Shown: one piece after another, positions 1 to 64,000 of the stretch | Position numbering within the stretch: the stretch's first letter is position 1 | How the letters are laid out: each line of letters begins with the position of its first letter | From: Kaistia terrae | GTDB taxonomy: Bacteria; Pseudomonadota; Alphaproteobacteria; Rhizobiales; Kaistiaceae | Length of the DNA stretch: 64,000 nt | Direction: 5' to 3' | NCBI RefSeq assembly: GCF_026344005.1 | Contig: NZ_JAPKNH010000010.1 | Coordinates: 1 to 64,000, forward strand | Translations under genes and position numbers: made by a program | Notes under the pieces: model-generated | What the model was told of the DNA's origin: nothing | Seen by the model: only the letters and a program-made list of their open reading frames with translations | Databases searched by the model: none

Positions 1-80
1 GGGGACAGGGCAAGGTGGGGGGGAACTGCGGGAGCGCGGCGCGACTCGACAGCCAAAGCACAAGACGCAGTCACAGCAAG

Positions 81-123
81 CAAGGCCCTCACCCCAACCC
101 TCTCCCAGAGGGAGAGGGGAAGA
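81..123. repeat. Intergenic palindromic repeat, left edge
   Basis: This short stretch combines a CCCTCACCCCAACCCTCTCCC block with a small hairpin of the CTCTCCC/GGGAGAG type. The same blocks recur near 10.9-11.45 kb and 17.55-17.6 kb, always between genes, so this is a member of a dispersed repeat family. The rest of positions 1-185 shows no gene or other recognisable element. Confidence 0.6.
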
Positions 124-185
124 AAGGGAGCCAGTGGGAGCCGATTGCTAGTCCGCCGGGCTACCGTCTGCTCTCGCCACGCCCT

Positions 186-1085
186 TCAGCGCAAAACGAC
201 CCGGTCATGCAAAAAATCCAGCAGCGCCCGGACGCGCGCCGGCAGGTGGCCCCCGGGGCCAACAAAAACCGCGTGGATCTCTTCCCGGTCGCCGGGGTTG
301 AACGCCTCCAGCAACGCGACAAGCCGCCCTGCCGCGATATCGGCTTCGGCCTGAAATGTCGCGAGCCGCGCGACGCCGACGCCCGCGACCGCCAGTTGTC
401 GCATCGCCTCGCCATCGCTGATCCGCGTGTTGCCGGTCGGCGTCAGCATCCAGGGCTGGCCGTCGACGCGGAACGGCCACGCCTCGACAGCGCGCGAATA
501 GCCCAGGCGAATCAGATTGTGGCCCGCCAGATCCGCCGGGATTTTGGGGATCCCCTGTCGTTCGAGGTAGGTGGGCGCGGCGACGACGATTTTGCCCGTC
601 TCGCCGAGCTTTCGGGCAATCAAGCCGGAACTCTTCAACGGACCGGCGCGGATCGCCAGATCCGTCCGTGCCTCGACAAGATCGATCACGGCATCGGTCA
701 GGACGATCTCCAGCGTGATGCCGGGATGGCAGGCCAGAAAATCCGGGACGATCGGCAGGAGGATCTGCGTGCCGAAGGGGACATTGACGCTGACCCGTAG
801 CGGTCCGGATGGCGTGCCGGTCGTCGACATGCTGCGCTCGGCCTCGTCGAGATCGGCGAGTAGCCGTACGCTTCGTTCGAAGAAGTCGGTTCCCTCGGCC
901 GTGAGTTGAAGGCGCCGGGTCGTGCGGTTAATCAGCCTCGCCCCAAGCCGCGTTTCGAGCCGCGAAACCAGCTTGCTGACGGCAGAGGGGGTCATGCGGC
1001 AGGCGCGGGCCGCGGCCGAGAAGCCGCCCAACTCGACGACACGGACGAACACAGACATTTCGCCAAAGCGGTTGATTTCGCTCAT
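186..1085 (-). CDS. LysR family transcriptional regulator
   Basis: A 299-residue LysR-type regulator. The N-terminal winged helix-turn-helix (about residues 5-65) contains the typical A-A-x-S-A-V-S segment (SAAARACRMTPSAVSKLVSR), followed by a periplasmic-binding-like effector domain (about 90-295). The family binds DNA as tetramers and usually controls the adjacent divergent gene, here an MFS transporter 101 bp away. A perfect T-N11-A palindrome lies just upstream of its start codon. It resembles the subgroup controlling efflux pumps or oxidoreductases. The effector is unknown. Length is normal for the family. Confidence 0.9.
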   Translation of the reverse strand: MSEINRFGEMSVFVRVVELGGFSAAARACRMTPSAVSKLVSRLETRLGARLINRTTRRLQLTAEGTDFFERSVRLLADLDEAERSMSTTGTPSGPLRVSVNVPFGTQILLPIVPDFLACHPGITLEIVLTDAVIDLVEARTDLAIRAGPLKSSGLIARKLGETGKIVVAAPTYLERQGIPKIPADLAGHNLIRLGYSRAVEAWPFRVDGQPWMLTPTGNTRISDGEAMRQLAVAGVGVARLATFQAEADIAAGRLVALLEAFNPGDREEIHAVFVGPGGHLPARVRALLDFLHDRVVLR

Positions 1086-1087
1086 GC

Positions 1088-1100
1088 TGAATTCAATTCA
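1088..1100. promoter_or_regulatory. LysR-type operator candidate (T-N11-A palindrome)
   Basis: TGAATTCAATTCA is a perfect 6+1+6 inverted repeat that fits the T-N11-A consensus of LysR family regulators. It sits 2 bp upstream of the LysR start codon in the divergent lysR/MFS interval, where autoregulation sites of this family usually lie. Assignment to this regulator is inference from position. Confidence 0.45.
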
Positions 1101-1186
1101 CAAATCCTGTGCCTGCTGCAAGTCTAGTTCACGAACCCTCTTCGGTCCATCTTCTGGCCAACCAAGGTTCACGCAGAGATTCCAAA

Positions 1187-2377
1187 ATGCCTCTCGCTCT
1201 CTATGCCCTGACCGCCGGTGCCTTCGGCATCGGCGTCACGGAGTTCGTCATCATGGGCTTGCTGATGGAGGTTGGCGCCGATTTCGGCGTTTCGATCTCG
1301 ATGGCGGGTCTGCTTATTTCCGGCTATGCGCTCGGCGTGGTGGTCGGCGCGCCGATCCTCACCGCCTTGACCAGCCGGCTTTCCCGGAAGACGACACTGC
1401 TGGCGCTGATGGCCGTTTTCACAATCGGCAACGCCGCCTGCGCCTTGGCGCCTGATTATGCGACGCTGATGGCGGCGCGCGTGCTGACGGCCTTTGCGCA
1501 TGGCACGTTCTTCGGTGTCGGGTCTGTCGTGGCCACGTCTCTGGTGGCGCCGGATCGCCGCGCCTCGGCGATCGCCATCATGTTCACCGGCCTGACCGTC
1601 GCCAATGTTCTTGGCGTGCCGTTCGGCACATGGCTGGGCCAGGCCTTTGGCTGGCGCTCGACATTCTGGGCGGTAGCCCTTGTCGGTCTTGCCGCTTTCG
1701 CCATTCTCGCGGCTCTTGTGCCGCGCGACAAGCCGTCGACGACGGTGCCGGATTTCCGTAGCGACCTGAAGGCGCTGATGCGTCGGCCGGTACTGCTCGG
1801 TCTTCTCACCACCGTGCTCGGCTATGCCGGCGTGTTTGCCGTCTTCACCTATATCGTCCCGCTGCTGACCCAGATCACCGGGTTTTCGGAGGGCGCCGTC
1901 TCGCCGATCCTGCTCGTCTTCGGCGCAGGCACGATTATTGGCAATCTGCTCGGCGGCAAGCTGGCGGATCGTCGTCTCGTTCCGACCATGCTCGGCAGCC
2001 TTCTGCTGCTGACGATCGTGCTGGCCCTGACGGGGTTCGCGCTGCAGAACCGCGTGCTGGCCGTGGTCGCCATCGGTCTGCTCGGAGCCTCGGCTTTCGC
2101 GACCGTCGCGCCGTTGCAGATGTGGGTTTTGGAAAAGTCACAAGGGGCGGGGCAGAGCCTAGCGTCGAGCTTCAACATTGCCGCCTTCAATCTTGGCAAT
2201 GCCATCGGCGCCTGGCTTGGTGGCGCGGTGATCGATCATGGCCCCGGCCTTGCGGGAGTGACCTGGGTGGCGGCGCTGCTGCCGCTGGCGGGTTTTGGCG
2301 TGGCGCTCTGGGCGCTGCGGATGACGCGGGCGCGGCCAGACGGCGTGCCACTGGCGGAATGCGCCGCGGTCAAATAG
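1187..2377 (+). CDS. MFS transporter, DHA1 family (AraJ/YdhP-like efflux protein)
   Basis: A 396-residue major facilitator with about 12 hydrophobic segments and the YdhP/AraJ-type opening (GITEFV-like GVTEFVIMGLL at about residues 13-23). This subfamily exports small molecules such as sugars, drugs or purine analogues by proton antiport in the inner membrane. An in-frame ATG exists 78 bp further upstream, but the chosen ATG gives the compact N terminus usual for the family. The divergent LysR gene is its likely regulator. The substrate cannot be deduced. A strong GC-rich hairpin follows 14 bp after the stop codon. Confidence 0.85.
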   Translation: MPLALYALTAGAFGIGVTEFVIMGLLMEVGADFGVSISMAGLLISGYALGVVVGAPILTALTSRLSRKTTLLALMAVFTIGNAACALAPDYATLMAARVLTAFAHGTFFGVGSVVATSLVAPDRRASAIAIMFTGLTVANVLGVPFGTWLGQAFGWRSTFWAVALVGLAAFAILAALVPRDKPSTTVPDFRSDLKALMRRPVLLGLLTTVLGYAGVFAVFTYIVPLLTQITGFSEGAVSPILLVFGAGTIIGNLLGGKLADRRLVPTMLGSLLLLTIVLALTGFALQNRVLAVVAIGLLGASAFATVAPLQMWVLEKSQGAGQSLASSFNIAAFNLGNAIGAWLGGAVIDHGPGLAGVTWVAALLPLAGFGVALWALRMTRARPDGVPLAECAAVK

Positions 2378-2391
2378 AGCGCGATTCTCAA

Positions 2392-2420
2392 GAGGGGCGG
2401 CGGTATTCGCCGCCCCTCCT
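2392..2420 (+). terminator. Stem-loop after the MFS gene
   Basis: A perfect 11-bp GC-rich stem (GAGGGGCGGCG / CGCCGCCCCTC) with a GTATT loop lies just after the MFS stop codon. There is no T-tract, so it may act as a weak terminator or mRNA 3' stabiliser. Confidence 0.5.
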
Positions 2421-2525
2421 TCCAAATCAGGCGCCAATAGCGTCCAACAAACTTCGGCCGCAACAAACGGATCGCTGCCGCGCTTCTCCGCTTCTAGTTC
2501 TGCGCCTCCACAGATGGAGGTTTTC

Positions 2526-3275
2526 ATGTCGTCACTACGAAACAAGGTGGCCATCGTCACCGGCGCGTCGTCGGGCATCGGCCTTGCCGCGGCAAACCTG
2601 TTTGCCGCGGAAGGGGCTGCCCTGGTCCTGAACGCGCGCGGATCCGAAGCCTTGGAGGCCGCGGCAGAAGCAATTCGGCGGCAAGGAGGCAAGGCCTTTG
2701 CCGTCGTTGGCGATGTGAGCCAGCCGGAAACGCATGAGGCCTTGACGCAAGCCGCTCTGCGCGAATTCGGCGGTCTCGACATCGCGATCAACAATGCCGG
2801 CCTGGTCGGGCCGATCGCTCCACTCGCCGAAATCTCGGTCGAGGCATGGGAGGCGACGCTAGCCGCCAACCTGACATCCGCCTTCTTGGCTAGCCGCCGT
2901 CAGATCCCCGCCATGCTCCAGCGCGGCGGCGGGTCGATCGTCTTCACCTCGACCTTCGTTGGCACCAGCGTCGGGATTCCCGGCATGGGTGTCTATGGCG
3001 CCGCGAAGGCGGGGTTGATGGGACTGGTGAAGGGAATTACTGCCGACTATGGCAGCCAGGGCATCCGGGCGAATGCGCTTCTGCCGGGCGGTGTCGATAC
3101 GGCGATGGCGGGTGATACGGCGCAAAAGGAATGGGCGGCAGGACTGCATGCCCTGAAGCGGATTGCCCAGCCGGAGGAAATCGCTCAGGCGATGCTGTTC
3201 CTGGCAGGACCGATGTCCAGTTTTGTGGCGGGGTCGGCCCTGTATGCCGATGGCGGCAACGCAGCGGTCAAATAG
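2526..3275 (+). CDS. SDR family NAD(P)-dependent oxidoreductase
   Basis: A 249-residue classical short-chain dehydrogenase/reductase. It has the Rossmann motif TGASSGIG (about residues 13-20), the NNAG structural motif (about 90), the catalytic Ser in FTSTF, the YGAAK Tyr-Lys pair (about 160), and the C-terminal YADGG sequence. The ATG at 2526 is preceded by GGAGG at proper spacing, so it is preferred over the in-frame ATG 12 bp earlier, which overlaps that site. It oxidises or reduces an alcohol or carbonyl of unknown identity. It follows the MFS gene after a hairpin, so co-transcription is possible but unproven. Confidence 0.88.
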   Translation: MSSLRNKVAIVTGASSGIGLAAANLFAAEGAALVLNARGSEALEAAAEAIRRQGGKAFAVVGDVSQPETHEALTQAALREFGGLDIAINNAGLVGPIAPLAEISVEAWEATLAANLTSAFLASRRQIPAMLQRGGGSIVFTSTFVGTSVGIPGMGVYGAAKAGLMGLVKGITADYGSQGIRANALLPGGVDTAMAGDTAQKEWAAGLHALKRIAQPEEIAQAMLFLAGPMSSFVAGSALYADGGNAAVK

Positions 3276-3332
3276 CCCGACAAGGCGGGAAGCGCGCAGG
3301 CGTAGCAAGGCGCCATCTGCCTCAGAGAACCA

Positions 3333-3361
3333 GCGGCGTCGATCGGATCGCCGCCCTTTTT
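3333..3361 (+). terminator. Terminator between convergent SDR and GntR genes
   Basis: A 6-bp GC stem (GCGGCG/CGCCGC, positions 3333-3338 and 3349-3354) is followed by CCTTTTT. It lies in the 91-bp gap between two convergent genes and would end transcription of the SDR gene. Confidence 0.45.
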
Positions 3362-3366
3362 CCGTT

Positions 3367-4095
3367 TCAGGCGGCGTCGACGGTGAGCGGCAGCATTCTT
3401 TCGCGCGAGGCGGCGAGAAGCCGGGTCATGGCATCGGACGCATCTTTGGGGCGGCGGGCGACGATGGCGGTGCGAACGGCGTCGTGCAGGGCAATGTCCT
3501 CGTTCGGCGGCGCGGCGTGCTGTTGCAGCATTTCCGACGAGACGCGGAGCGCCGATTTGACGGCGCTGCCGATGGTCACGAACAGGCCGTTATGCGAGGC
3601 GTTGATCACGGCCAGATGGAAGCCGAGCGCCGATTCCGACGTTGCCTTGATCGGCAGCTTCTGGTCATAGGCGGCGACCAGCTCGTAAAAAAAATGCTCG
3701 ATCTTGGCCAGATCCTCGGCAGTGCCGTCGCGCGCCGCCAGGAACGAGGCGCGCGGCTCGAAGCAGAGGCGCATTTCAAAAATGTCCTCGACGATCTTGT
3801 GATCGAACTGCGCCTGAAGCCGCCAGGCGAGCACGTCGCGGTCGAGCAGGTTCCATTCGGCGAAGGGCATGACCCGCGTGCCGATTTTTGGCGAGACCTC
3901 GATCAGCCGCTTGCCCGCAAGGCTTTTCACCGCCTCGCGAATCGTCGTCCGGCTGACGCCATAGGTCTGGCACAGCTCGCTTTCGATCGGCAGGGACGTT
4001 CCGGGCACGAATTCGCCGGAGACGATCCGGACGCCAATGTGATTGGCGACCTGCGCGCTCATCGTCCCAACCGGTAGAAGCTCGCGCTCCAGCAT
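3367..4095 (-). CDS. GntR family regulator, FadR/FCD subgroup
   Basis: A 242-residue regulator with an N-terminal GntR winged helix (about residues 10-75, SRTTIREAVKSLAGKRLI, ending in the GTRV wing) and an all-helical FCD effector domain (about 90-230) with the family's Asp/His metal-binding residues (for example FHLAVINASHN). FCD-type GntR proteins sense sugar acids or carboxylates and usually repress the neighbouring catabolic operon. The start at 4095 is preceded by GGGAGAGG at good spacing. A longer in-frame reading to 4221 would run into the promoter region. It is divergent from the arabinoside ABC/GH51 operon, its probable target. Confidence 0.88.
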   Translation of the reverse strand: MLERELLPVGTMSAQVANHIGVRIVSGEFVPGTSLPIESELCQTYGVSRTTIREAVKSLAGKRLIEVSPKIGTRVMPFAEWNLLDRDVLAWRLQAQFDHKIVEDIFEMRLCFEPRASFLAARDGTAEDLAKIEHFFYELVAAYDQKLPIKATSESALGFHLAVINASHNGLFVTIGSAVKSALRVSSEMLQQHAAPPNEDIALHDAVRTAIVARRPKDASDAMTRLLAASRERMLPLTVDAA

Positions 4096-4551
4096 CACAC
4101 CCTCTCCCGCCAAGTCTAATCCCTTTACGCGGTTTTCGATCGACAGGCCAAGTCCCCGCTCCGGGTTTGGAACGAGGGGCGGTTTCGGGGCGTGGCTTGC
4201 TGGCGACGAGCCGATTGACAAACCCCGAGATCAAAACCATGATCGACGTATATGATAATACCATTGAGGCCACCTTGGGGAGAGGGCACTTTGGGAAATC
4301 GTATCGGATGCCGATGCCGGACCCTGTTTTCCGGTCTCGGATAGCCCGCAACCCCTGTGTTCGGAGCCGCGTATCGCAGCCCGGTTGGGATGAGGATCCG
4401 GCAAGGCGCACGGAGCAGAGGACCGGGCCGGTCGTTGAAGATAATTCGGTCGCTTGCGAGCGACGACCAAGACGAGAAGAAAAAATTGTCGCCGGAGGAC
4501 GGGTCTTGTTGGGAGATCCGAGGTGCGACAGCAAAGCGGAGGAATCGCGAT
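4096..4551. promoter_or_regulatory. Divergent promoter region of the GntR gene and the ABC/GH51 operon
   Basis: A 456-bp gene-free interval between divergent genes. TTGACA at 4215-4220 is followed 17 bp later by CATGAT (4238-4243), a plausible sigma-70-type promoter reading right. Immediately after it, GTATATGATAATAC (4248-4261) has GTAT/ATAC ends in inverted orientation and overlaps the expected start of transcription, the usual place for a repressor site. I assign this to the GntR/FCD regulator by inference. No conserved RNA element was recognised in the remaining leader. Confidence 0.5.
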
Positions 4552-5829
4552 ATGCGGAAGTTTATGACGAAGGCGCTCGCCACGGTGGCGTTGCTGGCGA
4601 TGACGGCCGGCGCCCAGGCCAAGGAAACCGTTGTCTGGTGGGACTTCCTGTCCGGCGGCGACGGCGTGCGGATGAAGTCGCTGATCGACGAGTTCAACAA
4701 GACGAACCCGGACATCGAGATCCAGGCGACGACGCTCGAATGGGGCATCCCGTTCTACACCAAGGTGCAGACCTCGGCCGCCGTCGGCGAAGGTCCCGAC
4801 GTCATGACCTACCACCTGTCGCGCCTGCCGCTTGGCGTCGATTCGGGCGTCCTGCGCGAGATCACCGCGGACGAGCTGAAGGCTGCCGGCATCGAGGGTG
4901 CCAATTATGCGCCGGCTAACTGGAAGGCCGCGCAGGTCGATGGCAAGCAGTATGCCGTGCCGTTCGACATCCACTCGATCGTTCTGTTCTACAACAAGGA
5001 CGCGCTGAAGAAGGCCGATCTGCTCGGCGAAGACGGCAAGCCGAAGGGTTTTGACGGCATCGAGAACTTCGACGCGGCGTTGAAGAAGCTCAAGGATGCC
5101 GGCTCCGACTACGGCATGTCGTTCCAGACGGCCGGCGATGGCGGCGTCTGGCGCATCTTCTATTCGCTCTTCAACCAGCAGGGCGGCGACTTCTACAAGG
5201 ACGGCAAGTTCCTCGACGGCGACAATGTCGACAAGGCCGCCAAGGCTGCCGGCGCGATGGCGAAGTGGGTCTCGGATGGCGTCGTGCCGAAGCAGACCGA
5301 CTACAACCCGTCGATCGCCCTCTTCACGTCCGGCAAGGCGCCGCTGCTGATGAACGGCGTCTGGGAAGTGCCGACGATGGCCGACCTCTCCAAGCAGGGC
5401 AAGCTCGGCTTCGAGTGGGGCGCGGTCCAGATCCCGACACTGTTCGACAAGCCCGCCACCTGGGCTGACTCGCACGCCTTCGCCATTCCGGACCGCAAGG
5501 GCAAGGAAATCTCGCCCGAGAAGCTCAAGGCTGTCCTGACCGCGATCAAGTGGATGAACGAGCACTCGATCAGCTGGGCCAATGCCGGTCACATCCCGGC
5601 CTATATCCCCGTGACCGAGACCGAGGCGTTCAAGACGATGGAGCCGAACGCGACCTATTCGTCGCTGGCTGCTACCGCCGTCTTCGATCCGACCAGCAAG
5701 CTCGCTGGCGTGGCATCGCCGGTCTACGAGGCTTCCGCCAACAACATCACCACCACGGTGAATGGCGACATGGATCCGCAGGCCGGTGCCGAGGGTCTGC
5801 GCGACGAGCTGCAGGCACTCCAGGAGTAG
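4552..5829 (+). CDS. Carbohydrate ABC transporter substrate-binding protein (CUT1)
   Basis: A 425-residue periplasmic sugar-binding protein of the MalE/UgpB type (SBP_bac_1). It has a Sec signal peptide (MRKFMTKALATVALLAM, cleavage after AQA near residue 24) followed by the typical opening ETVVWWDF. The start is fixed by GCGGAGGA 8 bp upstream. Downstream are two MalF/MalG permeases and an intracellular arabinofuranosidase, so the ligand is probably an arabinose-containing oligosaccharide. That specificity is inferred from context. A GC hairpin between this gene and the first permease gene could favour higher expression of the binding protein. Confidence 0.9.
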   Translation: MRKFMTKALATVALLAMTAGAQAKETVVWWDFLSGGDGVRMKSLIDEFNKTNPDIEIQATTLEWGIPFYTKVQTSAAVGEGPDVMTYHLSRLPLGVDSGVLREITADELKAAGIEGANYAPANWKAAQVDGKQYAVPFDIHSIVLFYNKDALKKADLLGEDGKPKGFDGIENFDAALKKLKDAGSDYGMSFQTAGDGGVWRIFYSLFNQQGGDFYKDGKFLDGDNVDKAAKAAGAMAKWVSDGVVPKQTDYNPSIALFTSGKAPLLMNGVWEVPTMADLSKQGKLGFEWGAVQIPTLFDKPATWADSHAFAIPDRKGKEISPEKLKAVLTAIKWMNEHSISWANAGHIPAYIPVTETEAFKTMEPNATYSSLAATAVFDPTSKLAGVASPVYEASANNITTTVNGDMDPQAGAEGLRDELQALQE

Positions 5830-5851
5830 TCCGCACGGACTGACGCTTCAC

Positions 5852-5877
5852 GACCCGGCCGGTTCGCTGGCCGGGTC
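5852..5877 (+). terminator. Intercistronic stem-loop after the binding-protein gene
   Basis: A perfect 9-bp stem (GACCCGGCC/GGCCGGGTC) with an 8-nt loop and no T-tract, placed 23 bp after the binding-protein stop codon. In ABC operons such hairpins typically protect the upstream mRNA or give partial termination, so that the binding protein is made in excess over the permeases. Confidence 0.5.
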
Positions 5878-5904
5878 ACCCGCCTTGAAGCCTGGAAGCC
5901 TCCC

Positions 5905-6777
5905 ATGCACACCAAATCACGCGATAACTGGGTCGCGGCGGCCTTCGTCGCCCCCTTCGTGATCGCCTATCTCGTTCTGTTCCTCTATCCGACCGTGAGG
6001 ATGATCTTCCTCACCTTCACCGATGCCCCGTTGATCGGCACGGGCGGCTGGGTTGGATTCAAGAACTATCTGAGGCTCTTCAACGACAAGGCCTATATCA
6101 ACGCCTTCTGGAACACCGGCTACTTCGTTCTCCTGACGGTGATCCCGAACACCTTGCTCGGCCTCGTCTTCGCGATGATGGTCAATCGCCAGAAGGGCTA
6201 CGTCCAGAGCTTGATCCTGGCCGCGTTCTTCCTGCCCTACATCCTGCCCGTCTCGGTCGTCTTCCGGATCTGGGAATGGATCATGGACTACCAGTTCGGC
6301 ATCGCGCAGTACGCGCTGGATGCGTTCTATGGCGAGCGGGTCGCGGTGTTCCGTAACAAGGCATGGGCGATGCCGATGATTGCCTTCGTCACCATCTGGT
6401 GGACGATCGGCTTCAACGTCCTTCTGTTCATCGCCGGTCTGCGCAACATCTCGCAGGACATGTATGACGCCTCGGCGCTCGATGGCGCCAACCGCTGGAA
6501 GCAGTTCCGCTTCATCACCTGGCCGCTGATCTGGCCGGTGACGGCGCTTGTGCTCACCATCCAGCTCATCCTGCAGCTGAAGATCTTCGATCAGCTCTAT
6601 CTGCTGACGCTTGGCGGCAACGTCAACAACACGATGGTGCTGGTCCAGTACATCTACAAACAGGCGTTCCAGCTGAACAAGGGCGGCTATGGCGCGACGG
6701 TCGCGTTCTCGCTGTTCATGATCATCGTCGTTGTTTCCGTGCTGCAATACCAGGTTCTGAGGGCCAAGCCGCGATGA
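5905..6777 (+). CDS. Sugar ABC transporter permease (MalF/UgpA-like)
   Basis: A 290-residue inner-membrane permease with about six transmembrane segments. The cytoplasmic EAA-like loop that contacts the ATPase is visible as DASALDGANRWKQFRFITWP (about residues 190-209). It pairs with the next gene to form the CUT1 translocation pore. Its stop codon overlaps the start of the next gene by 4 bp (ATGA), indicating translational coupling. The length is normal for the short MalF-like class. Substrate inferred as an arabinoside from the neighbouring GH51 gene. Confidence 0.9.
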   Translation: MHTKSRDNWVAAAFVAPFVIAYLVLFLYPTVRMIFLTFTDAPLIGTGGWVGFKNYLRLFNDKAYINAFWNTGYFVLLTVIPNTLLGLVFAMMVNRQKGYVQSLILAAFFLPYILPVSVVFRIWEWIMDYQFGIAQYALDAFYGERVAVFRNKAWAMPMIAFVTIWWTIGFNVLLFIAGLRNISQDMYDASALDGANRWKQFRFITWPLIWPVTALVLTIQLILQLKIFDQLYLLTLGGNVNNTMVLVQYIYKQAFQLNKGGYGATVAFSLFMIIVVVSVLQYQVLRAKPR

Positions 6778-7607
6778 ACATTGTCAAGATAGACTTCGCG
6801 GGCCGCCTGATCACCCTGGTGACGCTGGCCATCGCCATTGTCTGGGCCTTCCCGCTCTACTGGGCGATCATCACGACGCTGAAGCCCGAGTTCGAGGTCG
6901 TGCAGCCAGGCATCAACCTGCTGCCGAAAACCTGGACGCTCGAGTCCTATGCGCATGTGCTGACGACAACGAAGATCGGCCGTTGGTATCTGAATTCGGT
7001 CGTCGTCTCGGTCGTCGTGACGATCCTGGTCGTCATGATGGGCGCGCTCTGCGGCTATGCGCTGTCGCAACTGCGGTTCCGCGGCCGAACGGTGCTCTGG
7101 TTCACCGTGCTCGCCAGCTTCATGGTGCCGATCCAGGCGCTGATCGTGACGCATTTTGTGCTGATGAGCCAACTCGGCCTGATCAACACCTGGCTCGGCA
7201 TCATCCTGCCGCAGCTGATCGTTCCGGTGGTGGTGATTGTCTACAAGCAGTTCTTCGACAGCGTGCCGAAGGATTTTCGCGAGGCGGCGCGCGTCGACGG
7301 CGCGGGCGAGTTCGACATCTTCCTCCGCATCTTCCTGCCGATGAACTGGGGCGTCACGACCGCGCTCGCGATCATCACCTTCATCGGTGCCTGGAACAGC
7401 TTCCTCTGGCCCTTCCTCGTTTCGACGTCCGAGGACACGATGACGATCACCGTCGGCATCACCCAGGTGAAGGACAATTTCGGCGTCCAGTACGCCCGAA
7501 ACCTTGCCGCCGCCGTGCTCGCGGCCATGCCCGTCGCCATCGCCTACCTGATTTTCCAGCGTCGCGTGACGCAGGCGATCATGCTTTCCGCCGGCATCAA
7601 GGGTTGA
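6774..7607 (+). CDS. Sugar ABC transporter permease (MalG/UgpE-like)
   Basis: A 277-residue CUT1 permease, second half of the transmembrane pore. It has about six membrane spans and the EAA loop EAARVDGAGEFDIFLRIFLP (about residues 166-185), with the usual long P-x-x-x-P segment after the first helix (LLPKTW). It starts within the stop codon of the first permease gene. No ATP-binding subunit is encoded anywhere in this operon, so the transporter must borrow a shared MsmK/UgpC-type ATPase made elsewhere. Confidence 0.9.
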   Translation: MNIVKIDFAGRLITLVTLAIAIVWAFPLYWAIITTLKPEFEVVQPGINLLPKTWTLESYAHVLTTTKIGRWYLNSVVVSVVVTILVVMMGALCGYALSQLRFRGRTVLWFTVLASFMVPIQALIVTHFVLMSQLGLINTWLGIILPQLIVPVVVIVYKQFFDSVPKDFREAARVDGAGEFDIFLRIFLPMNWGVTTALAIITFIGAWNSFLWPFLVSTSEDTMTITVGITQVKDNFGVQYARNLAAAVLAAMPVAIAYLIFQRRVTQAIMLSAGIKG

Positions 7608-7695
7608 TGCCGGAAATTTCAACCTCCGCCGCACCCACTCCCCGAAACGGGATCGCGGTGGTTTCCTTCAAGGCCCATTCGAGAGCTTCCATCCC

Positions 7696-9222
7696 ATGTT
7701 GAACGCCAGACTTATCGTTGACCGCGACTTCGTCGTTTCCGAACTCGATCGCCGCATCTTCGGCACCTTCGTCGAGCATATGGGCCGCTGCGTTTACGGC
7801 GGTATCTATGAGCCCGGCCATGCCACCGCCGACGAGGACGGCTTTCGCGGCGACGTGCTGGAGCTGACCCGCGAACTCGGCACCACCATCATCCGCTATC
7901 CCGGCGGCAATTTCCTGTCCGGCTACAATTGGGAAGACGGCGTCGGCCCGGCCGACAAGCGCCCCGTCCGCCGCGACCTCGCCTGGTTCTCGACCGAGAC
8001 GAACCAGTTCGGCACCAATGAATTCATGAAGTGGTCGAAGAAGGCCAATATCGAGCCGATGTTCGGCGTCAATCTCGGCACCAAGGGCGCCGATGAGGCG
8101 CGTCAGTTCCTCGAATATTGCAACCATGACGGCGGCTCCGCGCTGTCGGATCTCCGCAAGGAACATGGTTTCGAGGCGCCGCACGACATCAAGTTCTGGT
8201 GCCTCGGCAACGAGATGGATGGCCCCTGGCAGATCTGCCACAAGACCGCCGAAGAGTATGGCCGCGTCGCGCTCGAAACCGCCAAGGTGATGCGCTGGGT
8301 CGATCCGACCATCCAGCTCGCCGCCTGCGGCTCGTCGCATCGCAACATGCCGACCTATGGCTCCTGGGAATATCAGGTCCTCGATCATTGCTATGACGAG
8401 GTCGATTTCATCTCCCTGCACACCTACTTCAACAACCACGGCGATTCCGCCGCCGAATATTTCGGCGTCATCGAGCTGCTGGACGCGTTCATCAAGGAAG
8501 TCGCGGCGATCTGCGACGCGGTCGGCGCCAAGCGTCGTTCGCACAAGAAGATCATGCTGTCGCTCGACGAATGGAACGTCTGGTACAAGACCCACAAGAT
8601 CGAGAACATGCGCGTCCCCGGCTGGCCGGAAGCGCCGAAGCTGATCGAGGAAGTCTACAACACCGAAGACGCGCTGATCGTCGGCGGCGCCCTGATCGCC
8701 ATGCTGAACAACGCCGACCGCGTCAAGGTTGCGTGCCTGGCGCAGCTGGTCAACGTCATCGGCCCGATCATGACGGAAACCGGTGGCGACGCCTGGCGCC
8801 AGACGATTTTCCATCCGTTCGCGCTCGCCTCGAAGCATGGCCATGGCCGCGTGCTGAAAAGCGTCGCCGAGTCGGAATCCTACAGCGCCAAGACCTTCCC
8901 GGAGATCCCGTATCTCTATGCGACGGTCATCGACAATCCGGCCGATGGCACCACGACGGTCATCGCGCTCAACCGCAGCCTGACGGATTCGATGGAAGTG
9001 GAAGTCGAGCTCCGCGGCCTCGGCACCGACCGCGAGCTGGTGCATGCGACCGAGCTGCACCATTCGAACCTCAAGGCCGTCAACACCAAGGACGCGCCGA
9101 ACACCGTCGCGCCGAAGGCCAACAAGGACGTGACGATCAACGGCGAGCGGATGACCGTCCGCCTGAAGCCCGCCTCGTTCAACGTCATCACGACGAAGGC
9201 AACGCCGGTCGGCAACGCCTGA
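7696..9222 (+). CDS. abfA: Alpha-L-arabinofuranosidase, GH51
   Basis: A 508-residue GH51 enzyme releasing terminal alpha-L-arabinofuranosyl groups from arabinoxylan- or arabinan-derived oligosaccharides by a retaining mechanism. The acid/base is Glu173 in CLGNEMDG and the nucleophile Glu292 in LSLDEWNVWY, almost the same numbering as in the Geobacillus enzyme (175/294). It has an N-terminal (beta/alpha)8 domain and a C-terminal beta-sandwich (from about residue 385). There is no signal peptide, so it acts in the cytoplasm on imported oligosaccharides, in agreement with the upstream ABC importer. The gene ends the operon, followed by a clear intrinsic terminator. Confidence 0.95.
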   Translation: MLNARLIVDRDFVVSELDRRIFGTFVEHMGRCVYGGIYEPGHATADEDGFRGDVLELTRELGTTIIRYPGGNFLSGYNWEDGVGPADKRPVRRDLAWFSTETNQFGTNEFMKWSKKANIEPMFGVNLGTKGADEARQFLEYCNHDGGSALSDLRKEHGFEAPHDIKFWCLGNEMDGPWQICHKTAEEYGRVALETAKVMRWVDPTIQLAACGSSHRNMPTYGSWEYQVLDHCYDEVDFISLHTYFNNHGDSAAEYFGVIELLDAFIKEVAAICDAVGAKRRSHKKIMLSLDEWNVWYKTHKIENMRVPGWPEAPKLIEEVYNTEDALIVGGALIAMLNNADRVKVACLAQLVNVIGPIMTETGGDAWRQTIFHPFALASKHGHGRVLKSVAESESYSAKTFPEIPYLYATVIDNPADGTTTVIALNRSLTDSMEVEVELRGLGTDRELVHATELHHSNLKAVNTKDAPNTVAPKANKDVTINGERMTVRLKPASFNVITTKATPVGNA

Positions 9223-9254
9223 GCCTGACCGTTCCCCATTGAACGCCCGACTTG

Positions 9255-9287
9255 CGCCCGCATCCTCACCGATGCGGGCGTTTTTTT
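9255..9287 (+). terminator. Intrinsic terminator after the GH51 gene
   Basis: A perfect 10-bp stem CGCCCGCATC/GATGCGGGCG with a CTCACC loop is followed by seven T. This is a textbook Rho-independent terminator and closes the arabinoside operon, separating it from ccmC. Confidence 0.92.
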
Positions 9288-9385
9288 GACTCAGCCACTC
9301 TGGAACCGATGCCGACCTCGGTCGAAATCGCTCCGGCTCAATCGGTCGCGTTGCGATTTTTTCAACACGACCCTATGACATCGGC

Positions 9386-10129
9386 ATGGCCATCATCGAT
9401 CTTGCCAATCCGACGCGCTTCATGACGCTGACCGATCGCCTCCTGCCCTGGCTCTGGGGCGTGACGCTGCTCGTGCTCGGCTGCGGTCTCTATCTCGGTC
9501 TGTTCGTCGCGCCTGCCGATTACCAGCAGGGCGAGACGGTCAAGATCATGTTCATCCATGTGCCGGCCGCCTGGCTCGCCATGTTCGGCTACGGCATGAT
9601 GGCCGCCTCGGCCCTCGGCACGCTGATTTGGCGCCACCCGCTCGCGGACGTGGCTGCCAAGGCGACCGCGCCGGTTGGCGCTGCCTTCACGCTGATGGCG
9701 CTGATCACCGGCTCGCTCTGGGGCAAGCCGATGTGGGGCACCTGGTGGGAATGGGACGCCCGCATGACGTCGGTGCTGATCCTTTTCCTGATGTATCTCG
9801 GCCTGATCGCGCTCTGGAACGCCATCGAGGACCCGATCAAGGGCGGCCGCGTCGGCGCCGTGCTGATCCTGGTCGGCTCGGTCAATCTGCCGATCATCAA
9901 GTTTTCAGTCGATTGGTGGAACACGCTGCACCAGCCCGCCAGCGTGTTTCGCATGGGCGGTTCGACGATCGACGCCAGCATGCTCTATCCGCTGCTGATC
10001 TGCGCCATTGGTGCGACGCTGCTGTTCCTCACCTTGAGTTTGATGGCGATGCGTAACGAGATCCTGCGCCGCCGTATCCGGGCGCTGCGCCTCGTCGCTG
10101 CGGCAACCCCGGTGGGAGTTTCGGCATGA
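9386..10129 (+). CDS. ccmC: Heme exporter permease CcmC
   Basis: A 247-residue membrane protein of the cytochrome c maturation system I. It has six hydrophobic segments, the heme-handling WWD motif (WGTWWEWDARMTS, about residues 117-129) and the two external His ligands at H58 (IHVPAAW) and H182 (NTLHQPAS). CcmC loads heme onto CcmE on the periplasmic side. No strong Shine-Dalgarno precedes the ATG, and an ATG 36 bp downstream is an alternative start. It overlaps ccmD by 4 bp. The ATPase ccmA and permease ccmB that usually precede it are absent here. Confidence 0.95.
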   Translation: MAIIDLANPTRFMTLTDRLLPWLWGVTLLVLGCGLYLGLFVAPADYQQGETVKIMFIHVPAAWLAMFGYGMMAASALGTLIWRHPLADVAAKATAPVGAAFTLMALITGSLWGKPMWGTWWEWDARMTSVLILFLMYLGLIALWNAIEDPIKGGRVGAVLILVGSVNLPIIKFSVDWWNTLHQPASVFRMGGSTIDASMLYPLLICAIGATLLFLTLSLMAMRNEILRRRIRALRLVAAATPVGVSA

Positions 10130-10332
10130 TCGAGGCCCTAGGACCGCATGCCGGCTTTATCCTCGCGGCCTATGCCGTCAGCGCCTTGATCGTGCTGGTT
10201 GTTCTTGGCTGGATTCTCTTGGATGGCGTCCTGCTGCGCCGGCAGATGCGCGACCTCGAAGCGCGCGGCATCCGTCGTCGTTCGGCGCGCAAGGCCGCCG
10301 CCAAAGCCTCCGACGTCAAGGCTGCGTCATGA
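10126..10332 (+). CDS. ccmD: Heme exporter protein CcmD
   Basis: A 68-residue protein with a single N-terminal transmembrane helix (about residues 8-30) and a basic cytoplasmic tail rich in Arg, Lys and Ala, the standard CcmD layout. It helps release holo-CcmE from the CcmABC complex. It overlaps both ccmC and ccmG by 4 bp, so all three genes are translationally coupled. Confidence 0.9.
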   Translation: MIEALGPHAGFILAAYAVSALIVLVVLGWILLDGVLLRRQMRDLEARGIRRRSARKAAAKASDVKAAS

Positions 10333-10910
10333 CGGCTACCGAAACCCGGCCGGGGCGGTCCCTCGGGCGGAAAATCGCCATCTGGACGCCGATTGCCGTC
10401 TTCGCCGCGCTCGCGGTCCTCGTTCTCATTCGGCTGGAGCAGGGCGGCGATCCCTCGCTGATCCCGTCCGCGCTGATCGGGCGCGCGGCTCCGGTCACGG
10501 TTCTGCCGCCGCTGGAAGGTCTTGACCGGCCCGGCATCGATACCGCCGATTTCGCCGGTAAGGTGACGCTGGTCAATATCTGGGCTTCGTGGTGCGTGCC
10601 TTGCCGCGAGGAACATCCGATCCTCGAAAAGCTGGCGACAGACAAGCGCATCAACCTGGTCGGCATCAACTACAAGGACCAGGCAGCGAATGCGCGCGCC
10701 TTCCTCGGCCAGATGGGCAATCCCTACGCGGCTGTCGGTGTCGATGAAAAGGGCAGGGGCTCGATCGACTGGGGCGTCTATGGCGTGCCGGAGACGTTTT
10801 TGGTCGGCCGAGACGGCAAGATCCTGTTCAAGTTCGTCGGCCCGCTCAGCGAGCAGAGCCTGGCCACCGGCCTGATGCCCGAGATCGAAAAGGCGCTGGC
10901 CGCGCCGTGA
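10329..10910 (+). CDS. ccmG: Thiol:disulfide interchange protein CcmG/DsbE
   Basis: A 193-residue membrane-anchored periplasmic thioredoxin. One N-terminal helix (about residues 15-36) is followed by a thioredoxin fold with the redox motif W88-C-V-P-C92 and the cis-proline region YGVPETFLV (about 150). It reduces the apocytochrome c CXXCH cysteines before heme attachment. Last gene of the ccmCDG block, followed by a repeat-rich intergenic region. Confidence 0.95.
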   Translation: MTATETRPGRSLGRKIAIWTPIAVFAALAVLVLIRLEQGGDPSLIPSALIGRAAPVTVLPPLEGLDRPGIDTADFAGKVTLVNIWASWCVPCREEHPILEKLATDKRINLVGINYKDQAANARAFLGQMGNPYAAVGVDEKGRGSIDWGVYGVPETFLVGRDGKILFKFVGPLSEQSLATGLMPEIEKALAAP

Positions 10911-10925
10911 GCCGCTGCTTTTTTA

Positions 10926-10976
10926 CCTCTCCCTGAGGGAGAGGTCGACGCACGCAGTGCGGCGGGTGAGGGTTTA
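10926..10976 (+). repeat. 51-bp palindromic repeat, copy A
   Basis: Begins with a perfect CCTCTCCCT/AGGGAGAGG hairpin, continues through GTCGACGCACGCAGTGCGGC and ends in GGGTGAGGGTTTA. Its exact reverse complement is present at 17545-17595, with all 51 bases identical by reading. It follows the ccmG stop codon closely and could serve as a 3' end hairpin. Confidence 0.85.
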
Positions 10977-11152
10977 CGGCCTCACCGGATGGTTCCCTAA
11001 ACCCTCTCCCGGCTCTTCGAGCCGACCTCTCCATCAGGGAGAGGTGAGAAGTCAGATTCCACCTAGATGGATCTTGCCTGGCAGGGACCGGCATTTCTGC
11101 ATCAGGCGGCCTCCCAGCAAGCCTGTCCGCCACTTTCCGCAAACCGCACGAT

Positions 11153-11266
11153 CATCATCCTGAGGTGCCCGGCGCAGCCGGGCCTCGAAGGAGGGTCCAG
11201 GAAGCGCTGGCGTTCTGCTCGTCCCTCCTTCGAGGCTTCGCTCACGCGAAGCACCTCAGGATGATG
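11153..11266. repeat. 114-bp inverted-repeat element (CATCATCCTGAGG type)
   Basis: Perfect 16-bp terminal inverted repeats (CATCATCCTGAGGTGC / GCACCTCAGGATGATG) enclose a second pair, CCTCGAAGGAGGG / CCCTCCTTCGAGG. The same design (CATCCTGAGG ends, TCGAAGGA inner pair) is seen at 60033-60161, so both belong to one dispersed family. No open reading frame, so probably a non-autonomous or RNA-forming element. Confidence 0.8.
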
Positions 11267-11327
11267 GGGAGCGGGCAATGATCGGGGCGGAAGTCCGAGT
11301 GCGGGGTCAGCAAGTATAACAAGCAAG

Positions 11328-11448
11328 CCCCTCACCCAACCCTCTCCCGCAAGCGGGCGAGGGCTTTTTTGGGCCGGTGTGGCGTCGACGGCGAGACTGG
11401 GTGCAGTGAGCTCCCTCTACCGCTTGCGGGAGAGGGTTGGGGTGAGGG
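11328..11448. repeat. Inverted pair of CCCTCACCC-CCGCTTGCGGG blocks
   Basis: A 28-base block (11328-11356) recurs in reverse orientation at 11420-11448 with one extra base. Each arm also contains a short CCGCAAGCGG hairpin. The left block is followed by GAGGGCTTTTTT, which could act as a terminator reading right. Confidence 0.7.
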
Positions 11449-11466
11449 CCTGTTGCAGCATCCCCC

Positions 11467-12102
11467 TCAGCGGATCGGCTGTGCCTTCTCTTCCGGGATC
11501 GTCGTGCGGGTAATCAGCGGCAGCTGGAACAGCGTGAAGACGAAGGTCAGCGGCATGATGCCGAATACCTTGAAGTTGACCCACAGATCGGTCGCCGCCT
11601 TCGGATCACTGAGATAGGCGTCTGCGCCCTTCCAGATCACGATGTTGAGGACTGCCAGCGCCAGGAAGAACAGGCCCCAGCGGAAGGTCAGCTTGCGCCA
11701 GCCCTCATCCGTCAGCTTGAAGACGGAATCAAACACGTAGCCAAGCAGGGAGCGGCCGAACAGCAGGCCGCCGAGCAGCACGACGCCGAACAGCGTGTTG
11801 ACGATGGTCGGCTTCAGCTTGATGAACGTGTCGTCATGCAGCCACAGCGTCAGGCCGCCGAAAACGACGACGACGACGCCCGTCACCAGCGGCATGATCG
11901 GCAGTTTTCGCGTCATCGCATAGGAGACGGCGAGCGCTGCCAGCGTCGCGACCATGAAAAGCCCGGTCGCCCAATAGATGTCGGCCCGCGCATTGGCAAA
12001 GAAGAACACGCCGAGCGGTCCGAGTTCGAGCGCCAGCTTCAGGAGCGGATTGAGCTCCTTGCGGGCGGGATCGTTGGGGGCGCGTTCGATTTCGATTGTC
12101 AT
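11467..12102 (-). CDS. ispZ: Intracellular septation protein A / YciB family
   Basis: A 211-residue inner-membrane protein of the IspZ/YciB family. It has about five hydrophobic helices and characteristic sequences such as [24 protein letters not shown] and the C-terminal WVNFKVFG motif (about residues 180-187). It is implicated in cell-envelope synthesis and normal septation; the biochemical role is not settled. The ATG at 12102 gives the usual family length, while a longer in-frame reading to 12282 would overlap the end of ftsY. It follows ftsY by 64 bp in the same direction, a common alphaproteobacterial arrangement. Confidence 0.9.
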
Positions 12103-12166
12103 GGTTGGCTTTCGGTGGTGGTCGCCAACAGATAAGGCGAATTTAGCGGCTGATCTATGGCGCAGG

Positions 12167-13510
12167 TCACGCAGCGATACCTGCGATGGCCTTGGCAAAC
12201 TCGTCGGCCGAGAATGGTTCGAGGTCGTCGACGCCCTCGCCGACGCCGATAAAGTGGATCGGCAGGCCGAATTTGGCGGCAATCGCTACCAGAATGCCGC
12301 CCCGCGCCGTTCCGTCCAGCTTGGTCATGACCAGGCCGGTGACGCCGGCAACGCGGCCAAAAATCTCGACTTGTTGAAGCGCGTTCTGGCCGGTGGTTGC
12401 GTCCAGCGTCAGCAAAACGCTGTGCGGCGCAGTCGGATCCTGCTTCTTGATCACGCGAATGATCTTTTCCAGCTCCGCCATCAGTTCGGTGCGGTTCTGC
12501 AATCGTCCGGCCGTATCGATCAAAAGAACGTCAGTGCCGGCGGCCTGCGCATCCTTGAGCGCATCGAAGGCAAGGCCGGAGGCGTCGGCGCCGATGGCGC
12601 GGGCAACGATGGTCGAGCCGGTGCGCTGGGCCCAGATCTTGAGCTGCTCCACCGCCGCCGCGCGAAACGTGTCGCCGGCGGCGAGCATGACCGAGCGGCC
12701 TTCGGCGCGCAGTTTTGCCGACAGCTTGCCAATCGTCGTCGTCTTGCCGGTGCCGTTGACGCCGACGACGAGGATGACATGCGGCTTGCGGGCCGGATCG
12801 ATCACCAGCGGCTTCGCCACCGGGATCAGAACTTTTCGCACTTCCTCGGCCAGGACCGTCCGGACTTCGTCGCCGTCGATTTCCTTGTCGAAGCGGCCCT
12901 TCTTCAGGGCGGCGGTGATCGCGGCGGCGGTCGTCAGTCCGAGGTCGGCCTGAATCAGGACGTCTTCAAAATCGTCCAGCGTCTCGTTGTCGAGCTTGCG
13001 CTTGGTGAAGACGGAAACGATGCCGTCCGAAAGCGCACTCGAAGAGCGTGACAGGCCGGCGCGCAGACGCTGGAACCAGTTCTGTTTCGGCGCGGGCTCG
13101 GGGGCAGGGGCCGGTGCTTCGGGAGCGGCGAAGAAGCCGGTTTTTCGCGGCGCGACGGGCGCTTCGACCGGAGCTGGCTCCGGCTCGATGACGAGCGGAA
13201 TCGGTTCGGGTGCGACTTCAGCCTCGAATTCGACCGGCGCTATCGCCTCGACGACTTCGATCGCTTCCACGGGCTCGACGATGACGGGAGCCGGCGGCTC
13301 GACCGCGATCGGCTCGATCACTTCCGGTGTGGCAGGCTCGGCAGCAACAACCGCTTCGGGAGAAACGACGGGTTCCGGAGCGGCGGGCGCAACAGGCTCC
13401 GGGGCCGGCTGCGGCGCGACGACGGTCTCGGCCACAACTTCCGGCTCGACCGGCTTGGGAGCGCCGCCGCCGAAAAAGCGGCGGAACAGGCCCTTCTTTT
13501 CTTCTGCCAT
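12167..13510 (-). CDS. ftsY: Signal recognition particle receptor FtsY
   Basis: A 447-residue SRP GTPase receptor that brings ribosome-SRP complexes to the SecYEG translocon at the inner membrane. The C-terminal NG domain shows G1 [14 protein letters not shown] (about residue 249), the DTFRAAA insertion, G3 DTAGR, G4 TKLDG and the terminal [12 protein letters not shown]. The N-terminal 150 residues are an acidic Pro/Glu/Val/Ala-rich stretch with near-repeats such as [11 protein letters not shown], longer and more regular than in many relatives, preceded by a basic amphipathic start ([13 protein letters not shown]) suited to membrane binding. It lies 3 bp after mtaB. Confidence 0.97.
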
Positions 13511-13513
13511 GGT

Positions 13514-14779
13514 TCAGGCGGCCTCTGCGAGTGGTGTGGCAAGGAGGCCCGATGCCGTCCGTCCAGTGATTTGGGCCAGGACAAGCGTCCCGGCAGCGAT
13601 GCCCGGCATGGTGACCGGCGTAAAATGTTCGGTGCGGCCCAGGCCGCCCTTTTCCATCAGCACGTGGCGCGTCGCGCCGATCTCGCGGTCGAGATGGGCG
13701 GTCAACGTTGCCTGGCCTTTTTCTCGCAGCCGCGCGGCGCGAGCCTTGATGGTTGGGTGGTCGAGCTGCGGCATCCGCGCCGCCGGCGTGCCGGGGCGGG
13801 GCGAGAACGGGAAGACATGCAGATGCGTCAGCCCGCAATCATCGACCATGGCCAGCGAATTCTCGAACATCGCCTCGGTCTCGGTCGGGAATCCGGCAAT
13901 GATATCGGCGCCGAAGACGACGTCGGGCCGAAGTTTTCGCACGTCCTCGCAAAAGCGGATCGCATCGGCGCGGCCATGCCTGCGCTTCATCCGCTTCAGG
14001 ATCATGTCGTCGCCGGCCTGCAGCGACAGGTGGAAATGCGGCATTAGCCGCTCGTCCTCGCCGATCGCCCGCATCAGGGCGTCGTCCACCTCGATCGTGT
14101 CGATCGAGGAGAGCCTTAGTCGCGGCAATTCCGGGACGAGCCGCAAAATGGTGGCAACCAGCGTGCCGAGGCTCGGCTTGCCGGGGAGGTCGCTGCCATA
14201 GGCGGTCATGTCGACGCCGGTCAGCACGATCTCGGCATTGCCGGTCGCGACCAGCTGGCGGATCTGCTCGACCACGGCGCCCATCGGCACCGAGCGCGAG
14301 GGACCGCGGCCATAGGGGATGATGCAGAAGGTGCAGCGGTGATCGCAGCCATTCTGCACCTGCACGAAGGTGCGGGTATGGCCGTCCATGCCGGCGACGA
14401 GATGACCCGCCGTCTCGCGCACATCCATTATATCCGCGACCTTGACCCGCTCATGGTCCGCAATACGGAGGCCCAGCGGCCGGTAGGCGGCGGCGGTCAG
14501 CTTCTCCTCATTGCCGAGGATCAGGTCGACTTCGGGCATCGCCGCGAAAGTGGCGGCTTCCGTCTGCGCGGCGCAGCCGGAGACGACAATCTTGATATCG
14601 GGCTGTTCGCGGCGGGTCCGGCGGATGGTTTGCCGTGCCTGGCGCACGGCCTCGGCGGTGACGGCACAGGTGTTGATGATCACCGCGTCGGTCAGGCCCG
14701 CTTCCGCCGCTCTCGTCCGCATCACCTCGGTTTCGAGCGTGTTGAGGCGGCAGCCGAAGGTGATCGTCTCAATCGTCAT
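13514..14779 (-). CDS. mtaB: tRNA ms2t6A37 methylthiotransferase MtaB
   Basis: A 421-residue radical-SAM methylthiotransferase that adds a methylthio group to t6A37 of ANN-decoding tRNAs. It shows the N-terminal UPF0004 domain with three cluster Cys (FGCRLNTLE, NTCAVT, SGCAAQ), the radical-SAM Cys triad in CDHRCTFCIIPYGRG (about residues 147-161), and a C-terminal TRAM-like segment (about 355-410). Its start overlaps the dapF stop (ATGA). The order dapF-mtaB-ftsY is conserved in Hyphomicrobiales. Confidence 0.93.
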   Translation of the reverse strand: MTIETITFGCRLNTLETEVMRTRAAEAGLTDAVIINTCAVTAEAVRQARQTIRRTRREQPDIKIVVSGCAAQTEAATFAAMPEVDLILGNEEKLTAAAYRPLGLRIADHERVKVADIMDVRETAGHLVAGMDGHTRTFVQVQNGCDHRCTFCIIPYGRGPSRSVPMGAVVEQIRQLVATGNAEIVLTGVDMTAYGSDLPGKPSLGTLVATILRLVPELPRLRLSSIDTIEVDDALMRAIGEDERLMPHFHLSLQAGDDMILKRMKRRHGRADAIRFCEDVRKLRPDVVFGADIIAGFPTETEAMFENSLAMVDDCGLTHLHVFPFSPRPGTPAARMPQLDHPTIKARAARLREKGQATLTAHLDREIGATRHVLMEKGGLGRTEHFTPVTMPGIAAGTLVLAQITGRTASGLLATPLAEAA

Positions 14780-15660
14780 GCGCGGCGGGCGACCGTATCC
14801 GGCGCGACCTCGATGCGGACTTCGTCGCCGAGGACGATCACGCCCTCATGCTCGAATTCGGCGGCGCCGGTCATCAGGATATGGTTGTCGGCACGCCATT
14901 CGATGTTGAGCACGCCGCCCGGCAGGCGGACATCGACAGTGCGGCCGGTCTTGCCGAGGCGGGCGGCGGAGACGGCGGTGGCGCAGGCGGCCGTGCCGCA
15001 GGCCAGCGTCAGCCCGGCGCCGCGCTCCCAGACGCGCAGCGTGATCGAATGATCCGAGGTCACCTCTGCGATCGAGATATTGGCGCGATCGGGAAACATC
15101 GGGTCGCGCTCGAGGATCGGGCCGATGCGGCCGAGATCGATTGTCGCGACATCGTCGACCCAATAAATCGCGTGCGGGTTGCCGATATTGGCGACAGCCG
15201 GCCGCGACAGGATCGGCGCGTCGACCGGGCCGAAGCTCAGGTCGATCGTGGTCGTGTCCTCGAACGGCACGGAGAGCGGGATCTCGGCCCAGCCGAAGCG
15301 CGGTTCGCCCATGTCGACGGTGATGGTCTCGGCGTCCCTCGCCACGACATCGAGCAGGCCGGCCGAGGTTTCGAGCTTGAACGTCTGGCGGCCGGTCTCG
15401 CGCATCAGCACGAGCGCGACGCAGCGCGTGCCGTTGCCGCAGGCGCCGGACAGCGAACCGTCGGTGTTGAAGATCGTCATGAAGGCGTCGGTGCCGGCGG
15501 TCTTCGGCGGCTCGATCACCATCAGCTGGTCGAAGGCCGTGCGCGGGTCGGCGGCGATGGCGCGCGCCGAGGTGGCGTCGAGGCGCGTTTCGGCCTCGCG
15601 CATGTCGAGCACGGTGATCTGGTTGCCGATGCCGTTCATCTTGGCGAAGGGGGCGTTCAT
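14776..15660 (-). CDS. dapF: Diaminopimelate epimerase
   Basis: A 294-residue PLP-independent epimerase converting L,L- to meso-diaminopimelate for lysine and peptidoglycan synthesis. The two catalytic Cys are in GACGNGTRC (about residue 72) and LACGTAACA (about 220). The NIGNPHA motif (about 155) and opening FAKMNGIGN are typical. The ATG at 15660 gives the usual start MNAPFAKMNG. A longer in-frame reading to 15717 adds an unlikely 19-residue basic leader. First gene of the dapF-mtaB-ftsY-ispZ operon. Confidence 0.95.
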   Translation of the reverse strand: MNAPFAKMNGIGNQITVLDMREAETRLDATSARAIAADPRTAFDQLMVIEPPKTAGTDAFMTIFNTDGSLSGACGNGTRCVALVLMRETGRQTFKLETSAGLLDVVARDAETITVDMGEPRFGWAEIPLSVPFEDTTTIDLSFGPVDAPILSRPAVANIGNPHAIYWVDDVATIDLGRIGPILERDPMFPDRANISIAEVTSDHSITLRVWERGAGLTLACGTAACATAVSAARLGKTGRTVDVRLPGGVLNIEWRADNHILMTGAAEFEHEGVIVLGDEVRIEVAPDTVARRA

Positions 15661-16048
15661 GACGTTCCGATCATCACGCTTCCGGACAGGGTCCGGAGCC
15701 TTGAGTTTGTCGCGCATATATGGCGGAAAGATCAGAGAAATTCCATACTGACGCGCACGTCGAGGCCGGATTGGCGGGCTGAAGCGACAACAATCGTGTC
15801 GCCCGGCGTCCGGGACCGGCGTTCAGGGCGACCAAGAGGAAGCTAGCCTACGCAAAACAGGGGCGAAGTAACGTAAACTGGCCGCAAGGTCGTCGTTTCG
15901 GCTCGGCGCGGCTTGCGGGCCGTCATCGAGGCTGCTTCACTGCCCCTCCGCCTCGAGGACCCTGCTTCGCCTCGTGAATGCACGAACGGTTCGACGGCCC
16001 ATCGGGATGGGCCGAGGTCGTGCTTCTCTTCTGTCGATGGACATCTGC
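15661..16048. other. Intergenic region between divergent dapF and pncB
   Basis: About 390 bp without a supported gene. It must hold the leftward promoter of the dapF operon and the rightward promoter of pncB. I see no clear -35/-10 pair, palindrome or RNA element that I could assign to either. Confidence 0.4.
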
Positions 16049-17365
16049 ATGTCGCTTGATATCGCTACCCGCGTCTATAATCACGGCTTCCGGATCGATC
16101 CCATCGTCCGCACGCTGCTGGATACGGACTTCTACAAGTTCCTGATGCTGCAGCTCATTCGCGAAAAATCGCGCGATGTCCGGGCGACGTTCGGGTTGAT
16201 CAACCGGACCAAGACGGTGCGCCTGGCCGATGTCATCAACGAACAGGAGCTGCGCGACCAGCTCGACCATGCGCGTACGCTGCGCTTCCAGAAGAACGAG
16301 CTGATCTGGCTTGCCGGCAACACGTTCTATGGCGTGAAGCAGATCTTCAAGCCCGACTTCCTGGAGTGGCTGGAAGGTTTTCAGCTACCGGAATACGAGC
16401 TGCGCCGCACCGATGACGGCCAGTATGAGCTGCGCTTCGAGGGGCTTTGGAGCGAGACGACACTTTGGGAAGTGCCGGCGCTCGCCATCGTCAGCGAGCT
16501 GCGCGGCCGAGCCGCCATGAAAGGCATGAGCCGGTTCGAACTCGACGTGCTTTATGCCAAGGCCAAGGCCAAGCTCTGGAGCAAGATCGAGCGCCTGCGC
16601 GTCCTTGCCCAGGAAGGCCCGTTGAAGGTTTCCGATTTCGGCACCCGCCGCCGCCATAGCTATCTCTGGCAGAAATGGTGCGTCGAGGCGCTTCAGGAGG
16701 GGCTTGGCGATAATTTCGTCGGTACCTCCAACGTCAAGATGGCGATGGCCGCCGGCCTTGAGGCGATCGGCACCAATGCGCATGAGCTGCCGATGGTCTA
16801 CGCCGCCCTGGCCGAAACCGACGAAGAACTGCGCAACGCGCCTTATGACGTGCTGCGCGACTGGCAGGAAATGTATGACGGCAATCTGCTGGTCATGCTG
16901 CCCGACACCTATGGCACGACGCAGTTCCTGCGCAACGCGCCGGACTGGATCTTGAACTGGAAGGGCCTGCGCCCGGATTCAAAGCCGCCGATCGAGGGCG
17001 CCGAGGAAGCCATCGCCTGGTGGCAGCTGCATGGCTCCGATCCGCGTGAAAAGCTGATCGTGCTGTCGGACGGCATGGACATCGACACGATCGAGGACGC
17101 GTCGCGGCATTTCCGCAACCGGGTCAATCTCTCGATCGGCTGGGGCACCAACGTCACCAATGACTTCCGCCATTGTGCGCCGGACGGCAAGGACGACCGG
17201 CTGCAGGCGATCTCGCTGGTCTGCAAGGTTGTCTCGGCCAATGGTCGCCCGGCGGTCAAGCTCTCCGACAACGCCAACAAGGCGACGGGACCAGCCGACG
17301 AGATCGCGCGCTACCGCCGCGTCTTCGGCCACCAGGATCTGATGGCCCAGCCGCTCCTCGTTTGA
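16049..17365 (+). CDS. pncB: Nicotinate phosphoribosyltransferase
   Basis: A 438-residue enzyme of the NAD salvage pathway that makes nicotinate mononucleotide from nicotinate and PRPP with ATP hydrolysis. Recognisable features are [13 protein letters not shown] near the N terminus (residue about 22), [11 protein letters not shown] (about 198-208), the substrate-binding GTNAHELPM (about 243-251) and the phosphate-binding region [10 protein letters not shown]-like [10 protein letters not shown] (about 365). ATG at 16049 ([11 protein letters not shown]) fits family length. An ATG 12 bp upstream is equally possible, as neither has a strong ribosome site. Confidence 0.95.
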
Positions 17366-17401
17366 GGGGCGGAGCGGGGCAAGGCTTGGAGCCCAGTTCC
17401 G

Positions 17402-17520
17402 CCGTCATTCCTGCGAAAGCAGGAATCCATGCTGCGGCTAGGTTCGCATATCTGTCATTCCGCTTGCGGCCGAGCGTGGCGCCACGGACGAGTGGATCCC
17501 TGCTTCCGCAGGGATGACGG
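17402..17520. repeat. Imperfect inverted repeat CCGTCATTCCTGC type
   Basis: Two 28-base arms (17402-17429 and 17493-17520) are inverted copies differing at about three positions. Each arm itself folds as a small CCTGC/GCAGG hairpin. This is a dispersed-repeat type common between alphaproteobacterial genes. No ORF inside. Confidence 0.75.
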
Positions 17521-17544
17521 CGAGGGTGGTTCACGGATAGCGCG

Positions 17545-17595
17545 TAAACCCTCACCCGCCGCACTGCGTGCGTCGACCTCTCCCTCAGGGAGAGG
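17545..17595 (-). repeat. 51-bp palindromic repeat, copy B
   Basis: Exact reverse complement of the element at 10926-10976. It lies just beyond the 3' end of the GH144-type gene, read from the opposite side, so in both places the hairpin end faces the stop codon of the neighbouring gene. Confidence 0.85.
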
Positions 17596-17618
17596 TGAGA
17601 AGCAGCTTGACCCCTGCC

Positions 17619-18950
17619 TCAAACCACCGCCGTGCCCGAAAAATGCGGGCTCTGGAAATCGAGCCGCTGCAATCCCCGACGCACTTCCGCATCGCGCATG
17701 AACAGGTCCCAGATCAGGCCGGTGCGGTAGTTTTCGATCATGATGATCTGCGGCCCCTGGTCGATGGCGAGATGGGTTTTCGCCACCCAGTCTGCGCTTT
17801 CGCTGAAGGCGTCGAAGAAGCCGTATTCGCCCCAGAGGCGGTCGCCCATTCCGTCGAAATGACGCAACGCCTGCATGGCGATATCGGGCGCATAGGGCAG
17901 GCTGGAGATCGCCGCCGTTGGGGCGATGACGCCACGGTCATTGTCGGGTGCGTGCGCGGAATAGCCGGTCGGATTGTCGCTGGCCGACAGGCCCCAGCAA
18001 TCCGGTCCATAACCCTTGAACCCGCCGGGATTGGCGACGCAGTAGGCATAGTTCAGCTGCGTATGGGCGACATTCTGCGCCCAGTAATCGGCATAGCGAT
18101 CGGTCAGGCCGCGCGGGTCGAGGCCGAGAAACGAATAATGCGCAAAGAACAGCGGCCCGCCGCCATCCGGCCCAAGCGGCAGGTCGACGCCATATTGGGT
18201 GCGGCGGTTGATAAAGGTGCGGCTTTGGGCGAAGCCGTTGTGATAGGCGATCGGCGGGATTGAATATTGCTCGGCGCCGGCCGCCAGCACGAAGAGGATG
18301 AGACACTCGTTCCAGCCGAGGATCTCATGGTTCATCGCCCAGCCATGGTTCGGGCTCCAGTGCCAGTAGAGCCCCTCGCGACCATCCCGGGTGAACCAGC
18401 TCCATTCGACGGCGCGGCGCATCCCCTCGATCCGGCCGCGCAGCCAGGGCTCCCTGCCGTCGTCGCGGTCGAAATAGACCTGCGCCGCGATCAGGCCCTG
18501 GATCCAGAACGCTGTCTCGACCAGGTCGGCGCCATCGTCCTTGCGGGCATAGCGCACCACCTTGCCGGTCGTGCCGTTCATGAAGTGCGGATAGACGCCA
18601 TGAAAGCTGTCGGCCTGTTCCAGAAAGCCGATCATCTTGTGCAGCCGCTCGACGGCTTCGGCGCGAGAAATCCAGCCGCGCTCGACGGCGATGACGATCG
18701 CCATGACGCCGAAGCCGGAGCCGCCCAGTGTGACGACTTCGTCATTGCCAAGCGTGCGGTCGCGCGCCAGCCCGCTGACGGGATGGCCGAAATCCCAGAA
18801 GTAGCGGAAGCTCTGGCGCTGGACGCGCTCCAGCAGTGCGTCGTCGTCCAGTCTTCCTGACGTCGTGGTGGCGGCCGTCAGGCTGGGGGCGCGAACCGCC
18901 TTAGCTGGCTTGCTCGACGCGGGATGCTTGGGGCTCTTGGGTTTGTTCAT
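17619..18950 (-). CDS. Glucoamylase-fold protein, GH144-like (beta-1,2-glucanase family)
   Basis: A 443-residue protein of the Pfam glycoamylase (PF10091) type, an (alpha/alpha)6 barrel. Typical segments are FRYFWDFGHPVSGLARDR (about residues 48-65), GGSGFGVMAIVIAVERG, YPHFMNGTTG, the acidic YWHWSPNHGWAMNHEILGWNE stretch (about 190) and GLSASDNP (about 345). Stand-alone members include GH144 endo-beta-1,2-glucanases, so the natural substrate may be (cyclic) beta-1,2-glucan; this is inferred from family. No signal peptide is seen at the chosen start. The first 50 nt overlap the end of the transporter gene upstream, which suggests coupled translation, although an internal non-ATG start cannot be excluded. 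Confidence 0.82.
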   Translation of the reverse strand: MNKPKSPKHPASSKPAKAVRAPSLTAATTTSGRLDDDALLERVQRQSFRYFWDFGHPVSGLARDRTLGNDEVVTLGGSGFGVMAIVIAVERGWISRAEAVERLHKMIGFLEQADSFHGVYPHFMNGTTGKVVRYARKDDGADLVETAFWIQGLIAAQVYFDRDDGREPWLRGRIEGMRRAVEWSWFTRDGREGLYWHWSPNHGWAMNHEILGWNECLILFVLAAGAEQYSIPPIAYHNGFAQSRTFINRRTQYGVDLPLGPDGGGPLFFAHYSFLGLDPRGLTDRYADYWAQNVAHTQLNYAYCVANPGGFKGYGPDCWGLSASDNPTGYSAHAPDNDRGVIAPTAAISSLPYAPDIAMQALRHFDGMGDRLWGEYGFFDAFSESADWVAKTHLAIDQGPQIIMIENYRTGLIWDLFMRDAEVRRGLQRLDFQSPHFSGTAVV

Positions 18951-20763
18951 CCGGGGCTCGGGTCGCTGCGGTGGCGGGATCGGGCGCTGGTGGATCGGGG
19001 CGCTCCGTTGTCTTGTCGGGCTCGGCATCCACCAGATTGATGGTGCGCGCATAGAAATCGCCGGTGGTGGCGCGGCTGGAAACGGTGACGACGGCTGATT
19101 GGGCCAAGTCTTCGTTCAGGATCGAGGTGAAGATCGCGCGCTGTTCCTCGTCGAGTCCGTCAACGACCTGCTCGGTGAAGACCCATTGCGGCTTCAACAG
19201 CAACAGGCGTGCGAAGGTCAGCCGTTCCTCGTCGTCATAGGAGATTTCCTTGGCCCAGCGCGCCTTGCGGTCGAGCGACCCGGCAAGCCGGCCAAGGCCG
19301 ACGCGCTGCATCGCCGCCTGAAGCTCGTCATCACTGAATCCCGATGGCGCCAGCGGATAGGTCAGGGCGGCGCGCAGCGAACCGTCCGGCACATAGGGAC
19401 GCTCCGGCATGAACATCACCTTGGCGCGTGGGGGGCGGCTGATCTTGCCGGCGCCCCATGGCCAGAGGCCGGCCAGCGCCGAGAACAGCGCGCCATGGCC
19501 GGCGCCGGTGCGGTCGACGATCAGCACGCGGTCGCCCGGTGCGATCACGACCTGCGTCTGATCGAGAACGGCGCGTTCGCCGGTCCAGTCGATCGCGACG
19601 TTGTCGAGCTCCAGATTGCCGAGCGGCGCGAGGTCATATTCGATGCGCTCGCCATGGGAGCGCGGTTGTTCGAGCGTCACCAGGGCCTGGCGGAAGCTCA
19701 TCACGCGGGCGAGCGTGGCGCGCCAGTCGGCGATGGCGCTGAAATTGTCGACGAACCAGCGCAGGCTGTTCTGAACCTGGTTGAAGGCGCCGACCACCAT
19801 CATCAGCTCGCCGAAGGAAAGCGTGCCGCCGAAATAGGCGGGAGCGGCGATGACGATCGGCGCGACGAGGCCGATCCAGCCATAGCCGGCGGTGACCCAG
19901 GTCAGCCGCGCCAGCGCGTTGACGAAGCGCCGCGTGATGTCGATGACCCGGCCGAGTTCTTCGTCGAGATGCTGCTTTTCGTCTGCCTCGCCCGCGTTGA
20001 GGACGATGCCGTTGGCGTTTTCGTTGACCTGCACCATGGCGAAGCGAAGATCCGCCTCGCGGGCATAGCGCTCGACGCCGATGCCGATCAGCGGCCGGCC
20101 GATGCGCCAGCTCACCCACGAGCCGGTCAAGGCGAAGATCAGGGCGCACCAGACCATGTAGCCGGGAATGATGAAGCTGTAGCCGGCGACGGTCAGCACG
20201 ACACCGCTCGACAGCACCCACAGCACGCCGACGAAGCTGATGAGCAGCAGCGTCGACTGGAACAAGCCGATGCCGAGGCCGGCTGAAAGCTCGGCCAGAT
20301 GCTTGGCGTCTTCATGCACGCGCTGGTCGGGATTGACGCCGATATCGCCGGCATCGCCCAGCATGACGAGGCGCCGCGGCGCCAGCCATTGCGTGATCAG
20401 GTCGCGCGTCAGCCATTGCCGCGATTGCAGGGTGATCATCTGCGCGAGCCAGGTCTGCGCGACGTTCAGCACCAGCAGCACGCCGGCGATGCCGAAGAAC
20501 ACCATCAGGTAGTAGAGGAAGGACGAGAAGTTGCGCGTCTCGATCGCGTTGTAGAACGGGCTGTTCCAGGCGTTCAGCACCACCTGCATGCCGGCCGTGG
20601 CGATGATGACGGTGACGATGCCGATCGTGAGCAGAACGAAATCGCGCCGACCGGACGAGTTCCAGAGCGCGGAGACGAAGGCCCTGAACTGTTGGACCAG
20701 CTCCGCGATCTCGTCCGTTACGCCGTCGGCGTTCTCGGTGGTGTCATCGGGTCTTTCCGTCAT
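18901..20763 (-). CDS. SbmA/YddA-type ABC transporter with eroded ATPase domain
   Basis: A 620-residue protein. Residues 30-350 form the SbmA/BacA-like transmembrane domain (six helices, LNAWNSPFYNAIE, QRVHEDAK). Residues 375-580 have the fold pattern of an ATP-binding domain, but every catalytic motif is altered: Walker A reads DRTGAGHGAL (417-426, the Lys is His), the signature reads ISYDDEERL (507-515), Walker B reads WVFTEQ (Asp is Thr), and the H-loop His is absent (VSSRAT). A Pro/Asp/Thr-rich tail follows (581-620). Family members import peptides or antimicrobial drugs; SbmA/BacA lack an ATPase and use proton force. I infer this protein cannot hydrolyse ATP. The reading frame is intact. 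Confidence 0.85.
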   Translation of the reverse strand: MTERPDDTTENADGVTDEIAELVQQFRAFVSALWNSSGRRDFVLLTIGIVTVIIATAGMQVVLNAWNSPFYNAIETRNFSSFLYYLMVFFGIAGVLLVLNVAQTWLAQMITLQSRQWLTRDLITQWLAPRRLVMLGDAGDIGVNPDQRVHEDAKHLAELSAGLGIGLFQSTLLLISFVGVLWVLSSGVVLTVAGYSFIIPGYMVWCALIFALTGSWVSWRIGRPLIGIGVERYAREADLRFAMVQVNENANGIVLNAGEADEKQHLDEELGRVIDITRRFVNALARLTWVTAGYGWIGLVAPIVIAAPAYFGGTLSFGELMMVVGAFNQVQNSLRWFVDNFSAIADWRATLARVMSFRQALVTLEQPRSHGERIEYDLAPLGNLELDNVAIDWTGERAVLDQTQVVIAPGDRVLIVDRTGAGHGALFSALAGLWPWGAGKISRPPRAKVMFMPERPYVPDGSLRAALTYPLAPSGFSDDELQAAMQRVGLGRLAGSLDRKARWAKEISYDDEERLTFARLLLLKPQWVFTEQVVDGLDEEQRAIFTSILNEDLAQSAVVTVSSRATTGDFYARTINLVDAEPDKTTERPDPPAPDPATAATRAPDEQTQEPQASRVEQAS

Positions 20764-21128
20764 TACTTCAATTATCCGGCTTCGGCGCAGACGAGCATAC
20801 CGCCCGGGGGGACGAAAACGCGCATCATTCCGTCAAGTGTGGCGGCCAAAGCCGCTTTCCCGGTCAAACTGTTGCAGAACGACATCAAAACAACCGGGTG
20901 CGACCGGAAGCCCCGGCACCTTGTTTCCTGGGTCTCGCGCTTGAGCCCGGTAGACGGCGTGGGCGCTTGCAGCGAAGCGGCCACCGGTTCGCGTCAAGAA
21001 AGCGCGTGCAACCAGTGTGGCGGCGCATTGTGCCGTTTTGGTGAAACGGTGAAATGCTCTAGGATTCCGGCAGGGACGAAATCCGGTACGCCCATGCCCG
21101 GATCGACAAGACGGTTCGGGAGGACCTC
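20764..21128. other. Intergenic region between divergent transporter and glpK
   Basis: About 365 bp with no supported gene. It contains the glpK ribosome site (GGGAGGA, 7-9 bp before the ATG). No operator palindrome for a GlpR-like repressor or other conserved element was recognised. Confidence 0.4.
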
Positions 21129-22619
<1,491 letters not shown>

Positions 22620-22700
22620 GACAGGGCGTCCCTGTGTGATTGGCGTCACAGTTCCGTAAGGGAAAATGCGTAACATGGTGTCTTCCGTCAGGAGGTCACC

Positions 22701-22976
22701 ATGCTCCGCACGATCGGAATTGCCTTCGCCATCCTATCGATTTCCTGGGTCGCATCCACCGGCGCCCGGGCCGAGGATGCGCCGCCCAAGGTGGTCCCTG
22801 CCGAATGCAGGAAGATCGACCGCTGCATTCCGACCCGCGAAATTCTGGACCGCAGCGGGGGCCTGGACGGCAAGGTCGTCCTGGATGACAAAGCCGCCCT
22901 GGACGACAAGTCCGTCCTGGACAAGACCTGGATCCGGCTCGACACGGAGAAGAGCCCGTTGACCGATGTCCGTTGA
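22701..22976 (+). CDS. Small secreted protein with LDDK repeats
   Basis: A 91-residue protein I do not recognise. It has a Sec signal peptide (MLRTIGIAFAILSISWVAS, cleavage after ARA near residue 24), two Cys in ECRKIDRC that could form a disulfide, and a short run of near-repeats GLDGKVVLDDKAALDDKSV (about residues 54-72) continuing LDKTWIRLD. AGGAGG lies 6-11 bp before the ATG, strongly supporting expression. An antisense frame of similar length exists but lacks a ribosome site. Confidence 0.7.
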   Translation: MLRTIGIAFAILSISWVASTGARAEDAPPKVVPAECRKIDRCIPTREILDRSGGLDGKVVLDDKAALDDKSVLDKTWIRLDTEKSPLTDVR

Positions 22977-22997
22977 TCCGCCGGGTCGCTGCCGCCG

Positions 22998-23501
22998 TTA
23001 CTCGAACTTCCCGAGATAGTCGGGCTTGCCGAGGGCGATGCCCTTGTGCCGCAGGATGTCGTAGGCGGTGGTGACGTGGAAGAAGAAGTTCGGCAGCGCG
23101 TGGTTGAGCAAATAGGTCTTGCCGTCCAGTTGCAGCGCGCCGTTCCGCATCGAGATCGTCCTGGACTCGCTGCCGTCGAGCGCCTCGGGCGGGATCGCCT
23201 TCAGGAATTCCACCGTGCGCTGGATCCGGGCCTTCAACTCGGCGAAACTCGTCTCCGTATCGGCAAAGCTCGGATTGTCGACGCCCGACAGGCGGGCTCC
23301 GGCGCCCTTGGCGGTGTCGCTGGCGCGCTGGATCTGGCCGGCGAGCGTCAGCATGTCGGCCGCGAGGCGACCGTCGATCAGGCTTTGCGGGTCAATCCCG
23401 TCGGCGGCGCTCTGCGCCACGGCCTTGTCGAGGATGGCCTCGAGATTTCCGAACGACCGGATGAACACCGGAATGGAAGCCTCATAGATCGATAGCGCCA
23501 T
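22998..23501 (-). CDS. DUF1993 family protein
   Basis: A 167-residue cytoplasmic protein of the DUF1993 family, a predicted four-helix DinB-like bundle. It starts MALSIYEASIPVFIRSFGNL, contains DTAKGAGARLSG and SFAELKARIQRTVEFL, and ends with FFFHVTTAYDILRHKGIALG, all typical. The in-frame extension up to 23792 covers the sRNA terminator and is rejected. The molecular function of the family is unknown. Convergent with the preceding small secreted protein. Confidence 0.85.
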   Translation of the reverse strand: MALSIYEASIPVFIRSFGNLEAILDKAVAQSAADGIDPQSLIDGRLAADMLTLAGQIQRASDTAKGAGARLSGVDNPSFADTETSFAELKARIQRTVEFLKAIPPEALDGSESRTISMRNGALQLDGKTYLLNHALPNFFFHVTTAYDILRHKGIALGKPDYLGKFE

Positions 23502-23692
23502 GATTGTCTCGGATGCTGGGGCGCGTGGCCGGGTTCCGTCACGCGCGTCTGCGGGACCGGAAGATGGGCGTGCGCCTGGATCCGTTTCAAGTGGCTGGCG
23601 AAGATTTGGCTGGGGGAGGGGCGGCGCTCGGCTGGTTTCAGCGTCTGGCCTGTCATGGCGTCCGGCCGGCAAAACATCGGCTTGCGGATCGG

Positions 23693-23820
23693 CCATAAAA
23701 AAAGCGCCCGTCGGGGAGGAGGTCGACGGGCGCTTTAGTTGATGGTGCCGCACAAGGGAGGAGGTTTGTGGGCACCTAATCGCAGGGAACAAGGGAGGAG
23801 GTTTGTTCCCTGACGAATCT
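23693..23820 (-). ncRNA. CcsR-type ('cuckoo') sRNA array: three CCUCCUCCC-loop hairpins
   Basis: Read on the minus strand, three consecutive hairpins each present the identical loop ACCTCCTCCC: 23783-23812 (10-bp perfect stem), 23744-23776 (11-bp stem with one bulge) and 23701-23736 (13-bp perfect stem followed by a T-tract, hence an intrinsic terminator). They begin 15 bp after the DUF1127 stop codon. This is the arrangement known for CcaF1-CcsR in Rhodobacter and for the cuckoo RNAs of Rhizobiales: stress-induced sRNAs processed from the 3' UTR of a DUF1127 mRNA. The CCUCCUCCC loop is an anti-Shine-Dalgarno sequence. Identity rests on motif, fold and location. Confidence 0.85.
23701..23736 (-). 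terminator. Intrinsic terminator, third CCUCCUCCC hairpin
   Basis: AAAGCGCCCGTCG/CGACGGGCGCTTT, a perfect 13-bp stem with the ACCTCCTCCC loop; on the minus strand the stem runs into TTTTTTT. It ends the DUF1127-sRNA transcript and doubles as the third regulatory hairpin. Confidence 0.88.
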
Positions 23821-23827
23821 CGAATTC

Positions 23828-23983
23828 CTAGTAGCCGGCTGCCTGCTTGGCGATCGACTTGATGTCGTGGCGGCTGATGCCCAGATCAGCGAGCTCGCGG
23901 TTGTCCAGGCGGGACAGTTCGCTGCGGGTCTCGCGATACTTGAGCCAGGTCTTGTAGGAGGACATGAGGTTCGTAGCCATCAT
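23828..23983 (-). CDS. DUF1127 small protein (CcaF1-like)
   Basis: A 51-residue Arg-rich protein with the DUF1127 core (YRETRSELSRLDNRELADLG, then ISRHDIKSIAKQAAGY). Such small proteins act in phosphate and carbon metabolism and, as CcaF1 in Rhodobacter, bind RNA and influence sRNA maturation. AGGAAAGGA precedes the ATG pair; the first ATG (23983) is chosen. A longer frame to 24154 has no coding character. It is followed at once by the three-hairpin sRNA array, and palindromes lie upstream. DUF1127 genes are known targets of the LysR regulator VtlR/LsrB in Brucella and Agrobacterium. Confidence 0.9.
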   Translation of the reverse strand: MMATNLMSSYKTWLKYRETRSELSRLDNRELADLGISRHDIKSIAKQAAGY

Positions 23984-24123
23984 CGGTTCCTTTCCTGGTG
24001 GCCGCTTCGTCTGGCGCCGGATTTCTCTGTCGCCGTCTTGTTGATTGGAATTTAGTCCGCTCCTTCCCGGATGAGCAGTATGAAAAAAATCATGCCAGCA
24101 TTGCGCTGAATGCAGAGCAGCAT

Positions 24124-24153
24124 CTGCAATGCAGTAATTGCTGCGGTGCAGCA
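24124..24153. promoter_or_regulatory. Paired palindromes upstream of the DUF1127-sRNA unit
   Basis: CTGCAATGCAG (24124-24134, 5+1+5) and TGCTGCGGTGCAGCA (24139-24153, 6+3+6) are perfect inverted repeats 4 bp apart, about 140-170 bp upstream of the DUF1127 start. Spacing and symmetry suit a LysR-type tetramer site. VtlR/LsrB is the obvious candidate from its known control of DUF1127 genes in relatives, but this link is inference. Confidence 0.4.
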
Positions 24154-24194
24154 TAATCAGATGACGCGTCCGTTAACGGAACGCTACCGCTACG

Positions 24195-24818
24195 TTAACG
24201 TCCGGCGACCGCCAGCACGACCATGACAAGGCAGGCGACCCACAGGCCGGAGAGCCCGAAAGCGCCATAGGCGATGGCGCCGAGCAGGGCGCCGAGGCAG
24301 AGCGAGGCCCACAATAGAAGGCTCGGTGCCCAGCCCCACTTGTCGCCACCTTGTAGCGCTGAGGCGAGGCGGTGGCCTACCTTGACCAAGGCGCCCGTCA
24401 CATAGGTCAAGCCGATGCCGGGGGCTCCATTGCGCTGGAACACGGCGTTTTCGACGCCCATCGCCAGCGCCATGGCGACAGTGCCGACAAAGGCGATATG
24501 GAAATTGGCTGAAAGAGCCGCGAGGGCGAGAAGGCCGGCCTCGGTCCAGAGGATGGCGGCGCGGCGGCTGCGCCGTCCGTCCTGGCCGACCAGCGCGCCA
24601 AGCGCTGCCCCAAGCACGAAGATCACGATGATGCCGGCGACCTCGCCCGCCTTCATCCAGTCACCGGTGGCGAGATCGACGCCGAGCCTCGTCGTGTTGC
24701 CGCTCATGAACGAGACGAACACGCCGCCGAGATGGCGAAATCCCATCGCGTCGACATAGCCCGCCACGCCGGCAAGGAAGCAGGCAAGCGCCCGCTGTCT
24801 GTTCGAATAATCCAACAT
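24195..24818 (-). CDS. DUF1275 (YoaK) family membrane protein
   Basis: A 207-residue inner-membrane protein with about six hydrophobic helices. The signature GYVDAMGFRHLGGVFVSFMS followed by GNTTR (about residues 20-44) identifies the YoaK/DUF1275 family, whose transport or other function is not established. The ATG at 24818 is chosen over one 36 bp upstream because it matches usual relatives. Neither has a clear ribosome site. Divergent from the L,D-transpeptidase gene. Confidence 0.82.
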   Translation of the reverse strand: MLDYSNRQRALACFLAGVAGYVDAMGFRHLGGVFVSFMSGNTTRLGVDLATGDWMKAGEVAGIIVIFVLGAALGALVGQDGRRSRRAAILWTEAGLLALAALSANFHIAFVGTVAMALAMGVENAVFQRNGAPGIGLTYVTGALVKVGHRLASALQGGDKWGWAPSLLLWASLCLGALLGAIAYGAFGLSGLWVACLVMVVLAVAGR

Positions 24819-24983
24819 CTGCGTAGACCGGATCGGCAGGAGTCTGACCCGCACCAGGGGATGGCGCGGAGGGGAAGGGGCATGAATACCGCAGGCTGCT
24901 TAAGATTTATTAACCCTGTCTTCTTAAATTGGCGGCTGAATACAGAGAATTGTTGTCGCATCCCACAGCGTGGAGAGCCTGCC

Positions 24984-26303
24984 TTGTTCGTCGCCCTGAT
25001 ACGCGTGGCGCTTGTCCCCTCTCTGGCGCTGGTGCTCGCTACGGCATCCGCCACGGCCGAAGAATGGGGCGAGCCCTATCCGGACGACGCGGCCCAGCAG
25101 CTGTCCTACCCGGACGAAGCCCCGTCCTATCAAGACCAGCCGCGCCGTTCGGGCGATGTGCGCTATCCCGAGCCGCAGCAGCCTTACGCCGCCGAGGCGC
25201 AGCCTGCCGGCGACCCGCCGCTTTACGCAGCGCCGGCTGCGCCCACCGTCCAGGCGCGGCGCCCGGCCGTTTCGCCGTTGCCGGCCGATTTCGTTGCCCT
25301 CGCCAATGAGGCGGCGATGGAGGGTGTACCGCGCAAGAGCGACAAGCCCGATCCGCAGGTGCTCAAGCTGCAGGTGCTGCTCGACCGCGTCCACGTCTCG
25401 CCGGGCGTCATCGACGGACGCCTGGGCGGTAATCTCAACAAGGCGATCTCGGCGTTGCAGAGCGTGCACAGCCTGCCGCCGAATGGTCGGCTGGGCCCCG
25501 ATATCTGGGATATCCTGCAAAGCGCGGCCGATCGTCCGGTGCTGATGGACTATGCCATCACCGACAAGGACGTCGCGGGCCCCTTCGTGCCTGTCATGCC
25601 GAAGGACTATGCCGAAATGGCCGAGCTGCCGAAGCTCGCCTATCGCGATCCGGCGGAGCTTCTGGCCGAGAAGTTCCACATGGACGAGAATTTCCTCCGC
25701 AATCTCAATCCGGAAGCGGATTTCAACCAGGCCGGAACGATCATCACGGTCGCGGATGTCGGCCCCAATTCCAAGGCCAAGGTGGCGCATCTGGTGGCCG
25801 ATGCCAGCACGCGACAATTGCTTGGCTACAACGAGAACTGGGACGTCGTTGTCGCCTATCCGGCCACGATCGGCAGTGCCGACCTGCCGTCGCCCTCGGG
25901 TATCCATGCCGTCAAGGCTGTCGCCGAAAATCCCGATTATTGGTACCGGCCGAAGGTCAACTTCCAACAAGGCAACAATACCAAGGCGCTCCGCCTGGCG
26001 TCCGGTCCCAACAATCCGGTCGGATCCGTCTGGATCGGCCTCGACAAGCCGACCTATGGCATTCACGGCTCGCCAGAGCCGAGCAAGATCGACAAGACCA
26101 ACAGCCATGGTTGCCTGCGCCTGACCAATTGGGACGCGCAGGAACTGGTGAAGCTGGTGCGGGTCGGTGTCGATGTGGAATTTGTCGACCAGACCCCGAC
26201 CGCTTCGATCGCCCCGGCCAAGGCGGCCCCTGCTGCCGCGCCCTATGAGGAGGCGGCCGCCGTGGATGATGCCTACCAGCCGATGCCGCCGCAGCCCCGC
26301 TGA
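24984..26303 (+). CDS. L,D-transpeptidase with peptidoglycan-binding domain
   Basis: A 439-residue exported enzyme that forms 3-3 cross-links in peptidoglycan or attaches proteins to it. Proposed TTG start at 24984: GGAGAG lies 6 bp upstream and the product begins with a clean signal peptide (cleavage after ATASATA, about residue 25). ATG codons further upstream lack this. Then come a Tyr/Pro/Gln-rich linker (26-100), a PG_binding_1 domain (about 120-170) and the YkuD catalytic domain (about 260-405) with HGSPEP and the active-site Cys in SHGCLRLTNWD. Normal architecture for Hyphomicrobiales, which use many 3-3 cross-links. Confidence 0.88.
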   Translation: MFVALIRVALVPSLALVLATASATAEEWGEPYPDDAAQQLSYPDEAPSYQDQPRRSGDVRYPEPQQPYAAEAQPAGDPPLYAAPAAPTVQARRPAVSPLPADFVALANEAAMEGVPRKSDKPDPQVLKLQVLLDRVHVSPGVIDGRLGGNLNKAISALQSVHSLPPNGRLGPDIWDILQSAADRPVLMDYAITDKDVAGPFVPVMPKDYAEMAELPKLAYRDPAELLAEKFHMDENFLRNLNPEADFNQAGTIITVADVGPNSKAKVAHLVADASTRQLLGYNENWDVVVAYPATIGSADLPSPSGIHAVKAVAENPDYWYRPKVNFQQGNNTKALRLASGPNNPVGSVWIGLDKPTYGIHGSPEPSKIDKTNSHGCLRLTNWDAQELVKLVRVGVDVEFVDQTPTASIAPAKAAPAAAPYEEAAAVDDAYQPMPPQPR

Positions 26304-26422
26304 GGGCAGGGCGCGGTCTGGCGGCCACACCGCGGCGCAAAATGATGGAGCGGCGTCGCGCAGGCTTGCCGCCCTGGCCAGCGGCTTGCTAGCTATGCCG
26401 ATCATTTCGACGAGGACATAGA

Positions 26423-26812
26423 ATGAACCGCTTCGCACTTCCGCTGGCTCTGGCCGCCGTCTCGGTCGTCGCGGCCTTCTCCGCCGGCGAAAGCTTCGCC
26501 AAGTCGAAGGCCGCCGCTCCCGATGCTCCCGCCAAGGTGCGCGATGCCTCCTGCAAGCAGTCGCGCTGGGAGCTCAAGGGTGCTGGCTCGAAAACCATTG
26601 TCGAAGGCAGCCAGGACCGGGTATGGCGCGTTTCCATCACCGGCGTCCCGGCCAAGGCTTCGGTCGTGCTGGAATACACGCGGGCGAATGGAACCAAGGG
26701 CGAAGTCGGCATGCCGTCCGGCTATGCAACCCTGGTCGAAGGCTCGTCGGTCCGCATGATCCTGACGGGCGCCGCCGCTTCCGTAGCCGGCACTATCAAC
26801 GCCCAGTGCTGA
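26423..26812 (+). CDS. Small secreted hypothetical protein
   Basis: A 129-residue protein with a Sec signal peptide (MNRFALPLALAAVSVVAAFS, cleavage near ESFA at residue 26) and a predicted beta-rich body. Two Cys (C44 and the final residue C129) could pair. I do not recognise the family. It follows the L,D-transpeptidase by about 120 bp in the same direction and is followed by an intrinsic terminator, so it may belong to the same envelope-related transcript. Confidence 0.7.
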   Translation: MNRFALPLALAAVSVVAAFSAGESFAKSKAAAPDAPAKVRDASCKQSRWELKGAGSKTIVEGSQDRVWRVSITGVPAKASVVLEYTRANGTKGEVGMPSGYATLVEGSSVRMILTGAAASVAGTINAQC

Positions 26813-26852
26813 TCATTCCAAAGTTCTGAGACTGCGACACAAAGATCTTTGA

Positions 26853-26888
26853 ACCGGCGTCAGTCTGTGGCGCCGGTTTTTGTTTGCC
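26853..26888 (+). terminator. Intrinsic terminator
   Basis: AACCGGCG/CGCCGGTT 8-bp stem with an 11-nt loop followed by TTTTTGTTT, 40 bp after the small secreted protein gene. It separates that gene from the convergent AI-2E family gene. Confidence 0.85.
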
Positions 26889-26900
26889 CGCTGACGCGGC

Positions 26901-28001
26901 CTAGCCTTCCAGGAAGTGCCCGACGGCGTTGAGCGGCTTGACGCCGTCGCAGATGATCTTCGCCATGGCGAGCATCGGTACCGCCAGCACCGCGCCCGGT
27001 ACGCCCCACATCCAGAACCAGAAGATCAGCGAGATGATCACCAGCACCGGGTTCAGCGTAAACCGCCGGGCCAGAAGCATCGGCGTGACCGCCTCGCCCT
27101 CGATGACATGGATCAGCAGGTAGAGTCCGGCAGGTAGCAGGGCCTGCCAGAGCGGGTCGATGGTCAGGAGCCCTGCCAGCAGGAACAGGCCGACTCCCGC
27201 GAAAGGACCCATGATCGGCACATAGTTCAGCAGGAAGGCGACGGTGCCCCAGAGAATGGGATCGCCAAGGCCGCAGGCCCACATCGCCACGCCCGTCGCA
27301 ACACCGACGGCTATGTTCATCAGCGTGATCGTTACCAGATAGGCGGAGACGTTTTCCTCGATCTGCTGCGACAGATCGACGACGCGCCGCTTGTCGCTGA
27401 AGCTTGGCACAATCTCCACCATCCGGCGCAGGAAGGTGTCGCCGGAAACCAGCAGGAAGAACAGGATCAAGATGGTCTCGAAGAATCCGCTGGCGAAGTG
27501 TTGCGTTCCCTTCATCAGCGTTTCCGCCAGCGTCGGACCGCCGCCTCCGCCGGCCGCAGCGCCATCGAACTGATGCAGGAATTTCTGCAGCGCGCCGATC
27601 GGCTGGCTCAGGAATTTCAGCCGTTCCTCCAGGCGCTGAACACCGCCCGGCAGCTTTTCGCCCCAGGCGGTTGCCGGGCCAGACAGCGCCGCGCCAACGC
27701 CTACAATGACGCCGAAGACGGTGAGTATCAGCAGCAGCGCCGCCAGGGTCCGTGGAACACGGAGACGCTCCAGCAGCCGCATGGCCGGTTGGAACAGAAG
27801 CTTGAGCACGATGGCGAGCACGATCGGCAGGATGATGTCCGATGCGAAATAGCAGATCGTCAAAACCGCCAGAACCAGCAGGCAGGACTGAATGACGAGC
27901 TTCGGATCGGAGGAGAACGGCCCGGCCTCACCGGTCAACTCCGGCATTTCCAGCGGTGTGGTCTCCGTAGTCGGGATTTCGACTCTCAACGGATCGGCCA
28001 T
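26901..28001 (-). CDS. AI-2E family transporter (PF01594)
   Basis: A 366-residue inner-membrane protein with about eight helices. Typical PF01594 parts are the early LPIVLAIVLKLLFQPAMRLL segment, the large amphipathic loop with a Gly-rich AAAGGGGGPTLAE insertion (about residues 155-167), and the C-terminal PIMGPFAGVGLFLLAGLL. Members export small molecules (AI-2, or Na+/H+ exchange in some), so the name does not define the substrate. The ATG at 28001 (MADPLRVEI) is preferred; a longer frame to 28064 has a poor ribosome site. Confidence 0.85.
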   Translation of the reverse strand: MADPLRVEIPTTETTPLEMPELTGEAGPFSSDPKLVIQSCLLVLAVLTICYFASDIILPIVLAIVLKLLFQPAMRLLERLRVPRTLAALLLILTVFGVIVGVGAALSGPATAWGEKLPGGVQRLEERLKFLSQPIGALQKFLHQFDGAAAGGGGGPTLAETLMKGTQHFASGFFETILILFFLLVSGDTFLRRMVEIVPSFSDKRRVVDLSQQIEENVSAYLVTITLMNIAVGVATGVAMWACGLGDPILWGTVAFLLNYVPIMGPFAGVGLFLLAGLLTIDPLWQALLPAGLYLLIHVIEGEAVTPMLLARRFTLNPVLVIISLIFWFWMWGVPGAVLAVPMLAMAKIICDGVKPLNAVGHFLEG

Positions 28002-28178
28002 CGGCACAACTCTCTTTGCAGGGAATACCTTCCGGGAGCGGACGGATCCATCAGTCATCGACACACGACGGAACTCGCCCCGAGCGCGCGTATTCGCTGG
28101 AAATGCGCGGGCGCTTCCATGGTTGCACGCCGTTCTCGATAATCGGCTCTGTCGAAGGACGCCCGGACCGGCTTCCGA

Positions 28179-29207
28179 TCAGTCCTGCGTCTTGCCGATC
28201 GAATCCGCCATCATGGCGCCACGCTTGCCGAGCGGCTTTGGCCGTCCCACGGTCGAATCCCGCGCCGTCTGGTGCTCCATCTCGGCGTTCAACTCCGCGC
28301 CCAGCAGGATGACCGTCGCGGAAAGCCAGATCCAGGTCATGAAGCCGATGATGGCGCCCAGCGCACCGTAATTGCGGTCATAGCTGCCGAAGCTGGAGAC
28401 GTACCAGGAGAAGCTGATCGAGGTGAGGATCCAGAGCGTCGCCGCGACCGTGCTGCCCCATGTCACCCATCGCCATTTCGCCTGCTCCCGGCAGGGGCCG
28501 AACCGATAAAGGATCGCCAGCGCCACCCAGACGAAGAAGCCGAGAATCGGCCAGCGCAGGAAGTTGATCCAGACCTCGGAGGCGCGGTCGATCTCGAGGA
28601 AGCGCATGGCGATCGGAACGGCGACTATGAAAGCAATGGCGCCGATTCCGGCAGCGATCGCCAGCAGGGTGAAAATCAGTGATTCGACGTTGAGCGCCAG
28701 GATGCCGCGTTGTTCCCTCTCGCCATAAGCGATGTTGAGGCCGTCAATCGTCGCCTTGATTCCGGCATTGGCGCTCCAGAGCGCGAACAGGAAGGAGAGG
28801 GCGAGGTTGAGGCTGAGGGCGCCGCTGGACGCCTTGACCGCGAGGTTGATCTGGTCGGAAATCAACTCGAACGCGCCTGCCGGAAGCACGAATGCCAGAC
28901 CGGAGAGGTGGCTGTTGATGGTCGTGACATCGGCCACCAGGCCGTAAAGCGTCACGAAGGCGCTGAGCCCGGGAAAAATCGCCAGAAGGCAAAAAAAGGC
29001 CATGCCGCCAGCGAGTGTCAGGACGCGGTCTTCCAGCGAGCTCTCCCAAACGCGCCACAGGATATCCTTCCAGCCGCGGGCGGGAATGTCGATCGGCGTG
29101 TTGGCAAGCCGACCGCGGCCGGGCTCGGCCTCTTCGATAGCCTGTTCCATGGCATGCTGGAGAGGGGCGCCGGTCAGGGTTTCGGAAGGGGGCTTTGCGG
29201 ACGCCAT
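28179..29207 (-). CDS. YihY/BrkB family membrane protein (UPF0761)
   Basis: A 342-residue membrane protein with six or seven helices. Family marks are the amphipathic start helix (WKDILWRVWESSLEDR), GGMAFFCLLAIFPGLSAFVT (about residues 66-85), LWSANAGIKATIDGLNIAYG and the WGSTVAATLWILTSISFSWY region. Often called ribonuclease BN in error; actual function unknown. It lies 177 bp upstream of the AI-2E gene on the same strand. Confidence 0.88.
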   Translation of the reverse strand: MASAKPPSETLTGAPLQHAMEQAIEEAEPGRGRLANTPIDIPARGWKDILWRVWESSLEDRVLTLAGGMAFFCLLAIFPGLSAFVTLYGLVADVTTINSHLSGLAFVLPAGAFELISDQINLAVKASSGALSLNLALSFLFALWSANAGIKATIDGLNIAYGEREQRGILALNVESLIFTLLAIAAGIGAIAFIVAVPIAMRFLEIDRASEVWINFLRWPILGFFVWVALAILYRFGPCREQAKWRWVTWGSTVAATLWILTSISFSWYVSSFGSYDRNYGALGAIIGFMTWIWLSATVILLGAELNAEMEHQTARDSTVGRPKPLGKRGAMMADSIGKTQD

Positions 29208-29276
29208 TTGTCATGCCTGTCTGAGGTCGGGTGGAGGTTCAACAGCGGCGAAGCGCCTGGTGGCCGGCTTCAGGCG

Positions 29277-29621
29277 CTAGTTCCGTCGCCCGAAGGAGGT
29301 GCCGAACTTTACCGAACCGCCGATCTTTATGCAGGCGCCCGTACTCGCCGAATAGACAAATCCTTCGCCGAAGGCATCGCATATTTTGGCGTAATGCGGA
29401 TCTTCATCGGATGGTTCCGTTTCGACGGTCTGCCGTGGCAGCCATTCGCCTGCCGGATTGGGAGCCTTTTCCGGATTGGTCTGCGGTGGCGCAGGCGGCG
29501 GCAGCCATGCATCGGCGGAAGCCTGTGGCGCGGCCAGCACGAGGCCCAGCGACACAAGAAGCCCTCCGCCAGCTTTCGGGGCGCTGCGCCAAAACAGGCT
29601 GTCTGCAACGCGCCATTTCAT
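29277..29621 (-). CDS. Small exported protein with porin N-terminal signature
   Basis: A 114-residue protein with a signal peptide (cleavage near ASADA, residue 37), a Pro-rich linker (40-75) and, at the C terminus, KICDAFGEGFVYSASTGACI followed by KIGG. This matches the N-terminal signature of alphaproteobacterial Porin_2 proteins (C-x-x-[YF]-G-x-G-[FY], ending T-C-x-K-I-G-G), with Cys81 and Cys97 in the usual positions, but the beta-barrel is missing and the protein stops 13 residues later. Its ATG overlaps the stop codon of the phosphatase gene (ATGA), so the two are coupled. It could be a truncated porin relic or a genuine mini-protein; the intact frame and overlap favour the latter. Confidence 0.65.
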   Translation of the reverse strand: MKWRVADSLFWRSAPKAGGGLLVSLGLVLAAPQASADAWLPPPAPPQTNPEKAPNPAGEWLPRQTVETEPSDEDPHYAKICDAFGEGFVYSASTGACIKIGGSVKFGTSFGRRN

Positions 29622-30184
29622 GAATCGTGAAATCCGAGCCAGGGTTCGAGATCCTCGAATGACATGTCGGTCGGCCAAGTCGGGCTGAGGGCGATCGCCA
29701 GATGTCCATAGCGGATCGAGATCTGGCCTTCGGCTGCCTCCTCGCCCTGCTTGGCAACAGCGGCGAGATAGAGTGCCGATGCCAGCCCGGTGCGGTCGCT
29801 GCCGTCGGCGCAGTGGATGAGGATCGGCTTGCGCGATGTTTGGAACAGGTCGATCAGCGCGGCCGCCTCGCCTTGCGAGAGTTCCGCCCGCGACGACATC
29901 CTAAAATCCTTGCGATCGATGCCGAGATGATGGGATTCGGCGATCTCCGCCTGGTACCAGCTTGCCGCGTCATTGGCGCCGGGAAGGTTGATCACCGTCC
30001 GGATGCCGTAGTCGCGGACATAGCGCCCCAGTTGTTCCGACGAAGGCTGGGCCGAGCGGTAGAGTTCGCCGGCAACGACCGAATGGAAATTGCCCGCCAG
30101 AACGAGGATCCCGACATAGAGACAAACCGATAGTGGCAGCGCCAGCAGCACACCGCCGATCGTCCAAAACCGCTTGTTGCTCAT
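29618..30184 (-). CDS. Membrane-anchored dual-specificity/tyrosine phosphatase
   Basis: A 188-residue phosphatase with an N-terminal transmembrane helix (about residues 8-30) and a catalytic domain carrying the CX5R loop in IHCADGSDRTG (Cys125, Arg131). GELYRSAQPS and IRTVINLPG are typical of the DSP/PTP-like family in which the catalytic part lies outside the cytoplasm. The ATG at 30184 is chosen because the longer frame to 30295 lacks sense before the helix. Coupled to the porin-signature gene downstream. Confidence 0.82.
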   Translation of the reverse strand: MSNKRFWTIGGVLLALPLSVCLYVGILVLAGNFHSVVAGELYRSAQPSSEQLGRYVRDYGIRTVINLPGANDAASWYQAEIAESHHLGIDRKDFRMSSRAELSQGEAAALIDLFQTSRKPILIHCADGSDRTGLASALYLAAVAKQGEEAAEGQISIRYGHLAIALSPTWPTDMSFEDLEPWLGFHDS

Positions 30185-30354
30185 CGGTCGCCGACATCCT
30201 GCTCGCCATGCGACCGTGCCGCATCCCAACAAATTATCCCAAACGATGGCCCACGCCAAGCTGAACACCAACCGCCACGCGGGGGTGCATTCCAAAGAGA
30301 CGCCAGGCGGGAGTGGGCTAGATCACACGTTCCAGAGGCATGTCTGCCCGGCAA

Positions 30355-32076
30355 TCATGGGGCGAGTCCCGGCATCGCATCCGCCATACGTCCGAGGCAA
30401 CGCGCCTGGTCACGGGGGCGACCCAGATCCCCATAGCGAGCCGCAGCTTCCGCGAATGCAGCCAAGGCTCGCACATTGTTGGATTGTGCCCGACGCTGCA
30501 CGCCGCGCGCTTCCCAAAGCGCCGCCGCCCATGGGCCGCCCTGCCACATGCCGGCGATGCGCTCGGCCTCGTTGAGGCGGCGATCGACCTGTTCCAACTG
30601 GCCCGCTTGCGTCAGCGCCACGGCCGAGGCGATACGCAAGGCCATCGAACAGGGCTGGCAGGCGCCCGGCGTCAGCAGCCGGTCGCCGGTCAGGATCGCT
30701 TCCTCGACCTTCTCCGGCGTCGTCGCCGCGCGAACCGCCAGCGCTTGCAGGCGCAGCAGCAGGTGGTTGGAAAGCCAGGATTGCGTCGCGTCGGCAAGCG
30801 CCCGCTGGATCAACCGGCCGGCCTGCCATTTCTGGCCGCGCGCCAGCGCGATCTCGGCCAGGCGCTCCAGGACGAGAACCCGGCCTGACAGCGCATTGGC
30901 GCCCACATGCAGCCGCTCCGCTTCGGTCAGATGCTTCTCCGCCTCGTCGAGGTCGCCGGCGCAGCGGGCGATCTCACCGAGGATCAGACCGGCCAGGGCG
31001 CGGCCGGCGATTGAATCGGCATCCTCGGCAACGCACATGAGTTCCTGCGCGGATGCGGCGATCGCCGCATGCCCCTTGGCGTCGCACAGGCAGAACTCGG
31101 CGAGGCAGAGATGTCCGTCGAAGACAGATGGGACGAAATCGTCCCGGCTACGCACCCATTCGGTGAACTCGCTGCGGAACAGTTGCGGCCAGCGTCCCTG
31201 CATATGCGCGGTGAGGCCGAGAATGGCGCCGGCTTCGCCGACCTCGCGCGCCAGGCCGCCATCGAAGGCCTGGGCACGGGTCTCGCGCGCCAGCTCGGCC
31301 GCCTTGTCGAATTCGCCGCTCTGCAGATGCACCAGCGCCCACGCGATCGAGGCGCGAATGCGCTCGGCCGGTGAGGCCGGTTCGACGCCGGAGAGCGACA
31401 GCGCGCGCTCATAGAGCTCGATCGAGGCCTTGCTCGGACCGACGCCCAGTTCAGCATGCAGCCGCTCGCGCAGCTGGTCGAACTGGCGGATCGCCTCGCC
31501 GCGATTTCCAGCATCGAGTGCGGCCTGCATCAGCGCGCGCTGGGCTTCCTCGTCGGTCGGGTCGAGGGCGATCAGGCGACGCCAGAGCCGGCCGGTGCGC
31601 AGTACCGAGGCATAGAGCCGTTGCAATTGCTCGCGCGGGGCATCCAGCCATTCCAGGAAGCGGTCATCGGGCAGCAGAACGCCGCCATAAAGATCGGCTG
31701 CCGCCTCGCATTCGGCCGGGTCGCCGCTGCGCAGCGCCTGCTTCGCCGCTGCCTCGAAGCGCTCCACATCGGTCTCGAGCTCGACCTCGTCGGCGAAGGC
31801 GACGATCTCCTTGCTGACCGTGATCAGGTCATGCGCGCCCATGGCGCGGCGCGCGAAATGGATCGCCTTGCGCAGATTGGCGCCAGCGAGCTCCACGTCC
31901 TGGTCGGGCCAGAACGCCTCCATGATCTGCTCGCGGTGGATCCTGTGCTGCGGCGAGACGGCCAGCAGCTTGATGATGGCGGCGGCGCGATCGCGCTTCC
32001 AGGCGATCGCGGGAACTTCCTCGCCGTCGATACGGACGACGAAGCGCCCCAGTAAATGAATGAACAGCTGCACCAT
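30355..32076 (-). CDS. SARP/BTAD-type transcriptional regulator
   Basis: A 573-residue regulator. Residues 1-95 form an OmpR-like winged helix (LLGRFVVRIDGEEV, RIHREQIMEAFWPD), residues 100-245 a bacterial transcriptional activation domain (EEAQRALMQAALDAGNRGEA, LGVGPS), and residues 260-570 helical repeats resembling TPRs. There is no NB-ARC/AAA ATPase between them, unlike AfsR. The ATG at 32076 starts MVQLFIHLLG; the longer frame to 32193 adds a basic leader inside the divergent promoter region. It is divergent from a 1-Cys peroxiredoxin gene, a plausible target. Confidence 0.82.
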   Translation of the reverse strand: MVQLFIHLLGRFVVRIDGEEVPAIAWKRDRAAAIIKLLAVSPQHRIHREQIMEAFWPDQDVELAGANLRKAIHFARRAMGAHDLITVSKEIVAFADEVELETDVERFEAAAKQALRSGDPAECEAAADLYGGVLLPDDRFLEWLDAPREQLQRLYASVLRTGRLWRRLIALDPTDEEAQRALMQAALDAGNRGEAIRQFDQLRERLHAELGVGPSKASIELYERALSLSGVEPASPAERIRASIAWALVHLQSGEFDKAAELARETRAQAFDGGLAREVGEAGAILGLTAHMQGRWPQLFRSEFTEWVRSRDDFVPSVFDGHLCLAEFCLCDAKGHAAIAASAQELMCVAEDADSIAGRALAGLILGEIARCAGDLDEAEKHLTEAERLHVGANALSGRVLVLERLAEIALARGQKWQAGRLIQRALADATQSWLSNHLLLRLQALAVRAATTPEKVEEAILTGDRLLTPGACQPCSMALRIASAVALTQAGQLEQVDRRLNEAERIAGMWQGGPWAAALWEARGVQRRAQSNNVRALAAFAEAAARYGDLGRPRDQARCLGRMADAMPGLAP

Positions 32077-32210
32077 GTTCCCCTGCCCGCGACGGATCCG
32101 GCTTGGCCCGGACGGTCTCGCCGCAACGATTGTTACTTCGGGGAACGCTCGCGGAACAGCGCATTCGTATCGTGTGCCCATCGAGACTACCAACCAGGAA
32201 GGGAAACATC

Positions 32211-32876
32211 ATGTCGCTGCGCATCAACGATCTCGCACCGGATTTCACCGCCGAAACCACCCAGGGCCCGATCTCGTTCCACGAATGGCTCGGCAAGGAC
32301 TGGGGCATCCTGTTTTCGCACCCCAAGGACTACACGCCGGTCTGCACCACCGAACTCGGATACATGGCCCGCCTGAAGCCGGAATTCGACAAGCGTGGCG
32401 TCAAGATCATCGGCCTCAGCGTCGATCCGGTCGACAAGCATGCCGGCTGGGCCAAGGATATCGGCGAAACGCAGGGCTTCGCGCCGAACTTCCCGATGAT
32501 CGGCGACCCGACGCTGGCCGTCTCCCAAGCCTATGACATGCTGCCGGCCGCCGCCGGCGACACTTCGGAAGGCCGGACAGCGGCCGACAACCAGACCGTC
32601 CGCAACGTCTACGTCATCGGCCCGGACAAGAAGATCAAGCTCGTCATCTCCTATCCGATGACCACTGGCCGCAACTTCGACGAGGTGCTCCGCGTCGTCG
32701 ACTCGCTGCAGCTGACCGCCAAGCACCGCCTCGCCACGCCGGTGAACTGGAAGCCGGGCGACGACGTGATCATCGCCGGTTCCGTCTCCAACGACGAAGC
32801 GAAGCAGCTCTATCCGCAGGGCTGGAAGGAGCCGAAGCCCTATATCCGCATCGTGCCGCAGCCGGTCCTGACCTAG
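32211..32876 (+). CDS. 1-Cys peroxiredoxin (Prx6 family)
   Basis: A 221-residue peroxidase reducing hydrogen peroxide and organic hydroperoxides. The peroxidatic Cys45 is in PKDYTPVCTTELG; it is the only Cys in the protein, so an external thiol must complete the cycle. The long C-terminal domain (about residues 160-221, VNWKPGDDVI, YPQGW, PYIRIVPQP) defines the Prx6 class. AGGAAGGGAAAC precedes the ATG. Divergent from the BTAD regulator, followed by a hairpin and then the persulfide dioxygenase gene. Confidence 0.95.
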   Translation: MSLRINDLAPDFTAETTQGPISFHEWLGKDWGILFSHPKDYTPVCTTELGYMARLKPEFDKRGVKIIGLSVDPVDKHAGWAKDIGETQGFAPNFPMIGDPTLAVSQAYDMLPAAAGDTSEGRTAADNQTVRNVYVIGPDKKIKLVISYPMTTGRNFDEVLRVVDSLQLTAKHRLATPVNWKPGDDVIIAGSVSNDEAKQLYPQGWKEPKPYIRIVPQPVLT

Positions 32877-32885
32877 CCGGAGCCC

Positions 32886-32912
32886 GGCGAGGACGGCCAG
32901 CCCGTCCTCGCC
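32886..32912 (+). terminator. Stem-loop after the peroxiredoxin gene
   Basis: A perfect 11-bp stem GGCGAGGACGG/CCGTCCTCGCC with a 5-nt loop, 10 bp after the stop codon. No T-tract, so either weak termination or 3' end protection of the peroxiredoxin mRNA. Confidence 0.55.
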
Positions 32913-33009
32913 CAATCACCGAGCTGTGCTCACCCGAAGTCCCGGACGTGATAAAATGCCGTCACGTTCTGAGCCCGGCGGAACCCATTTCCAACCGATG
33001 GAGCGGACC

Positions 33010-34047
33010 ATGATCTTCCGGCAGCTGTTCGATAGCGTCTCCGGCACCTACACCTATCTTCTCGCCAGCCGGCCAGGCGGCGAGGCCCTGATCATCGATC
33101 CGGTCCTCGAAAAGGTCGACCGCTACCTGCAACTAGTGCGGGAGCTGGATCTGAAGCTGGTCAAGGCGGTCGACACGCACCTGCATGCAGACCACATCAC
33201 CGGCCTCGGCGCGCTGCGAGATCATACCCAGTGCATCACCGTGATGGGCGAGCAGACCAAGGCCGACGTCGTCGCCATGCGGGTTTCGGATGGCGACCGC
33301 GTCACCATCGAGGGGCTGAGCCTCGATGTCCTCTACACGCCGGGCCACACCGACGATTCCTATTCCTACGTCATGGGAAACCGGGTCTTCACCGGCGATA
33401 CGTTGCTGATCCGCGGCACCGGCCGCACGGATTTCCAGAACGGCGATCCCCGGGCGCAATACGACTCGATCTTCAACAAGCTGCTGCGCCTGCCGGACGA
33501 AACGCTGCTCTACCCGGCGCATGACTACAAGGGCGACACCGTCTCCACCATCGGCGAGGAAAAGCGCTTCAACCCGCGCCTCCGGGTGAAATCGATCGAC
33601 GAATACGTGCAGCTGATGAACAGCCTGAACCTGCCGAACCCGAAGATGATGGACGTCGCGGTTCCGGCCAATGTGCGCATCGGCTTCCATCAGGACGAGA
33701 TCGCCCGCAAGGGCTGGGCAGTTGCGGCGAGTGAGGCGCTCGACATGCGCGGCCGTACCGACGTGACGCTGGTCGATTTGCGCGAGAAGAGCGAGCGCGA
33801 ACGCCATGGCGCAATCCCGGGCTCGATCCATGCGCCCTATCCGGCGCTTCAGGAAAATCTGGACGCCGGTGGCATGCTGCATGCGCTCGCCGTCGCGGCG
33901 GGCAAGCGGATCATCTTCTACTGCGCTTTTGGTGAACGCTCGGCCATGGCGGTGCAGGCGGCCCAGGACGCGGGCCTGAAGACAGCGAGCCACATCGAAG
34001 GCGGGTTTGACGCCTGGAAAAAAACCGGCGGGCCGATCGTGCACTAG
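33010..34047 (+). CDS. Persulfide dioxygenase-rhodanese fusion
   Basis: A 345-residue two-domain enzyme. Residues 1-240 are an ETHE1-like metallo-beta-lactamase fold with THLHADH (H57, H59, D61, H62) and the persulfide dioxygenase marks GTGRTDFQNGD and YPAHDYKG. Residues 255-345 are a rhodanese domain with active-site Cys305 in YCAFGERS. Such fusions oxidise glutathione persulfide to sulfite and move sulfane sulfur to or from thiosulfate, in sulfide detoxification. GGAGCGG 6 bp upstream fixes the start. Neighbouring peroxiredoxin and, 3.5 kb on, a sulfurtransferase suggest a sulfur/redox region. Confidence 0.9.
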   Translation: MIFRQLFDSVSGTYTYLLASRPGGEALIIDPVLEKVDRYLQLVRELDLKLVKAVDTHLHADHITGLGALRDHTQCITVMGEQTKADVVAMRVSDGDRVTIEGLSLDVLYTPGHTDDSYSYVMGNRVFTGDTLLIRGTGRTDFQNGDPRAQYDSIFNKLLRLPDETLLYPAHDYKGDTVSTIGEEKRFNPRLRVKSIDEYVQLMNSLNLPNPKMMDVAVPANVRIGFHQDEIARKGWAVAASEALDMRGRTDVTLVDLREKSERERHGAIPGSIHAPYPALQENLDAGGMLHALAVAAGKRIIFYCAFGERSAMAVQAAQDAGLKTASHIEGGFDAWKKTGGPIVH

Positions 34048-34295
34048 ATCCGCTGCTCGACCAGGGTAGGGTCGTCTATTCGATGGGTAGCGTCGGCTCG
34101 CCGACGCTTCTGTCGCGCGCCGAGCGTGGCCTTTTGGGGGGCACCTGATCGTCGATTGCCGGAGAGCGACGACATCATGCACGCCGGCCTCCTGAATTGC
34201 AGGAGGGGCGACGGGATGCGGGAGCCAGGCACCCGCGTTCCAACTTGGATCGCTTCGCCAGAAGCGACGTTGTCGTCAACTTGGTCGACGATATT

Positions 34296-36158
34296 CTAGA
34301 GTACAGGCCGCTTTGCGAGTCCCACTCTGAGGTAAGGACGGCGCTCCGTCTCAGACGTTTTGTTCGCGCTCCTGAGGCGCAAAAGATCCTTGCGAGCGAT
34401 CAGTCCAACCAGGCGGCGTGTTTCGCGATCCACGATAGGAACGCGGCCTGTTTGGGCGGAGACCATGACGTCGGCAATGTAGCCTACTGTGTCCTCGGGA
34501 TAACCGACTGGAAGCGATCCGTCCGAGATCATATCCGCCAGGCTTTGCGCGGCGAATTCAGGACGCCCCCGCCAATCCAACACATCGGCGCGGGATGCGA
34601 CTCCGGCCAGGGTATGGTCGGAATAAAGCACCGGATAGATGCGATGCGTTGCTTCCTGCGAAGAAAAAAACGCACAGGCCTGTTCCACGCTCATGGACGC
34701 AGACAGGCTATCGACTTCGCGGATCATGATATCGGCGGCGCGCATTTGTTCGAAGGGATCGACGCCGTATTCGCGCGCGATATGCTGGCCACGTCGGGCG
34801 ATCTTTTCGGTCAGGATCGACCGGCGAAGCAGGAGCACGGTTACCGCATAGGCCGCGACCGTTGCGGCGAGAAGCGGTACGAGCATGTTGATGTCGCCCG
34901 TTATCTCTACCGCGAAGAAGGCTCCTGTCAGGGGCGCGCGCATGGTGCCGCCCATCATCGCGGCCATTCCCAGCAGGGCCCAGAAGCCCGGCTCGCCCGG
35001 TAGTGCCAAGCCCACGAGCCAGCCGAATGCACCGCCGAGGATGAGCAGCGGCGCCAGCACGCCGCCCGAGGTTCCCGATGAGAGGGCTACCAGCCAGATT
35101 CCGGCCTTCACGAAGAGGATGGCGACGACCGTCTGGACCAGGATGTGGCTGCTCAGCAAATCGGAGATGACGTCATAGCCAACGCCGAGAGCGCGCGGCT
35201 CGATCAGGCCGCCGAGGCCGACGACCATGCCGCCCAGCGCGGGCCACCGCATCCAGTGGATGGGGAGCCGTTCGAAGCCGTCTTCAATCTTGTAGAGAAG
35301 GGTGGTCAGCAGGCCAGACTGCAGTCCGGAAAGGATCCCGACGGCCGCGCAAAGCAGGATACCCCACCAGGGCAGGCTCAGCTGGAAGTGCGCCGGGAAA
35401 AGCGGGCCGGCGTCAAAGAGAAAGGGCCGGCATGAGATCGCCGTGCACACCGCGACCGCAACGGGAATGAAGCTTCGCGGCTTCCATTCAAACAGGAGTA
35501 GTTCGACCGCCAGCATCAGAGCCGCGATTGGCGAACCAAAAATCGTTGTCATCCCGGCGGCGGCGCCGGCCACGAGCAGCGTTTTGCGCTCGGCGGCGCT
35601 CATGTGGAAGAATTGCGCAAACAGCGAGCCGATGGCGCCGCCAGTCATGATGATCGGCCCCTCGGCGCCGAACGGGCCGCCGGTTCCGATCGATATCGCG
35701 GAAGAGAGCGGCTTGAGTACAGCGACCTTCGGCGACATCCGGCTACCGCCGATGAGAATCGCTTCGATGGCCTCCGGAATGCCATGCCCCCTGATTTTCT
35801 CCGAACCGAACCGCGCCATCAGGCCAATCAGCAGGCCGCCGACAACGGGCGCCAGGATCATCCAGGCAGAGCGTGGCACGTCGGCGAAGGAAGTCGCTTC
35901 AAAGCTCACGCGTCCGAACCAAACGGCATTGGTCACTAGCGCGATCAGGTTGACGAGCAGCCAGGCTGCCAGCGCGCCGCCCGTGCCCACGATAATCGCC
36001 ATGCCGATCAACAGCAGAACGCGCTTGTCCGTCGTGAAATCACCTGCCTCACGGCGCGCCAGCCCGCCCGTGAAGTCGTGCTGATGACGTTGTTCAGAAT
36101 GAGGGTTCGTCAACTCAGATCTCCGGCCAGCACTGCCGTCTTCGGACGCAGCACACAT
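34296..36158 (-). CDS. ClC family chloride channel/transporter with CBS domains
   Basis: A 620-residue ClC protein. The membrane part (about residues 50-430) shows the three selectivity stretches: GHGIPEAIEAIL, GPFGAEGPIIMTGGAIGS (with the gating Glu) and GTSGGVLAPLLILGGAFG. Two CBS domains follow (about 475-600), as in eukaryotic-like ClC proteins, and may bind nucleotides. The ATG at 36158 is chosen, because the longer frame to 36203 would run over a 21-bp palindrome in the divergent promoter region. Divergent from a MarR regulator. Confidence 0.88.
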   Translation of the reverse strand: MCAASEDGSAGRRSELTNPHSEQRHQHDFTGGLARREAGDFTTDKRVLLLIGMAIIVGTGGALAAWLLVNLIALVTNAVWFGRVSFEATSFADVPRSAWMILAPVVGGLLIGLMARFGSEKIRGHGIPEAIEAILIGGSRMSPKVAVLKPLSSAISIGTGGPFGAEGPIIMTGGAIGSLFAQFFHMSAAERKTLLVAGAAAGMTTIFGSPIAALMLAVELLLFEWKPRSFIPVAVAVCTAISCRPFLFDAGPLFPAHFQLSLPWWGILLCAAVGILSGLQSGLLTTLLYKIEDGFERLPIHWMRWPALGGMVVGLGGLIEPRALGVGYDVISDLLSSHILVQTVVAILFVKAGIWLVALSSGTSGGVLAPLLILGGAFGWLVGLALPGEPGFWALLGMAAMMGGTMRAPLTGAFFAVEITGDINMLVPLLAATVAAYAVTVLLLRRSILTEKIARRGQHIAREYGVDPFEQMRAADIMIREVDSLSASMSVEQACAFFSSQEATHRIYPVLYSDHTLAGVASRADVLDWRGRPEFAAQSLADMISDGSLPVGYPEDTVGYIADVMVSAQTGRVPIVDRETRRLVGLIARKDLLRLRSANKTSETERRPYLRVGLAKRPVL

Positions 36159-36177
36159 TGAGCAATCCGAGGTCTGA

Positions 36178-36198
36178 TTATATCGTACTACGACATAA
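36178..36198. promoter_or_regulatory. Operator candidate between ClC and MarR genes
   Basis: TTATATCGT-ACT-ACGACATAA: 9-bp arms matching at 8 positions. It lies between the divergent ClC and marR starts, where MarR proteins normally bind to control both genes. Assignment is by position only. Confidence 0.45.
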
Positions 36199-36270
36199 AT
36201 CAACAGGGGCGGACGATGCGCTGCGGGCCGTCATCTGGCATAACGTCCGTTCGTCGGTCTGATTAAAAGG

Positions 36271-36711
36271 ATGCAGTGCAACTTGGGCAAAGCGGATGAA
36301 CCCCTGAGCGAGGGCGACTACGAAGCGCTGGCAAACCTGCGCTACACGCTGCGCCGATTTATGGATTTCAGCGCGTCAGCCGCCAAGACAGTCGGGCTCC
36401 CGAGCCAACAGCATCAGGCCCTGCTGGCGATAAAGGGACATCACGCGCCAGATCCGATGACGATCGGCGTGCTGGCGAACCGGCTGTTGATCGCGCCTCA
36501 TACGGCGACGGAGCTTGTCGGAAGATTGAGTCTTGCCGGCCTGGTGGAGCGGAACGCTGACCCAGGTGATAAGCGCCGTCAGTCTTTGACTCTGACTGCC
36601 AAAGCCGAAGCTGTTCTGCACGAGCTGAGCGGTGCTCACTTGAAGGAAATTCGAGATCTTACTCCCGAACTGATTTCTATCCTGAATAAACTGAATAGAC
36701 CTCAGTACTAA
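36271..36711 (+). CDS. MarR family transcriptional regulator
   Basis: A 146-residue regulator. The winged helix lies at about residues 55-115 (MTIGVLANRLLIAPHTATEL recognition region, then DPGDKRRQSLTLTAKA wing), flanked by dimerisation helices. MarR proteins are mostly repressors released by small ligands or thiol oxidation; only one Cys (residue 3) is present, so ligand sensing is likelier. Divergent from the ClC channel gene. Confidence 0.85.
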   Translation: MQCNLGKADEPLSEGDYEALANLRYTLRRFMDFSASAAKTVGLPSQQHQALLAIKGHHAPDPMTIGVLANRLLIAPHTATELVGRLSLAGLVERNADPGDKRRQSLTLTAKAEAVLHELSGAHLKEIRDLTPELISILNKLNRPQY

Positions 36712-36848
36712 GCTTCTCGAATTCTGAGCTCTCGGCGCACTGGCTTCGATGTTGTCTATGGTCGGGAGCGTGCTAACTGCCTTTTCTCGAAGTCGATCCG
36801 ATCCAACTCATGGTTCGACATCATGTGGCGCGAGCGCCGACACCTGCG

Positions 36849-37304
36849 TTAGCCGGCGCGCCAGGCCTCGGGCTGGCGCGAGAAGTGCAGAACCGTCTCC
36901 GGTAGTTCTCCCGACGCCAGCGCCGCCAGGCTGACCGTATCGAGGACTTTGAGCACGCTGGCGCGGTAGGCGATCCACACGTCCCGCAGCGGTCGCGCGA
37001 GGTCGTTGTAGTCGAGCGATTGCGGCTCAATCCCGCGCACCAGCACCATCTCGCCCTCTACGACGCGGATGACCTCGCCGACCGAGATCGTCTCCGCCGG
37101 CCGAGCGAGCCAATAGCCGCCATCGGCGCCGCGCTGGCTGTTGACGAGGCCGCCTCGGCGTAGGTCCGACAGGATGTTGACGAGGAAGTTGAGCGGGATC
37201 GACTGCGTGCGCGATATCGCCTCACACTTGATTGCCACGCCGTTCGCGGCCGCGATCTCGATCATGGCGCGAGTCGCGTAGTCCGATTTCGCCGAAATAT
37301 GCAT
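36849..37304 (-). CDS. Rrf2 family transcriptional regulator
   Basis: A 151-residue Rrf2 protein with an N-terminal winged helix (MHISAKSDYATRAMIEIA, GLVNSQRGADGGYWLARP, about residues 1-75) and a dimerisation helix. Unlike IscR, NsrR or RirA it has a single Cys (27) and no Cys cluster for an Fe-S centre, so it should sense something else, as CymR-type members do. The start MHISAKSDYA is typical. It is divergent from the sulfurtransferase-ABC operon and a palindrome lies 33 bp upstream of its ATG, so it probably controls both directions. Confidence 0.88.
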   Translation of the reverse strand: MHISAKSDYATRAMIEIAAANGVAIKCEAISRTQSIPLNFLVNILSDLRRGGLVNSQRGADGGYWLARPAETISVGEVIRVVEGEMVLVRGIEPQSLDYNDLARPLRDVWIAYRASVLKVLDTVSLAALASGELPETVLHFSRQPEAWRAG

Positions 37305-37336
37305 TGTCTCTCCGAGGCAAGATGGAGCCATTCCAT

Positions 37337-37357
37337 ACTCAATATATGACATTGAGT
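37337..37357. promoter_or_regulatory. Rrf2 operator candidate
   Basis: ACTCAAT-ATATGAC-ATTGAGT, a perfect inverted repeat with 7-bp arms, 33 bp upstream of the Rrf2 start codon in the divergent promoter region. Size and AT-rich half-sites resemble known Rrf2 family operators. Likely autoregulation. Confidence 0.5.
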
Positions 37358-37416
37358 GGAAAAGGCTACCCTCTTAGTCATGGCATAATTCATTGAATTT
37401 CAAAGATATTTTGGGA

Positions 37417-37472
37417 CGATCGTTTACGATCGGCCGAATCTTTGGATCATTCTTCACAAGTTTTGTTGTGAA
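37417..37472. promoter_or_regulatory. Two further palindromes before the sulfurtransferase gene
   Basis: CGATCG-TTTA-CGATCG (37417-37432) and TTCACAA-GTTTTG-TTGTGAA (37453-37472) are perfect inverted repeats 60-115 bp upstream of the sulfurtransferase ATG. They differ in sequence from the 37337 palindrome, so a second regulator or an RNA hairpin in the leader is possible. Confidence 0.4.
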
Positions 37473-37533
37473 TAGCCGATATCATGACGAGGTCGATGCG
37501 GGGCCAAGGTTCCGCTGCTTAGAGGAGACATCC

Positions 37534-38439
37534 ATGACCGACATTCCCCCGCTCGTCGACGGTGACTGGCTGCAGTCGCGCCTCGATGATCCGCGGCTTC
37601 GCCTCTTTGACGCGACGGCCCAGCTCGCCTTTCCTGATGATGAGAAGGACGGCTATTACCGCCTGACCTCAGGGCGTCCCTCCTACGCCGAGGAGCATAT
37701 CCCGCGCGCTGCCTTCGCGGATCTGCTCGTCGACCTCGCGGATCCCAATTCACGCTTCGCTTTCACCGTGCCGCCGTCCGATGTCTTCGCCCAACAGATC
37801 GGTGCGCTCGGTCTCTCCAATGACGATTATGTCGTGGTCTACGACCAGTTCGACCCGGCGCGCAGCGACAAGTTCTACCAGCATTGGGCCGGGCGGCTCT
37901 GGTGGCACCTGCGCCTCGAGGGTTTTGAGCGTGTCGCCGTGCTCGACGGCGGCCTGAACCAGTGGAAGCGCGAGGGGCGCCCCACCGAGAGCGGTGAGTT
38001 CATCTATCCGCCGGCGAGTTTTCAGGCCAAGCGTCGTTCGGATTTGATCGCGACCAAGCAGGAGGTGCTGGAAGCCATCGACCGCGACGACGTGCTCCTG
38101 CTCAACACTGTCGATCCGATCACCCATCGCGGCGAGAAGAACACCTTTTCGCGCCCCGGCCACATCCCGAACAGCCGAAACGTCTACTACGAGGACCTGT
38201 TCGATGTGGAGACCGGCAAGCTCAGGGACGCAGCTGAGCTTCGCGCCCATTTCGAGCGCGCGGGAGCTCTCGACGCCTCGAAGCGCGCCATCACCTATTG
38301 CGGCAGCGGCATTGCCGCCTCGGTCGAGGCGCTGGCGCTGGCCACGCTCGGCCGCGAGGACGTCGCCGTCTATGACGGCTCGCTCACCGAATGGACCGCC
38401 GATCCCTCGCTGCCGCTGAAAGTCGGCGTCGAGCCCTGA
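37534..38439 (+). CDS. Sulfurtransferase (mercaptopyruvate/thiosulfate type, two rhodanese domains)
   Basis: A 301-residue tandem-rhodanese protein: an inactive N-terminal domain (about residues 5-130) and an active C-terminal domain (about 155-290) with Cys256 in the loop YCGSGIAAS. A CGSG loop is the pattern of 3-mercaptopyruvate sulfurtransferase (CG[SA]G) rather than thiosulfate sulfurtransferase (CRKG). GAGGAG precedes the ATG; a longer frame to 37393 would include promoter palindromes. First gene of an operon with a CUT2 ABC importer, under a divergent Rrf2 regulator, a context that suggests a sulfur-bearing substrate. Confidence 0.9.
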   Translation: MTDIPPLVDGDWLQSRLDDPRLRLFDATAQLAFPDDEKDGYYRLTSGRPSYAEEHIPRAAFADLLVDLADPNSRFAFTVPPSDVFAQQIGALGLSNDDYVVVYDQFDPARSDKFYQHWAGRLWWHLRLEGFERVAVLDGGLNQWKREGRPTESGEFIYPPASFQAKRRSDLIATKQEVLEAIDRDDVLLLNTVDPITHRGEKNTFSRPGHIPNSRNVYYEDLFDVETGKLRDAAELRAHFERAGALDASKRAITYCGSGIAASVEALALATLGREDVAVYDGSLTEWTADPSLPLKVGVEP

Positions 38440-38529
38440 GGCGCGCGCTGCCGCCACCCGGGCGGCCCACCATAGCCATGAAACTTCCTTCCCGGATTTG
38501 AGATTTCTCTCACAGAAAGGCCGACTCAC

Positions 38530-39831
38530 ATGACCAAGGACCGCTCGTCCCAAGATCCAGCGTCGAACAACAAGGCATTTGCCGCTTCGCGGCGACGCTT
38601 CCTGCAGCTCTCGGGCCTCAGTGCCGGCGCCGCCGCCTTCGGCCTCGGAGCGGGCTTCGGCCCTGGCCTATCGGCCGCCCGCGCCGCTACGGCCGCCCGG
38701 ATCGGCTTTACGCCCTACACCTATGCCTCAACCCTGTCGGTGCAGATCGCCGAAGCGTTCAAGGTCGCCGCCGCGCAGCTCGGCGCCACCGGCGAAAGCT
38801 TCGACGGTCAGGCGGATTCCTCCGCTCAGCTGAACGGCATCAACCAGCTGATCGCCAAGAACTTCAACGGCGTCTCGCTCGAGGCCGTGGACGGCGGTTC
38901 GATCCGCTCGCTCGCCCGCATCGCGGAACAGAACCAGGTTTATCTGAACCATGTCTGGAACAGCGCGACGTGGTTCACGCCCTGGGATTCGAGCGAGTTC
39001 TACGCGCTGCATATCCAGCCGAACGAGTATGAGGGCTTCGGCCAGGTGACGCGGGTGCTGCTCGACGCGCTCGGCGGCGAGGGCACGATCGTCCGTGTCG
39101 GCGGCACGCTGAACGATCCCTCCGACGTAGTGCGCACAGCCGGCGCCGATGCGGTGATCGCGCAGTATCCCGGAATCAAGCTCGCCGGCGAACTGCCCGG
39201 CGACTGGGCGCCCGAGCCGGCCCAACGTGCGGCAAGCGCACTGCTTTCGCGCTATCCCGATACGCGCGGCATCATTGCGCAGAACGACGACATCGCCACC
39301 GGCGTCATCGCGGCCATCCGCGCCATCGGCAAGGTGCCCGGCAAGGACATCCTCGTCATCGGCACCAACGGCACGAGCGACGCTGCCAAGCGTATTCAGG
39401 CAGGCACACAGCTCGCCTCGGCGATCAACAACCCGTCCTTCATCGGCTACACGCTGGCAGCCAACCTTTATGATCGGATCAACGGCTGGAAACCGGATCC
39501 GCTGGAGCGCTCGCTGACCTTCCGCGCCGAGATCCTGACGCGCGCGAATGTCGAGCCTTACATCGCGCGCTACATCGACCTGCCGGTCTCGGCGCATTTC
39601 GACGCGAATCTCATTTCCCGCGTGAAGAGCCCGGACAATTGGGATCCGCAGTACGAACTGGTGCCGACCGATCTCGACCTGCTCTGGATCGGCCAGCCCA
39701 AGCCAGAGGGCTATGTATATCCCGAGGCCTATACCAAGGGGCGGTCCGACGGTTCGCTGGAGCGCATTACCAAGCTCTACAGCGACCACTACAAGATCAA
39801 GATCCTCGATCCGTCACCGGTCAAGGCCTAA
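38530..39831 (+). CDS. Tat-exported substrate-binding protein, RbsB-like (CUT2)
   Basis: A 433-residue periplasmic binding protein. The N terminus carries a twin-arginine signal (SRRRFLQLSG, then an Ala/Gly-rich helix, cleavage near AARA at about residue 52). A type I periplasmic-binding fold follows (about 58-345; AQNDDIATGVIAAIRAIGKV, IGTNGTSDAAK). About 90 extra C-terminal residues, rich in Asp, Pro and Tyr, extend beyond normal RbsB proteins. CUT2 systems import pentoses, inositol or AI-2, but the neighbouring sulfurtransferase makes a thio- or sulfo-compound possible. Tat export is unusual for this family. Confidence 0.85.
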   Translation: MTKDRSSQDPASNNKAFAASRRRFLQLSGLSAGAAAFGLGAGFGPGLSAARAATAARIGFTPYTYASTLSVQIAEAFKVAAAQLGATGESFDGQADSSAQLNGINQLIAKNFNGVSLEAVDGGSIRSLARIAEQNQVYLNHVWNSATWFTPWDSSEFYALHIQPNEYEGFGQVTRVLLDALGGEGTIVRVGGTLNDPSDVVRTAGADAVIAQYPGIKLAGELPGDWAPEPAQRAASALLSRYPDTRGIIAQNDDIATGVIAAIRAIGKVPGKDILVIGTNGTSDAAKRIQAGTQLASAINNPSFIGYTLAANLYDRINGWKPDPLERSLTFRAEILTRANVEPYIARYIDLPVSAHFDANLISRVKSPDNWDPQYELVPTDLDLLWIGQPKPEGYVYPEAYTKGRSDGSLERITKLYSDHYKIKILDPSPVKA

Positions 39832-39845
39832 GGGCGGAGCGTGCC

Positions 39846-41435
39846 ATGCCGGCCACTGTAGCGCCCTTGCTCGAGGCGATCGATATCACCAAGACCTATG
39901 GCAGCAACGAAGTGTTGTCCAAGGTCTCCCTGAGCGTGGCACCGGGCGAGATCGTCGGCCTGATCGGCGAGAACGGCGCCGGCAAGAGCACGCTCCTTAA
40001 CATCCTCTCCGGCGTCGTCTCCCCCGACGCCGGGAAGCTGCGTCGCAACGGCGCCCCGATCGCCCCCTCGACCTATCGGGAGGCAAGCCGCAGCGGGATC
40101 ATCCGGGTCTTCCAGGATTCCGCGCTCATCGACAATCTACGCGTCTACGAGAACCTCTTCTTCGGCTGGGAACACTTCTTTACCGGTCGGCTGGGACTGC
40201 TGGATCGCCGTGCCATGCTGGACGCCGCGCGCAAGGCGCTGGACGCGGGCGGCCTCACCGAGCTCGCGGCCGATCGTCCAATCTCCGATCTCGCGCCTGG
40301 CGAACGCCAGGCCCTCGACATTGCTCGCGCCGTTGCCACGGCCGACCTTCTGGGCATCGAGGCGCCGGTGATCCTGTTCGATGAGCCGACGACTGCGCTC
40401 GACAGTGCCAATGAGGAGAATTTCCTGCGCCTCCTGGAGCGGCTGCGCGGGCGGGCCGGGGTCGTCTTCGTCTCGCATCGCCTCGGCGAGGTGCTGCGAA
40501 GCTGCGATCGCATCGTCGTGCTCAAGGACGGCAAGCGCGTCGCGGACGCGCCCGCCTCAGGGCTGACGGACGCTGACCTGCACCGGTTGATGGTGGGGCG
40601 CGAGCGCACAGGCAACTATTATCGCGAGGATCGACAGAAGCCGCGACCAGGCCCCGCGCGCCTGGAGGTGAACGGCATCGCCATTGCCGGCGCCTATGAG
40701 CCGGTGAGCTTCGCTCTCGCGCCCGGCGAAGTGCTCGGCCTCGCCGGCACCGACGGCTCCGGCAAGCGGCGCCTCGCGCAGACCATTGCAGGGGAGCGCA
40801 GCCCGGATCGCGGCGAGATCCGCGTCGATGGCAAGCGCCTTCGCACCGGAGTGCCGGCCGCCGTCGCGGCCGGCGTCGCCTTTGTGCCGGGCGAGCGCCA
40901 GCATGACGGTCTGATCGTCCGGGAAACGATTCTCGCCAATTTTGAGCTGCCCTCGTTGCATGACCTTTTTTCCAACGCCGCCGGCTTCCGGCTCGGCCGG
41001 AAGGCCCGAACGGCCGCGGAACGTTACATCGCCGAGCTTGAGATCAGCGCGCCGAACGGCGTCGAGAGCCGCATCGACACGCTCTCCGGCGGCAACCAGC
41101 AGAAGGTGCTGCTCGCCAAATGGCTGGTGCGCGACCCGCGCGTGCTGGTGCTGGAAAACCCGACCCAGGGCGTCGACACCGGTGCGCGCGAGGCGATCTA
41201 CCGCGCCGTTCGAGATGCCGCCGCGCGCGGTGTCGCCGTCGTGATCGTCAGCGACGACCTTCCCGAACTGATCGGCCTTTCCGACCGGATCCTGATCCTG
41301 GTCGAGGGACGATCCACCCGCCTTCTGGATGCGGCGCCGGGCGCCAAGCCGGAAGAGGCCGCCGTCGTCGCCGAAATGATCCCCGCGGGCATCCGATCCA
41401 CTCCGGGAACCACACCAGGAATTACCCATGTCTGA
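39846..41435 (+). CDS. CUT2 ABC transporter ATP-binding protein (RbsA-like)
   Basis: A 529-residue tandem ATPase. The first domain has Walker A GENGAGKSTL (about residue 41), Walker B VILFDEPTTALD and H-loop FVSHR. The second has an atypical Walker A GTDGSGKRRL (RbsA-type second domains are often degenerate), signature LSGGNQQK and LENPTQGVD. GGCGGAG lies upstream of the ATG. It overlaps the permease gene by 8 bp. It powers the importer for the ligand of the upstream Tat-exported binding protein. Confidence 0.9.
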   Translation: MPATVAPLLEAIDITKTYGSNEVLSKVSLSVAPGEIVGLIGENGAGKSTLLNILSGVVSPDAGKLRRNGAPIAPSTYREASRSGIIRVFQDSALIDNLRVYENLFFGWEHFFTGRLGLLDRRAMLDAARKALDAGGLTELAADRPISDLAPGERQALDIARAVATADLLGIEAPVILFDEPTTALDSANEENFLRLLERLRGRAGVVFVSHRLGEVLRSCDRIVVLKDGKRVADAPASGLTDADLHRLMVGRERTGNYYREDRQKPRPGPARLEVNGIAIAGAYEPVSFALAPGEVLGLAGTDGSGKRRLAQTIAGERSPDRGEIRVDGKRLRTGVPAAVAAGVAFVPGERQHDGLIVRETILANFELPSLHDLFSNAAGFRLGRKARTAAERYIAELEISAPNGVESRIDTLSGGNQQKVLLAKWLVRDPRVLVLENPTQGVDTGAREAIYRAVRDAAARGVAVVIVSDDLPELIGLSDRILILVEGRSTRLLDAAPGAKPEEAAVVAEMIPAGIRSTPGTTPGITHV

Positions 41436-42432
41436 CCAAACTGTCCCCATCGCGCCCCTTGCACGCCTCACGGAACGCCTGCCTTTCCGGTCAGGCCCCA
41501 GCTTCGTCGACGTCCTGCCTCTGCTTGTGCTCGTCGCCCTCGTGGTGTTCTTCGCGACCCAGGCGGAGTCCTTTCTCGGCAGCCGCAACCTGCTCGTAAT
41601 GAGTGGCCAGGCGGGCATCCTGCTGCTGGTCTCGCTCGGAGCAACGCTCGTCATCGTTACCGGCAGCATCGATCTTTCCGTGGGATCGATCATCCTGCTC
41701 ACCGGCGCCATCCTCTCGCGGCTCCTGGTCGGCGGGGTCGACTCGACGCTGCTCGTGATCCTCGCCACGCTCGCCATCGGCGCGACGGCCGGCTTCGTCA
41801 ACGGAGCGATCTTTGCCTTCGGTCGCATCCCCTCCTTCATCGCGACGCTCGGGGCGCTGTCCTTCTTCAACGGGCTGGGGCTCACCATCATCGGTGGCCG
41901 GTCGATCGCCTTCGATTCGCCTGGAGTGCTCAACCTCGCCATCGGCCAGTGGATCCCGAACGTGCAGAACAGCGCGCTGTTTGGCCTGGTTGCCCTCGCG
42001 ATCCTGTTCGTTTTCTCACGCTCTACCCGCTTCGGCCGCTACCTCTATGCGATCGGCGGCAATGAGCGCGTCGTCGCCCTTTCAGGCATTTCGATCCGCC
42101 GCTACAAGATCCTCGCCTTCGTACTGTCGGGCGTGACGGCGGCGCTGGCAGGTCTGCTGGTGACGGCACAGCTCAGCGCCAGTGGACCGTCGCTCGGATC
42201 GACGGCCCTTCTCGATTCGCTGGCCGCGATCGTCATCGGCGGCACCGCGCTCTCGGGCGGCAACGGCGGCGTCCACCGCACGCTGCTGGGCGTCCTTATC
42301 GTCACCGTGCTCGTCAACGGGCTGAACCAGCTCGGTGTGCAGGACTTCGCACAGATCATGATCAAGGGCGCGGTGATCGTCGTGGCGGCGATCTTCACCA
42401 TGGCTTCGCAGCGCGGATTGCATTTGAAATAG
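41428..42432 (+). CDS. CUT2 ABC transporter permease (RbsC-like)
   Basis: A 334-residue membrane protein with eight to ten helices and family signatures VTGSIDLSVGSIILLTGAIL (about residues 75-94) and GGNERVVALSGISIRR (about 210). Its start overlaps the end of the ATPase gene. Last gene of the sulfurtransferase-ABC operon, which ends at a strong stem-loop. Confidence 0.92.
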   Translation: MSDQTVPIAPLARLTERLPFRSGPSFVDVLPLLVLVALVVFFATQAESFLGSRNLLVMSGQAGILLLVSLGATLVIVTGSIDLSVGSIILLTGAILSRLLVGGVDSTLLVILATLAIGATAGFVNGAIFAFGRIPSFIATLGALSFFNGLGLTIIGGRSIAFDSPGVLNLAIGQWIPNVQNSALFGLVALAILFVFSRSTRFGRYLYAIGGNERVVALSGISIRRYKILAFVLSGVTAALAGLLVTAQLSASGPSLGSTALLDSLAAIVIGGTALSGGNGGVHRTLLGVLIVTVLVNGLNQLGVQDFAQIMIKGAVIVVAAIFTMASQRGLHLK

Positions 42433-42439
42433 TAGCAGT

Positions 42440-42470
42440 GGGATTGCGGCCTGCTCGCCGCAATCCCTTC
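42440..42470 (+). terminator. Stem-loop closing the CUT2 operon
   Basis: GGGATTGCGGC/GCCGCAATCCC, a perfect 11-bp stem with a CTGCTC loop followed by TTC, 7 bp after the permease stop codon. Likely transcription end, although the T-tract is short. Confidence 0.6.
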
Positions 42471-42633
42471 AGACGCTAAGCTGAGGATCCGCCGCGTCGA
42501 TAGGATCATCCGGCCGATACCTGACAGCCGGCACGAGGCTGCATCAAAACCTGCGGACCTCGTGCCGAGCCCGGCATGGACGATTTCCGACATGCGTATG
42601 CGGGAATCCAGGCGCCTTTGGCGCCTGCCGAGT

Positions 42634-43344
42634 TCAGATCGCCAGATAGCCCCTCAAGACATCCGGCTCGAGACGCCCTTCGGGTTCGAACTTGGCGACG
42701 ATACGGCCTTTTTCCATGACGTAGACCCTCTCCGCCACCGAGCAGATCATGTCGACATTCTGCTCCACCAGGACAATGCTGAGGCCCATATCCTGCCTGA
42801 GACGAAGCATGATGCGCGCGATGTCCTGGGCGACATTCGGCTGAATGCCTTCCGACGGCTCATCCATGAGCAGAAGCTGTGGCCTGGCCACAAGTGCGCG
42901 TGCAATGGCGAGTTGCTGCTGTTGCCCGCCTGACAAGACGCCGGCTTTCTGGTTCAGCTTTTCCGCGAGAATGGGAAAATACTCGAAGATGCGCTGGAGG
43001 TCGCCTGGGTCCGGCCTGCGCACCGCCATCGCGCCCACCGTCAGGTTTTCGGATACCGTCATGCGCGGAAATACGTCGCGTCCTTGCGGCACATAACCGA
43101 TGCCCAGCCGCGCTCGTTTGTGCGCCGGCAAATGCTGGACAGCCTCCCCCCGAAAGTGGAGCGTGCCTTCCTTGACCGGGATGAGGCCGATCAGCGTCTT
43201 CATCAGCGTCGATTTACCGACGCCATTGCGACCCGTGATCGCAAGGATCTCCCCCGGACGCACTTCGAAATCGACGCCCTGAAGAACGGGCTTGTCGTCA
43301 TATCCGCTCTTCAGATCGGTAACCGTGAAAACACTGTCAGGCAT
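42634..43344 (-). CDS. Branched-chain/urea-type ABC ATP-binding protein (LivF/UrtE-like)
   Basis: A 236-residue ATPase with Walker A GRNGVGKSTL (about residue 39), LSGGQQQQLAIARALV signature, Walker B LLLMDEPSEGIQP and H-loop LVEQN. The SEGIQP wording is the mark of UrtE/FmdF-like proteins (urea and short-chain amides) rather than LivF. Overlaps the upstream ATPase gene by 8 bp. Last gene of the five-gene leftward importer operon. Confidence 0.9.
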   Translation of the reverse strand: MPDSVFTVTDLKSGYDDKPVLQGVDFEVRPGEILAITGRNGVGKSTLMKTLIGLIPVKEGTLHFRGEAVQHLPAHKRARLGIGYVPQGRDVFPRMTVSENLTVGAMAVRRPDPGDLQRIFEYFPILAEKLNQKAGVLSGGQQQQLAIARALVARPQLLLMDEPSEGIQPNVAQDIARIMLRLRQDMGLSIVLVEQNVDMICSVAERVYVMEKGRIVAKFEPEGRLEPDVLRGYLAI

Positions 43345-44053
43345 GCGACCGTCCCAGATAGATGGCTTCGACGCGGCTGTCGGCCATGACCTCCTCGACC
43401 GTCCCCTGAGCAAAGATGCGCCCGAGATGCATGACCGTCACGCGCTGCGCGACCTGGCGCACGAACGCCATGTCATGCTCGACGACCAGCACCGTTACCC
43501 CCTGCGCGTTCAGGGATTTCACCAGTTCGCCGGTTGCCTCCGTCTCCTTTGGCGACATCCCCGCCGTCGGCTCGTCCAGGAGAAGCAGCCGAGGTTTCAG
43601 GCAGACCGCCATGCCGATTTCCAGCCATTGCTTCTGTCCATGGCTGAGGTTCCCGGCCGGGCTCCTCGCTTCGGCCGCAAGGCCCAGAAAGTCGAGCATT
43701 TCGGCTATCTTTCCGGCAAGCGCATCGGCATCGCAATTGTGCTGCAGCGCCGTTTGAAGGTTTTGACTGACGCTCAGGGTCTTGAATATCCCAGGTACCT
43801 GGAACTTCACGCTCATGCCTTCGTGCACCCGCTGGAACGGTTTCAGCCGGGTGATGTCCTTCCCCGCCAGCACGATCTTGCCGCGATCGGGAGAGACCAC
43901 CCCCAGGATGAGCCGGAAGAACGTGCTCTTGCCGGCGCCATTGGGCCCGATGAGGCAATGGAGCTCACCAGCGTCCAGCGTGAAATCGACGTCCGCCGTG
44001 ACATGAAGCCCGCCAAAATGCTTGGAGAGGCCCTGTATCTCAAGAAGGGCCAT
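43337..44053 (-). CDS. Branched-chain/urea-type ABC ATP-binding protein (LivG/UrtD-like)
   Basis: A 238-residue ATPase: Walker A GPNGAGKSTF (about residue 36), LSHGQKQWLEIGMAV signature (about 136; the KQWLEIGM form is typical of UrtD), Walker B LLLLDEPTAGMSP, H-loop VVEHD. The start is set by the ATG overlapping the stop of the permease gene (TGATG). Forms a heterodimer with the UrtE-like ATPase. Confidence 0.9.
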   Translation of the reverse strand: MALLEIQGLSKHFGGLHVTADVDFTLDAGELHCLIGPNGAGKSTFFRLILGVVSPDRGKIVLAGKDITRLKPFQRVHEGMSVKFQVPGIFKTLSVSQNLQTALQHNCDADALAGKIAEMLDFLGLAAEARSPAGNLSHGQKQWLEIGMAVCLKPRLLLLDEPTAGMSPKETEATGELVKSLNAQGVTVLVVEHDMAFVRQVAQRVTVMHLGRIFAQGTVEEVMADSRVEAIYLGRSHA

Positions 44054-45126
44054 CAGAGGCTTCTCCGGTGGCGCAATGTCTGGGTGATCCGGCCCAGTTT
44101 CGCCGCGCCCGAAAGGATCAGCCCGTCGGGCATGAACAGCACGGTGAGGACCAGCAACGCCCCCATCACGACCAGAGCATACTGGTTGCCATATATGGTC
44201 AGCGCCTGGAACACGGCGAGAACGATGAAGGTTCCGATCGCCGCGGCGGTGATGTCGGATCGTCCCCCGACGGCGACCCAGACGATGGGGAGGGCAGCAG
44301 CGGTCATGCCCATGCTGGATGGCGTGATATATTGCCCCCAGGCGGTGTAGAGGGCGCCCGATAGCCCGGCCAGTGCGGCGCCGATTACGAAGGCGCCCAG
44401 CTGATATTTGCGGATGTCGTAGCCAAGCATCTCGGCGCGCTCCGGGTTCTCGCGAATGGCGACGAGCACGTTGCCGAACCGGGAATTGAGCAGGATCCGC
44501 AAGCAGAGATAGACGATGAGCAGCAGTGCGAGCACGAGATAATACAGCGGCGGATCCGGGTAGAATACGAAGTCGCCGCCGCTCCACGGCAGGGTCAGCG
44601 GCGGCATGGTGTTGATGCCATTGGTGCCGTTGAGGCGGGCGGTTCCGATTTTCCATTCGGGTCCGGAGGTCTGCGCCATGAAGCGCTCCAGGACCAGCGT
44701 CACCGACAGCGTGACAATGCCGAGAAAGACGCCGTTGATGCGACTGAAGAACAGGAAATAGCCGAGGATCGTGGCGAACAGCGCTGCCGCCAGGACGGAC
44801 AGGGCGAGTGCTGCGAAGGTGAACCCGTAGGCGGTGCCGACATTGATGGTCAGCACCGCGTAGCTGTAGCCCGCGATGCCAAAGAAGGCGGTCTGCCCGA
44901 AGCTCAGAACGCCGACATAGCCCCAGATCAGGCACAGCCCCAGCGCGATAAAGACCGAGTTGAGGAAGTACACGGTATTGCCGACCGTATATCCGTCGGC
45001 AAATGCCGGGAAGACGAGCGCCACGGCGACGACGAGCGCGAAGCCGAGCCAGAACGGACGGCCATGGCCGATCGTTTGCGGCCCTTCTATCAGACTGAAA
45101 AAGCGGCGAACTGCGTTCATGGTCAT
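44053..45126 (-). CDS. Branched-chain/urea-type ABC permease (LivM/UrtC-like)
   Basis: A 357-residue permease with about ten helices. UrtC-like sequence includes GYVGVLSFGQTAFFGIAGYS (about residues 73-92), GVFLGIVTLSVTLVLERFMA and RENPERAEMLGYD. Start overlaps the LivH-like stop codon by 4 bp (ATGA). The C-terminal EAA-like segment contacts the ATPases. Confidence 0.9.
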   Translation of the reverse strand: MTMNAVRRFFSLIEGPQTIGHGRPFWLGFALVVAVALVFPAFADGYTVGNTVYFLNSVFIALGLCLIWGYVGVLSFGQTAFFGIAGYSYAVLTINVGTAYGFTFAALALSVLAAALFATILGYFLFFSRINGVFLGIVTLSVTLVLERFMAQTSGPEWKIGTARLNGTNGINTMPPLTLPWSGGDFVFYPDPPLYYLVLALLLIVYLCLRILLNSRFGNVLVAIRENPERAEMLGYDIRKYQLGAFVIGAALAGLSGALYTAWGQYITPSSMGMTAAALPIVWVAVGGRSDITAAAIGTFIVLAVFQALTIYGNQYALVVMGALLVLTVLFMPDGLILSGAAKLGRITQTLRHRRSL

Positions 45127-45989
45127 TGCCGTGTCAGGAAGCCCGAGATGCCCTTGGGCAGTATGCGGATGACCACGATCACCGCGATGAGAAGGCCGAT
45201 CTGGCCGAAGAGCTGGCCCTTCCAATAGGTCATTCCCGCCTTGATGATTGCCAGGATGGCGGCGGCCGGTGCTGTGCCGAGTATGACGTCCGCGCCGCCG
45301 ACGACGACCGTGACGAAGGCTTCCGTCATGAAGCTCGTGCCCATTGTCGGCACCAGCGTCATGGTCGGCGCGTAGAGGCCCCCGGCAAGACCGGCAAGGC
45401 CCGCGCCGATGGCGAATGTCCAGCTGTAGATGCGTCTCGTGTCGAGCCCGGACGCCGCCGCCATATGCGGGACCTGCATCGTGGCGCGCGCGGCGATGCC
45501 GAAGCGCGTCCAGTTGAAGACGATGTAAAGGCCCGCCAGAACGGCCAATGCCGACCCGAACAGGACCAGGCGATAGACGGAATACGAATAAGGCCCGACC
45601 GCGAAACTGCCATAGGGCGTTCCGATGCTGGGCATGTTCGAGCCGAGCGTGATCAAGGTCGTCTGGGTGACGACAAGACTGATCCCCCATGTCAGGACGA
45701 TGGAGTCCAGCGGGCGCCCGTAGAGATGGCGTATGCAGGCAAACTCTACGACCATTCCGGCGAGCGCGGAGGCAATTGCGCCGATGGCGATCGCAAGGGG
45801 GAGCGGTACCCCGGCATGAACGGCGGCCACCGTGACATAGGCCCCACACATGATGAACTCGCCATGCGCCAGGTTAACGATGCCCATCATGCCGAAGACG
45901 ATGGCGAGCCCACAGGCGGCCAGGACCAGAAACGCGAACGCATCCGCGAATTGCATCACCATGGCGAATGCCAGATAGCCGGTTTCCAT
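45123..45989 (-). CDS. Branched-chain/urea-type ABC permease (LivH/UrtB-like)
   Basis: A 288-residue permease with about eight helices, carrying GMMGIVNLAHGEFIMCGAYV (about residues 33-52) and the GLDTRRIYSWTFAIGAGLAG segment. The ATG at 45989 is chosen; a GTG 15 bp upstream in frame is also possible. It follows the binding-protein gene by 80 bp and is coupled to the LivM-like gene. Confidence 0.88.
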   Translation of the reverse strand: METGYLAFAMVMQFADAFAFLVLAACGLAIVFGMMGIVNLAHGEFIMCGAYVTVAAVHAGVPLPLAIAIGAIASALAGMVVEFACIRHLYGRPLDSIVLTWGISLVVTQTTLITLGSNMPSIGTPYGSFAVGPYSYSVYRLVLFGSALAVLAGLYIVFNWTRFGIAARATMQVPHMAAASGLDTRRIYSWTFAIGAGLAGLAGGLYAPTMTLVPTMGTSFMTEAFVTVVVGGADVILGTAPAAAILAIIKAGMTYWKGQLFGQIGLLIAVIVVIRILPKGISGFLTRQ

Positions 45990-46069
45990 AAAGGGACCTG
46001 TCACCAGAAAAGGGGAGATCGCCCGAGCAGCTTTCGCGGGGCGATCTCTTCGTTAAGCGGGTAGGTGGA

Positions 46070-47326
46070 TCAACCCTTCGGCGGCGGATTGTCGGGCGAG
46101 TACTGGGTGCTCGGATCAAACTTCGTCAGGTCGCAACCTGCCTGTCCGAGCCAATAGGGCTGCACATTGTCCCAATGGGCCGGGAAGCTGATCGAGTGAT
46201 CTTCGCCGACCTTGGCAAGATAGATCGAGTGCGAGACATGCTGGCTCTTCGGGTCGATGCAGACCTTGCCTTCCGGTGCGTCGGTGCAGATGTCGCCCTT
46301 GGCGATTTCCTTTTGCAGATCGGCGCGCTTGGTCGACCCCTTCGCCCGCTCGACCATCTCCTTGTAGAGATACACCGCCAGGTAGGAGTTTTCGGCTTCC
46401 TGGTTGATGTAAGGGATCTCGGGATATTTTTCCCGGAACCGCGCGACGAATGCCTTGGCCTCCGGCGTGTCGATCTCCTCGATGAAGTTCGTCGTCACAT
46501 GCATGTTGGCCAGTGTCGGCGGCGTGAACCGCTTGTGCTCATAGCTCTGGTTGACGCCGATCGACGAAGCCATGGGCAGGTTCAGCTGCGCTGCCGAAGC
46601 CTGCTCGAAATAGGAAGACTGGGAGTTGCCGACCAAAAGCGTCACGACGAAATCGGGCTTGGCCTGCTGGATATTCTGAATGGTCTGCGAGAACTGGGAG
46701 ACGCCCAGCGGGATCAGTTCCTGGCCAACCAGCTCGCCACCATTTTCCTTGACGATCTGCTTCATCCATTCGGCCGAGATCCAGCCAAAGCTGTAATCGG
46801 CGGCGATGGTGTAGACCCGCTTGCCATAGGTCTTCATCATCCAGGGAATGAGCGTCGAGATCTGCTGCTCGGCCACTGCGCCGGTGATCACCATGTTCCC
46901 GTCGCAGACGCCGCCTTCATACTGGTTGTTGTAGAAGACGAAGCCGTCGAGCTGGTTGACGATCGGCCGGTAGGCCTCGCGCTCGGACGATGAGTAGCCG
47001 GCGAAGACGACGTCGGCCTTGTCGCGCTGGAGAACCCGGCGCATGAATTCCTGGTATCGGGTGTTCTCGGACTGCGTGTCGTAGATGACCAGTTCGATCG
47101 GCCGGCCGGCGATCCCGCCCTTGGCGTTGATCTCGTCCGTGGCAAGCTGGATCGCTTCGACCTTGCCCGAAGTCGCAAGCGCGAAGTCGCCCGACTGATC
47201 CTCCAGAACGCCGATCTTGATCGGTTCGCTGGCAAATGACGGGACGATTGTCGATACCGCGGCCGCGACCAGAAAACTCCCGGCAAGTGCCGCTTTTCGA
47301 AAACGAAGTAGGGCATTCCTAGACAC
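46070..47326 (-). CDS. Urea/amide-type ABC substrate-binding protein (UrtA/FmdD family)
   Basis: A 418-residue periplasmic protein with a signal peptide (cleavage near SFA, about residue 33) and the Peripla_BP_5 fold. Sequence such as YEGGVCDGNM (Cys), AADYSFGW and PLGVSQFSQTIQNIQ resembles UrtA/FmdD/AmiC proteins that bind urea, formamide or short amides. GTG start, with GGAGAA 7 bp upstream. First gene of the leftward importer operon and divergent from a LysR regulator and an acyl-CoA/CoA-transferase operon. The true ligand may therefore be a carboxylate or organosulfur acid rather than urea. Confidence 0.88.
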   Translation of the reverse strand: MSRNALLRFRKAALAGSFLVAAAVSTIVPSFASEPIKIGVLEDQSGDFALATSGKVEAIQLATDEINAKGGIAGRPIELVIYDTQSENTRYQEFMRRVLQRDKADVVFAGYSSSEREAYRPIVNQLDGFVFYNNQYEGGVCDGNMVITGAVAEQQISTLIPWMMKTYGKRVYTIAADYSFGWISAEWMKQIVKENGGELVGQELIPLGVSQFSQTIQNIQQAKPDFVVTLLVGNSQSSYFEQASAAQLNLPMASSIGVNQSYEHKRFTPPTLANMHVTTNFIEEIDTPEAKAFVARFREKYPEIPYINQEAENSYLAVYLYKEMVERAKGSTKRADLQKEIAKGDICTDAPEGKVCIDPKSQHVSHSIYLAKVGEDHSISFPAHWDNVQPYWLGQAGCDLTKFDPSTQYSPDNPPPKG

Positions 47327-47457
47327 TGCATATTCTCCATCTCAGGTTGAGATCAGGGTATGCAGGGGGCTTGAATCGTCCAATGCTATTTTAGCCCAAA
47401 CCCTATCGAATTAGCGGATGGAGTGCGCGAGATATGCGCTATCCGCGTCAAGTTTCA

Positions 47458-47473
47458 CGAAACCGTGGTTTCG
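47458..47473. promoter_or_regulatory. Perfect palindrome in the divergent importer/LysR promoter region
   Basis: CGAAACC-GT-GGTTTCG, 16 bp, perfect 7-bp arms, about midway between the divergent start codons of the binding protein (47326) and the LysR gene (47575). It contains a T-N11-A-compatible spacing and is a good candidate for the LysR regulator's site controlling both operons. Confidence 0.45.
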
Positions 47474-47574
47474 CGACAAAAAACTTCTTCTAAACCGCTT
47501 CAATGCAAGGAAACTGATCTTTCCCCCGACGGCTACCCAGAGGCTTAATGGGCCCAAAATCTGGATGAGGTCCC

Positions 47575-48519
47575 ATGAATCTGCGCAGCATTCGATACTT
47601 CGTGGCCGTCGCCGAAGGGCTGAGCTACTCCCGCGCAGCCGAGCAGTTGAACATCAGCCAATCGGCAATCTCCCGGCAGATTCAGATTCTCGAGGACGAG
47701 CTCGGCATCAAGTTGTTTGACCGCTTTGGTCGTGGCGTTCAGCTGACGGCGACCGGCGAGGAGTTGCTCGCGGAGAGCAAGGCGATCGTCAACAAAGTGT
47801 CGGCGTTGCATGAGCATGCGCGCGAGCTGGCGGGCGGTATCCGTGGCGTTCTACGCATCGGCACGACACCGCAGACTCTGGAGAGCTTCGTCGCCAAGGT
47901 GCTCAATCAGTATCGGCAAAAATACCCCAACATAGCCGTGACCTTGATCGAGGACGGCTCCGCGAACCTCATCAGTAAGATCGAGGCAGGCGACGTCGAT
48001 CTTGCCTTTGTCGCCCTGCCGCGAAATTCGCACTTTGCCAAGCGCGAGCTCTTTCCATTCGGTGCGTTGGCGGTTTTGCCGCCTGGGCATGCCCTGGCCA
48101 CGCGCCGCACGATCGAGATCGACGAGTTGGCAAATCAGCCCCTCCTGCTCCTGCGTCACAGCTTCATGACCCGAAAGCTCTTCGACGGAGCCTGCGCGCT
48201 CTCCTACATAACGCCGAAAATCCTTGTCGAAAGCAGCAGTCCGCACGGGTTGGTTTCGCTGGCCAATGAGGGGCATGGCATTGCCATCATCCCTTCGACC
48301 ATGCGGCTGCGCCCCAACCAGCACACCGCCGCGCTTCACTATGAAGGGCGTCAGCTCGGACTCTGGATCTCGGCGATATGGGATAATCGGCGCAATGTCC
48401 GGTCGCTCACCACGGACTTTGTCAACCTCGCCCATGATTTTGCGCGGATCTCCTATCCGGGGCAGAATTTTCATTTCAAGGAAATGTTCGATTCCGCATC
48501 ATCCTCGATGGCGTCATGA
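47575..48519 (+). CDS. LysR family transcriptional regulator
   Basis: A 314-residue LysR protein: winged helix at residues 1-60 (YSRAAEQLNISQSAISRQIQ), effector domain about 90-295, and a short extra tail. The similarity in the effector domain is to the CbbR/NAC-like group that responds to small metabolites. Divergent from the five-gene importer and upstream of hydrolase-like, acyl-CoA dehydrogenase-like and CoA-transferase genes, so it likely switches on uptake and breakdown of one compound. Confidence 0.9.
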   Translation: MNLRSIRYFVAVAEGLSYSRAAEQLNISQSAISRQIQILEDELGIKLFDRFGRGVQLTATGEELLAESKAIVNKVSALHEHARELAGGIRGVLRIGTTPQTLESFVAKVLNQYRQKYPNIAVTLIEDGSANLISKIEAGDVDLAFVALPRNSHFAKRELFPFGALAVLPPGHALATRRTIEIDELANQPLLLLRHSFMTRKLFDGACALSYITPKILVESSSPHGLVSLANEGHGIAIIPSTMRLRPNQHTAALHYEGRQLGLWISAIWDNRRNVRSLTTDFVNLAHDFARISYPGQNFHFKEMFDSASSSMAS

Positions 48520-48692
48520 CTGTTTTTGAACTGGTGACAGCACGTTTCGCCGCGTCGGCTCGTTTAACCAAGAAACGAGATGAATGGATGCGATAACGGC
48601 ATTGGACCTGCCCGGATTTCGAAATCAGGATCGAACGCGACAACAGCCGGCGCCCCCGTGCGCTGTCGGAAAATCGCATATCTGGAGCCAGC

Positions 48693-49388
48693 ATGACACG
48701 TTCCGATCCATCAGCCAGCCTGCCTGCCATCCCTGAACTGGCGGCCCACTGGAAGAAGCTCGACCTGGCGGCGATCCTGCGCCGTCCCGCCGCCTTCATC
48801 TCCATCAGCCAGACCAAATCCCTTTATGAGCCATGGGGCGCGCAGGCACGAGAGAAGCAATGGGAACGCGGAAGCCTGGAAGCCACGCTGAAAGTCGTCG
48901 CCGCGGCAAGGAAGCAGCCGAACTTCCTCTCCTATAGTTGGGTTGGCGCGCCGATCTTTCGCGACAGCCAGCCCAAGACCGCTTTTGACGAGGTTCAGTT
49001 CGCATCCTGGGCGGAGGGACACGACTTTTCGCCCGAGAAGCGGCTTGAGGACAATGAGCTGGTCGATCCGCTCCGCGCCGAAGTCCGCTCCGGCGATCTC
49101 GAATTCAACGAACTGGCTTTGCAGAGCGCTTTCATCGGCACGCCGCTTCCTATCGAGCTATCGCGGAAGCGTATCGAGGTGATCGTGCTGACTGGCCTCC
49201 ATCTCGACTGGTGCATCGAGGGCAATGCGCGCGCAGCCCGTGACAACGGGTTCTTGCCGATCGTCATCGGCGACGCGACGGGAACGCAGCGGATCGACCA
49301 GCAGGAAGCCGCCTATGAGCGCATCAACAAATTCTTTGCGCCGGTTATCAGCGCGGCGGACTTCGTTCGCTATCTCTCCGCCGATTGA
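48693..49388 (+). CDS. Isochorismatase-fold (cysteine hydrolase-like) protein lacking two catalytic residues
   Basis: A 231-residue protein that aligns with isochorismatase/nicotinamidase-type hydrolases. The nucleophile region is kept as LTGLHLDWCIEGNARAARDN (Cys174), including the conserved cis-peptide neighbourhood. But the Asp of the usual [LV]-[IV]-D-x-Q strand is replaced (FISISQTKS, about residues 35-43), and the catalytic Lys before S-A-F-x-G-T is replaced by Leu (LALQSAFIGT, 141-150). Either the enzyme uses a changed mechanism or it is a non-catalytic binding protein. Same strand as, and probably co-transcribed with, the next two genes (gap about 177 bp). Confidence 0.7.
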   Translation: MTRSDPSASLPAIPELAAHWKKLDLAAILRRPAAFISISQTKSLYEPWGAQAREKQWERGSLEATLKVVAAARKQPNFLSYSWVGAPIFRDSQPKTAFDEVQFASWAEGHDFSPEKRLEDNELVDPLRAEVRSGDLEFNELALQSAFIGTPLPIELSRKRIEVIVLTGLHLDWCIEGNARAARDNGFLPIVIGDATGTQRIDQQEAAYERINKFFAPVISAADFVRYLSAD

Positions 49389-49565
49389 CGCTCGAGCTTC
49401 TCGAGGCGCCAACGATGCCGGCTCGCGTTAGCCAACGCGACCAAGCAAAAGTCTAGAGCCGTTGGGCGTTTCCAGGAAACGACGGAGGCGTTGGCTCGAT
49501 CTCCTTTTGACGAAGGTCGTCCAGGCGCGCCAACAGCGCGCCGCCACAACCATGCGGGATTGCAC

Positions 49566-50771
49566 ATGCATACTGAACTGACGCCGGAACAGGAAAAGCT
49601 CCGACAGGACGCCAGGTCCTTTGCCCGCTCTATTGCATCTCCGCGCGCCGTGGAAACCGATCGCAGCGAGCAGTATCCCTGGGATGTCGTGAAGGGTCTG
49701 GCGGATGCAGGGTTCATGGGCATGACCATCCCCCGGGCCTATGGCGGCGGTGGGCGCTCGTTCTTCGATGCCGCGCTGGTTATCGAGGAGATGGCGAAGG
49801 CGTGTACCGTCACGGCGCGGATCGTCGTCGAAGCCAATATGGGCGCGATCTCGGCTGTCATGGCCTATGGCAGCGAAGCGCAGAAGAAGCTCGCCGCGGA
49901 ACTCGTCCTGTCCGGCGACAAGCCGGCCATCTGCATCACCGAGCCGGAGGCGGGCAGCGATACGCTGGCTATGACGACGCGCGCCGACAGGCGCGGCGAC
50001 GTCTATGTCCTCAACGGGCGCAAGCACTGGATCACCGGTGCCGGCGTTTCGCGACTGCACCTGATCTTCGCGCGGGTGTTCGATGAGGCCGGAGATGAGC
50101 TTGGCATTGGCGGCTTTCTGGCGATCCGCGACGAACGGCCCGGCCTGCGCGTGGCCAAGCGCGAACCCACCATGGGCCTGCGCGGCATTCCCGAGGGCGA
50201 ACTCGTTTTCGAGGACCTCGTTGTTCCGCTGGATCGGGTGCTCATGCCGCCGTCCGGTTTCAAGCGCGGCTTCGTCGACCTGATCAATGCCTATAACAGC
50301 CAGCGCGTCGGCGCCGGTACGGTTGCCATGGGTGTTGCCGCGGGCGCACTCGAACTCGCGGTCGAGTGGACCAAGACCCGCGAGCAATTCGGCAGGCCCA
50401 TCGCCGAGTTTCAGGGCCTGCAATGGATGCTGGCCGACATGCAGACGCAGTTGACTGCGTCGCGGCTGATGCTGCATGCGGCGGCGCGTTCGCGCGGCCC
50501 GAATGGAAGCCTTTTTCCCGATCCCGCGCTGGCTGCGCAGGCGAAGATATTCGCCTCCGAGGCGGCGATTACCATCGTCAACAATGCGCTCCAGCTCTTT
50601 GGCGCGCGCGGCTATTCGCGCGATCTGCCGCTCGAGCGCATGGCGCGCGACGTTCGGATGTTCTCGATCGCCGGCGGCACGGCGCAGGTATTGCGCACTC
50701 TGGTGGCCTCCAAGCTGCTTGAGCGGAAATTGCCGCAGACGCGAGACGGCTACACCAAGGCGGGCGCCTGA
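49566..50771 (+). CDS. Acyl-CoA dehydrogenase-fold flavoprotein, probable 3-sulfinopropionyl-CoA desulfinase
   Basis: A 401-residue ACAD-fold protein with FAD/acyl-CoA motifs ITEPEAGSD (about residues 124-132), KHWITGAG and TREQFGRPIAEFQGLQWM. Neither usual catalytic Glu is present: the Y-E-G-T motif near the C terminus reads IAGGT, and the alternative position in the AYNSQRVGAG helix holds Gln246. Arg85 lies in the substrate region (TVTARIVV). As I recall, 3-sulfinopropionyl-CoA desulfinase (Acd of Advenella/Variovorax) is marked by exactly Gln246 and Arg84 and releases sulfite, giving propionyl-CoA. A class III CoA-transferase follows after 3 bp, as its activating enzyme would. The function is inference; a dehydrogenase with an unplaced base remains possible. 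Confidence 0.72.
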   Translation: MHTELTPEQEKLRQDARSFARSIASPRAVETDRSEQYPWDVVKGLADAGFMGMTIPRAYGGGGRSFFDAALVIEEMAKACTVTARIVVEANMGAISAVMAYGSEAQKKLAAELVLSGDKPAICITEPEAGSDTLAMTTRADRRGDVYVLNGRKHWITGAGVSRLHLIFARVFDEAGDELGIGGFLAIRDERPGLRVAKREPTMGLRGIPEGELVFEDLVVPLDRVLMPPSGFKRGFVDLINAYNSQRVGAGTVAMGVAAGALELAVEWTKTREQFGRPIAEFQGLQWMLADMQTQLTASRLMLHAAARSRGPNGSLFPDPALAAQAKIFASEAAITIVNNALQLFGARGYSRDLPLERMARDVRMFSIAGGTAQVLRTLVASKLLERKLPQTRDGYTKAGA

Positions 50772-50774
50772 ACC

Positions 50775-52034
50775 ATGGCAGGCCAAACCGAAGCAGCAAG
50801 GCCGATCGGTGCCCTGTCCGGCATTCGCGTGCTGGACATGTCACGTATCCTCGCCGGCCCCACCTGCACGCAGATATTGGGTGATCTCGGCGCCGAGATC
50901 ATCAAGCTGGAAAAGCCCGGCGCGGGCGATGATACGCGCAAATGGGGACCGCCCTACATTGAGGGGCCGGATGGGCAGGAGACGACAGAGTCGGCCTACT
51001 ATCTCTCAGCGAACCGCAACAAGCGGTCGCTGGGGCTCGATTTCACCAAACCGGAAGGCCATGCGATCCTGCTGCGCCTGCTCGAAAGCTGCGACGTGCT
51101 GGTCGAGAATTTCAAGACCGGCACGCTGAAGCGCTACGGACTCGACCATGACAGCCTGAAAACCCGGTTTCCAGGCCTGGTCTATTGCTCGATCACCGGC
51201 TTTGGACAGACAGGCCCCTACGCCGCGCGCGCCGGATACGACTATATCGCGCAGGCCATGGGCGGCATCATGAGCGTCACCGGCAGCCCGGACGGGCCGC
51301 CCATGAAGGTCGGCGTCGGCATTGCGGATGTCACCACGGGGCTTTACGCGACGATCGGCATCATCGCCGCCCTTCGCCACCGCGATGCCACGGGCAAGGG
51401 CCAGCATCTCGATATAGCGCTTCTCGACACCCAGGTTTCATGGCTCGTCAACGAGGCGACGAACTATCTGGTCTCGGGCGTTCGCCCCGTTCGGCGCGGC
51501 AACGAACATCCCAATATCGTCCCTTACAAAGCGTATGAGACGCTGGACGGCTTTATCGTTCTGGCCGTCGGCAACGATGCGCAATTCCGGCGCTGGTGCG
51601 ACCTGGCCGATCTAGGTCATCTCGGCGAGGACCCACGATTTTCCAGCAACGCAAATCGCGTGGTCAATCGCGTGGAACTGGATCGGCACGTCGCCATCGC
51701 CATGAAGCTGAGAACGACGGCGAACTGGCTTGCGGTTCTCGAGACGGAGGGCGTTCCGGCCGGGCCGGTCAATGGCATTGACGAGGTTTTCAGCGACCCG
51801 CAGGTTCTGGCGCGCGGGATGCGCATCGAGATGCCCTATCCGCACGACGCTTCCGGAACAGTTGCACTGGTCGGCAGTCCCCTGAAGTTGTCGGAAACCC
51901 CCGTCTCCTACCGCTACGCCCCACCGCTCGCCGGAGAACACTCCAAGACGCTGCTCTCCCAATTGGCCGGCCTCGCCGATGACGAAATAGTGGATCTGGT
52001 GGCCAAAGGCGTCGTTTCCTCGACAGTGCCATGA
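50775..52034 (+). CDS. Class III CoA-transferase (CaiB/BaiF family)
   Basis: A 419-residue CaiB/BaiF protein that moves CoA between carboxylic acids. Family marks: SGIRVLDMSRILAGPTCTQI (about residues 15-34), NRNKRSLGLDF (81-90), the catalytic Asp185 in VGIADVTTG, and DIALLDTQVSW. Directly coupled to the desulfinase-like gene (3-bp gap), so it probably activates that enzyme's substrate, for example 3-sulfinopropionate with succinyl-CoA as donor. Formyl-, carnitine- or mesaconyl-type specificity cannot be excluded by sequence. Confidence 0.88.
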   Translation: MAGQTEAARPIGALSGIRVLDMSRILAGPTCTQILGDLGAEIIKLEKPGAGDDTRKWGPPYIEGPDGQETTESAYYLSANRNKRSLGLDFTKPEGHAILLRLLESCDVLVENFKTGTLKRYGLDHDSLKTRFPGLVYCSITGFGQTGPYAARAGYDYIAQAMGGIMSVTGSPDGPPMKVGVGIADVTTGLYATIGIIAALRHRDATGKGQHLDIALLDTQVSWLVNEATNYLVSGVRPVRRGNEHPNIVPYKAYETLDGFIVLAVGNDAQFRRWCDLADLGHLGEDPRFSSNANRVVNRVELDRHVAIAMKLRTTANWLAVLETEGVPAGPVNGIDEVFSDPQVLARGMRIEMPYPHDASGTVALVGSPLKLSETPVSYRYAPPLAGEHSKTLLSQLAGLADDEIVDLVAKGVVSSTVP

Positions 52035-52232
52035 ATGGGTGGGACTCGGCCCATTTCGGCAATTGCCGCGAGCGTTAACAGCATCCCTTCGGCCTAGTTC
52101 TCTTTCGCCAGCACCCGATGACGTCCCGCATGGCGGCAGTCGGCGGGAGGTTAGCTAATGGCGGTTGTCCGTGTGATGACCCTAGGGTACGGATAGCCTT
52201 CATGGGTGCATGGAACGGGGCAAGGGAACACT

Positions 52233-53576
52233 ATGGCAAAGTCGATCGGCGCGCTCCTCATCGCAGGCCTGGCAGCCGTCAGTTTCATCACCCCGTTGCA
52301 GGCTCAGACCGCGCTCTCGCCTCCCGTGGTGTTCGACAATGTTCGGATCTTCGACGGCGAAAAAGTGACGGCTCCGATGAACGTGCTGGTCGAGGGCAAT
52401 CGGATCGCCACGATTTCGGCAGAGCCGATTACGACAGCGGACCCGGCAACCCGCATTGCCGGCGACGGCAGGACCCTTATGCCCGGGCTGATCGATGCCC
52501 ACTGGCATACGTTTATGGTGCGGCCGACAATGGCGATGGCGTCAACGGCGCCGTTGACGCTGATTACCTTGATGGCCGGGGCGGAAGCGGAAGCGACACT
52601 GTTGCGGGGGTTCACAAGCGTTCGGGACCTCGGTAGTCCTTCATTCGGGCTCAAGATGGCGATCGACAGCGGTGTCGTGGTTGGTCCACGCATATGGCCG
52701 TCAGGGGCCATGATTTCGCAAAGTGGTGGCCACGGCGATTTCCGCATGCTTCACGAAGTGCCGGCTACCCCCGATGCGCTGAGCTATCCAGAACGGATCG
52801 GCATGTCGGCTATCGCCGACTCGCCAGACGAGGTGCGCAAGCGCACCCGGGAGCAATTGCTGCAGGGCGCCAGCCAGATCAAGCTGACCGTTGGCGGCGG
52901 CGTATCGTCACCTTACGGACCGATCGACACCGTGCAGTTGAGCGTTCCGGAAATCCGGGCAGCGGTCGAAGCTGCAGCCAACTGGGGCACTTATGTAACG
53001 GTACACGCCTATACGCCCGAGGCCATTCGAAACGCCATCGAGGGCGGCGCCAAGGTCATTGATCACGGGCAGCTTGCCGACGAAGCCACTGCCAAGCTCA
53101 TGGCGGAGACCGGGACGTGGTGGAGCCTTCAACCATTCCTGGCCGATGAAATGGCAAATGCGCAACCGGACGCCGCCGGTCGAGCGCAGGCAGCAGAGGT
53201 CCGCTCGGGAACCGACAATGCCTATCGTCTGGCAAAGGAATTCGGAGTGAAGGTCGCTTTTGGCACCGACATCCTGTTCGACGGTGCGCGGGCGGCTCGG
53301 CAAGGCGCACAGCTTCAGACGATGACCCGGTGGTATACGCCAGCAGAGGTGCTGAAAATGGCTACCGCCGACAACGCAGAGCTGCTGGCGCTGTCCGACC
53401 GGCGCAATCCCTATCCTGGCAAGCTCGGCGTTATCGAAGTTGGCGCACTCGCAGACTTGCTGTTGGTCGACGGCGACCCGGTCAAAGACATTTCGCTGCT
53501 ATCGGATCCATCCAGCAGCTTGTTGGTGATCATGAAGGATGGTCGCATTTTCAAGAATTCGCTGATTGCCAACTAG
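52233..53576 (+). CDS. Exported amidohydrolase family protein
   Basis: A 447-residue metal-dependent amidohydrolase of the imidazolonepropionase/prolidase-like group. Signal peptide MAKSIGALLIAGLAAVSFIT, cleaved after LQA (about residue 25). Metal ligands visible: DAHWH (about residues 88-92), the bridging Lys in QIKLTVGGG, VHAY, DHGQ and the Asp of FGTDI. The ATG at 52233 has AAGGGA upstream and begins the signal peptide directly. Relatives cleave carboxy-terminal amino acids or lactone-like amides in the periplasm. Substrate unknown. Stands alone, downstream of the CoA-transferase by about 200 bp. Confidence 0.85.
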   Translation: MAKSIGALLIAGLAAVSFITPLQAQTALSPPVVFDNVRIFDGEKVTAPMNVLVEGNRIATISAEPITTADPATRIAGDGRTLMPGLIDAHWHTFMVRPTMAMASTAPLTLITLMAGAEAEATLLRGFTSVRDLGSPSFGLKMAIDSGVVVGPRIWPSGAMISQSGGHGDFRMLHEVPATPDALSYPERIGMSAIADSPDEVRKRTREQLLQGASQIKLTVGGGVSSPYGPIDTVQLSVPEIRAAVEAAANWGTYVTVHAYTPEAIRNAIEGGAKVIDHGQLADEATAKLMAETGTWWSLQPFLADEMANAQPDAAGRAQAAEVRSGTDNAYRLAKEFGVKVAFGTDILFDGARAARQGAQLQTMTRWYTPAEVLKMATADNAELLALSDRRNPYPGKLGVIEVGALADLLLVDGDPVKDISLLSDPSSSLLVIMKDGRIFKNSLIAN

Positions 53577-53706
53577 GCGCGGTGCTAGCCGCTGGGCTCG
53601 ACGCCCTGGCTGTACGGCAATTGCGTCGGGACGGCATAGCCGGAGATATCCGGTCCACTGCGGCCGCTCTGGAGGGAACCTAAGCCAAGCCATCTGATTG
53701 AATTGG

Positions 53707-54240
53707 ATGGCCCTGAAAAGAATCCTCCCGTTTCTTGCTGCCGGCATCGTGGCTGCGTGCAGTCCGGCCGGCCCCGTAGGAAACGCGTCTGTTCGCCAAC
53801 CGGCCAAAATCGTTGAGCTCAATCGCTATCTCGGCCGCTGGTTTGAACTTGGCCGATACGAAAATCGCTTCGAGCGGAATTGTGAGGCGGTTACAGCCGA
53901 TTACAGTTTGCGCGACGACGGCACGGTCAGGGTGGTGAACACCTGCCGCGAAGGCGGTGTGGATGGAAAGAAGAAGGTCGCGGAGGGCCACGCCAAGGTC
54001 GTGCCAGAAAGCGGAAATGCGAAGCTGAAGGTATCCTTTTTCGGGCCGTTCTACGGCGACTACTGGGTGCTCGATCATGGACCCGACTATGCATGGTCAA
54101 TTGTCGGTGAGCCGTCCGGCCGATATTTGTGGATCCTGACCCGTACCGCCAAGCCGTCCGAGCAAGTTCGCAAGATCTTGCAAGCCAAGGTTCGGGCGCT
54201 CGGCTATGACGTGGGCTTGCTACGCTGGACCCAGCATTGA
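53707..54240 (+). CDS. blc: Lipocalin family lipoprotein (Blc-like)
   Basis: A 177-residue bacterial lipocalin. Lipoprotein signal with lipobox IVAAC (Cys at about residue 18). The lipocalin signature LNRYLGRWFELGRYENRFER includes the G-x-W motif, and further marks are YSLRDDGTVRVVN, FFGPFYGDYWVLDHG and YLWILTRTA. Blc-type lipocalins bind lysophospholipids or fatty acids at the outer membrane. ATG at 53707 preferred over an in-frame TTG at 53698. Confidence 0.93.
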   Translation: MALKRILPFLAAGIVAACSPAGPVGNASVRQPAKIVELNRYLGRWFELGRYENRFERNCEAVTADYSLRDDGTVRVVNTCREGGVDGKKKVAEGHAKVVPESGNAKLKVSFFGPFYGDYWVLDHGPDYAWSIVGEPSGRYLWILTRTAKPSEQVRKILQAKVRALGYDVGLLRWTQH

Positions 54241-54252
54241 GACACACGGTCT

Positions 54253-55292
54253 GCAAGGCTGCGGTCCGAGGATCGAATGCCGCTTCTTGGAATCACGCGA
54301 GGCCGCTGCCGGCATTTTACAGCGTGGCCGCCAAGGGGGCCGATCCAGCGAACAAATCGACGGCCAAGGCGGCGCTAACAGTCAAGGCGTTGTTCGAGGA
54401 GTTCGAGCGTTTGCACATCGCGCCCAAGTTGAAGCCCAATACGACGGCCAGTTATCGAAGTGCGTTCCAGGTCCACATTGACCCGATCGTCGGCCGCAAG
54501 CGCGCCGCAGATGTCCAGCCAGCGGATTTGCTCCGCTATCAGGCCAAGCTCGATGGTCACCGAGCGAGCGCCAACCGTGTGCTTGCGGTCGTCAGCGCGA
54601 TGTATTCCTGGGCCGGTGAGCACGCTTTTATCGCAGAGGGAACGAACCCAGCCGCCAAAGTCACGCGCTTTGCCAACAAGAAGCGGGAGCGGCCTCTCAG
54701 CCTTGAAGAACTGGAAAGTTTGGGGGCGGCCCTGACGGAGGGCGAGAACGTCGGTATCCCTTGTGCCCGATCCGAGCAAAAAGGACCAAGCACGCACCGA
54801 AGGCAGAAAATCGTCGCGTCATCATCGACAGAGAACCTGCCGGGGCGCTTCGTCTCCTGATGCTGACGGGCGCCCGGCTGCGGGAAATCCTCCATCTGCA
54901 ATGGCAAGAAGTTGACCTGGAGCGCGGTCTACTCCTTTTGTCGGACAGCAAGACCTGGAAGAAGACAATCGTTCTCAATGCGCCCGCGATGATCGTTCTC
55001 GGTAGTTTGCCGAGGACTGGAATTTACGTGATTGCTGGCACGAGCGTGGGAGCCAAAGTCGAGAGGCCACGCTCGGATCTCAAGAGGCCGTGGGCGCTCG
55101 TTTCCAAGCGGGCAGGGTTAAGGGGCGTGCGCCTCCATAGTCGGGAAGTTGCTCGGGCACAGCCAGGCTTCCGCGACCAACAGGTAAGCCTACCTCGCTG
55201 ACGATCCAGTGAAGCGTGCCTCAGAGGTAATCGGTTCCACGATATTGCAGCAGCGCTCGATGGATAGACTGGCACGAACGTGGTCGGAATGA
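54253..55292 (+). pseudogene. Broken phage-type tyrosine recombinase (integrase)
   Basis: Remnant of an alphaproteobacterial phage integrase. The core-binding domain is readable (LTVKALFEEFERLHIAPKLK, about 54380-54440; NRVLAVVSAMYSWAGEHAF), then the frame changes near 54765-54785, and continues with HAPKAENRRV and the catalytic-Arg box LTGARLREILHLQW (about 54862-54903). The His-x-x-Arg region is lost: RLH (about 55130) jumps to LLGHSQASATNR (about 55151-55186), a deletion of about 20 residues. A TAA then interrupts before AYLADDPVKRASEVIG. The N-terminal arm domain is also missing. At least three lesions, so it is inactive and marks an old insertion. No tRNA gene is visible next to it. Confidence 0.9.
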
Positions 55293-55539
55293 AGAGGCAG
55301 CGAAACGCGCAGGGATCGGGCGGCCACCCGACAAGCAGTTATGCCCCCTCGGCTTCCCTGCGCTTCATTTGAGTGCCGCATATGCATGTGATGTCAGTTC
55401 TAAATGTATGGGAAAATCCAAGACTGGAATGGATGCCAGATTGCATCTGGAGGTGGCTCGGTTTGATCCGGAGAGGATCGGGCCCTTTGCAGGTCGCATC
55501 GTCTCGTTATCATCGGCCTGCTCTACTTCGTCCCGCTGG

Positions 55540-55800
55540 CCAGGAATCCGACCGCCGTTGACAGTGCGTCGAGCACAATGCCGTCGTAATAGGGTGGGCG
55601 GCAATGAAGCCGGGCGCAAGCGCCAGGCCGTCTAGATCCTGCTCCGGTTCGCCGGTTCTCGGTACGATCGTGCCGGTCGGTCCTGCGGCTGAAGTCCGGT
55701 CGCCTGTGATGGCCAGTTAGCCGCGATGGTATACCGCCCGCGCCATCATAGATCAGGGCCTTACAGAAGGCGTGATCATGCGCGGGCCACGTGGTCATGG
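55540..55800 (-). pseudogene. Broken N-terminal fragment of a D-aminoacylase-like amidohydrolase
   Basis: Reading leftwards from an ATG 2 bp after the RpiR stop codon: MTTWPAHDHAFCKALIYDG, then after a frameshift near 55710, LAITGDRTSAAGPTGTIV and DLDGLALAPGFIAAH (about 55633-55589), then after a second shift YYDGIVLDAL. This order (YDG start, ITGDR, LALAPGFI[D]xH-xx-YYD) is that of N-acyl-D-amino-acid deacylases and related amidohydrolases. The metal-binding second His is lost and no downstream part remains. The gene was probably cut by the event that left the integrase remnant. Between 55293 and 55539 I see nothing recognisable. Confidence 0.6.
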
Positions 55801-55802
55801 GC

Positions 55803-56738
55803 CTATTCGTGCGGTTTGATGGTGGATGCCAACGGGGTCGGGTCGGTCGAGGGCGTCTGGATGGCGATGCCGATGCTGGCGACTGTGTAGCGGACGCGGC
55901 GCAGCGCCTCGCGCCCCCTGCTACCCAACTTCACCGCGACGCCGGCGGCGATCGTATCGATGACGGCCATATGGGCATAGCGCGACGGCGTGGGCAGCAG
56001 GATATTCTCGTCTTCCGCGACCGCGACGGGGATCACTATGGTCGCTGCCTTTGTCAGTGGCGCATCCGGTCGGGTCATGACCACCGTCGTCGCGCCGAAG
56101 GACACGGCGATCTCGACGGCCTCGACGACAGCCCTTGAATGGCCGCTGTTTGAGATGGCGAAGACGGCGTCACCCGGCTGCAGGGTCGCTGCCGACATGC
56201 GCATCTGATGGCTGTCCGTATAGCCTGAGACGGGAATGCCGAGGCGGAAGAGGCGCAGTTTTGCATCCTCCATCATGGCTGCCGAGCCGCCGCCCTGCCC
56301 GTAAATGTCGATGCGCCGCGCTTTGGCAAAGGCGGCGATGGCGTCGCCTACGGCGGCCGTATCCAATTGATCGAGCGTCTCGCGCACCGTCGTCGCGGCG
56401 CGCATCATGATCGTCTGCGCCAGTTGGCCGACATCGTCGCTAAAGACACGGTCGGAGCGTAGATAGACGGCCGCGACCGTCAGCGTCGTCGCCAGGCCGA
56501 TCTTGAATTCGTTGAACGAGGCGCAGCCGACGGAGCGGCAGAAGCGCGTCACGGTCGGCTGGCTGACGCCCGCCTTGGCGGCGAGATCGGCGATGGTCGA
56601 TCGTGTTGCCGCCTCGAAATCCTGACGCACCACTTCCGCGACGCGCCGCTCGGCCGGCGACAGGTCCAACTCGACCCGCTCGATCCGCGAGACGATATCG
56701 ATGGCCGCGGTTGTGACGGGGTTCTTGCGAGGCGACAT
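55803..56738 (-). CDS. RpiR family transcriptional regulator
   Basis: A 311-residue MurR/RpiR regulator: N-terminal helix-turn-helix (about residues 15-85, LSPAERRVAEVV, AGVSQPTVTRFCRSVGCASF) and a SIS sugar-phosphate-binding domain (about 120-270, IYGQGGGSAAMMEDAKLRLF, ISNSGHSRAVVEAVEIA). Such proteins sense phosphosugars or amino-sugar acids. The ATG at 56738 (MSPRKN) is preferred over longer readings. Divergent from the NitT-type importer operon, its likely target. The gene directly downstream is the broken D-aminoacylase fragment. Confidence 0.9.
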   Translation of the reverse strand: MSPRKNPVTTAAIDIVSRIERVELDLSPAERRVAEVVRQDFEAATRSTIADLAAKAGVSQPTVTRFCRSVGCASFNEFKIGLATTLTVAAVYLRSDRVFSDDVGQLAQTIMMRAATTVRETLDQLDTAAVGDAIAAFAKARRIDIYGQGGGSAAMMEDAKLRLFRLGIPVSGYTDSHQMRMSAATLQPGDAVFAISNSGHSRAVVEAVEIAVSFGATTVVMTRPDAPLTKAATIVIPVAVAEDENILLPTPSRYAHMAVIDTIAAGVAVKLGSRGREALRRVRYTVASIGIAIQTPSTDPTPLASTIKPHE

Positions 56739-57119
56739 GCGGTGGTCTTCTCCAGCGGGCTGCGAGGCCGCGGAAACGGAGCGATCCCGGCGGATTGATG
56801 GTCCGGGCGCAGGCGGTACAAGAAATTGAATTACACGTTTTCCGACCTTCGGCAAGCAGGGCGGCTGTTTGCCGATACGGTGCTGTTCCACATGACGGTA
56901 CAGCGTGTTTTGTATCGCGGTCGAATAAATCCCGCAAAAAGGCTGGATTTTGGGGCCGTGGAAGTGTTTCGCGCTCCAACATCATTCGGCCTTGCGGAGT
57001 TTGAATTATTGTAACATGATTTCAGGAATGAGCCGCCCACAAGGGCGGACGGGGAATGAAGTTGCCGGGATGAGCCGCAAAGGCCGCCGGCTGCTTTCAG
57101 GGAATGTGGGGGCGCTAGC
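56739..57119. other. Divergent promoter region of RpiR and the NitT-type operon
   Basis: About 380 bp with no supported gene. It is less GC-rich than the flanking genes. The 8-mer TTGAATTA occurs twice in the same orientation (56826-56833 and 57002-57009), the second immediately before TTGTAACATGATTTCA. These may be regulator half-sites, but no convincing full palindrome is present. A repeated GGGATGAGCCGC-like segment (57024-57036 region and 57068-57075) is also visible. Confidence 0.35.
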
Positions 57120-57923
57120 GTGAACGCTATCGAAGCTCTTGGCTTGCCGCGCGCAGATGCGACGGCACCGGCCAAAATGGTCGTCGAGGGAGCCAGCAAG
57201 TTCTATCAGGCGCGCAGCGGCGTCGTGCATGCGCTCGACAATGTCTCGCTCGAAGTGCGGGAGGGCGAGTTCCTCTGCATCCTAGGGCCATCTGGCTGCG
57301 GAAAGTCCACGCTGCTCTGGTCGATGGCGGGGTTGCACGGCCTCAGCGCGGGCCGGATCCGGCTTGGCCAGGAGCCGATCCTGAAGCCGCATCCCGAAAT
57401 CGCGATGATCTTCCAGGAAGCGAACCTGCTGCCCTGGCGCAATCTCGAGAAGAACATCGAGCTGCCGTTCGAGCTGAAGCGGATCCCGCCGGACACGGCG
57501 CGGATCAATGCGCTCCTGCAGCGCGTCGGGCTCAAGGGCTTCGAGACCAAGATGCCGCGCGAGCTGTCCGGCGGCATGCAGCAGCGTGCCTCGATTGTCC
57601 GCAGCCTGGCGGTCAACCCGTCCGTCCTGCTGATGGACGAGCCGTTCGGCGCGCTCGACGCCTTCACGCGCGACGAGATGAACCTGCTGATCCAGGAAAT
57701 CTGGATGGAGACGCAGAAGACGATCATCTTCATCACCCATTCGATCGTCGAGGCGCTGTTCCTCGCTGACCGCATCGTCGTCATGTCGGCGCGTCCCGGC
57801 CGGACCCAGGAGATCGTCGACGTCGACCTGCCGCGGCCGCGCGGCGTCGACGTGCAGTCGACGCCGGAGTTCATCGAGCGCGTCAATGCCATCAAGGCGA
57901 TGATCGACCACCGCAAAGCCTGA
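57120..57923 (+). CDS. NitT/TauT-type ABC transporter ATP-binding protein
   Basis: A 267-residue ATPase of the SsuB/TauB/NrtD class: Walker A GPSGCGKSTL (about residue 57), Q-loop IFQEANLLPW, signature LSGGMQQRASIVRSL (about 142), Walker B LLMDEPFGALD, H-loop FITHS. GTG start with a G-rich ribosome site; an internal ATG (57177) would cut into the first strand. First gene of a seven-gene operon encoding uptake and oxidoreductases. Confidence 0.9.
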   Translation: MNAIEALGLPRADATAPAKMVVEGASKFYQARSGVVHALDNVSLEVREGEFLCILGPSGCGKSTLLWSMAGLHGLSAGRIRLGQEPILKPHPEIAMIFQEANLLPWRNLEKNIELPFELKRIPPDTARINALLQRVGLKGFETKMPRELSGGMQQRASIVRSLAVNPSVLLMDEPFGALDAFTRDEMNLLIQEIWMETQKTIIFITHSIVEALFLADRIVVMSARPGRTQEIVDVDLPRPRGVDVQSTPEFIERVNAIKAMIDHRKA

Positions 57924-57954
57924 CGGTCGCAGTCAAAGTTCAAGGATAGTGCAC

Positions 57955-58806
57955 GTGGACAGCCAACTTCGCGACCAGATCCCGACCTTCGGTGCCAAGC
58001 CGGGTGCTGCCGGCGGCGCCAGCCTTTCCGGCGGCCTCACTTCGCTCACCTCGGGCGGCGGACGCAGCGCCTTCGAGACCTTCATCATCATCCTCGTCGC
58101 CGTCGTGATCATCGGCGGCACTGAGTTGCTGCTCGGTATCTTCCAGGTGCCGCAATACATCATGCCGAAGCCGAGCCAGATCGGCATGGCGCTGATCACC
58201 GAATGGAAGTTCATTTGGCCGCACCTGGTGGTGACGATCTGCGAACTGCTGATCGGCTTTGCCATCGGCGCCTCGATCGGCTTCGTGCTGGCGGCGGTGA
58301 TCACCCAGTTTCCCTTCGCCGAGAAGATCGTCACCCCCTACATCCTGCTGCTGGTGACGACGCCGATGCTGGCGCTCGTGCCGTTGCTGGTGCTGCGCTT
58401 CGGCTTCGGCTGGGAGCCACGCATCATCGCGGTGGCGCTCGCGTCGGGGCCGATGGTGATGATCAATTCGGCGACCGGGTTCCGCCGCGTCGATCTCGCC
58501 AAGATCGCGCTCGCACGCTCCTTCGGCGCCTCGACCTTCCAGATCTTCACCAAGATCCGCATCCCGATGGCTATGCCGATGATCATCGTCGGGCTGATGG
58601 TGGGCTCGATCTTCGGCCTGCTGACCACGGTCGGCGCCGAGATGGTCGGCGGCGCGGAAGGCCTCGGCAATCGCCTCAACTACTATTCGTCGATGATCCG
58701 GATGCCGCAATTCTTCGCGGTCATCACGCTTCTCGCGATCATCGGTATCTCGATCTACGTGTTCTTCTTCTGGGTCGGAAAGAAATGGGCCAATTGGGAA
58801 GCCTGA
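57955..58806 (+). CDS. NitT/TauT-type ABC transporter permease
   Basis: A 283-residue inner-membrane permease (BPD_transp_1) with about six helices. A Gly/Ser-rich cytoplasmic N terminus (residues 1-40) precedes the first helix. The EAA-type loop is ARSFGASTFQIFTKIRIPMA (about residues 184-203). GTG at 57955 is 8 bp after AAGGA and is preferred over the GTG two codons earlier. Confidence 0.88.
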   Translation: MDSQLRDQIPTFGAKPGAAGGASLSGGLTSLTSGGGRSAFETFIIILVAVVIIGGTELLLGIFQVPQYIMPKPSQIGMALITEWKFIWPHLVVTICELLIGFAIGASIGFVLAAVITQFPFAEKIVTPYILLLVTTPMLALVPLLVLRFGFGWEPRIIAVALASGPMVMINSATGFRRVDLAKIALARSFGASTFQIFTKIRIPMAMPMIIVGLMVGSIFGLLTTVGAEMVGGAEGLGNRLNYYSSMIRMPQFFAVITLLAIIGISIYVFFFWVGKKWANWEA

Positions 58807-58842
58807 CACCGGCCGTTGCCTGACAGAAACGAGGGAACTGCA

Positions 58843-59970
58843 ATGACTGACATTTCGAACCTGATGATCAATCGTCGCCGGCTTCTGCAGGTGACGGCGG
58901 CGGGCGTGACCATCTCGGCCATCGGCCTTGGCGGCACCGGCGCGGCGCAAGCCGACGAAATCACCATCCGCTGGGTGTCGCCGCGCGGCACGCTCGAGGT
59001 GCTGGACGATTTCGCCTATTGGGTCGCCAAGAAATACGGCTATTTCGGCGACCTGAACACGGTGATCGAGGCCGGTCCGCAGGACGGCACGGCGACGGTC
59101 AAGCTCGTCGACCAGAACCAGTCCGATTTCGGCTATCCCTCGCCGGGCGTGCTGTCGCTCGGCCTCGAGCAGGGCATGGACCTCGTCTCTGCCTATCACG
59201 TGATGGCCGGCGACGTGTTCAACTTCGCCTTCCCGAAAGGCAAGGCTCCGGCCGACCTGAAGGGTCTCGAAGGCAAAACGATCGCGCTCGGCTCTTCGGG
59301 CTGGCAGGCGATCACCAATCCGATGCTGGCGGCCGCCGGCGTCGATACCAGCAAGGTCAAGTATGTCGAGGTCAGCGCCTGGGGCCAGGCACTGGCGCAG
59401 GGCCAGGCCGATGCGGCGCTGTCCTGGGAAGGCCTGCGCGCCCAGTGGCGCGGGCAGGGGCTCGATTTCGACTATCTGCTCGGCAAGAACGTCTCGAAGT
59501 TCCCGGCCAATTCCTATGTGATCCGCAAGTCCGACCTCGCCGACGCGGCCAAGGTCGCGGTCTATGAGAAGTATCTGCGTGGCTGGGCGATGGGCATGGA
59601 GTTCGGCTGGGTCAACCCGCGCGCCGCGACCCAGATCACCATGGAGCAGTTCCCGGGGCTGGCGAGCCAGATGGATCCGACCGTCGCGACGGAATCGCTG
59701 ATGCAGCAGACGGCGCTGATGCATGCGCGCTGGGACGAGCGCAAGGCCTGGGGCTTCCACATCGAGGATAGCTGGCAGGGCTATTTCGACGCGATCGCCG
59801 AAATCGGCCAGGTCTCGAAGGTCTTCAAGGCCGCCGACGTGACCACCAACCAGTTCATCGCGGCGGCGAATGATTTCGACCACGCCAAGGTGAAGGCCGA
59901 TGCCGAAGCGTTCCAGCTCTCGGACGCCTACAAGGCCGTCGACGTCGCCGCCATCGAGGCCGCGCTCTGA
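58843..59970 (+). CDS. ABC substrate-binding protein, NMT1/SsuA-like, Tat signal
   Basis: A 375-residue periplasmic binding protein with a twin-arginine-like leader (INRRRLLQVTAAG, cleavage after AAQA near residue 36) and the NMT1/THI5-like fold (about 40-330; FAYWVAKKYGYFGDL, DFGYPSPGVLSLGLEQG). GAGGGAAC precedes the ATG. This family binds sulfonates, nitrate, pyrimidines, aromatic acids and riboflavin precursors. Here the partner genes are sugar-type dehydrogenases, so the ligand is not obvious. Confidence 0.88.
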   Translation: MTDISNLMINRRRLLQVTAAGVTISAIGLGGTGAAQADEITIRWVSPRGTLEVLDDFAYWVAKKYGYFGDLNTVIEAGPQDGTATVKLVDQNQSDFGYPSPGVLSLGLEQGMDLVSAYHVMAGDVFNFAFPKGKAPADLKGLEGKTIALGSSGWQAITNPMLAAAGVDTSKVKYVEVSAWGQALAQGQADAALSWEGLRAQWRGQGLDFDYLLGKNVSKFPANSYVIRKSDLADAAKVAVYEKYLRGWAMGMEFGWVNPRAATQITMEQFPGLASQMDPTVATESLMQQTALMHARWDERKAWGFHIEDSWQGYFDAIAEIGQVSKVFKAADVTTNQFIAAANDFDHAKVKADAEAFQLSDAYKAVDVAAIEAAL

Positions 59971-60032
59971 TATCTCGGGCGGCGGCGTTGACGCGCTGCC
60001 GCCCTCCAATTCGGCTTGCAACACTCGGTGCC

Positions 60033-60161
60033 CAACATCCTGAGGAGGCTTTCGGAGAAAGCGGTCTCGAAGGACGCAGGGCCTGAGGGCAGGGTTCTTT
60101 TGGCGGTGCAAGAAGTCTCTGCGTCCTTCGAGACGGCCCTTCGGGCCTCCTCAGGATGTTG
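60033..60161. repeat. 129-bp inverted-repeat element inside the operon
   Basis: Outer arms CAACATCCTGAGGAGG/CCTCCTCAGGATGTTG (16 bp, perfect) and inner arms TCTCGAAGGACGCAG/CTGCGTCCTTCGAGA (60065-60079 and 60119-60133). Related to the element at 11153-11266. It lies between the binding-protein gene and the VOC gene and would form a long hairpin in the mRNA, possibly separating expression of importer and enzymes. Confidence 0.8.
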
Positions 60162-60234
60162 AGGACGGTGGTTTGCAAAGCGCGTTCTCCGAAGAGGACG
60201 ACTGGCTGGGTCAGACTAGACCAAGGGACACAGT

Positions 60235-60567
60235 ATGTTCGAGTTCGACCATGTCGGGATCACTACCACCGAGCCGCAGCCCGACGAGAACTGGGTCGAG
60301 CAGAGCCGGATCTGGGTCACCAATCCGCGAAACCATCCCGAGCACATCGAGTTCCTGCGCTATGCGCCGGACAGCACCGTGCCGGAGATCATCAAGAATA
60401 CGCCGCACGTCGCCTACCGGGTGACAGAGCTGGAGCCGCATCTGACCGATGTCGAGATCCTGATCCCGCCCTTCATCGTCGGCGAGTTTCTCGAAGTCGT
60501 CTTCGTCCTCAAGCACGGCATGGTGTTCGAATACATGCGTTACCTGAAGGACGGCTGGTTCGAGTGA
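60235..60567 (+). CDS. VOC/glyoxalase-like small protein
   Basis: A 110-residue protein beginning FEFDHVGITTTEP and containing HIEFLRYAP, HVAYRV and HGMVFEYMRY, the strand pattern with His and Glu metal ligands of the vicinal-oxygen-chelate fold. Such single-module proteins dimerise to act as epimerases, lyases or dioxygenases. The exact reaction is unknown. It opens the enzyme part of the operon after the repeat element, about 40 bp before the SDR gene. Confidence 0.72.
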   Translation: MFEFDHVGITTTEPQPDENWVEQSRIWVTNPRNHPEHIEFLRYAPDSTVPEIIKNTPHVAYRVTELEPHLTDVEILIPPFIVGEFLEVVFVLKHGMVFEYMRYLKDGWFE

Positions 60568-60604
60568 TGGGCGACGCCGTTTGGATATCAGCGAGGGATA
60601 GGGA

Positions 60605-61384
60605 ATGAGCGGTACGTTCGCGGGCAAGCGCGTTGCCATCACCGGTGCGGCGGGCGGCATTGGGCAGACGCTGTGCCGGCTGTTCGGCGGCGAAGGGGCC
60701 ACCATTCTCGCCCTCGACAAGAGCGACAAGGTGCTAGCGCTCGCCGATGAACTCGCGGCCGACGGCATTCCTGCCAGGGCGGCGGTGGTCGACATCAGCT
60801 CGGCGGAAGCGGTCGCCGGAGCTTTTGCCGAGCTCGGCGAGGTCGACATTCTCGTCAACAATGCCGGCTATTCCTCGCACCCGACCATGGCCTCGACCGA
60901 TCCGGCCGGCTGGCAGTCGGACATGCACGGCAATCTCGGCGGCGCCTATGCCTGCACGCATGCCGTCCTGCCCGGCATGGTCGCCCGGCGCTCGGGCGCG
61001 ATCGTCAATGTCGGCTCGGTCAACGCGCTCTATGCGCTCGGCGACCCCGCCTACAGCGCCGCCAAGGCCGGCATGATCGCCATGACCAAGGCGATCGCCA
61101 TGGAATATGGCCGCTATGGCATCCGCGCCAACATCGTGCTGCCGGGAACCGTCCGGACGCCGCTCTGGGAGCAGCGGGCCGCCAAGGATCCGAAGGTGCT
61201 GGAGACATTGCAGCGCTGGTATCCGCTCGGCCGCATCGTCGAGCCGGCCGAAGTGGCGCGCGTCGTCGCCTTTCTGGCGTCGGACGCTGCCAGCGCCGTG
61301 ACCGGCGCGGCGATCCCGGTCGATTGCGGGCTGACGGCCGGCAACATCGTCATGTCGCGCGAACTGACGATCGAAGATTTCTGA
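60605..61384 (+). CDS. SDR family NAD(P)-dependent oxidoreductase
   Basis: A 259-residue classical SDR: TGAAGGIG (about residues 14-21), NNAG (about 88), catalytic Ser in NVGSVN, YSAAK (about 153), PGTVRTPLW, and the C-terminal VDCGLTAGN. It probably oxidises a sugar or polyol. It starts 37 bp after the VOC gene and ends 10 bp before the first Gfo/Idh/MocA gene. Confidence 0.9.
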   Translation: MSGTFAGKRVAITGAAGGIGQTLCRLFGGEGATILALDKSDKVLALADELAADGIPARAAVVDISSAEAVAGAFAELGEVDILVNNAGYSSHPTMASTDPAGWQSDMHGNLGGAYACTHAVLPGMVARRSGAIVNVGSVNALYALGDPAYSAAKAGMIAMTKAIAMEYGRYGIRANIVLPGTVRTPLWEQRAAKDPKVLETLQRWYPLGRIVEPAEVARVVAFLASDAASAVTGAAIPVDCGLTAGNIVMSRELTIEDF

Positions 61385-61394
61385 GGGGGATGGA

Positions 61395-62402
61395 ATGGAT
61401 AGACTGCGCATCGGCGTGATCGGCCTCGGCTGGTTCGGCGAGATCCACTGCGAGACGATCATCGGCGTGCCCAATCTCGAACTGGCGGCGTTGTGCACCC
61501 GCCAGCCTGACCGGCTCGCGGCGATGGGCGCTAAGTTCGGCGTGGCGAAGACCTATACCGACTACAACGACATGCTCGCCGATCCCGAGATCGACGCGGT
61601 GTCGATCTGCACGATGTGGGACCAGCATGTCGGACCGGCCGTCGCGGCGCTGAAGGCCGGCAAGCACGTCTTCCTCGAAAAGCCGATCGCCTCGACCGTC
61701 GAGGATGCGCGCACCATCGTCGAGGCCGCGAAGGGCGCGAAGGGCATCCTGTTCGTCGGTCATATCGTGCGCTTCAACCCGCGCTATCGCATGGCGAAGC
61801 AGGCGATCGACGCCGGCAAGATCGGCAAGATCGTCGCGCTGTCGTCGCGGCGGAACATACCCGCCGCCTGGACGCCGACCATCCTCAACAAGATCGGCCC
61901 GATCGTCGGCGACGCCATCCACGACACCGACGTCATGCTGTGGTTTACCGGCGAGAAGATCGTCTCGGCCTATGCGCAGACGATCTCGGTGCGAAACCTG
62001 ACGCATCCCGATATCGGCCAAACCATGTACCGCTTCGCAAGCGGCGCGACGGCGACGCTGGAGACCGTCTGGTGCATGCCGGAGAAGACGCCGTTCGACA
62101 TCGACGAGCGTATGTCGATCATCGGCACGGAAGGCATCATCCATGTGCAGGATACCTTCCCGAACCTCGGCATCGTCTCCAGCGACAAGCTGCACAGTCC
62201 GGACACGACTTATTGGCCGGAGTTCAACGGTGTGCGCGGCGGCGCGCTGCGTGACGAGTTCTCCTATTTCGCCAAATGCGCGCTGGCCGGCGAGACGCCC
62301 GTGATGGGCGTGCCCACGGATGCCGCGGCGGCGCTAGAGGCGACGCTGGCAGCGGAAGAATCTGCCCGAACGGGCAACGTCATCAGGATCGGACAGGGGT
62401 GA
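61395..62402 (+). CDS. Gfo/Idh/MocA family oxidoreductase (first copy)
   Basis: A 335-residue NAD(P)-dependent oxidoreductase. N-terminal Rossmann fold IGVIGLGWFGEIH (about residues 6-18), the EKPIA motif (FLEKPIAST, about 94-102) with the conserved Lys, and GDAIHDTDVMLWF (about 173-185) supplying the catalytic His in the family's D-x-x-x-H type motif. Substrates are usually inositols, sugars or sugar acids. Its stop codon nearly abuts the second copy. Confidence 0.9.
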   Translation: MDRLRIGVIGLGWFGEIHCETIIGVPNLELAALCTRQPDRLAAMGAKFGVAKTYTDYNDMLADPEIDAVSICTMWDQHVGPAVAALKAGKHVFLEKPIASTVEDARTIVEAAKGAKGILFVGHIVRFNPRYRMAKQAIDAGKIGKIVALSSRRNIPAAWTPTILNKIGPIVGDAIHDTDVMLWFTGEKIVSAYAQTISVRNLTHPDIGQTMYRFASGATATLETVWCMPEKTPFDIDERMSIIGTEGIIHVQDTFPNLGIVSSDKLHSPDTTYWPEFNGVRGGALRDEFSYFAKCALAGETPVMGVPTDAAAALEATLAAEESARTGNVIRIGQG

Positions 62403-62407
62403 GCGAA

Positions 62408-63451
62408 ATGGCCAAGCAACGGGTTCTCGTCGTCGGTCTCGGTAATATGGGCATGAGCCACGCGCTCGCCTATGCGAAGATCGACGGATACGAACTGGTC
62501 GGACTCTGCACGCGCAACATCGACAAGGTCGAATTGCCGCCGCAGCTGCAGGGCGTGCCGAAGTTCAGCAATTTTGAAGCCGCGCTGGCCGAGTTGAAGC
62601 CGGACGTCGTCTCGGTAAACACCATGCCCGACACGCATGCGGACTTCGCCATCAAGGCGATGGAAGCCGGCGCGCATGTCTTCGTCGAGAAGCCGATGGC
62701 AATCTCGGCCGCCGATGCCGAGCGGGTCGTCGAAGTCGCCAAGCGTACCAAGCGCAAGCTCGTCATCGGCTACATCCTGCGCCAGCATCCGAGCTGGGTG
62801 AAGTTTATCGAGATTGCGCGCGAACTTGGAACGCCGCTGGTCTTCCGCATGAACTTGAACCAGCAGTCAAATGGCGAGACCTGGGAGTGGCACAAGCGGC
62901 TGATGCAGAGCTTCCCGCCAATCGTCGATTGCGGCGTGCATTATGTCGACGTGATGTGCCAGATGACCTCGGCCAAGCCGGTGCGTGTGCATGCGATCGG
63001 CGCAAGGCTGACGGACGAGGTGCCGATCAACAATTACGGCCAGCTGCAGGTAATGTTCGAGGATGGCTCCGTCGGCTGGTACGAGGCCGGTTGGGGACCG
63101 ATGGTGTCCGAGCAGGCCTTCTTCGTGAAGGACGTGTTCGGCCCGAAGGGCTCGGCTTCGATCGTCATGGCGGAGAACAATTCGGGCGTGAAGTCGGACG
63201 ACATCAACGCCCACACCAAGACCAGCCAGATCCTTCGCCACTACGCCGACATGAGCAAGCCGGACGAGCGCATCGATGTCTCGGACGAACCGGATCACAA
63301 TGCCTTGTGCGAACGTGAGCAGCTCTATCTGCTGAAGGCGATCGAGGAGGACCTCGACCTGACCGACCACATGAACGATGGCGTCAAAAGCCTCAAGATC
63401 GTGCTGGCAGCGGACGAGTCGATCCACACCCAGCAGGTGGTCACGCTGTAG
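62408..63451 (+). CDS. Gfo/Idh/MocA family oxidoreductase (second copy)
   Basis: A 347-residue member with VLVVGLGNMGMSHALAY (about residues 6-22), the conserved HVFVEKPMAISA (about 94-105) and the catalytic region DCGVHYVDVMCQM (about 178-190). Only distantly similar to the preceding copy, so likely a different step of the same route or a heteromer. ATG at 62408 chosen; an in-frame GTG overlapping the previous stop is possible. Last gene of the operon, followed by an inverted repeat. Confidence 0.9.
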   Translation: MAKQRVLVVGLGNMGMSHALAYAKIDGYELVGLCTRNIDKVELPPQLQGVPKFSNFEAALAELKPDVVSVNTMPDTHADFAIKAMEAGAHVFVEKPMAISAADAERVVEVAKRTKRKLVIGYILRQHPSWVKFIEIARELGTPLVFRMNLNQQSNGETWEWHKRLMQSFPPIVDCGVHYVDVMCQMTSAKPVRVHAIGARLTDEVPINNYGQLQVMFEDGSVGWYEAGWGPMVSEQAFFVKDVFGPKGSASIVMAENNSGVKSDDINAHTKTSQILRHYADMSKPDERIDVSDEPDHNALCEREQLYLLKAIEEDLDLTDHMNDGVKSLKIVLAADESIHTQQVVTL

Positions 63452-63463
63452 CGATGGCTCAAT

Positions 63464-63511
63464 GTTCTCATCATCGACTCGTTCATCAGTTCTCATCAAG
63501 TCGATGAGAAC
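63464..63511 (+). terminator. Stem-loop after the Gfo/Idh/MocA operon
   Basis: GTTCTCATC(ATC)GACT at 63464-63479 pairs with AGTCGATGAGAAC at 63499-63511, with a 3-nt bulge. It starts 12 bp after the stop codon and has no T-tract. It marks the likely 3' end of the operon. Confidence 0.45.
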
Positions 63512-63580
63512 GATAATTCTGCGATTGACCTTGTCCTCAAGACGTGGGGATAAGTCGCGGCACAGACTCAATGCGCAATC

Positions 63581-64000
63581 ATGTTTGTGCATCACACCCG
63601 CAAGCCCAGCGGACAAGCCGCGAGCGTAGACGACGCTCGCGGTGCTTCAGCTCTCCTGGCCGCGGCGCGAGTGGTTCGCCACATATAGCCGATTGCCGAC
63701 TCCGAGATGGCCAAGTTTGGAGTCTTGAAGGGATCGAATGTCTTCAGAGCTACCATTGGGAAGGCCAACATGGCGCCCCGCTCGGAAGAGGCCGAGTGGT
63801 ATCGAATAGTTCGGTCAACCTCGGCAATGGCCCTGGTTCTGCAGGGGACGAGGTGGGCGTCGTGGAAAAATGGCACCCAGTTGGCGGCCCTTCGGATGAC
63901 GAACGAATGAAGGCTCTTGCTGTGCTGGCAAAGGCTAAGACTAAGACGCGGAAAGATGAGCAATCGCCGGAGTGGGTAGGCCATGCAATTGCGCGGGGTC
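63581..64000 (+). pseudogene. Broken RepA-like AAA family ATPase, cut by window edge
   Basis: Degraded C-terminal part of a phage/plasmid-type AAA ATPase (hexameric RepA-like helicase). Readable pieces: MFVHHTRKPSGQAASVDDAR and GASALLAAARVVRHI (63581-63685), then an in-frame TAG (about 63686-63688), then MAKFGV, GKANMAPRSEEAEWYRIV (about 63758-63811), a frameshift near 63812, and VNLGNGPGSAGDEVGVVEKW (about 63814-63873) continuing to SPEWVGHAIARG at the window end. The order HHTRK, RGASAL-x-AAR, NGKANMAP, LGNG, VGVVEKW and the late WVGHAI matches this family. At least one nonsense and one frameshift mutation. Confidence 0.75.

Follow-up and report, generated by a model that had tools for sequence, protein, structure and literature searches.

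A short DUF1127 gene followed by an ar14 (NfeR1-type) small RNA in Kaistia terrae, with a candidate LsrB/VtlR site upstream and predicted targets among uptake genes

RNAs of three and four hairpins that carry the anti-Shine-Dalgarno loop CCUCCUCCC were reported from the Rhizobiales in 2011, according to the available text of PMC3927594. The founder of the ar14 family of such RNAs is NfeR1 (Smr14C2) of Sinorhizobium meliloti, a 123-nt RNA with three hairpins, CCUCCUCCC in each loop and drifting stems, which has its own promoter. The accessible portions of PMC10746234 describe activation of NfeR1 by LsrB, with a T-N11-A box in the stretch from -72 to -60 of its promoter as the LsrB motif, and silencing of S. 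meliloti targets via three redundant motifs. The published NfeR1 candidates are mostly ABC transport systems, and two periplasmic components were tested with reporters (PMC10746234, same portions).

The association of DUF1127 genes with cuckoo RNAs has likewise been published, under the name "CIN1 locus". In Rhodobacter sphaeroides this locus is CcaF1-CcsR1-4 (CcsR1 being RF02791), with four RNAs: behind a short DUF1127 gene, whose product has 71 aa against the 50 or 51 aa of the gene analysed here, come hairpins with CCUCCUCCC and then a terminator. The available text of PMC10253847 describes a promoter of the RpoHI/RpoHII type and an RNA-binding CcaF1 protein that is co-transcribed with the CcsRs. 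A third group of short DUF1127 genes is known for its regulator. VtlR binds the promoter of Agrobacterium atu1667 and activates short Brucella DUF1127 genes (PMC7486931 and PMC12595884, in the portions available; the latter prints the VtlR motif for Brucella), and the accessible text of PMC12501420 reports that Agrobacterium short DUF1127 proteins act via the sensor kinase PhoR. No ar14 tail is mentioned for the atu1667 and Brucella genes in the available portions of these sources, one of which leaves an RNA action of atu1667 possible.

The window analysed here, a stretch of 64,000 nucleotides (64 kb) from Kaistia terrae, carries a short DUF1127 gene with an array of three hairpins directly behind it. 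The features are as follows.

23828 to 23983, minus strand: DUF1127 gene, 50 or 51 aa (two consecutive ATG codons), stop codon counted in.
23699 to 23821, minus strand: ar14 small RNA (Rfam RF02344), 123 nt, 79.1 bits (cut-off 58.8), E 1.3e-12.
23780 to 23816, minus strand: hairpin 1, loop ACCTCCTCCC at 23793-23802.
23744 to 23776, minus strand: hairpin 2, loop ACCTCCTCCC at 23756-23765.
23694 to 23736, minus strand: hairpin 3, comprising the stem-loop 23701-23736 and a T run at 23694-23700, loop ACCTCCTCCC at 23714-23723.

The gene was recognised by a Pfam profile search (PF06568, 51.8 bits, E 6.5e-14) and ends in a TAG stop codon at 23830-23828 on the minus strand. Its neighbours on that strand are a DUF1275 gene upstream and a DUF1993 gene downstream; an FGGY-family carbohydrate kinase gene lies farther out on the opposite strand. 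When the whole 64 kb was compared with Rfam by cmscan at the curated cut-offs, the sole match was RF02344 (ar14), covering model positions 1-123 of 123. The CcsR1 model (RF02791) overlaps the array with 33.4 bits (E 3.4e-6), below its cut-off of 65.3. The three hairpins each present an unpaired CCUCCUCCC, as in ar14, and the short DUF1127 gene stands immediately upstream on the same strand, as in the CIN1 locus. By its sequence, the array is a member of the ar14 (cuckoo RNA/NfeR1) family and not CcsR1. The original prediction had described a CcaF1-CcsR/cuckoo arrangement and suggested a covariance search; a cuckoo-type RNA does lie behind the DUF1127 gene, but the model scores place it in ar14 rather than with CcsR1. 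Since the Rhizobiales CCUCCUCCC RNAs, NfeR1 as the ar14 founder and the DUF1127 association were already published, the locus family and its arrangement are not new, and the locus adds one more case of a known kind.

The outer pairs of hairpin 1 start at 23816 and its 10-bp stem at 23812, 15 nt past the DUF1127 stop codon. All three loops are ACCTCCTCCC, and the stem sequences are unlike each other. The identical 10-nt loops, their position behind the gene and the differing stems were thus correctly described in the original prediction, whose reading of the loops as anti-Shine-Dalgarno sequences agrees with the loop sequence. The sequence CCTCCTCCC has three copies in the 64 kb, every one inside the array on the minus strand; shuffled sequences had a mean of 0.54 copies, with three or more anywhere in 5 of 100, and three copies within 120 nt were obtained in 0 of 300 simulated windows. 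The array folds at -58.7 kcal/mol, compared with -30.6 +/- 3.4 kcal/mol in shuffles (n=200, z -8.35), none of which was equally stable. Hairpin 3 with its T run is a probable intrinsic terminator, as had been proposed. A terminator scan that accepts loops of 3-8 nt did not call hairpin 3, with its loop of 10 nt; the terminator reading is therefore based on a stem of 13 bp with the T run at 23700-23694 behind it.

The association of the array with DUF1127 is maintained across the family. An ar14 match was found in 27 of 28 family genomes at E 0.001, and above the cut-off in 22. In these 28 genomes, 55 of 63 ar14 matches have a same-strand DUF1127 match ahead of them at a distance of no more than 500 nt. 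The end of the DUF1127 profile match is 24-65 nt away for 53 of the 55; the other two, both second arrays, lie at distances of 235 and 243 nt. Linkage rises to 49 of 51 among matches above the cut-off, with 6 of the 8 unlinked matches falling under it. Viewed from the 102 DUF1127 matches of the family, 52 of 58 scoring at least 43 bits are linked to ar14, compared with 1 of 44 weaker ones. The window genome has three ar14 loci and five DUF1127 matches, each ar14 standing directly behind one of the three best-scoring DUF1127 genes. Under stricter filters, RF02344 matched in 8 of 192 genomes of the class, including the window genome, and was above the cut-off in 1.

Some loci depart from this layout. 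Two tandem ar14 matches follow a single DUF1127 gene at G001:C16 and at G002:C35. In three genomes of one family genus no DUF1127 gene accompanies the arrays (L032, L033 and L034), several of whose loops are changed, for example to CCTCCTTCC and CCCTCCCTC; a LysR-box-like sequence is still present upstream. A three-loop scan of named genomes returned at least 120 stretches, and the matches listed comprise 133 arrays: 54 linked to DUF1127 (9 of them second arrays after the same gene), 75 unlinked (63 Hyphomicrobiales, 2 Rhodobacterales and 10 in non-alpha records, sorted by record title) and 4 cut. Nine Rhodobacterales loci have 8-12 loops per DUF1127 gene, so that loop number is very variable, and at five loci the 170 nt before the linked DUF1127 gene seem, by eye, to end another DUF1127-like gene, giving tandem genes.

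We consider it likely that LsrB activates a DUF1127 mRNA at this locus and that the 3' end of this mRNA, an anti-Shine-Dalgarno RNA, silences uptake genes. A LysR activator of the LsrB/VtlR kind would drive a single transcript that carries the short DUF1127 gene and closes with ar14. No promoter was recognised between the gene and ar14, so the RNA would probably be cut from the mRNA, like CcsR of Rhodobacter, or be a 3' untranslated region. The three equivalent ACCUCCUCCC loops would then base-pair with Shine-Dalgarno sequences resembling GGGAGGAGG and prevent the translation of mRNAs, chiefly those that encode substrate-binding proteins of uptake systems. The sequence itself shows the RNA family, the covarying stems, the link to DUF1127, the promoter box and the enrichment of one target class; that the RNA is expressed and processed, that LsrB binds and that targets are silenced is what we infer.

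The target class was predicted from the ribosome sites of the genome. The loop is complementary to GGGAGGAGGT. The pattern GGGAGGAGG-N3-10-ATG occurs twice, against once for the reversed pattern, and both sites precede substrate-binding-protein genes (SBP_bac_1; Peripla_BP_6). The pattern GGAGGAG-N4-11-ATG was found at 99 sites and its reverse at 18. After overlaps were merged the 99 sites gave 95 stretches and 62 open frames of at least 60 aa, 33 shorter ones being left out. At least 19 of the 62 frames encode substrate-binding proteins, judged by Pfam from the best 25 of 52 families and from single scans of 23 proteins with signal-like N-termini, 19 of which matched; the remaining 43 frames were not recognised as such proteins, and some frames may be spurious.

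Three comparison sets, unequal in size, were analysed in the same way. The first was AAGGAGA, which we take, from the 16S tail, to be a good ribosome site with a poorer fit to the ar14 loops. It gave 95 matches in 94 stretches and 69 frames (25 dropped), with 1 substrate-binding protein seen among the best 25 of 84 families and in single scans of 9 signal-like and 2 other proteins (Fisher P 2e-6 against GGAGGAG). The second, AAGGAGG, was represented by a non-random 50 of its 81 matches and gave 23 frames (27 dropped, one frame common to the GGAGGAG set), with 1 substrate-binding protein among the best 25 of 26 families (P 0.01). The third was GGAGGAG itself in a genome of the same order in which no ar14 was detected under stricter filters: 30 of 48 matches gave 22 frames (8 dropped), with no substrate-binding protein among the best 25 of 33 families (P 0.002, unscaled for the total in that genome). 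The enrichment marks a gene class, not a mechanism, and the predicted class agrees with the published NfeR1 candidates. The loops had originally been proposed to titrate ribosome sites or an RNA-binding protein; from the GGAGGAG enrichment, silencing of ABC-uptake mRNAs appears likelier.

Individual candidates gave mixed results. The S. meliloti NfeR1 target ntrB is not an obvious target in the window genome and was rejected, its site being merely AGGAG, with 5 pairable bases and -7.4 kcal/mol. In the leader of the window gene, GGGAAGGAG at 24068-24060 could form a bulged duplex with the loop at -13.5 kcal/mol; it lies upstream of the inferred transcription start, and the idea of autoregulation was therefore dropped. 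A fourth DUF1127 gene of the window genome, unlinked to ar14 and encoding 48 aa (G000:C12:717113-717244), has a GGAGGAG ribosome site that pairs with an ar14 loop at -13.8 kcal/mol, and cross-regulation of paralogues by ar14 is possible.

GGAGGAG is itself a Shine-Dalgarno sequence, and the enrichment could for that reason reflect translation strength or the action of another RNA, such as AbcR, with ar14 an innocent neighbour. Substrate-binding proteins are frequently produced at high level, which speaks for a strong ribosome site as the common factor. For AbcR, the accessible text of PMC10746234 describes S. meliloti RNAs whose motifs are similar and whose predicted regulon overlaps. However, the other Shine-Dalgarno sequences yielded only 1 of 69 and 1 of 23, and the ar14-less genome of the same order 0 of 22 seen, again unscaled for its substrate-binding-protein total. 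A search of the window genome for AbcR (RF02345, ar15) gave no match, but the control genomes gave none either, so that AbcR may still be present. Taken together, we regard an uninvolved ar14 as unlikely, though worth keeping in view.

In the region upstream of the gene, the following elements were found.

24102 to 24114, minus strand: TGCATTCAGCGCA, a LysR-type dyad of the form T-N11-A at roughly -71 to -59 relative to the inferred start; candidate site for LsrB/VtlR.
24089 to 24103, minus strand: CAATGCTGGCATGAT, VtlR-like box overlapping the dyad, 11/15 identical to the printed Brucella VtlR motif.
24078 to 24072, minus strand: weak -35-like CTGCTCA, upstream of the -10-like element.
24050 to 24055, minus strand: -10-like CTAAAT, with the transcription start inferred near 24043.

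A sigma-70 consensus scan found no promoter upstream of DUF1127; an element similar to CTAAAT is seen by eye at the same place in other family leaders. The dyad, whose position depends on the start inferred from this -10-like element, would lie at the LsrB position of the T-N11-A box of NfeR1. The two systems differ in that NfeR1 has its own promoter, whereas the window RNA comes straight after the DUF1127 gene. The VtlR-like box is weak taken alone, at least 11 of 15 identities being reached in 9% of shuffled regions; across the family, 16 of 32 loci have such a match, against the same 9% of shuffles. Of the 32 family loci, 28 have the dyad in the form TGC-N7-GCA upstream, where 3.6 would be expected (maximum 9 in 100 shuffles), a count inflated by kinship, as 19 of the 32 loci belong to the genus of the window and all 19 have it; outside the genus it was found in 9 of 13, and its position is not constant. 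Among the matches listed from named genomes, sorted by record title, 42 of the 63 Hyphomicrobiales arrays that stand alone have it upstream, compared with an expectation of 8.6, as do 16 of the 23 linked ones, compared with 2.7. The count for Rhodobacterales (15 of 17) was set aside because start codons there seem to be placed too far downstream. The -35/-10 pattern of the NfeR1 type was found before a single one of these 63 stand-alone arrays, and the other groups among the matches listed had none; either the pattern is too strict or the core promoter is variable. By eye, a second TGCTGC...GCA-like element lies about 40 nt upstream of the dyad in the window (approximately 24155-24143, minus strand) and in L002 and L003, as if two regulator dimers were to bind.

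These observations suggest that the upstream region resembles one under LsrB/VtlR-type control through the candidate site. Because VtlR acts on DUF1127 genes and LsrB on NfeR1, one type of regulator may serve both DUF1127 and ar14; the window gene also shares with atu1667 and the Brucella genes a short protein and a similar LysR-type box. The original prediction had placed the locus in a stress regulon; CcaF1-CcsR has an RpoHI/RpoHII promoter, whereas the region here looks more like the LsrB-activated promoter of NfeR1. In a stress element of the CcaF1-CcsR kind, heat-shock sigma factors would drive the locus, the DUF1127 protein would bind and mature the RNA, and the role would lie in C1 metabolism and stress defence. 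Gene order and loops are indeed alike, the CcsR1 model overlaps the array at the 33.4 bits (E 3.4e-6) given above, and CcaF1, according to PMC10253847, binds RNA and shares its transcript with the CcsRs. However, that score is under the cut-off of 65.3, a LysR-type dyad stands upstream of DUF1127, and linked Rhodobacterales arrays among the matches listed have 3-12 loops. We consider a stress element of this kind improbable here.

The pairing pattern of the hairpins is what would be expected if the loop is conserved while its stem drifts freely. In 32 distinct family hairpins, 5.47 of 7 stem positions pair, versus 3.61 after swapping of arms (maximum of 300 swaps 4.16), and in 353 distinct hairpins of named alphaproteobacteria, among the matches listed, 4.41 of 7 pair versus 3.00 (maximum 3.14); since related sequences are not independent, these values give orientation rather than an exact test. 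The 30 hairpins from ten non-alpha pattern matches listed showed no pairing (2.1 versus 2.92 swapped), and these matches are therefore probably chance or repeats. When 29 loci were aligned with MAFFT and folded with RNAalifold, 18 pairs resulted, 12 of them with changes on both sides, but hairpin 2 stayed unpaired, probably because of misalignment, and the arm-swap test was used in its place. The claim of conserved loops with compensating stems is thereby borne out, the arm-swap test exceeding its controls and the loops being kept in the family. That ar14 serves its own mRNA alone, with hairpins and terminator protecting the DUF1127 transcript and the loops binding a protein rather than mRNAs, would suit an array directly behind the stop codon that ends in a probable terminator, but is very improbable in view of the constant loops on drifting stems, the frequency of DUF1127-less arrays (75 of 133 among the matches listed, 10 of them non-alpha) and the coherent gene class marked by the loop complements.

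A literature search, with several key papers outside its reach, found no paper joining LsrB, DUF1127 and ar14, and no ar14 experiment in this bacterium. The promoter type of LsrB/VtlR seems common to stand-alone and DUF1127-linked ar14, and the genome count ties the ar14 loops to one gene class, the substrate-binding proteins, a link that is testable. More tentatively, the three DUF1127 mRNAs with ar14 tails, if driven by LsrB, might constitute the main anti-Shine-Dalgarno brake on ABC uptake in this lineage, acting on at least 19 substrate-binding-protein genes, filling the role that AbcR has elsewhere and perhaps repressing the fourth, unlinked DUF1127 gene. If such a brake exists, some phenotypes credited to short DUF1127 proteins would belong to the RNA at the 3' end, and deletion of a short DUF1127 gene should be interpreted with caution, as it may take out an RNA too.
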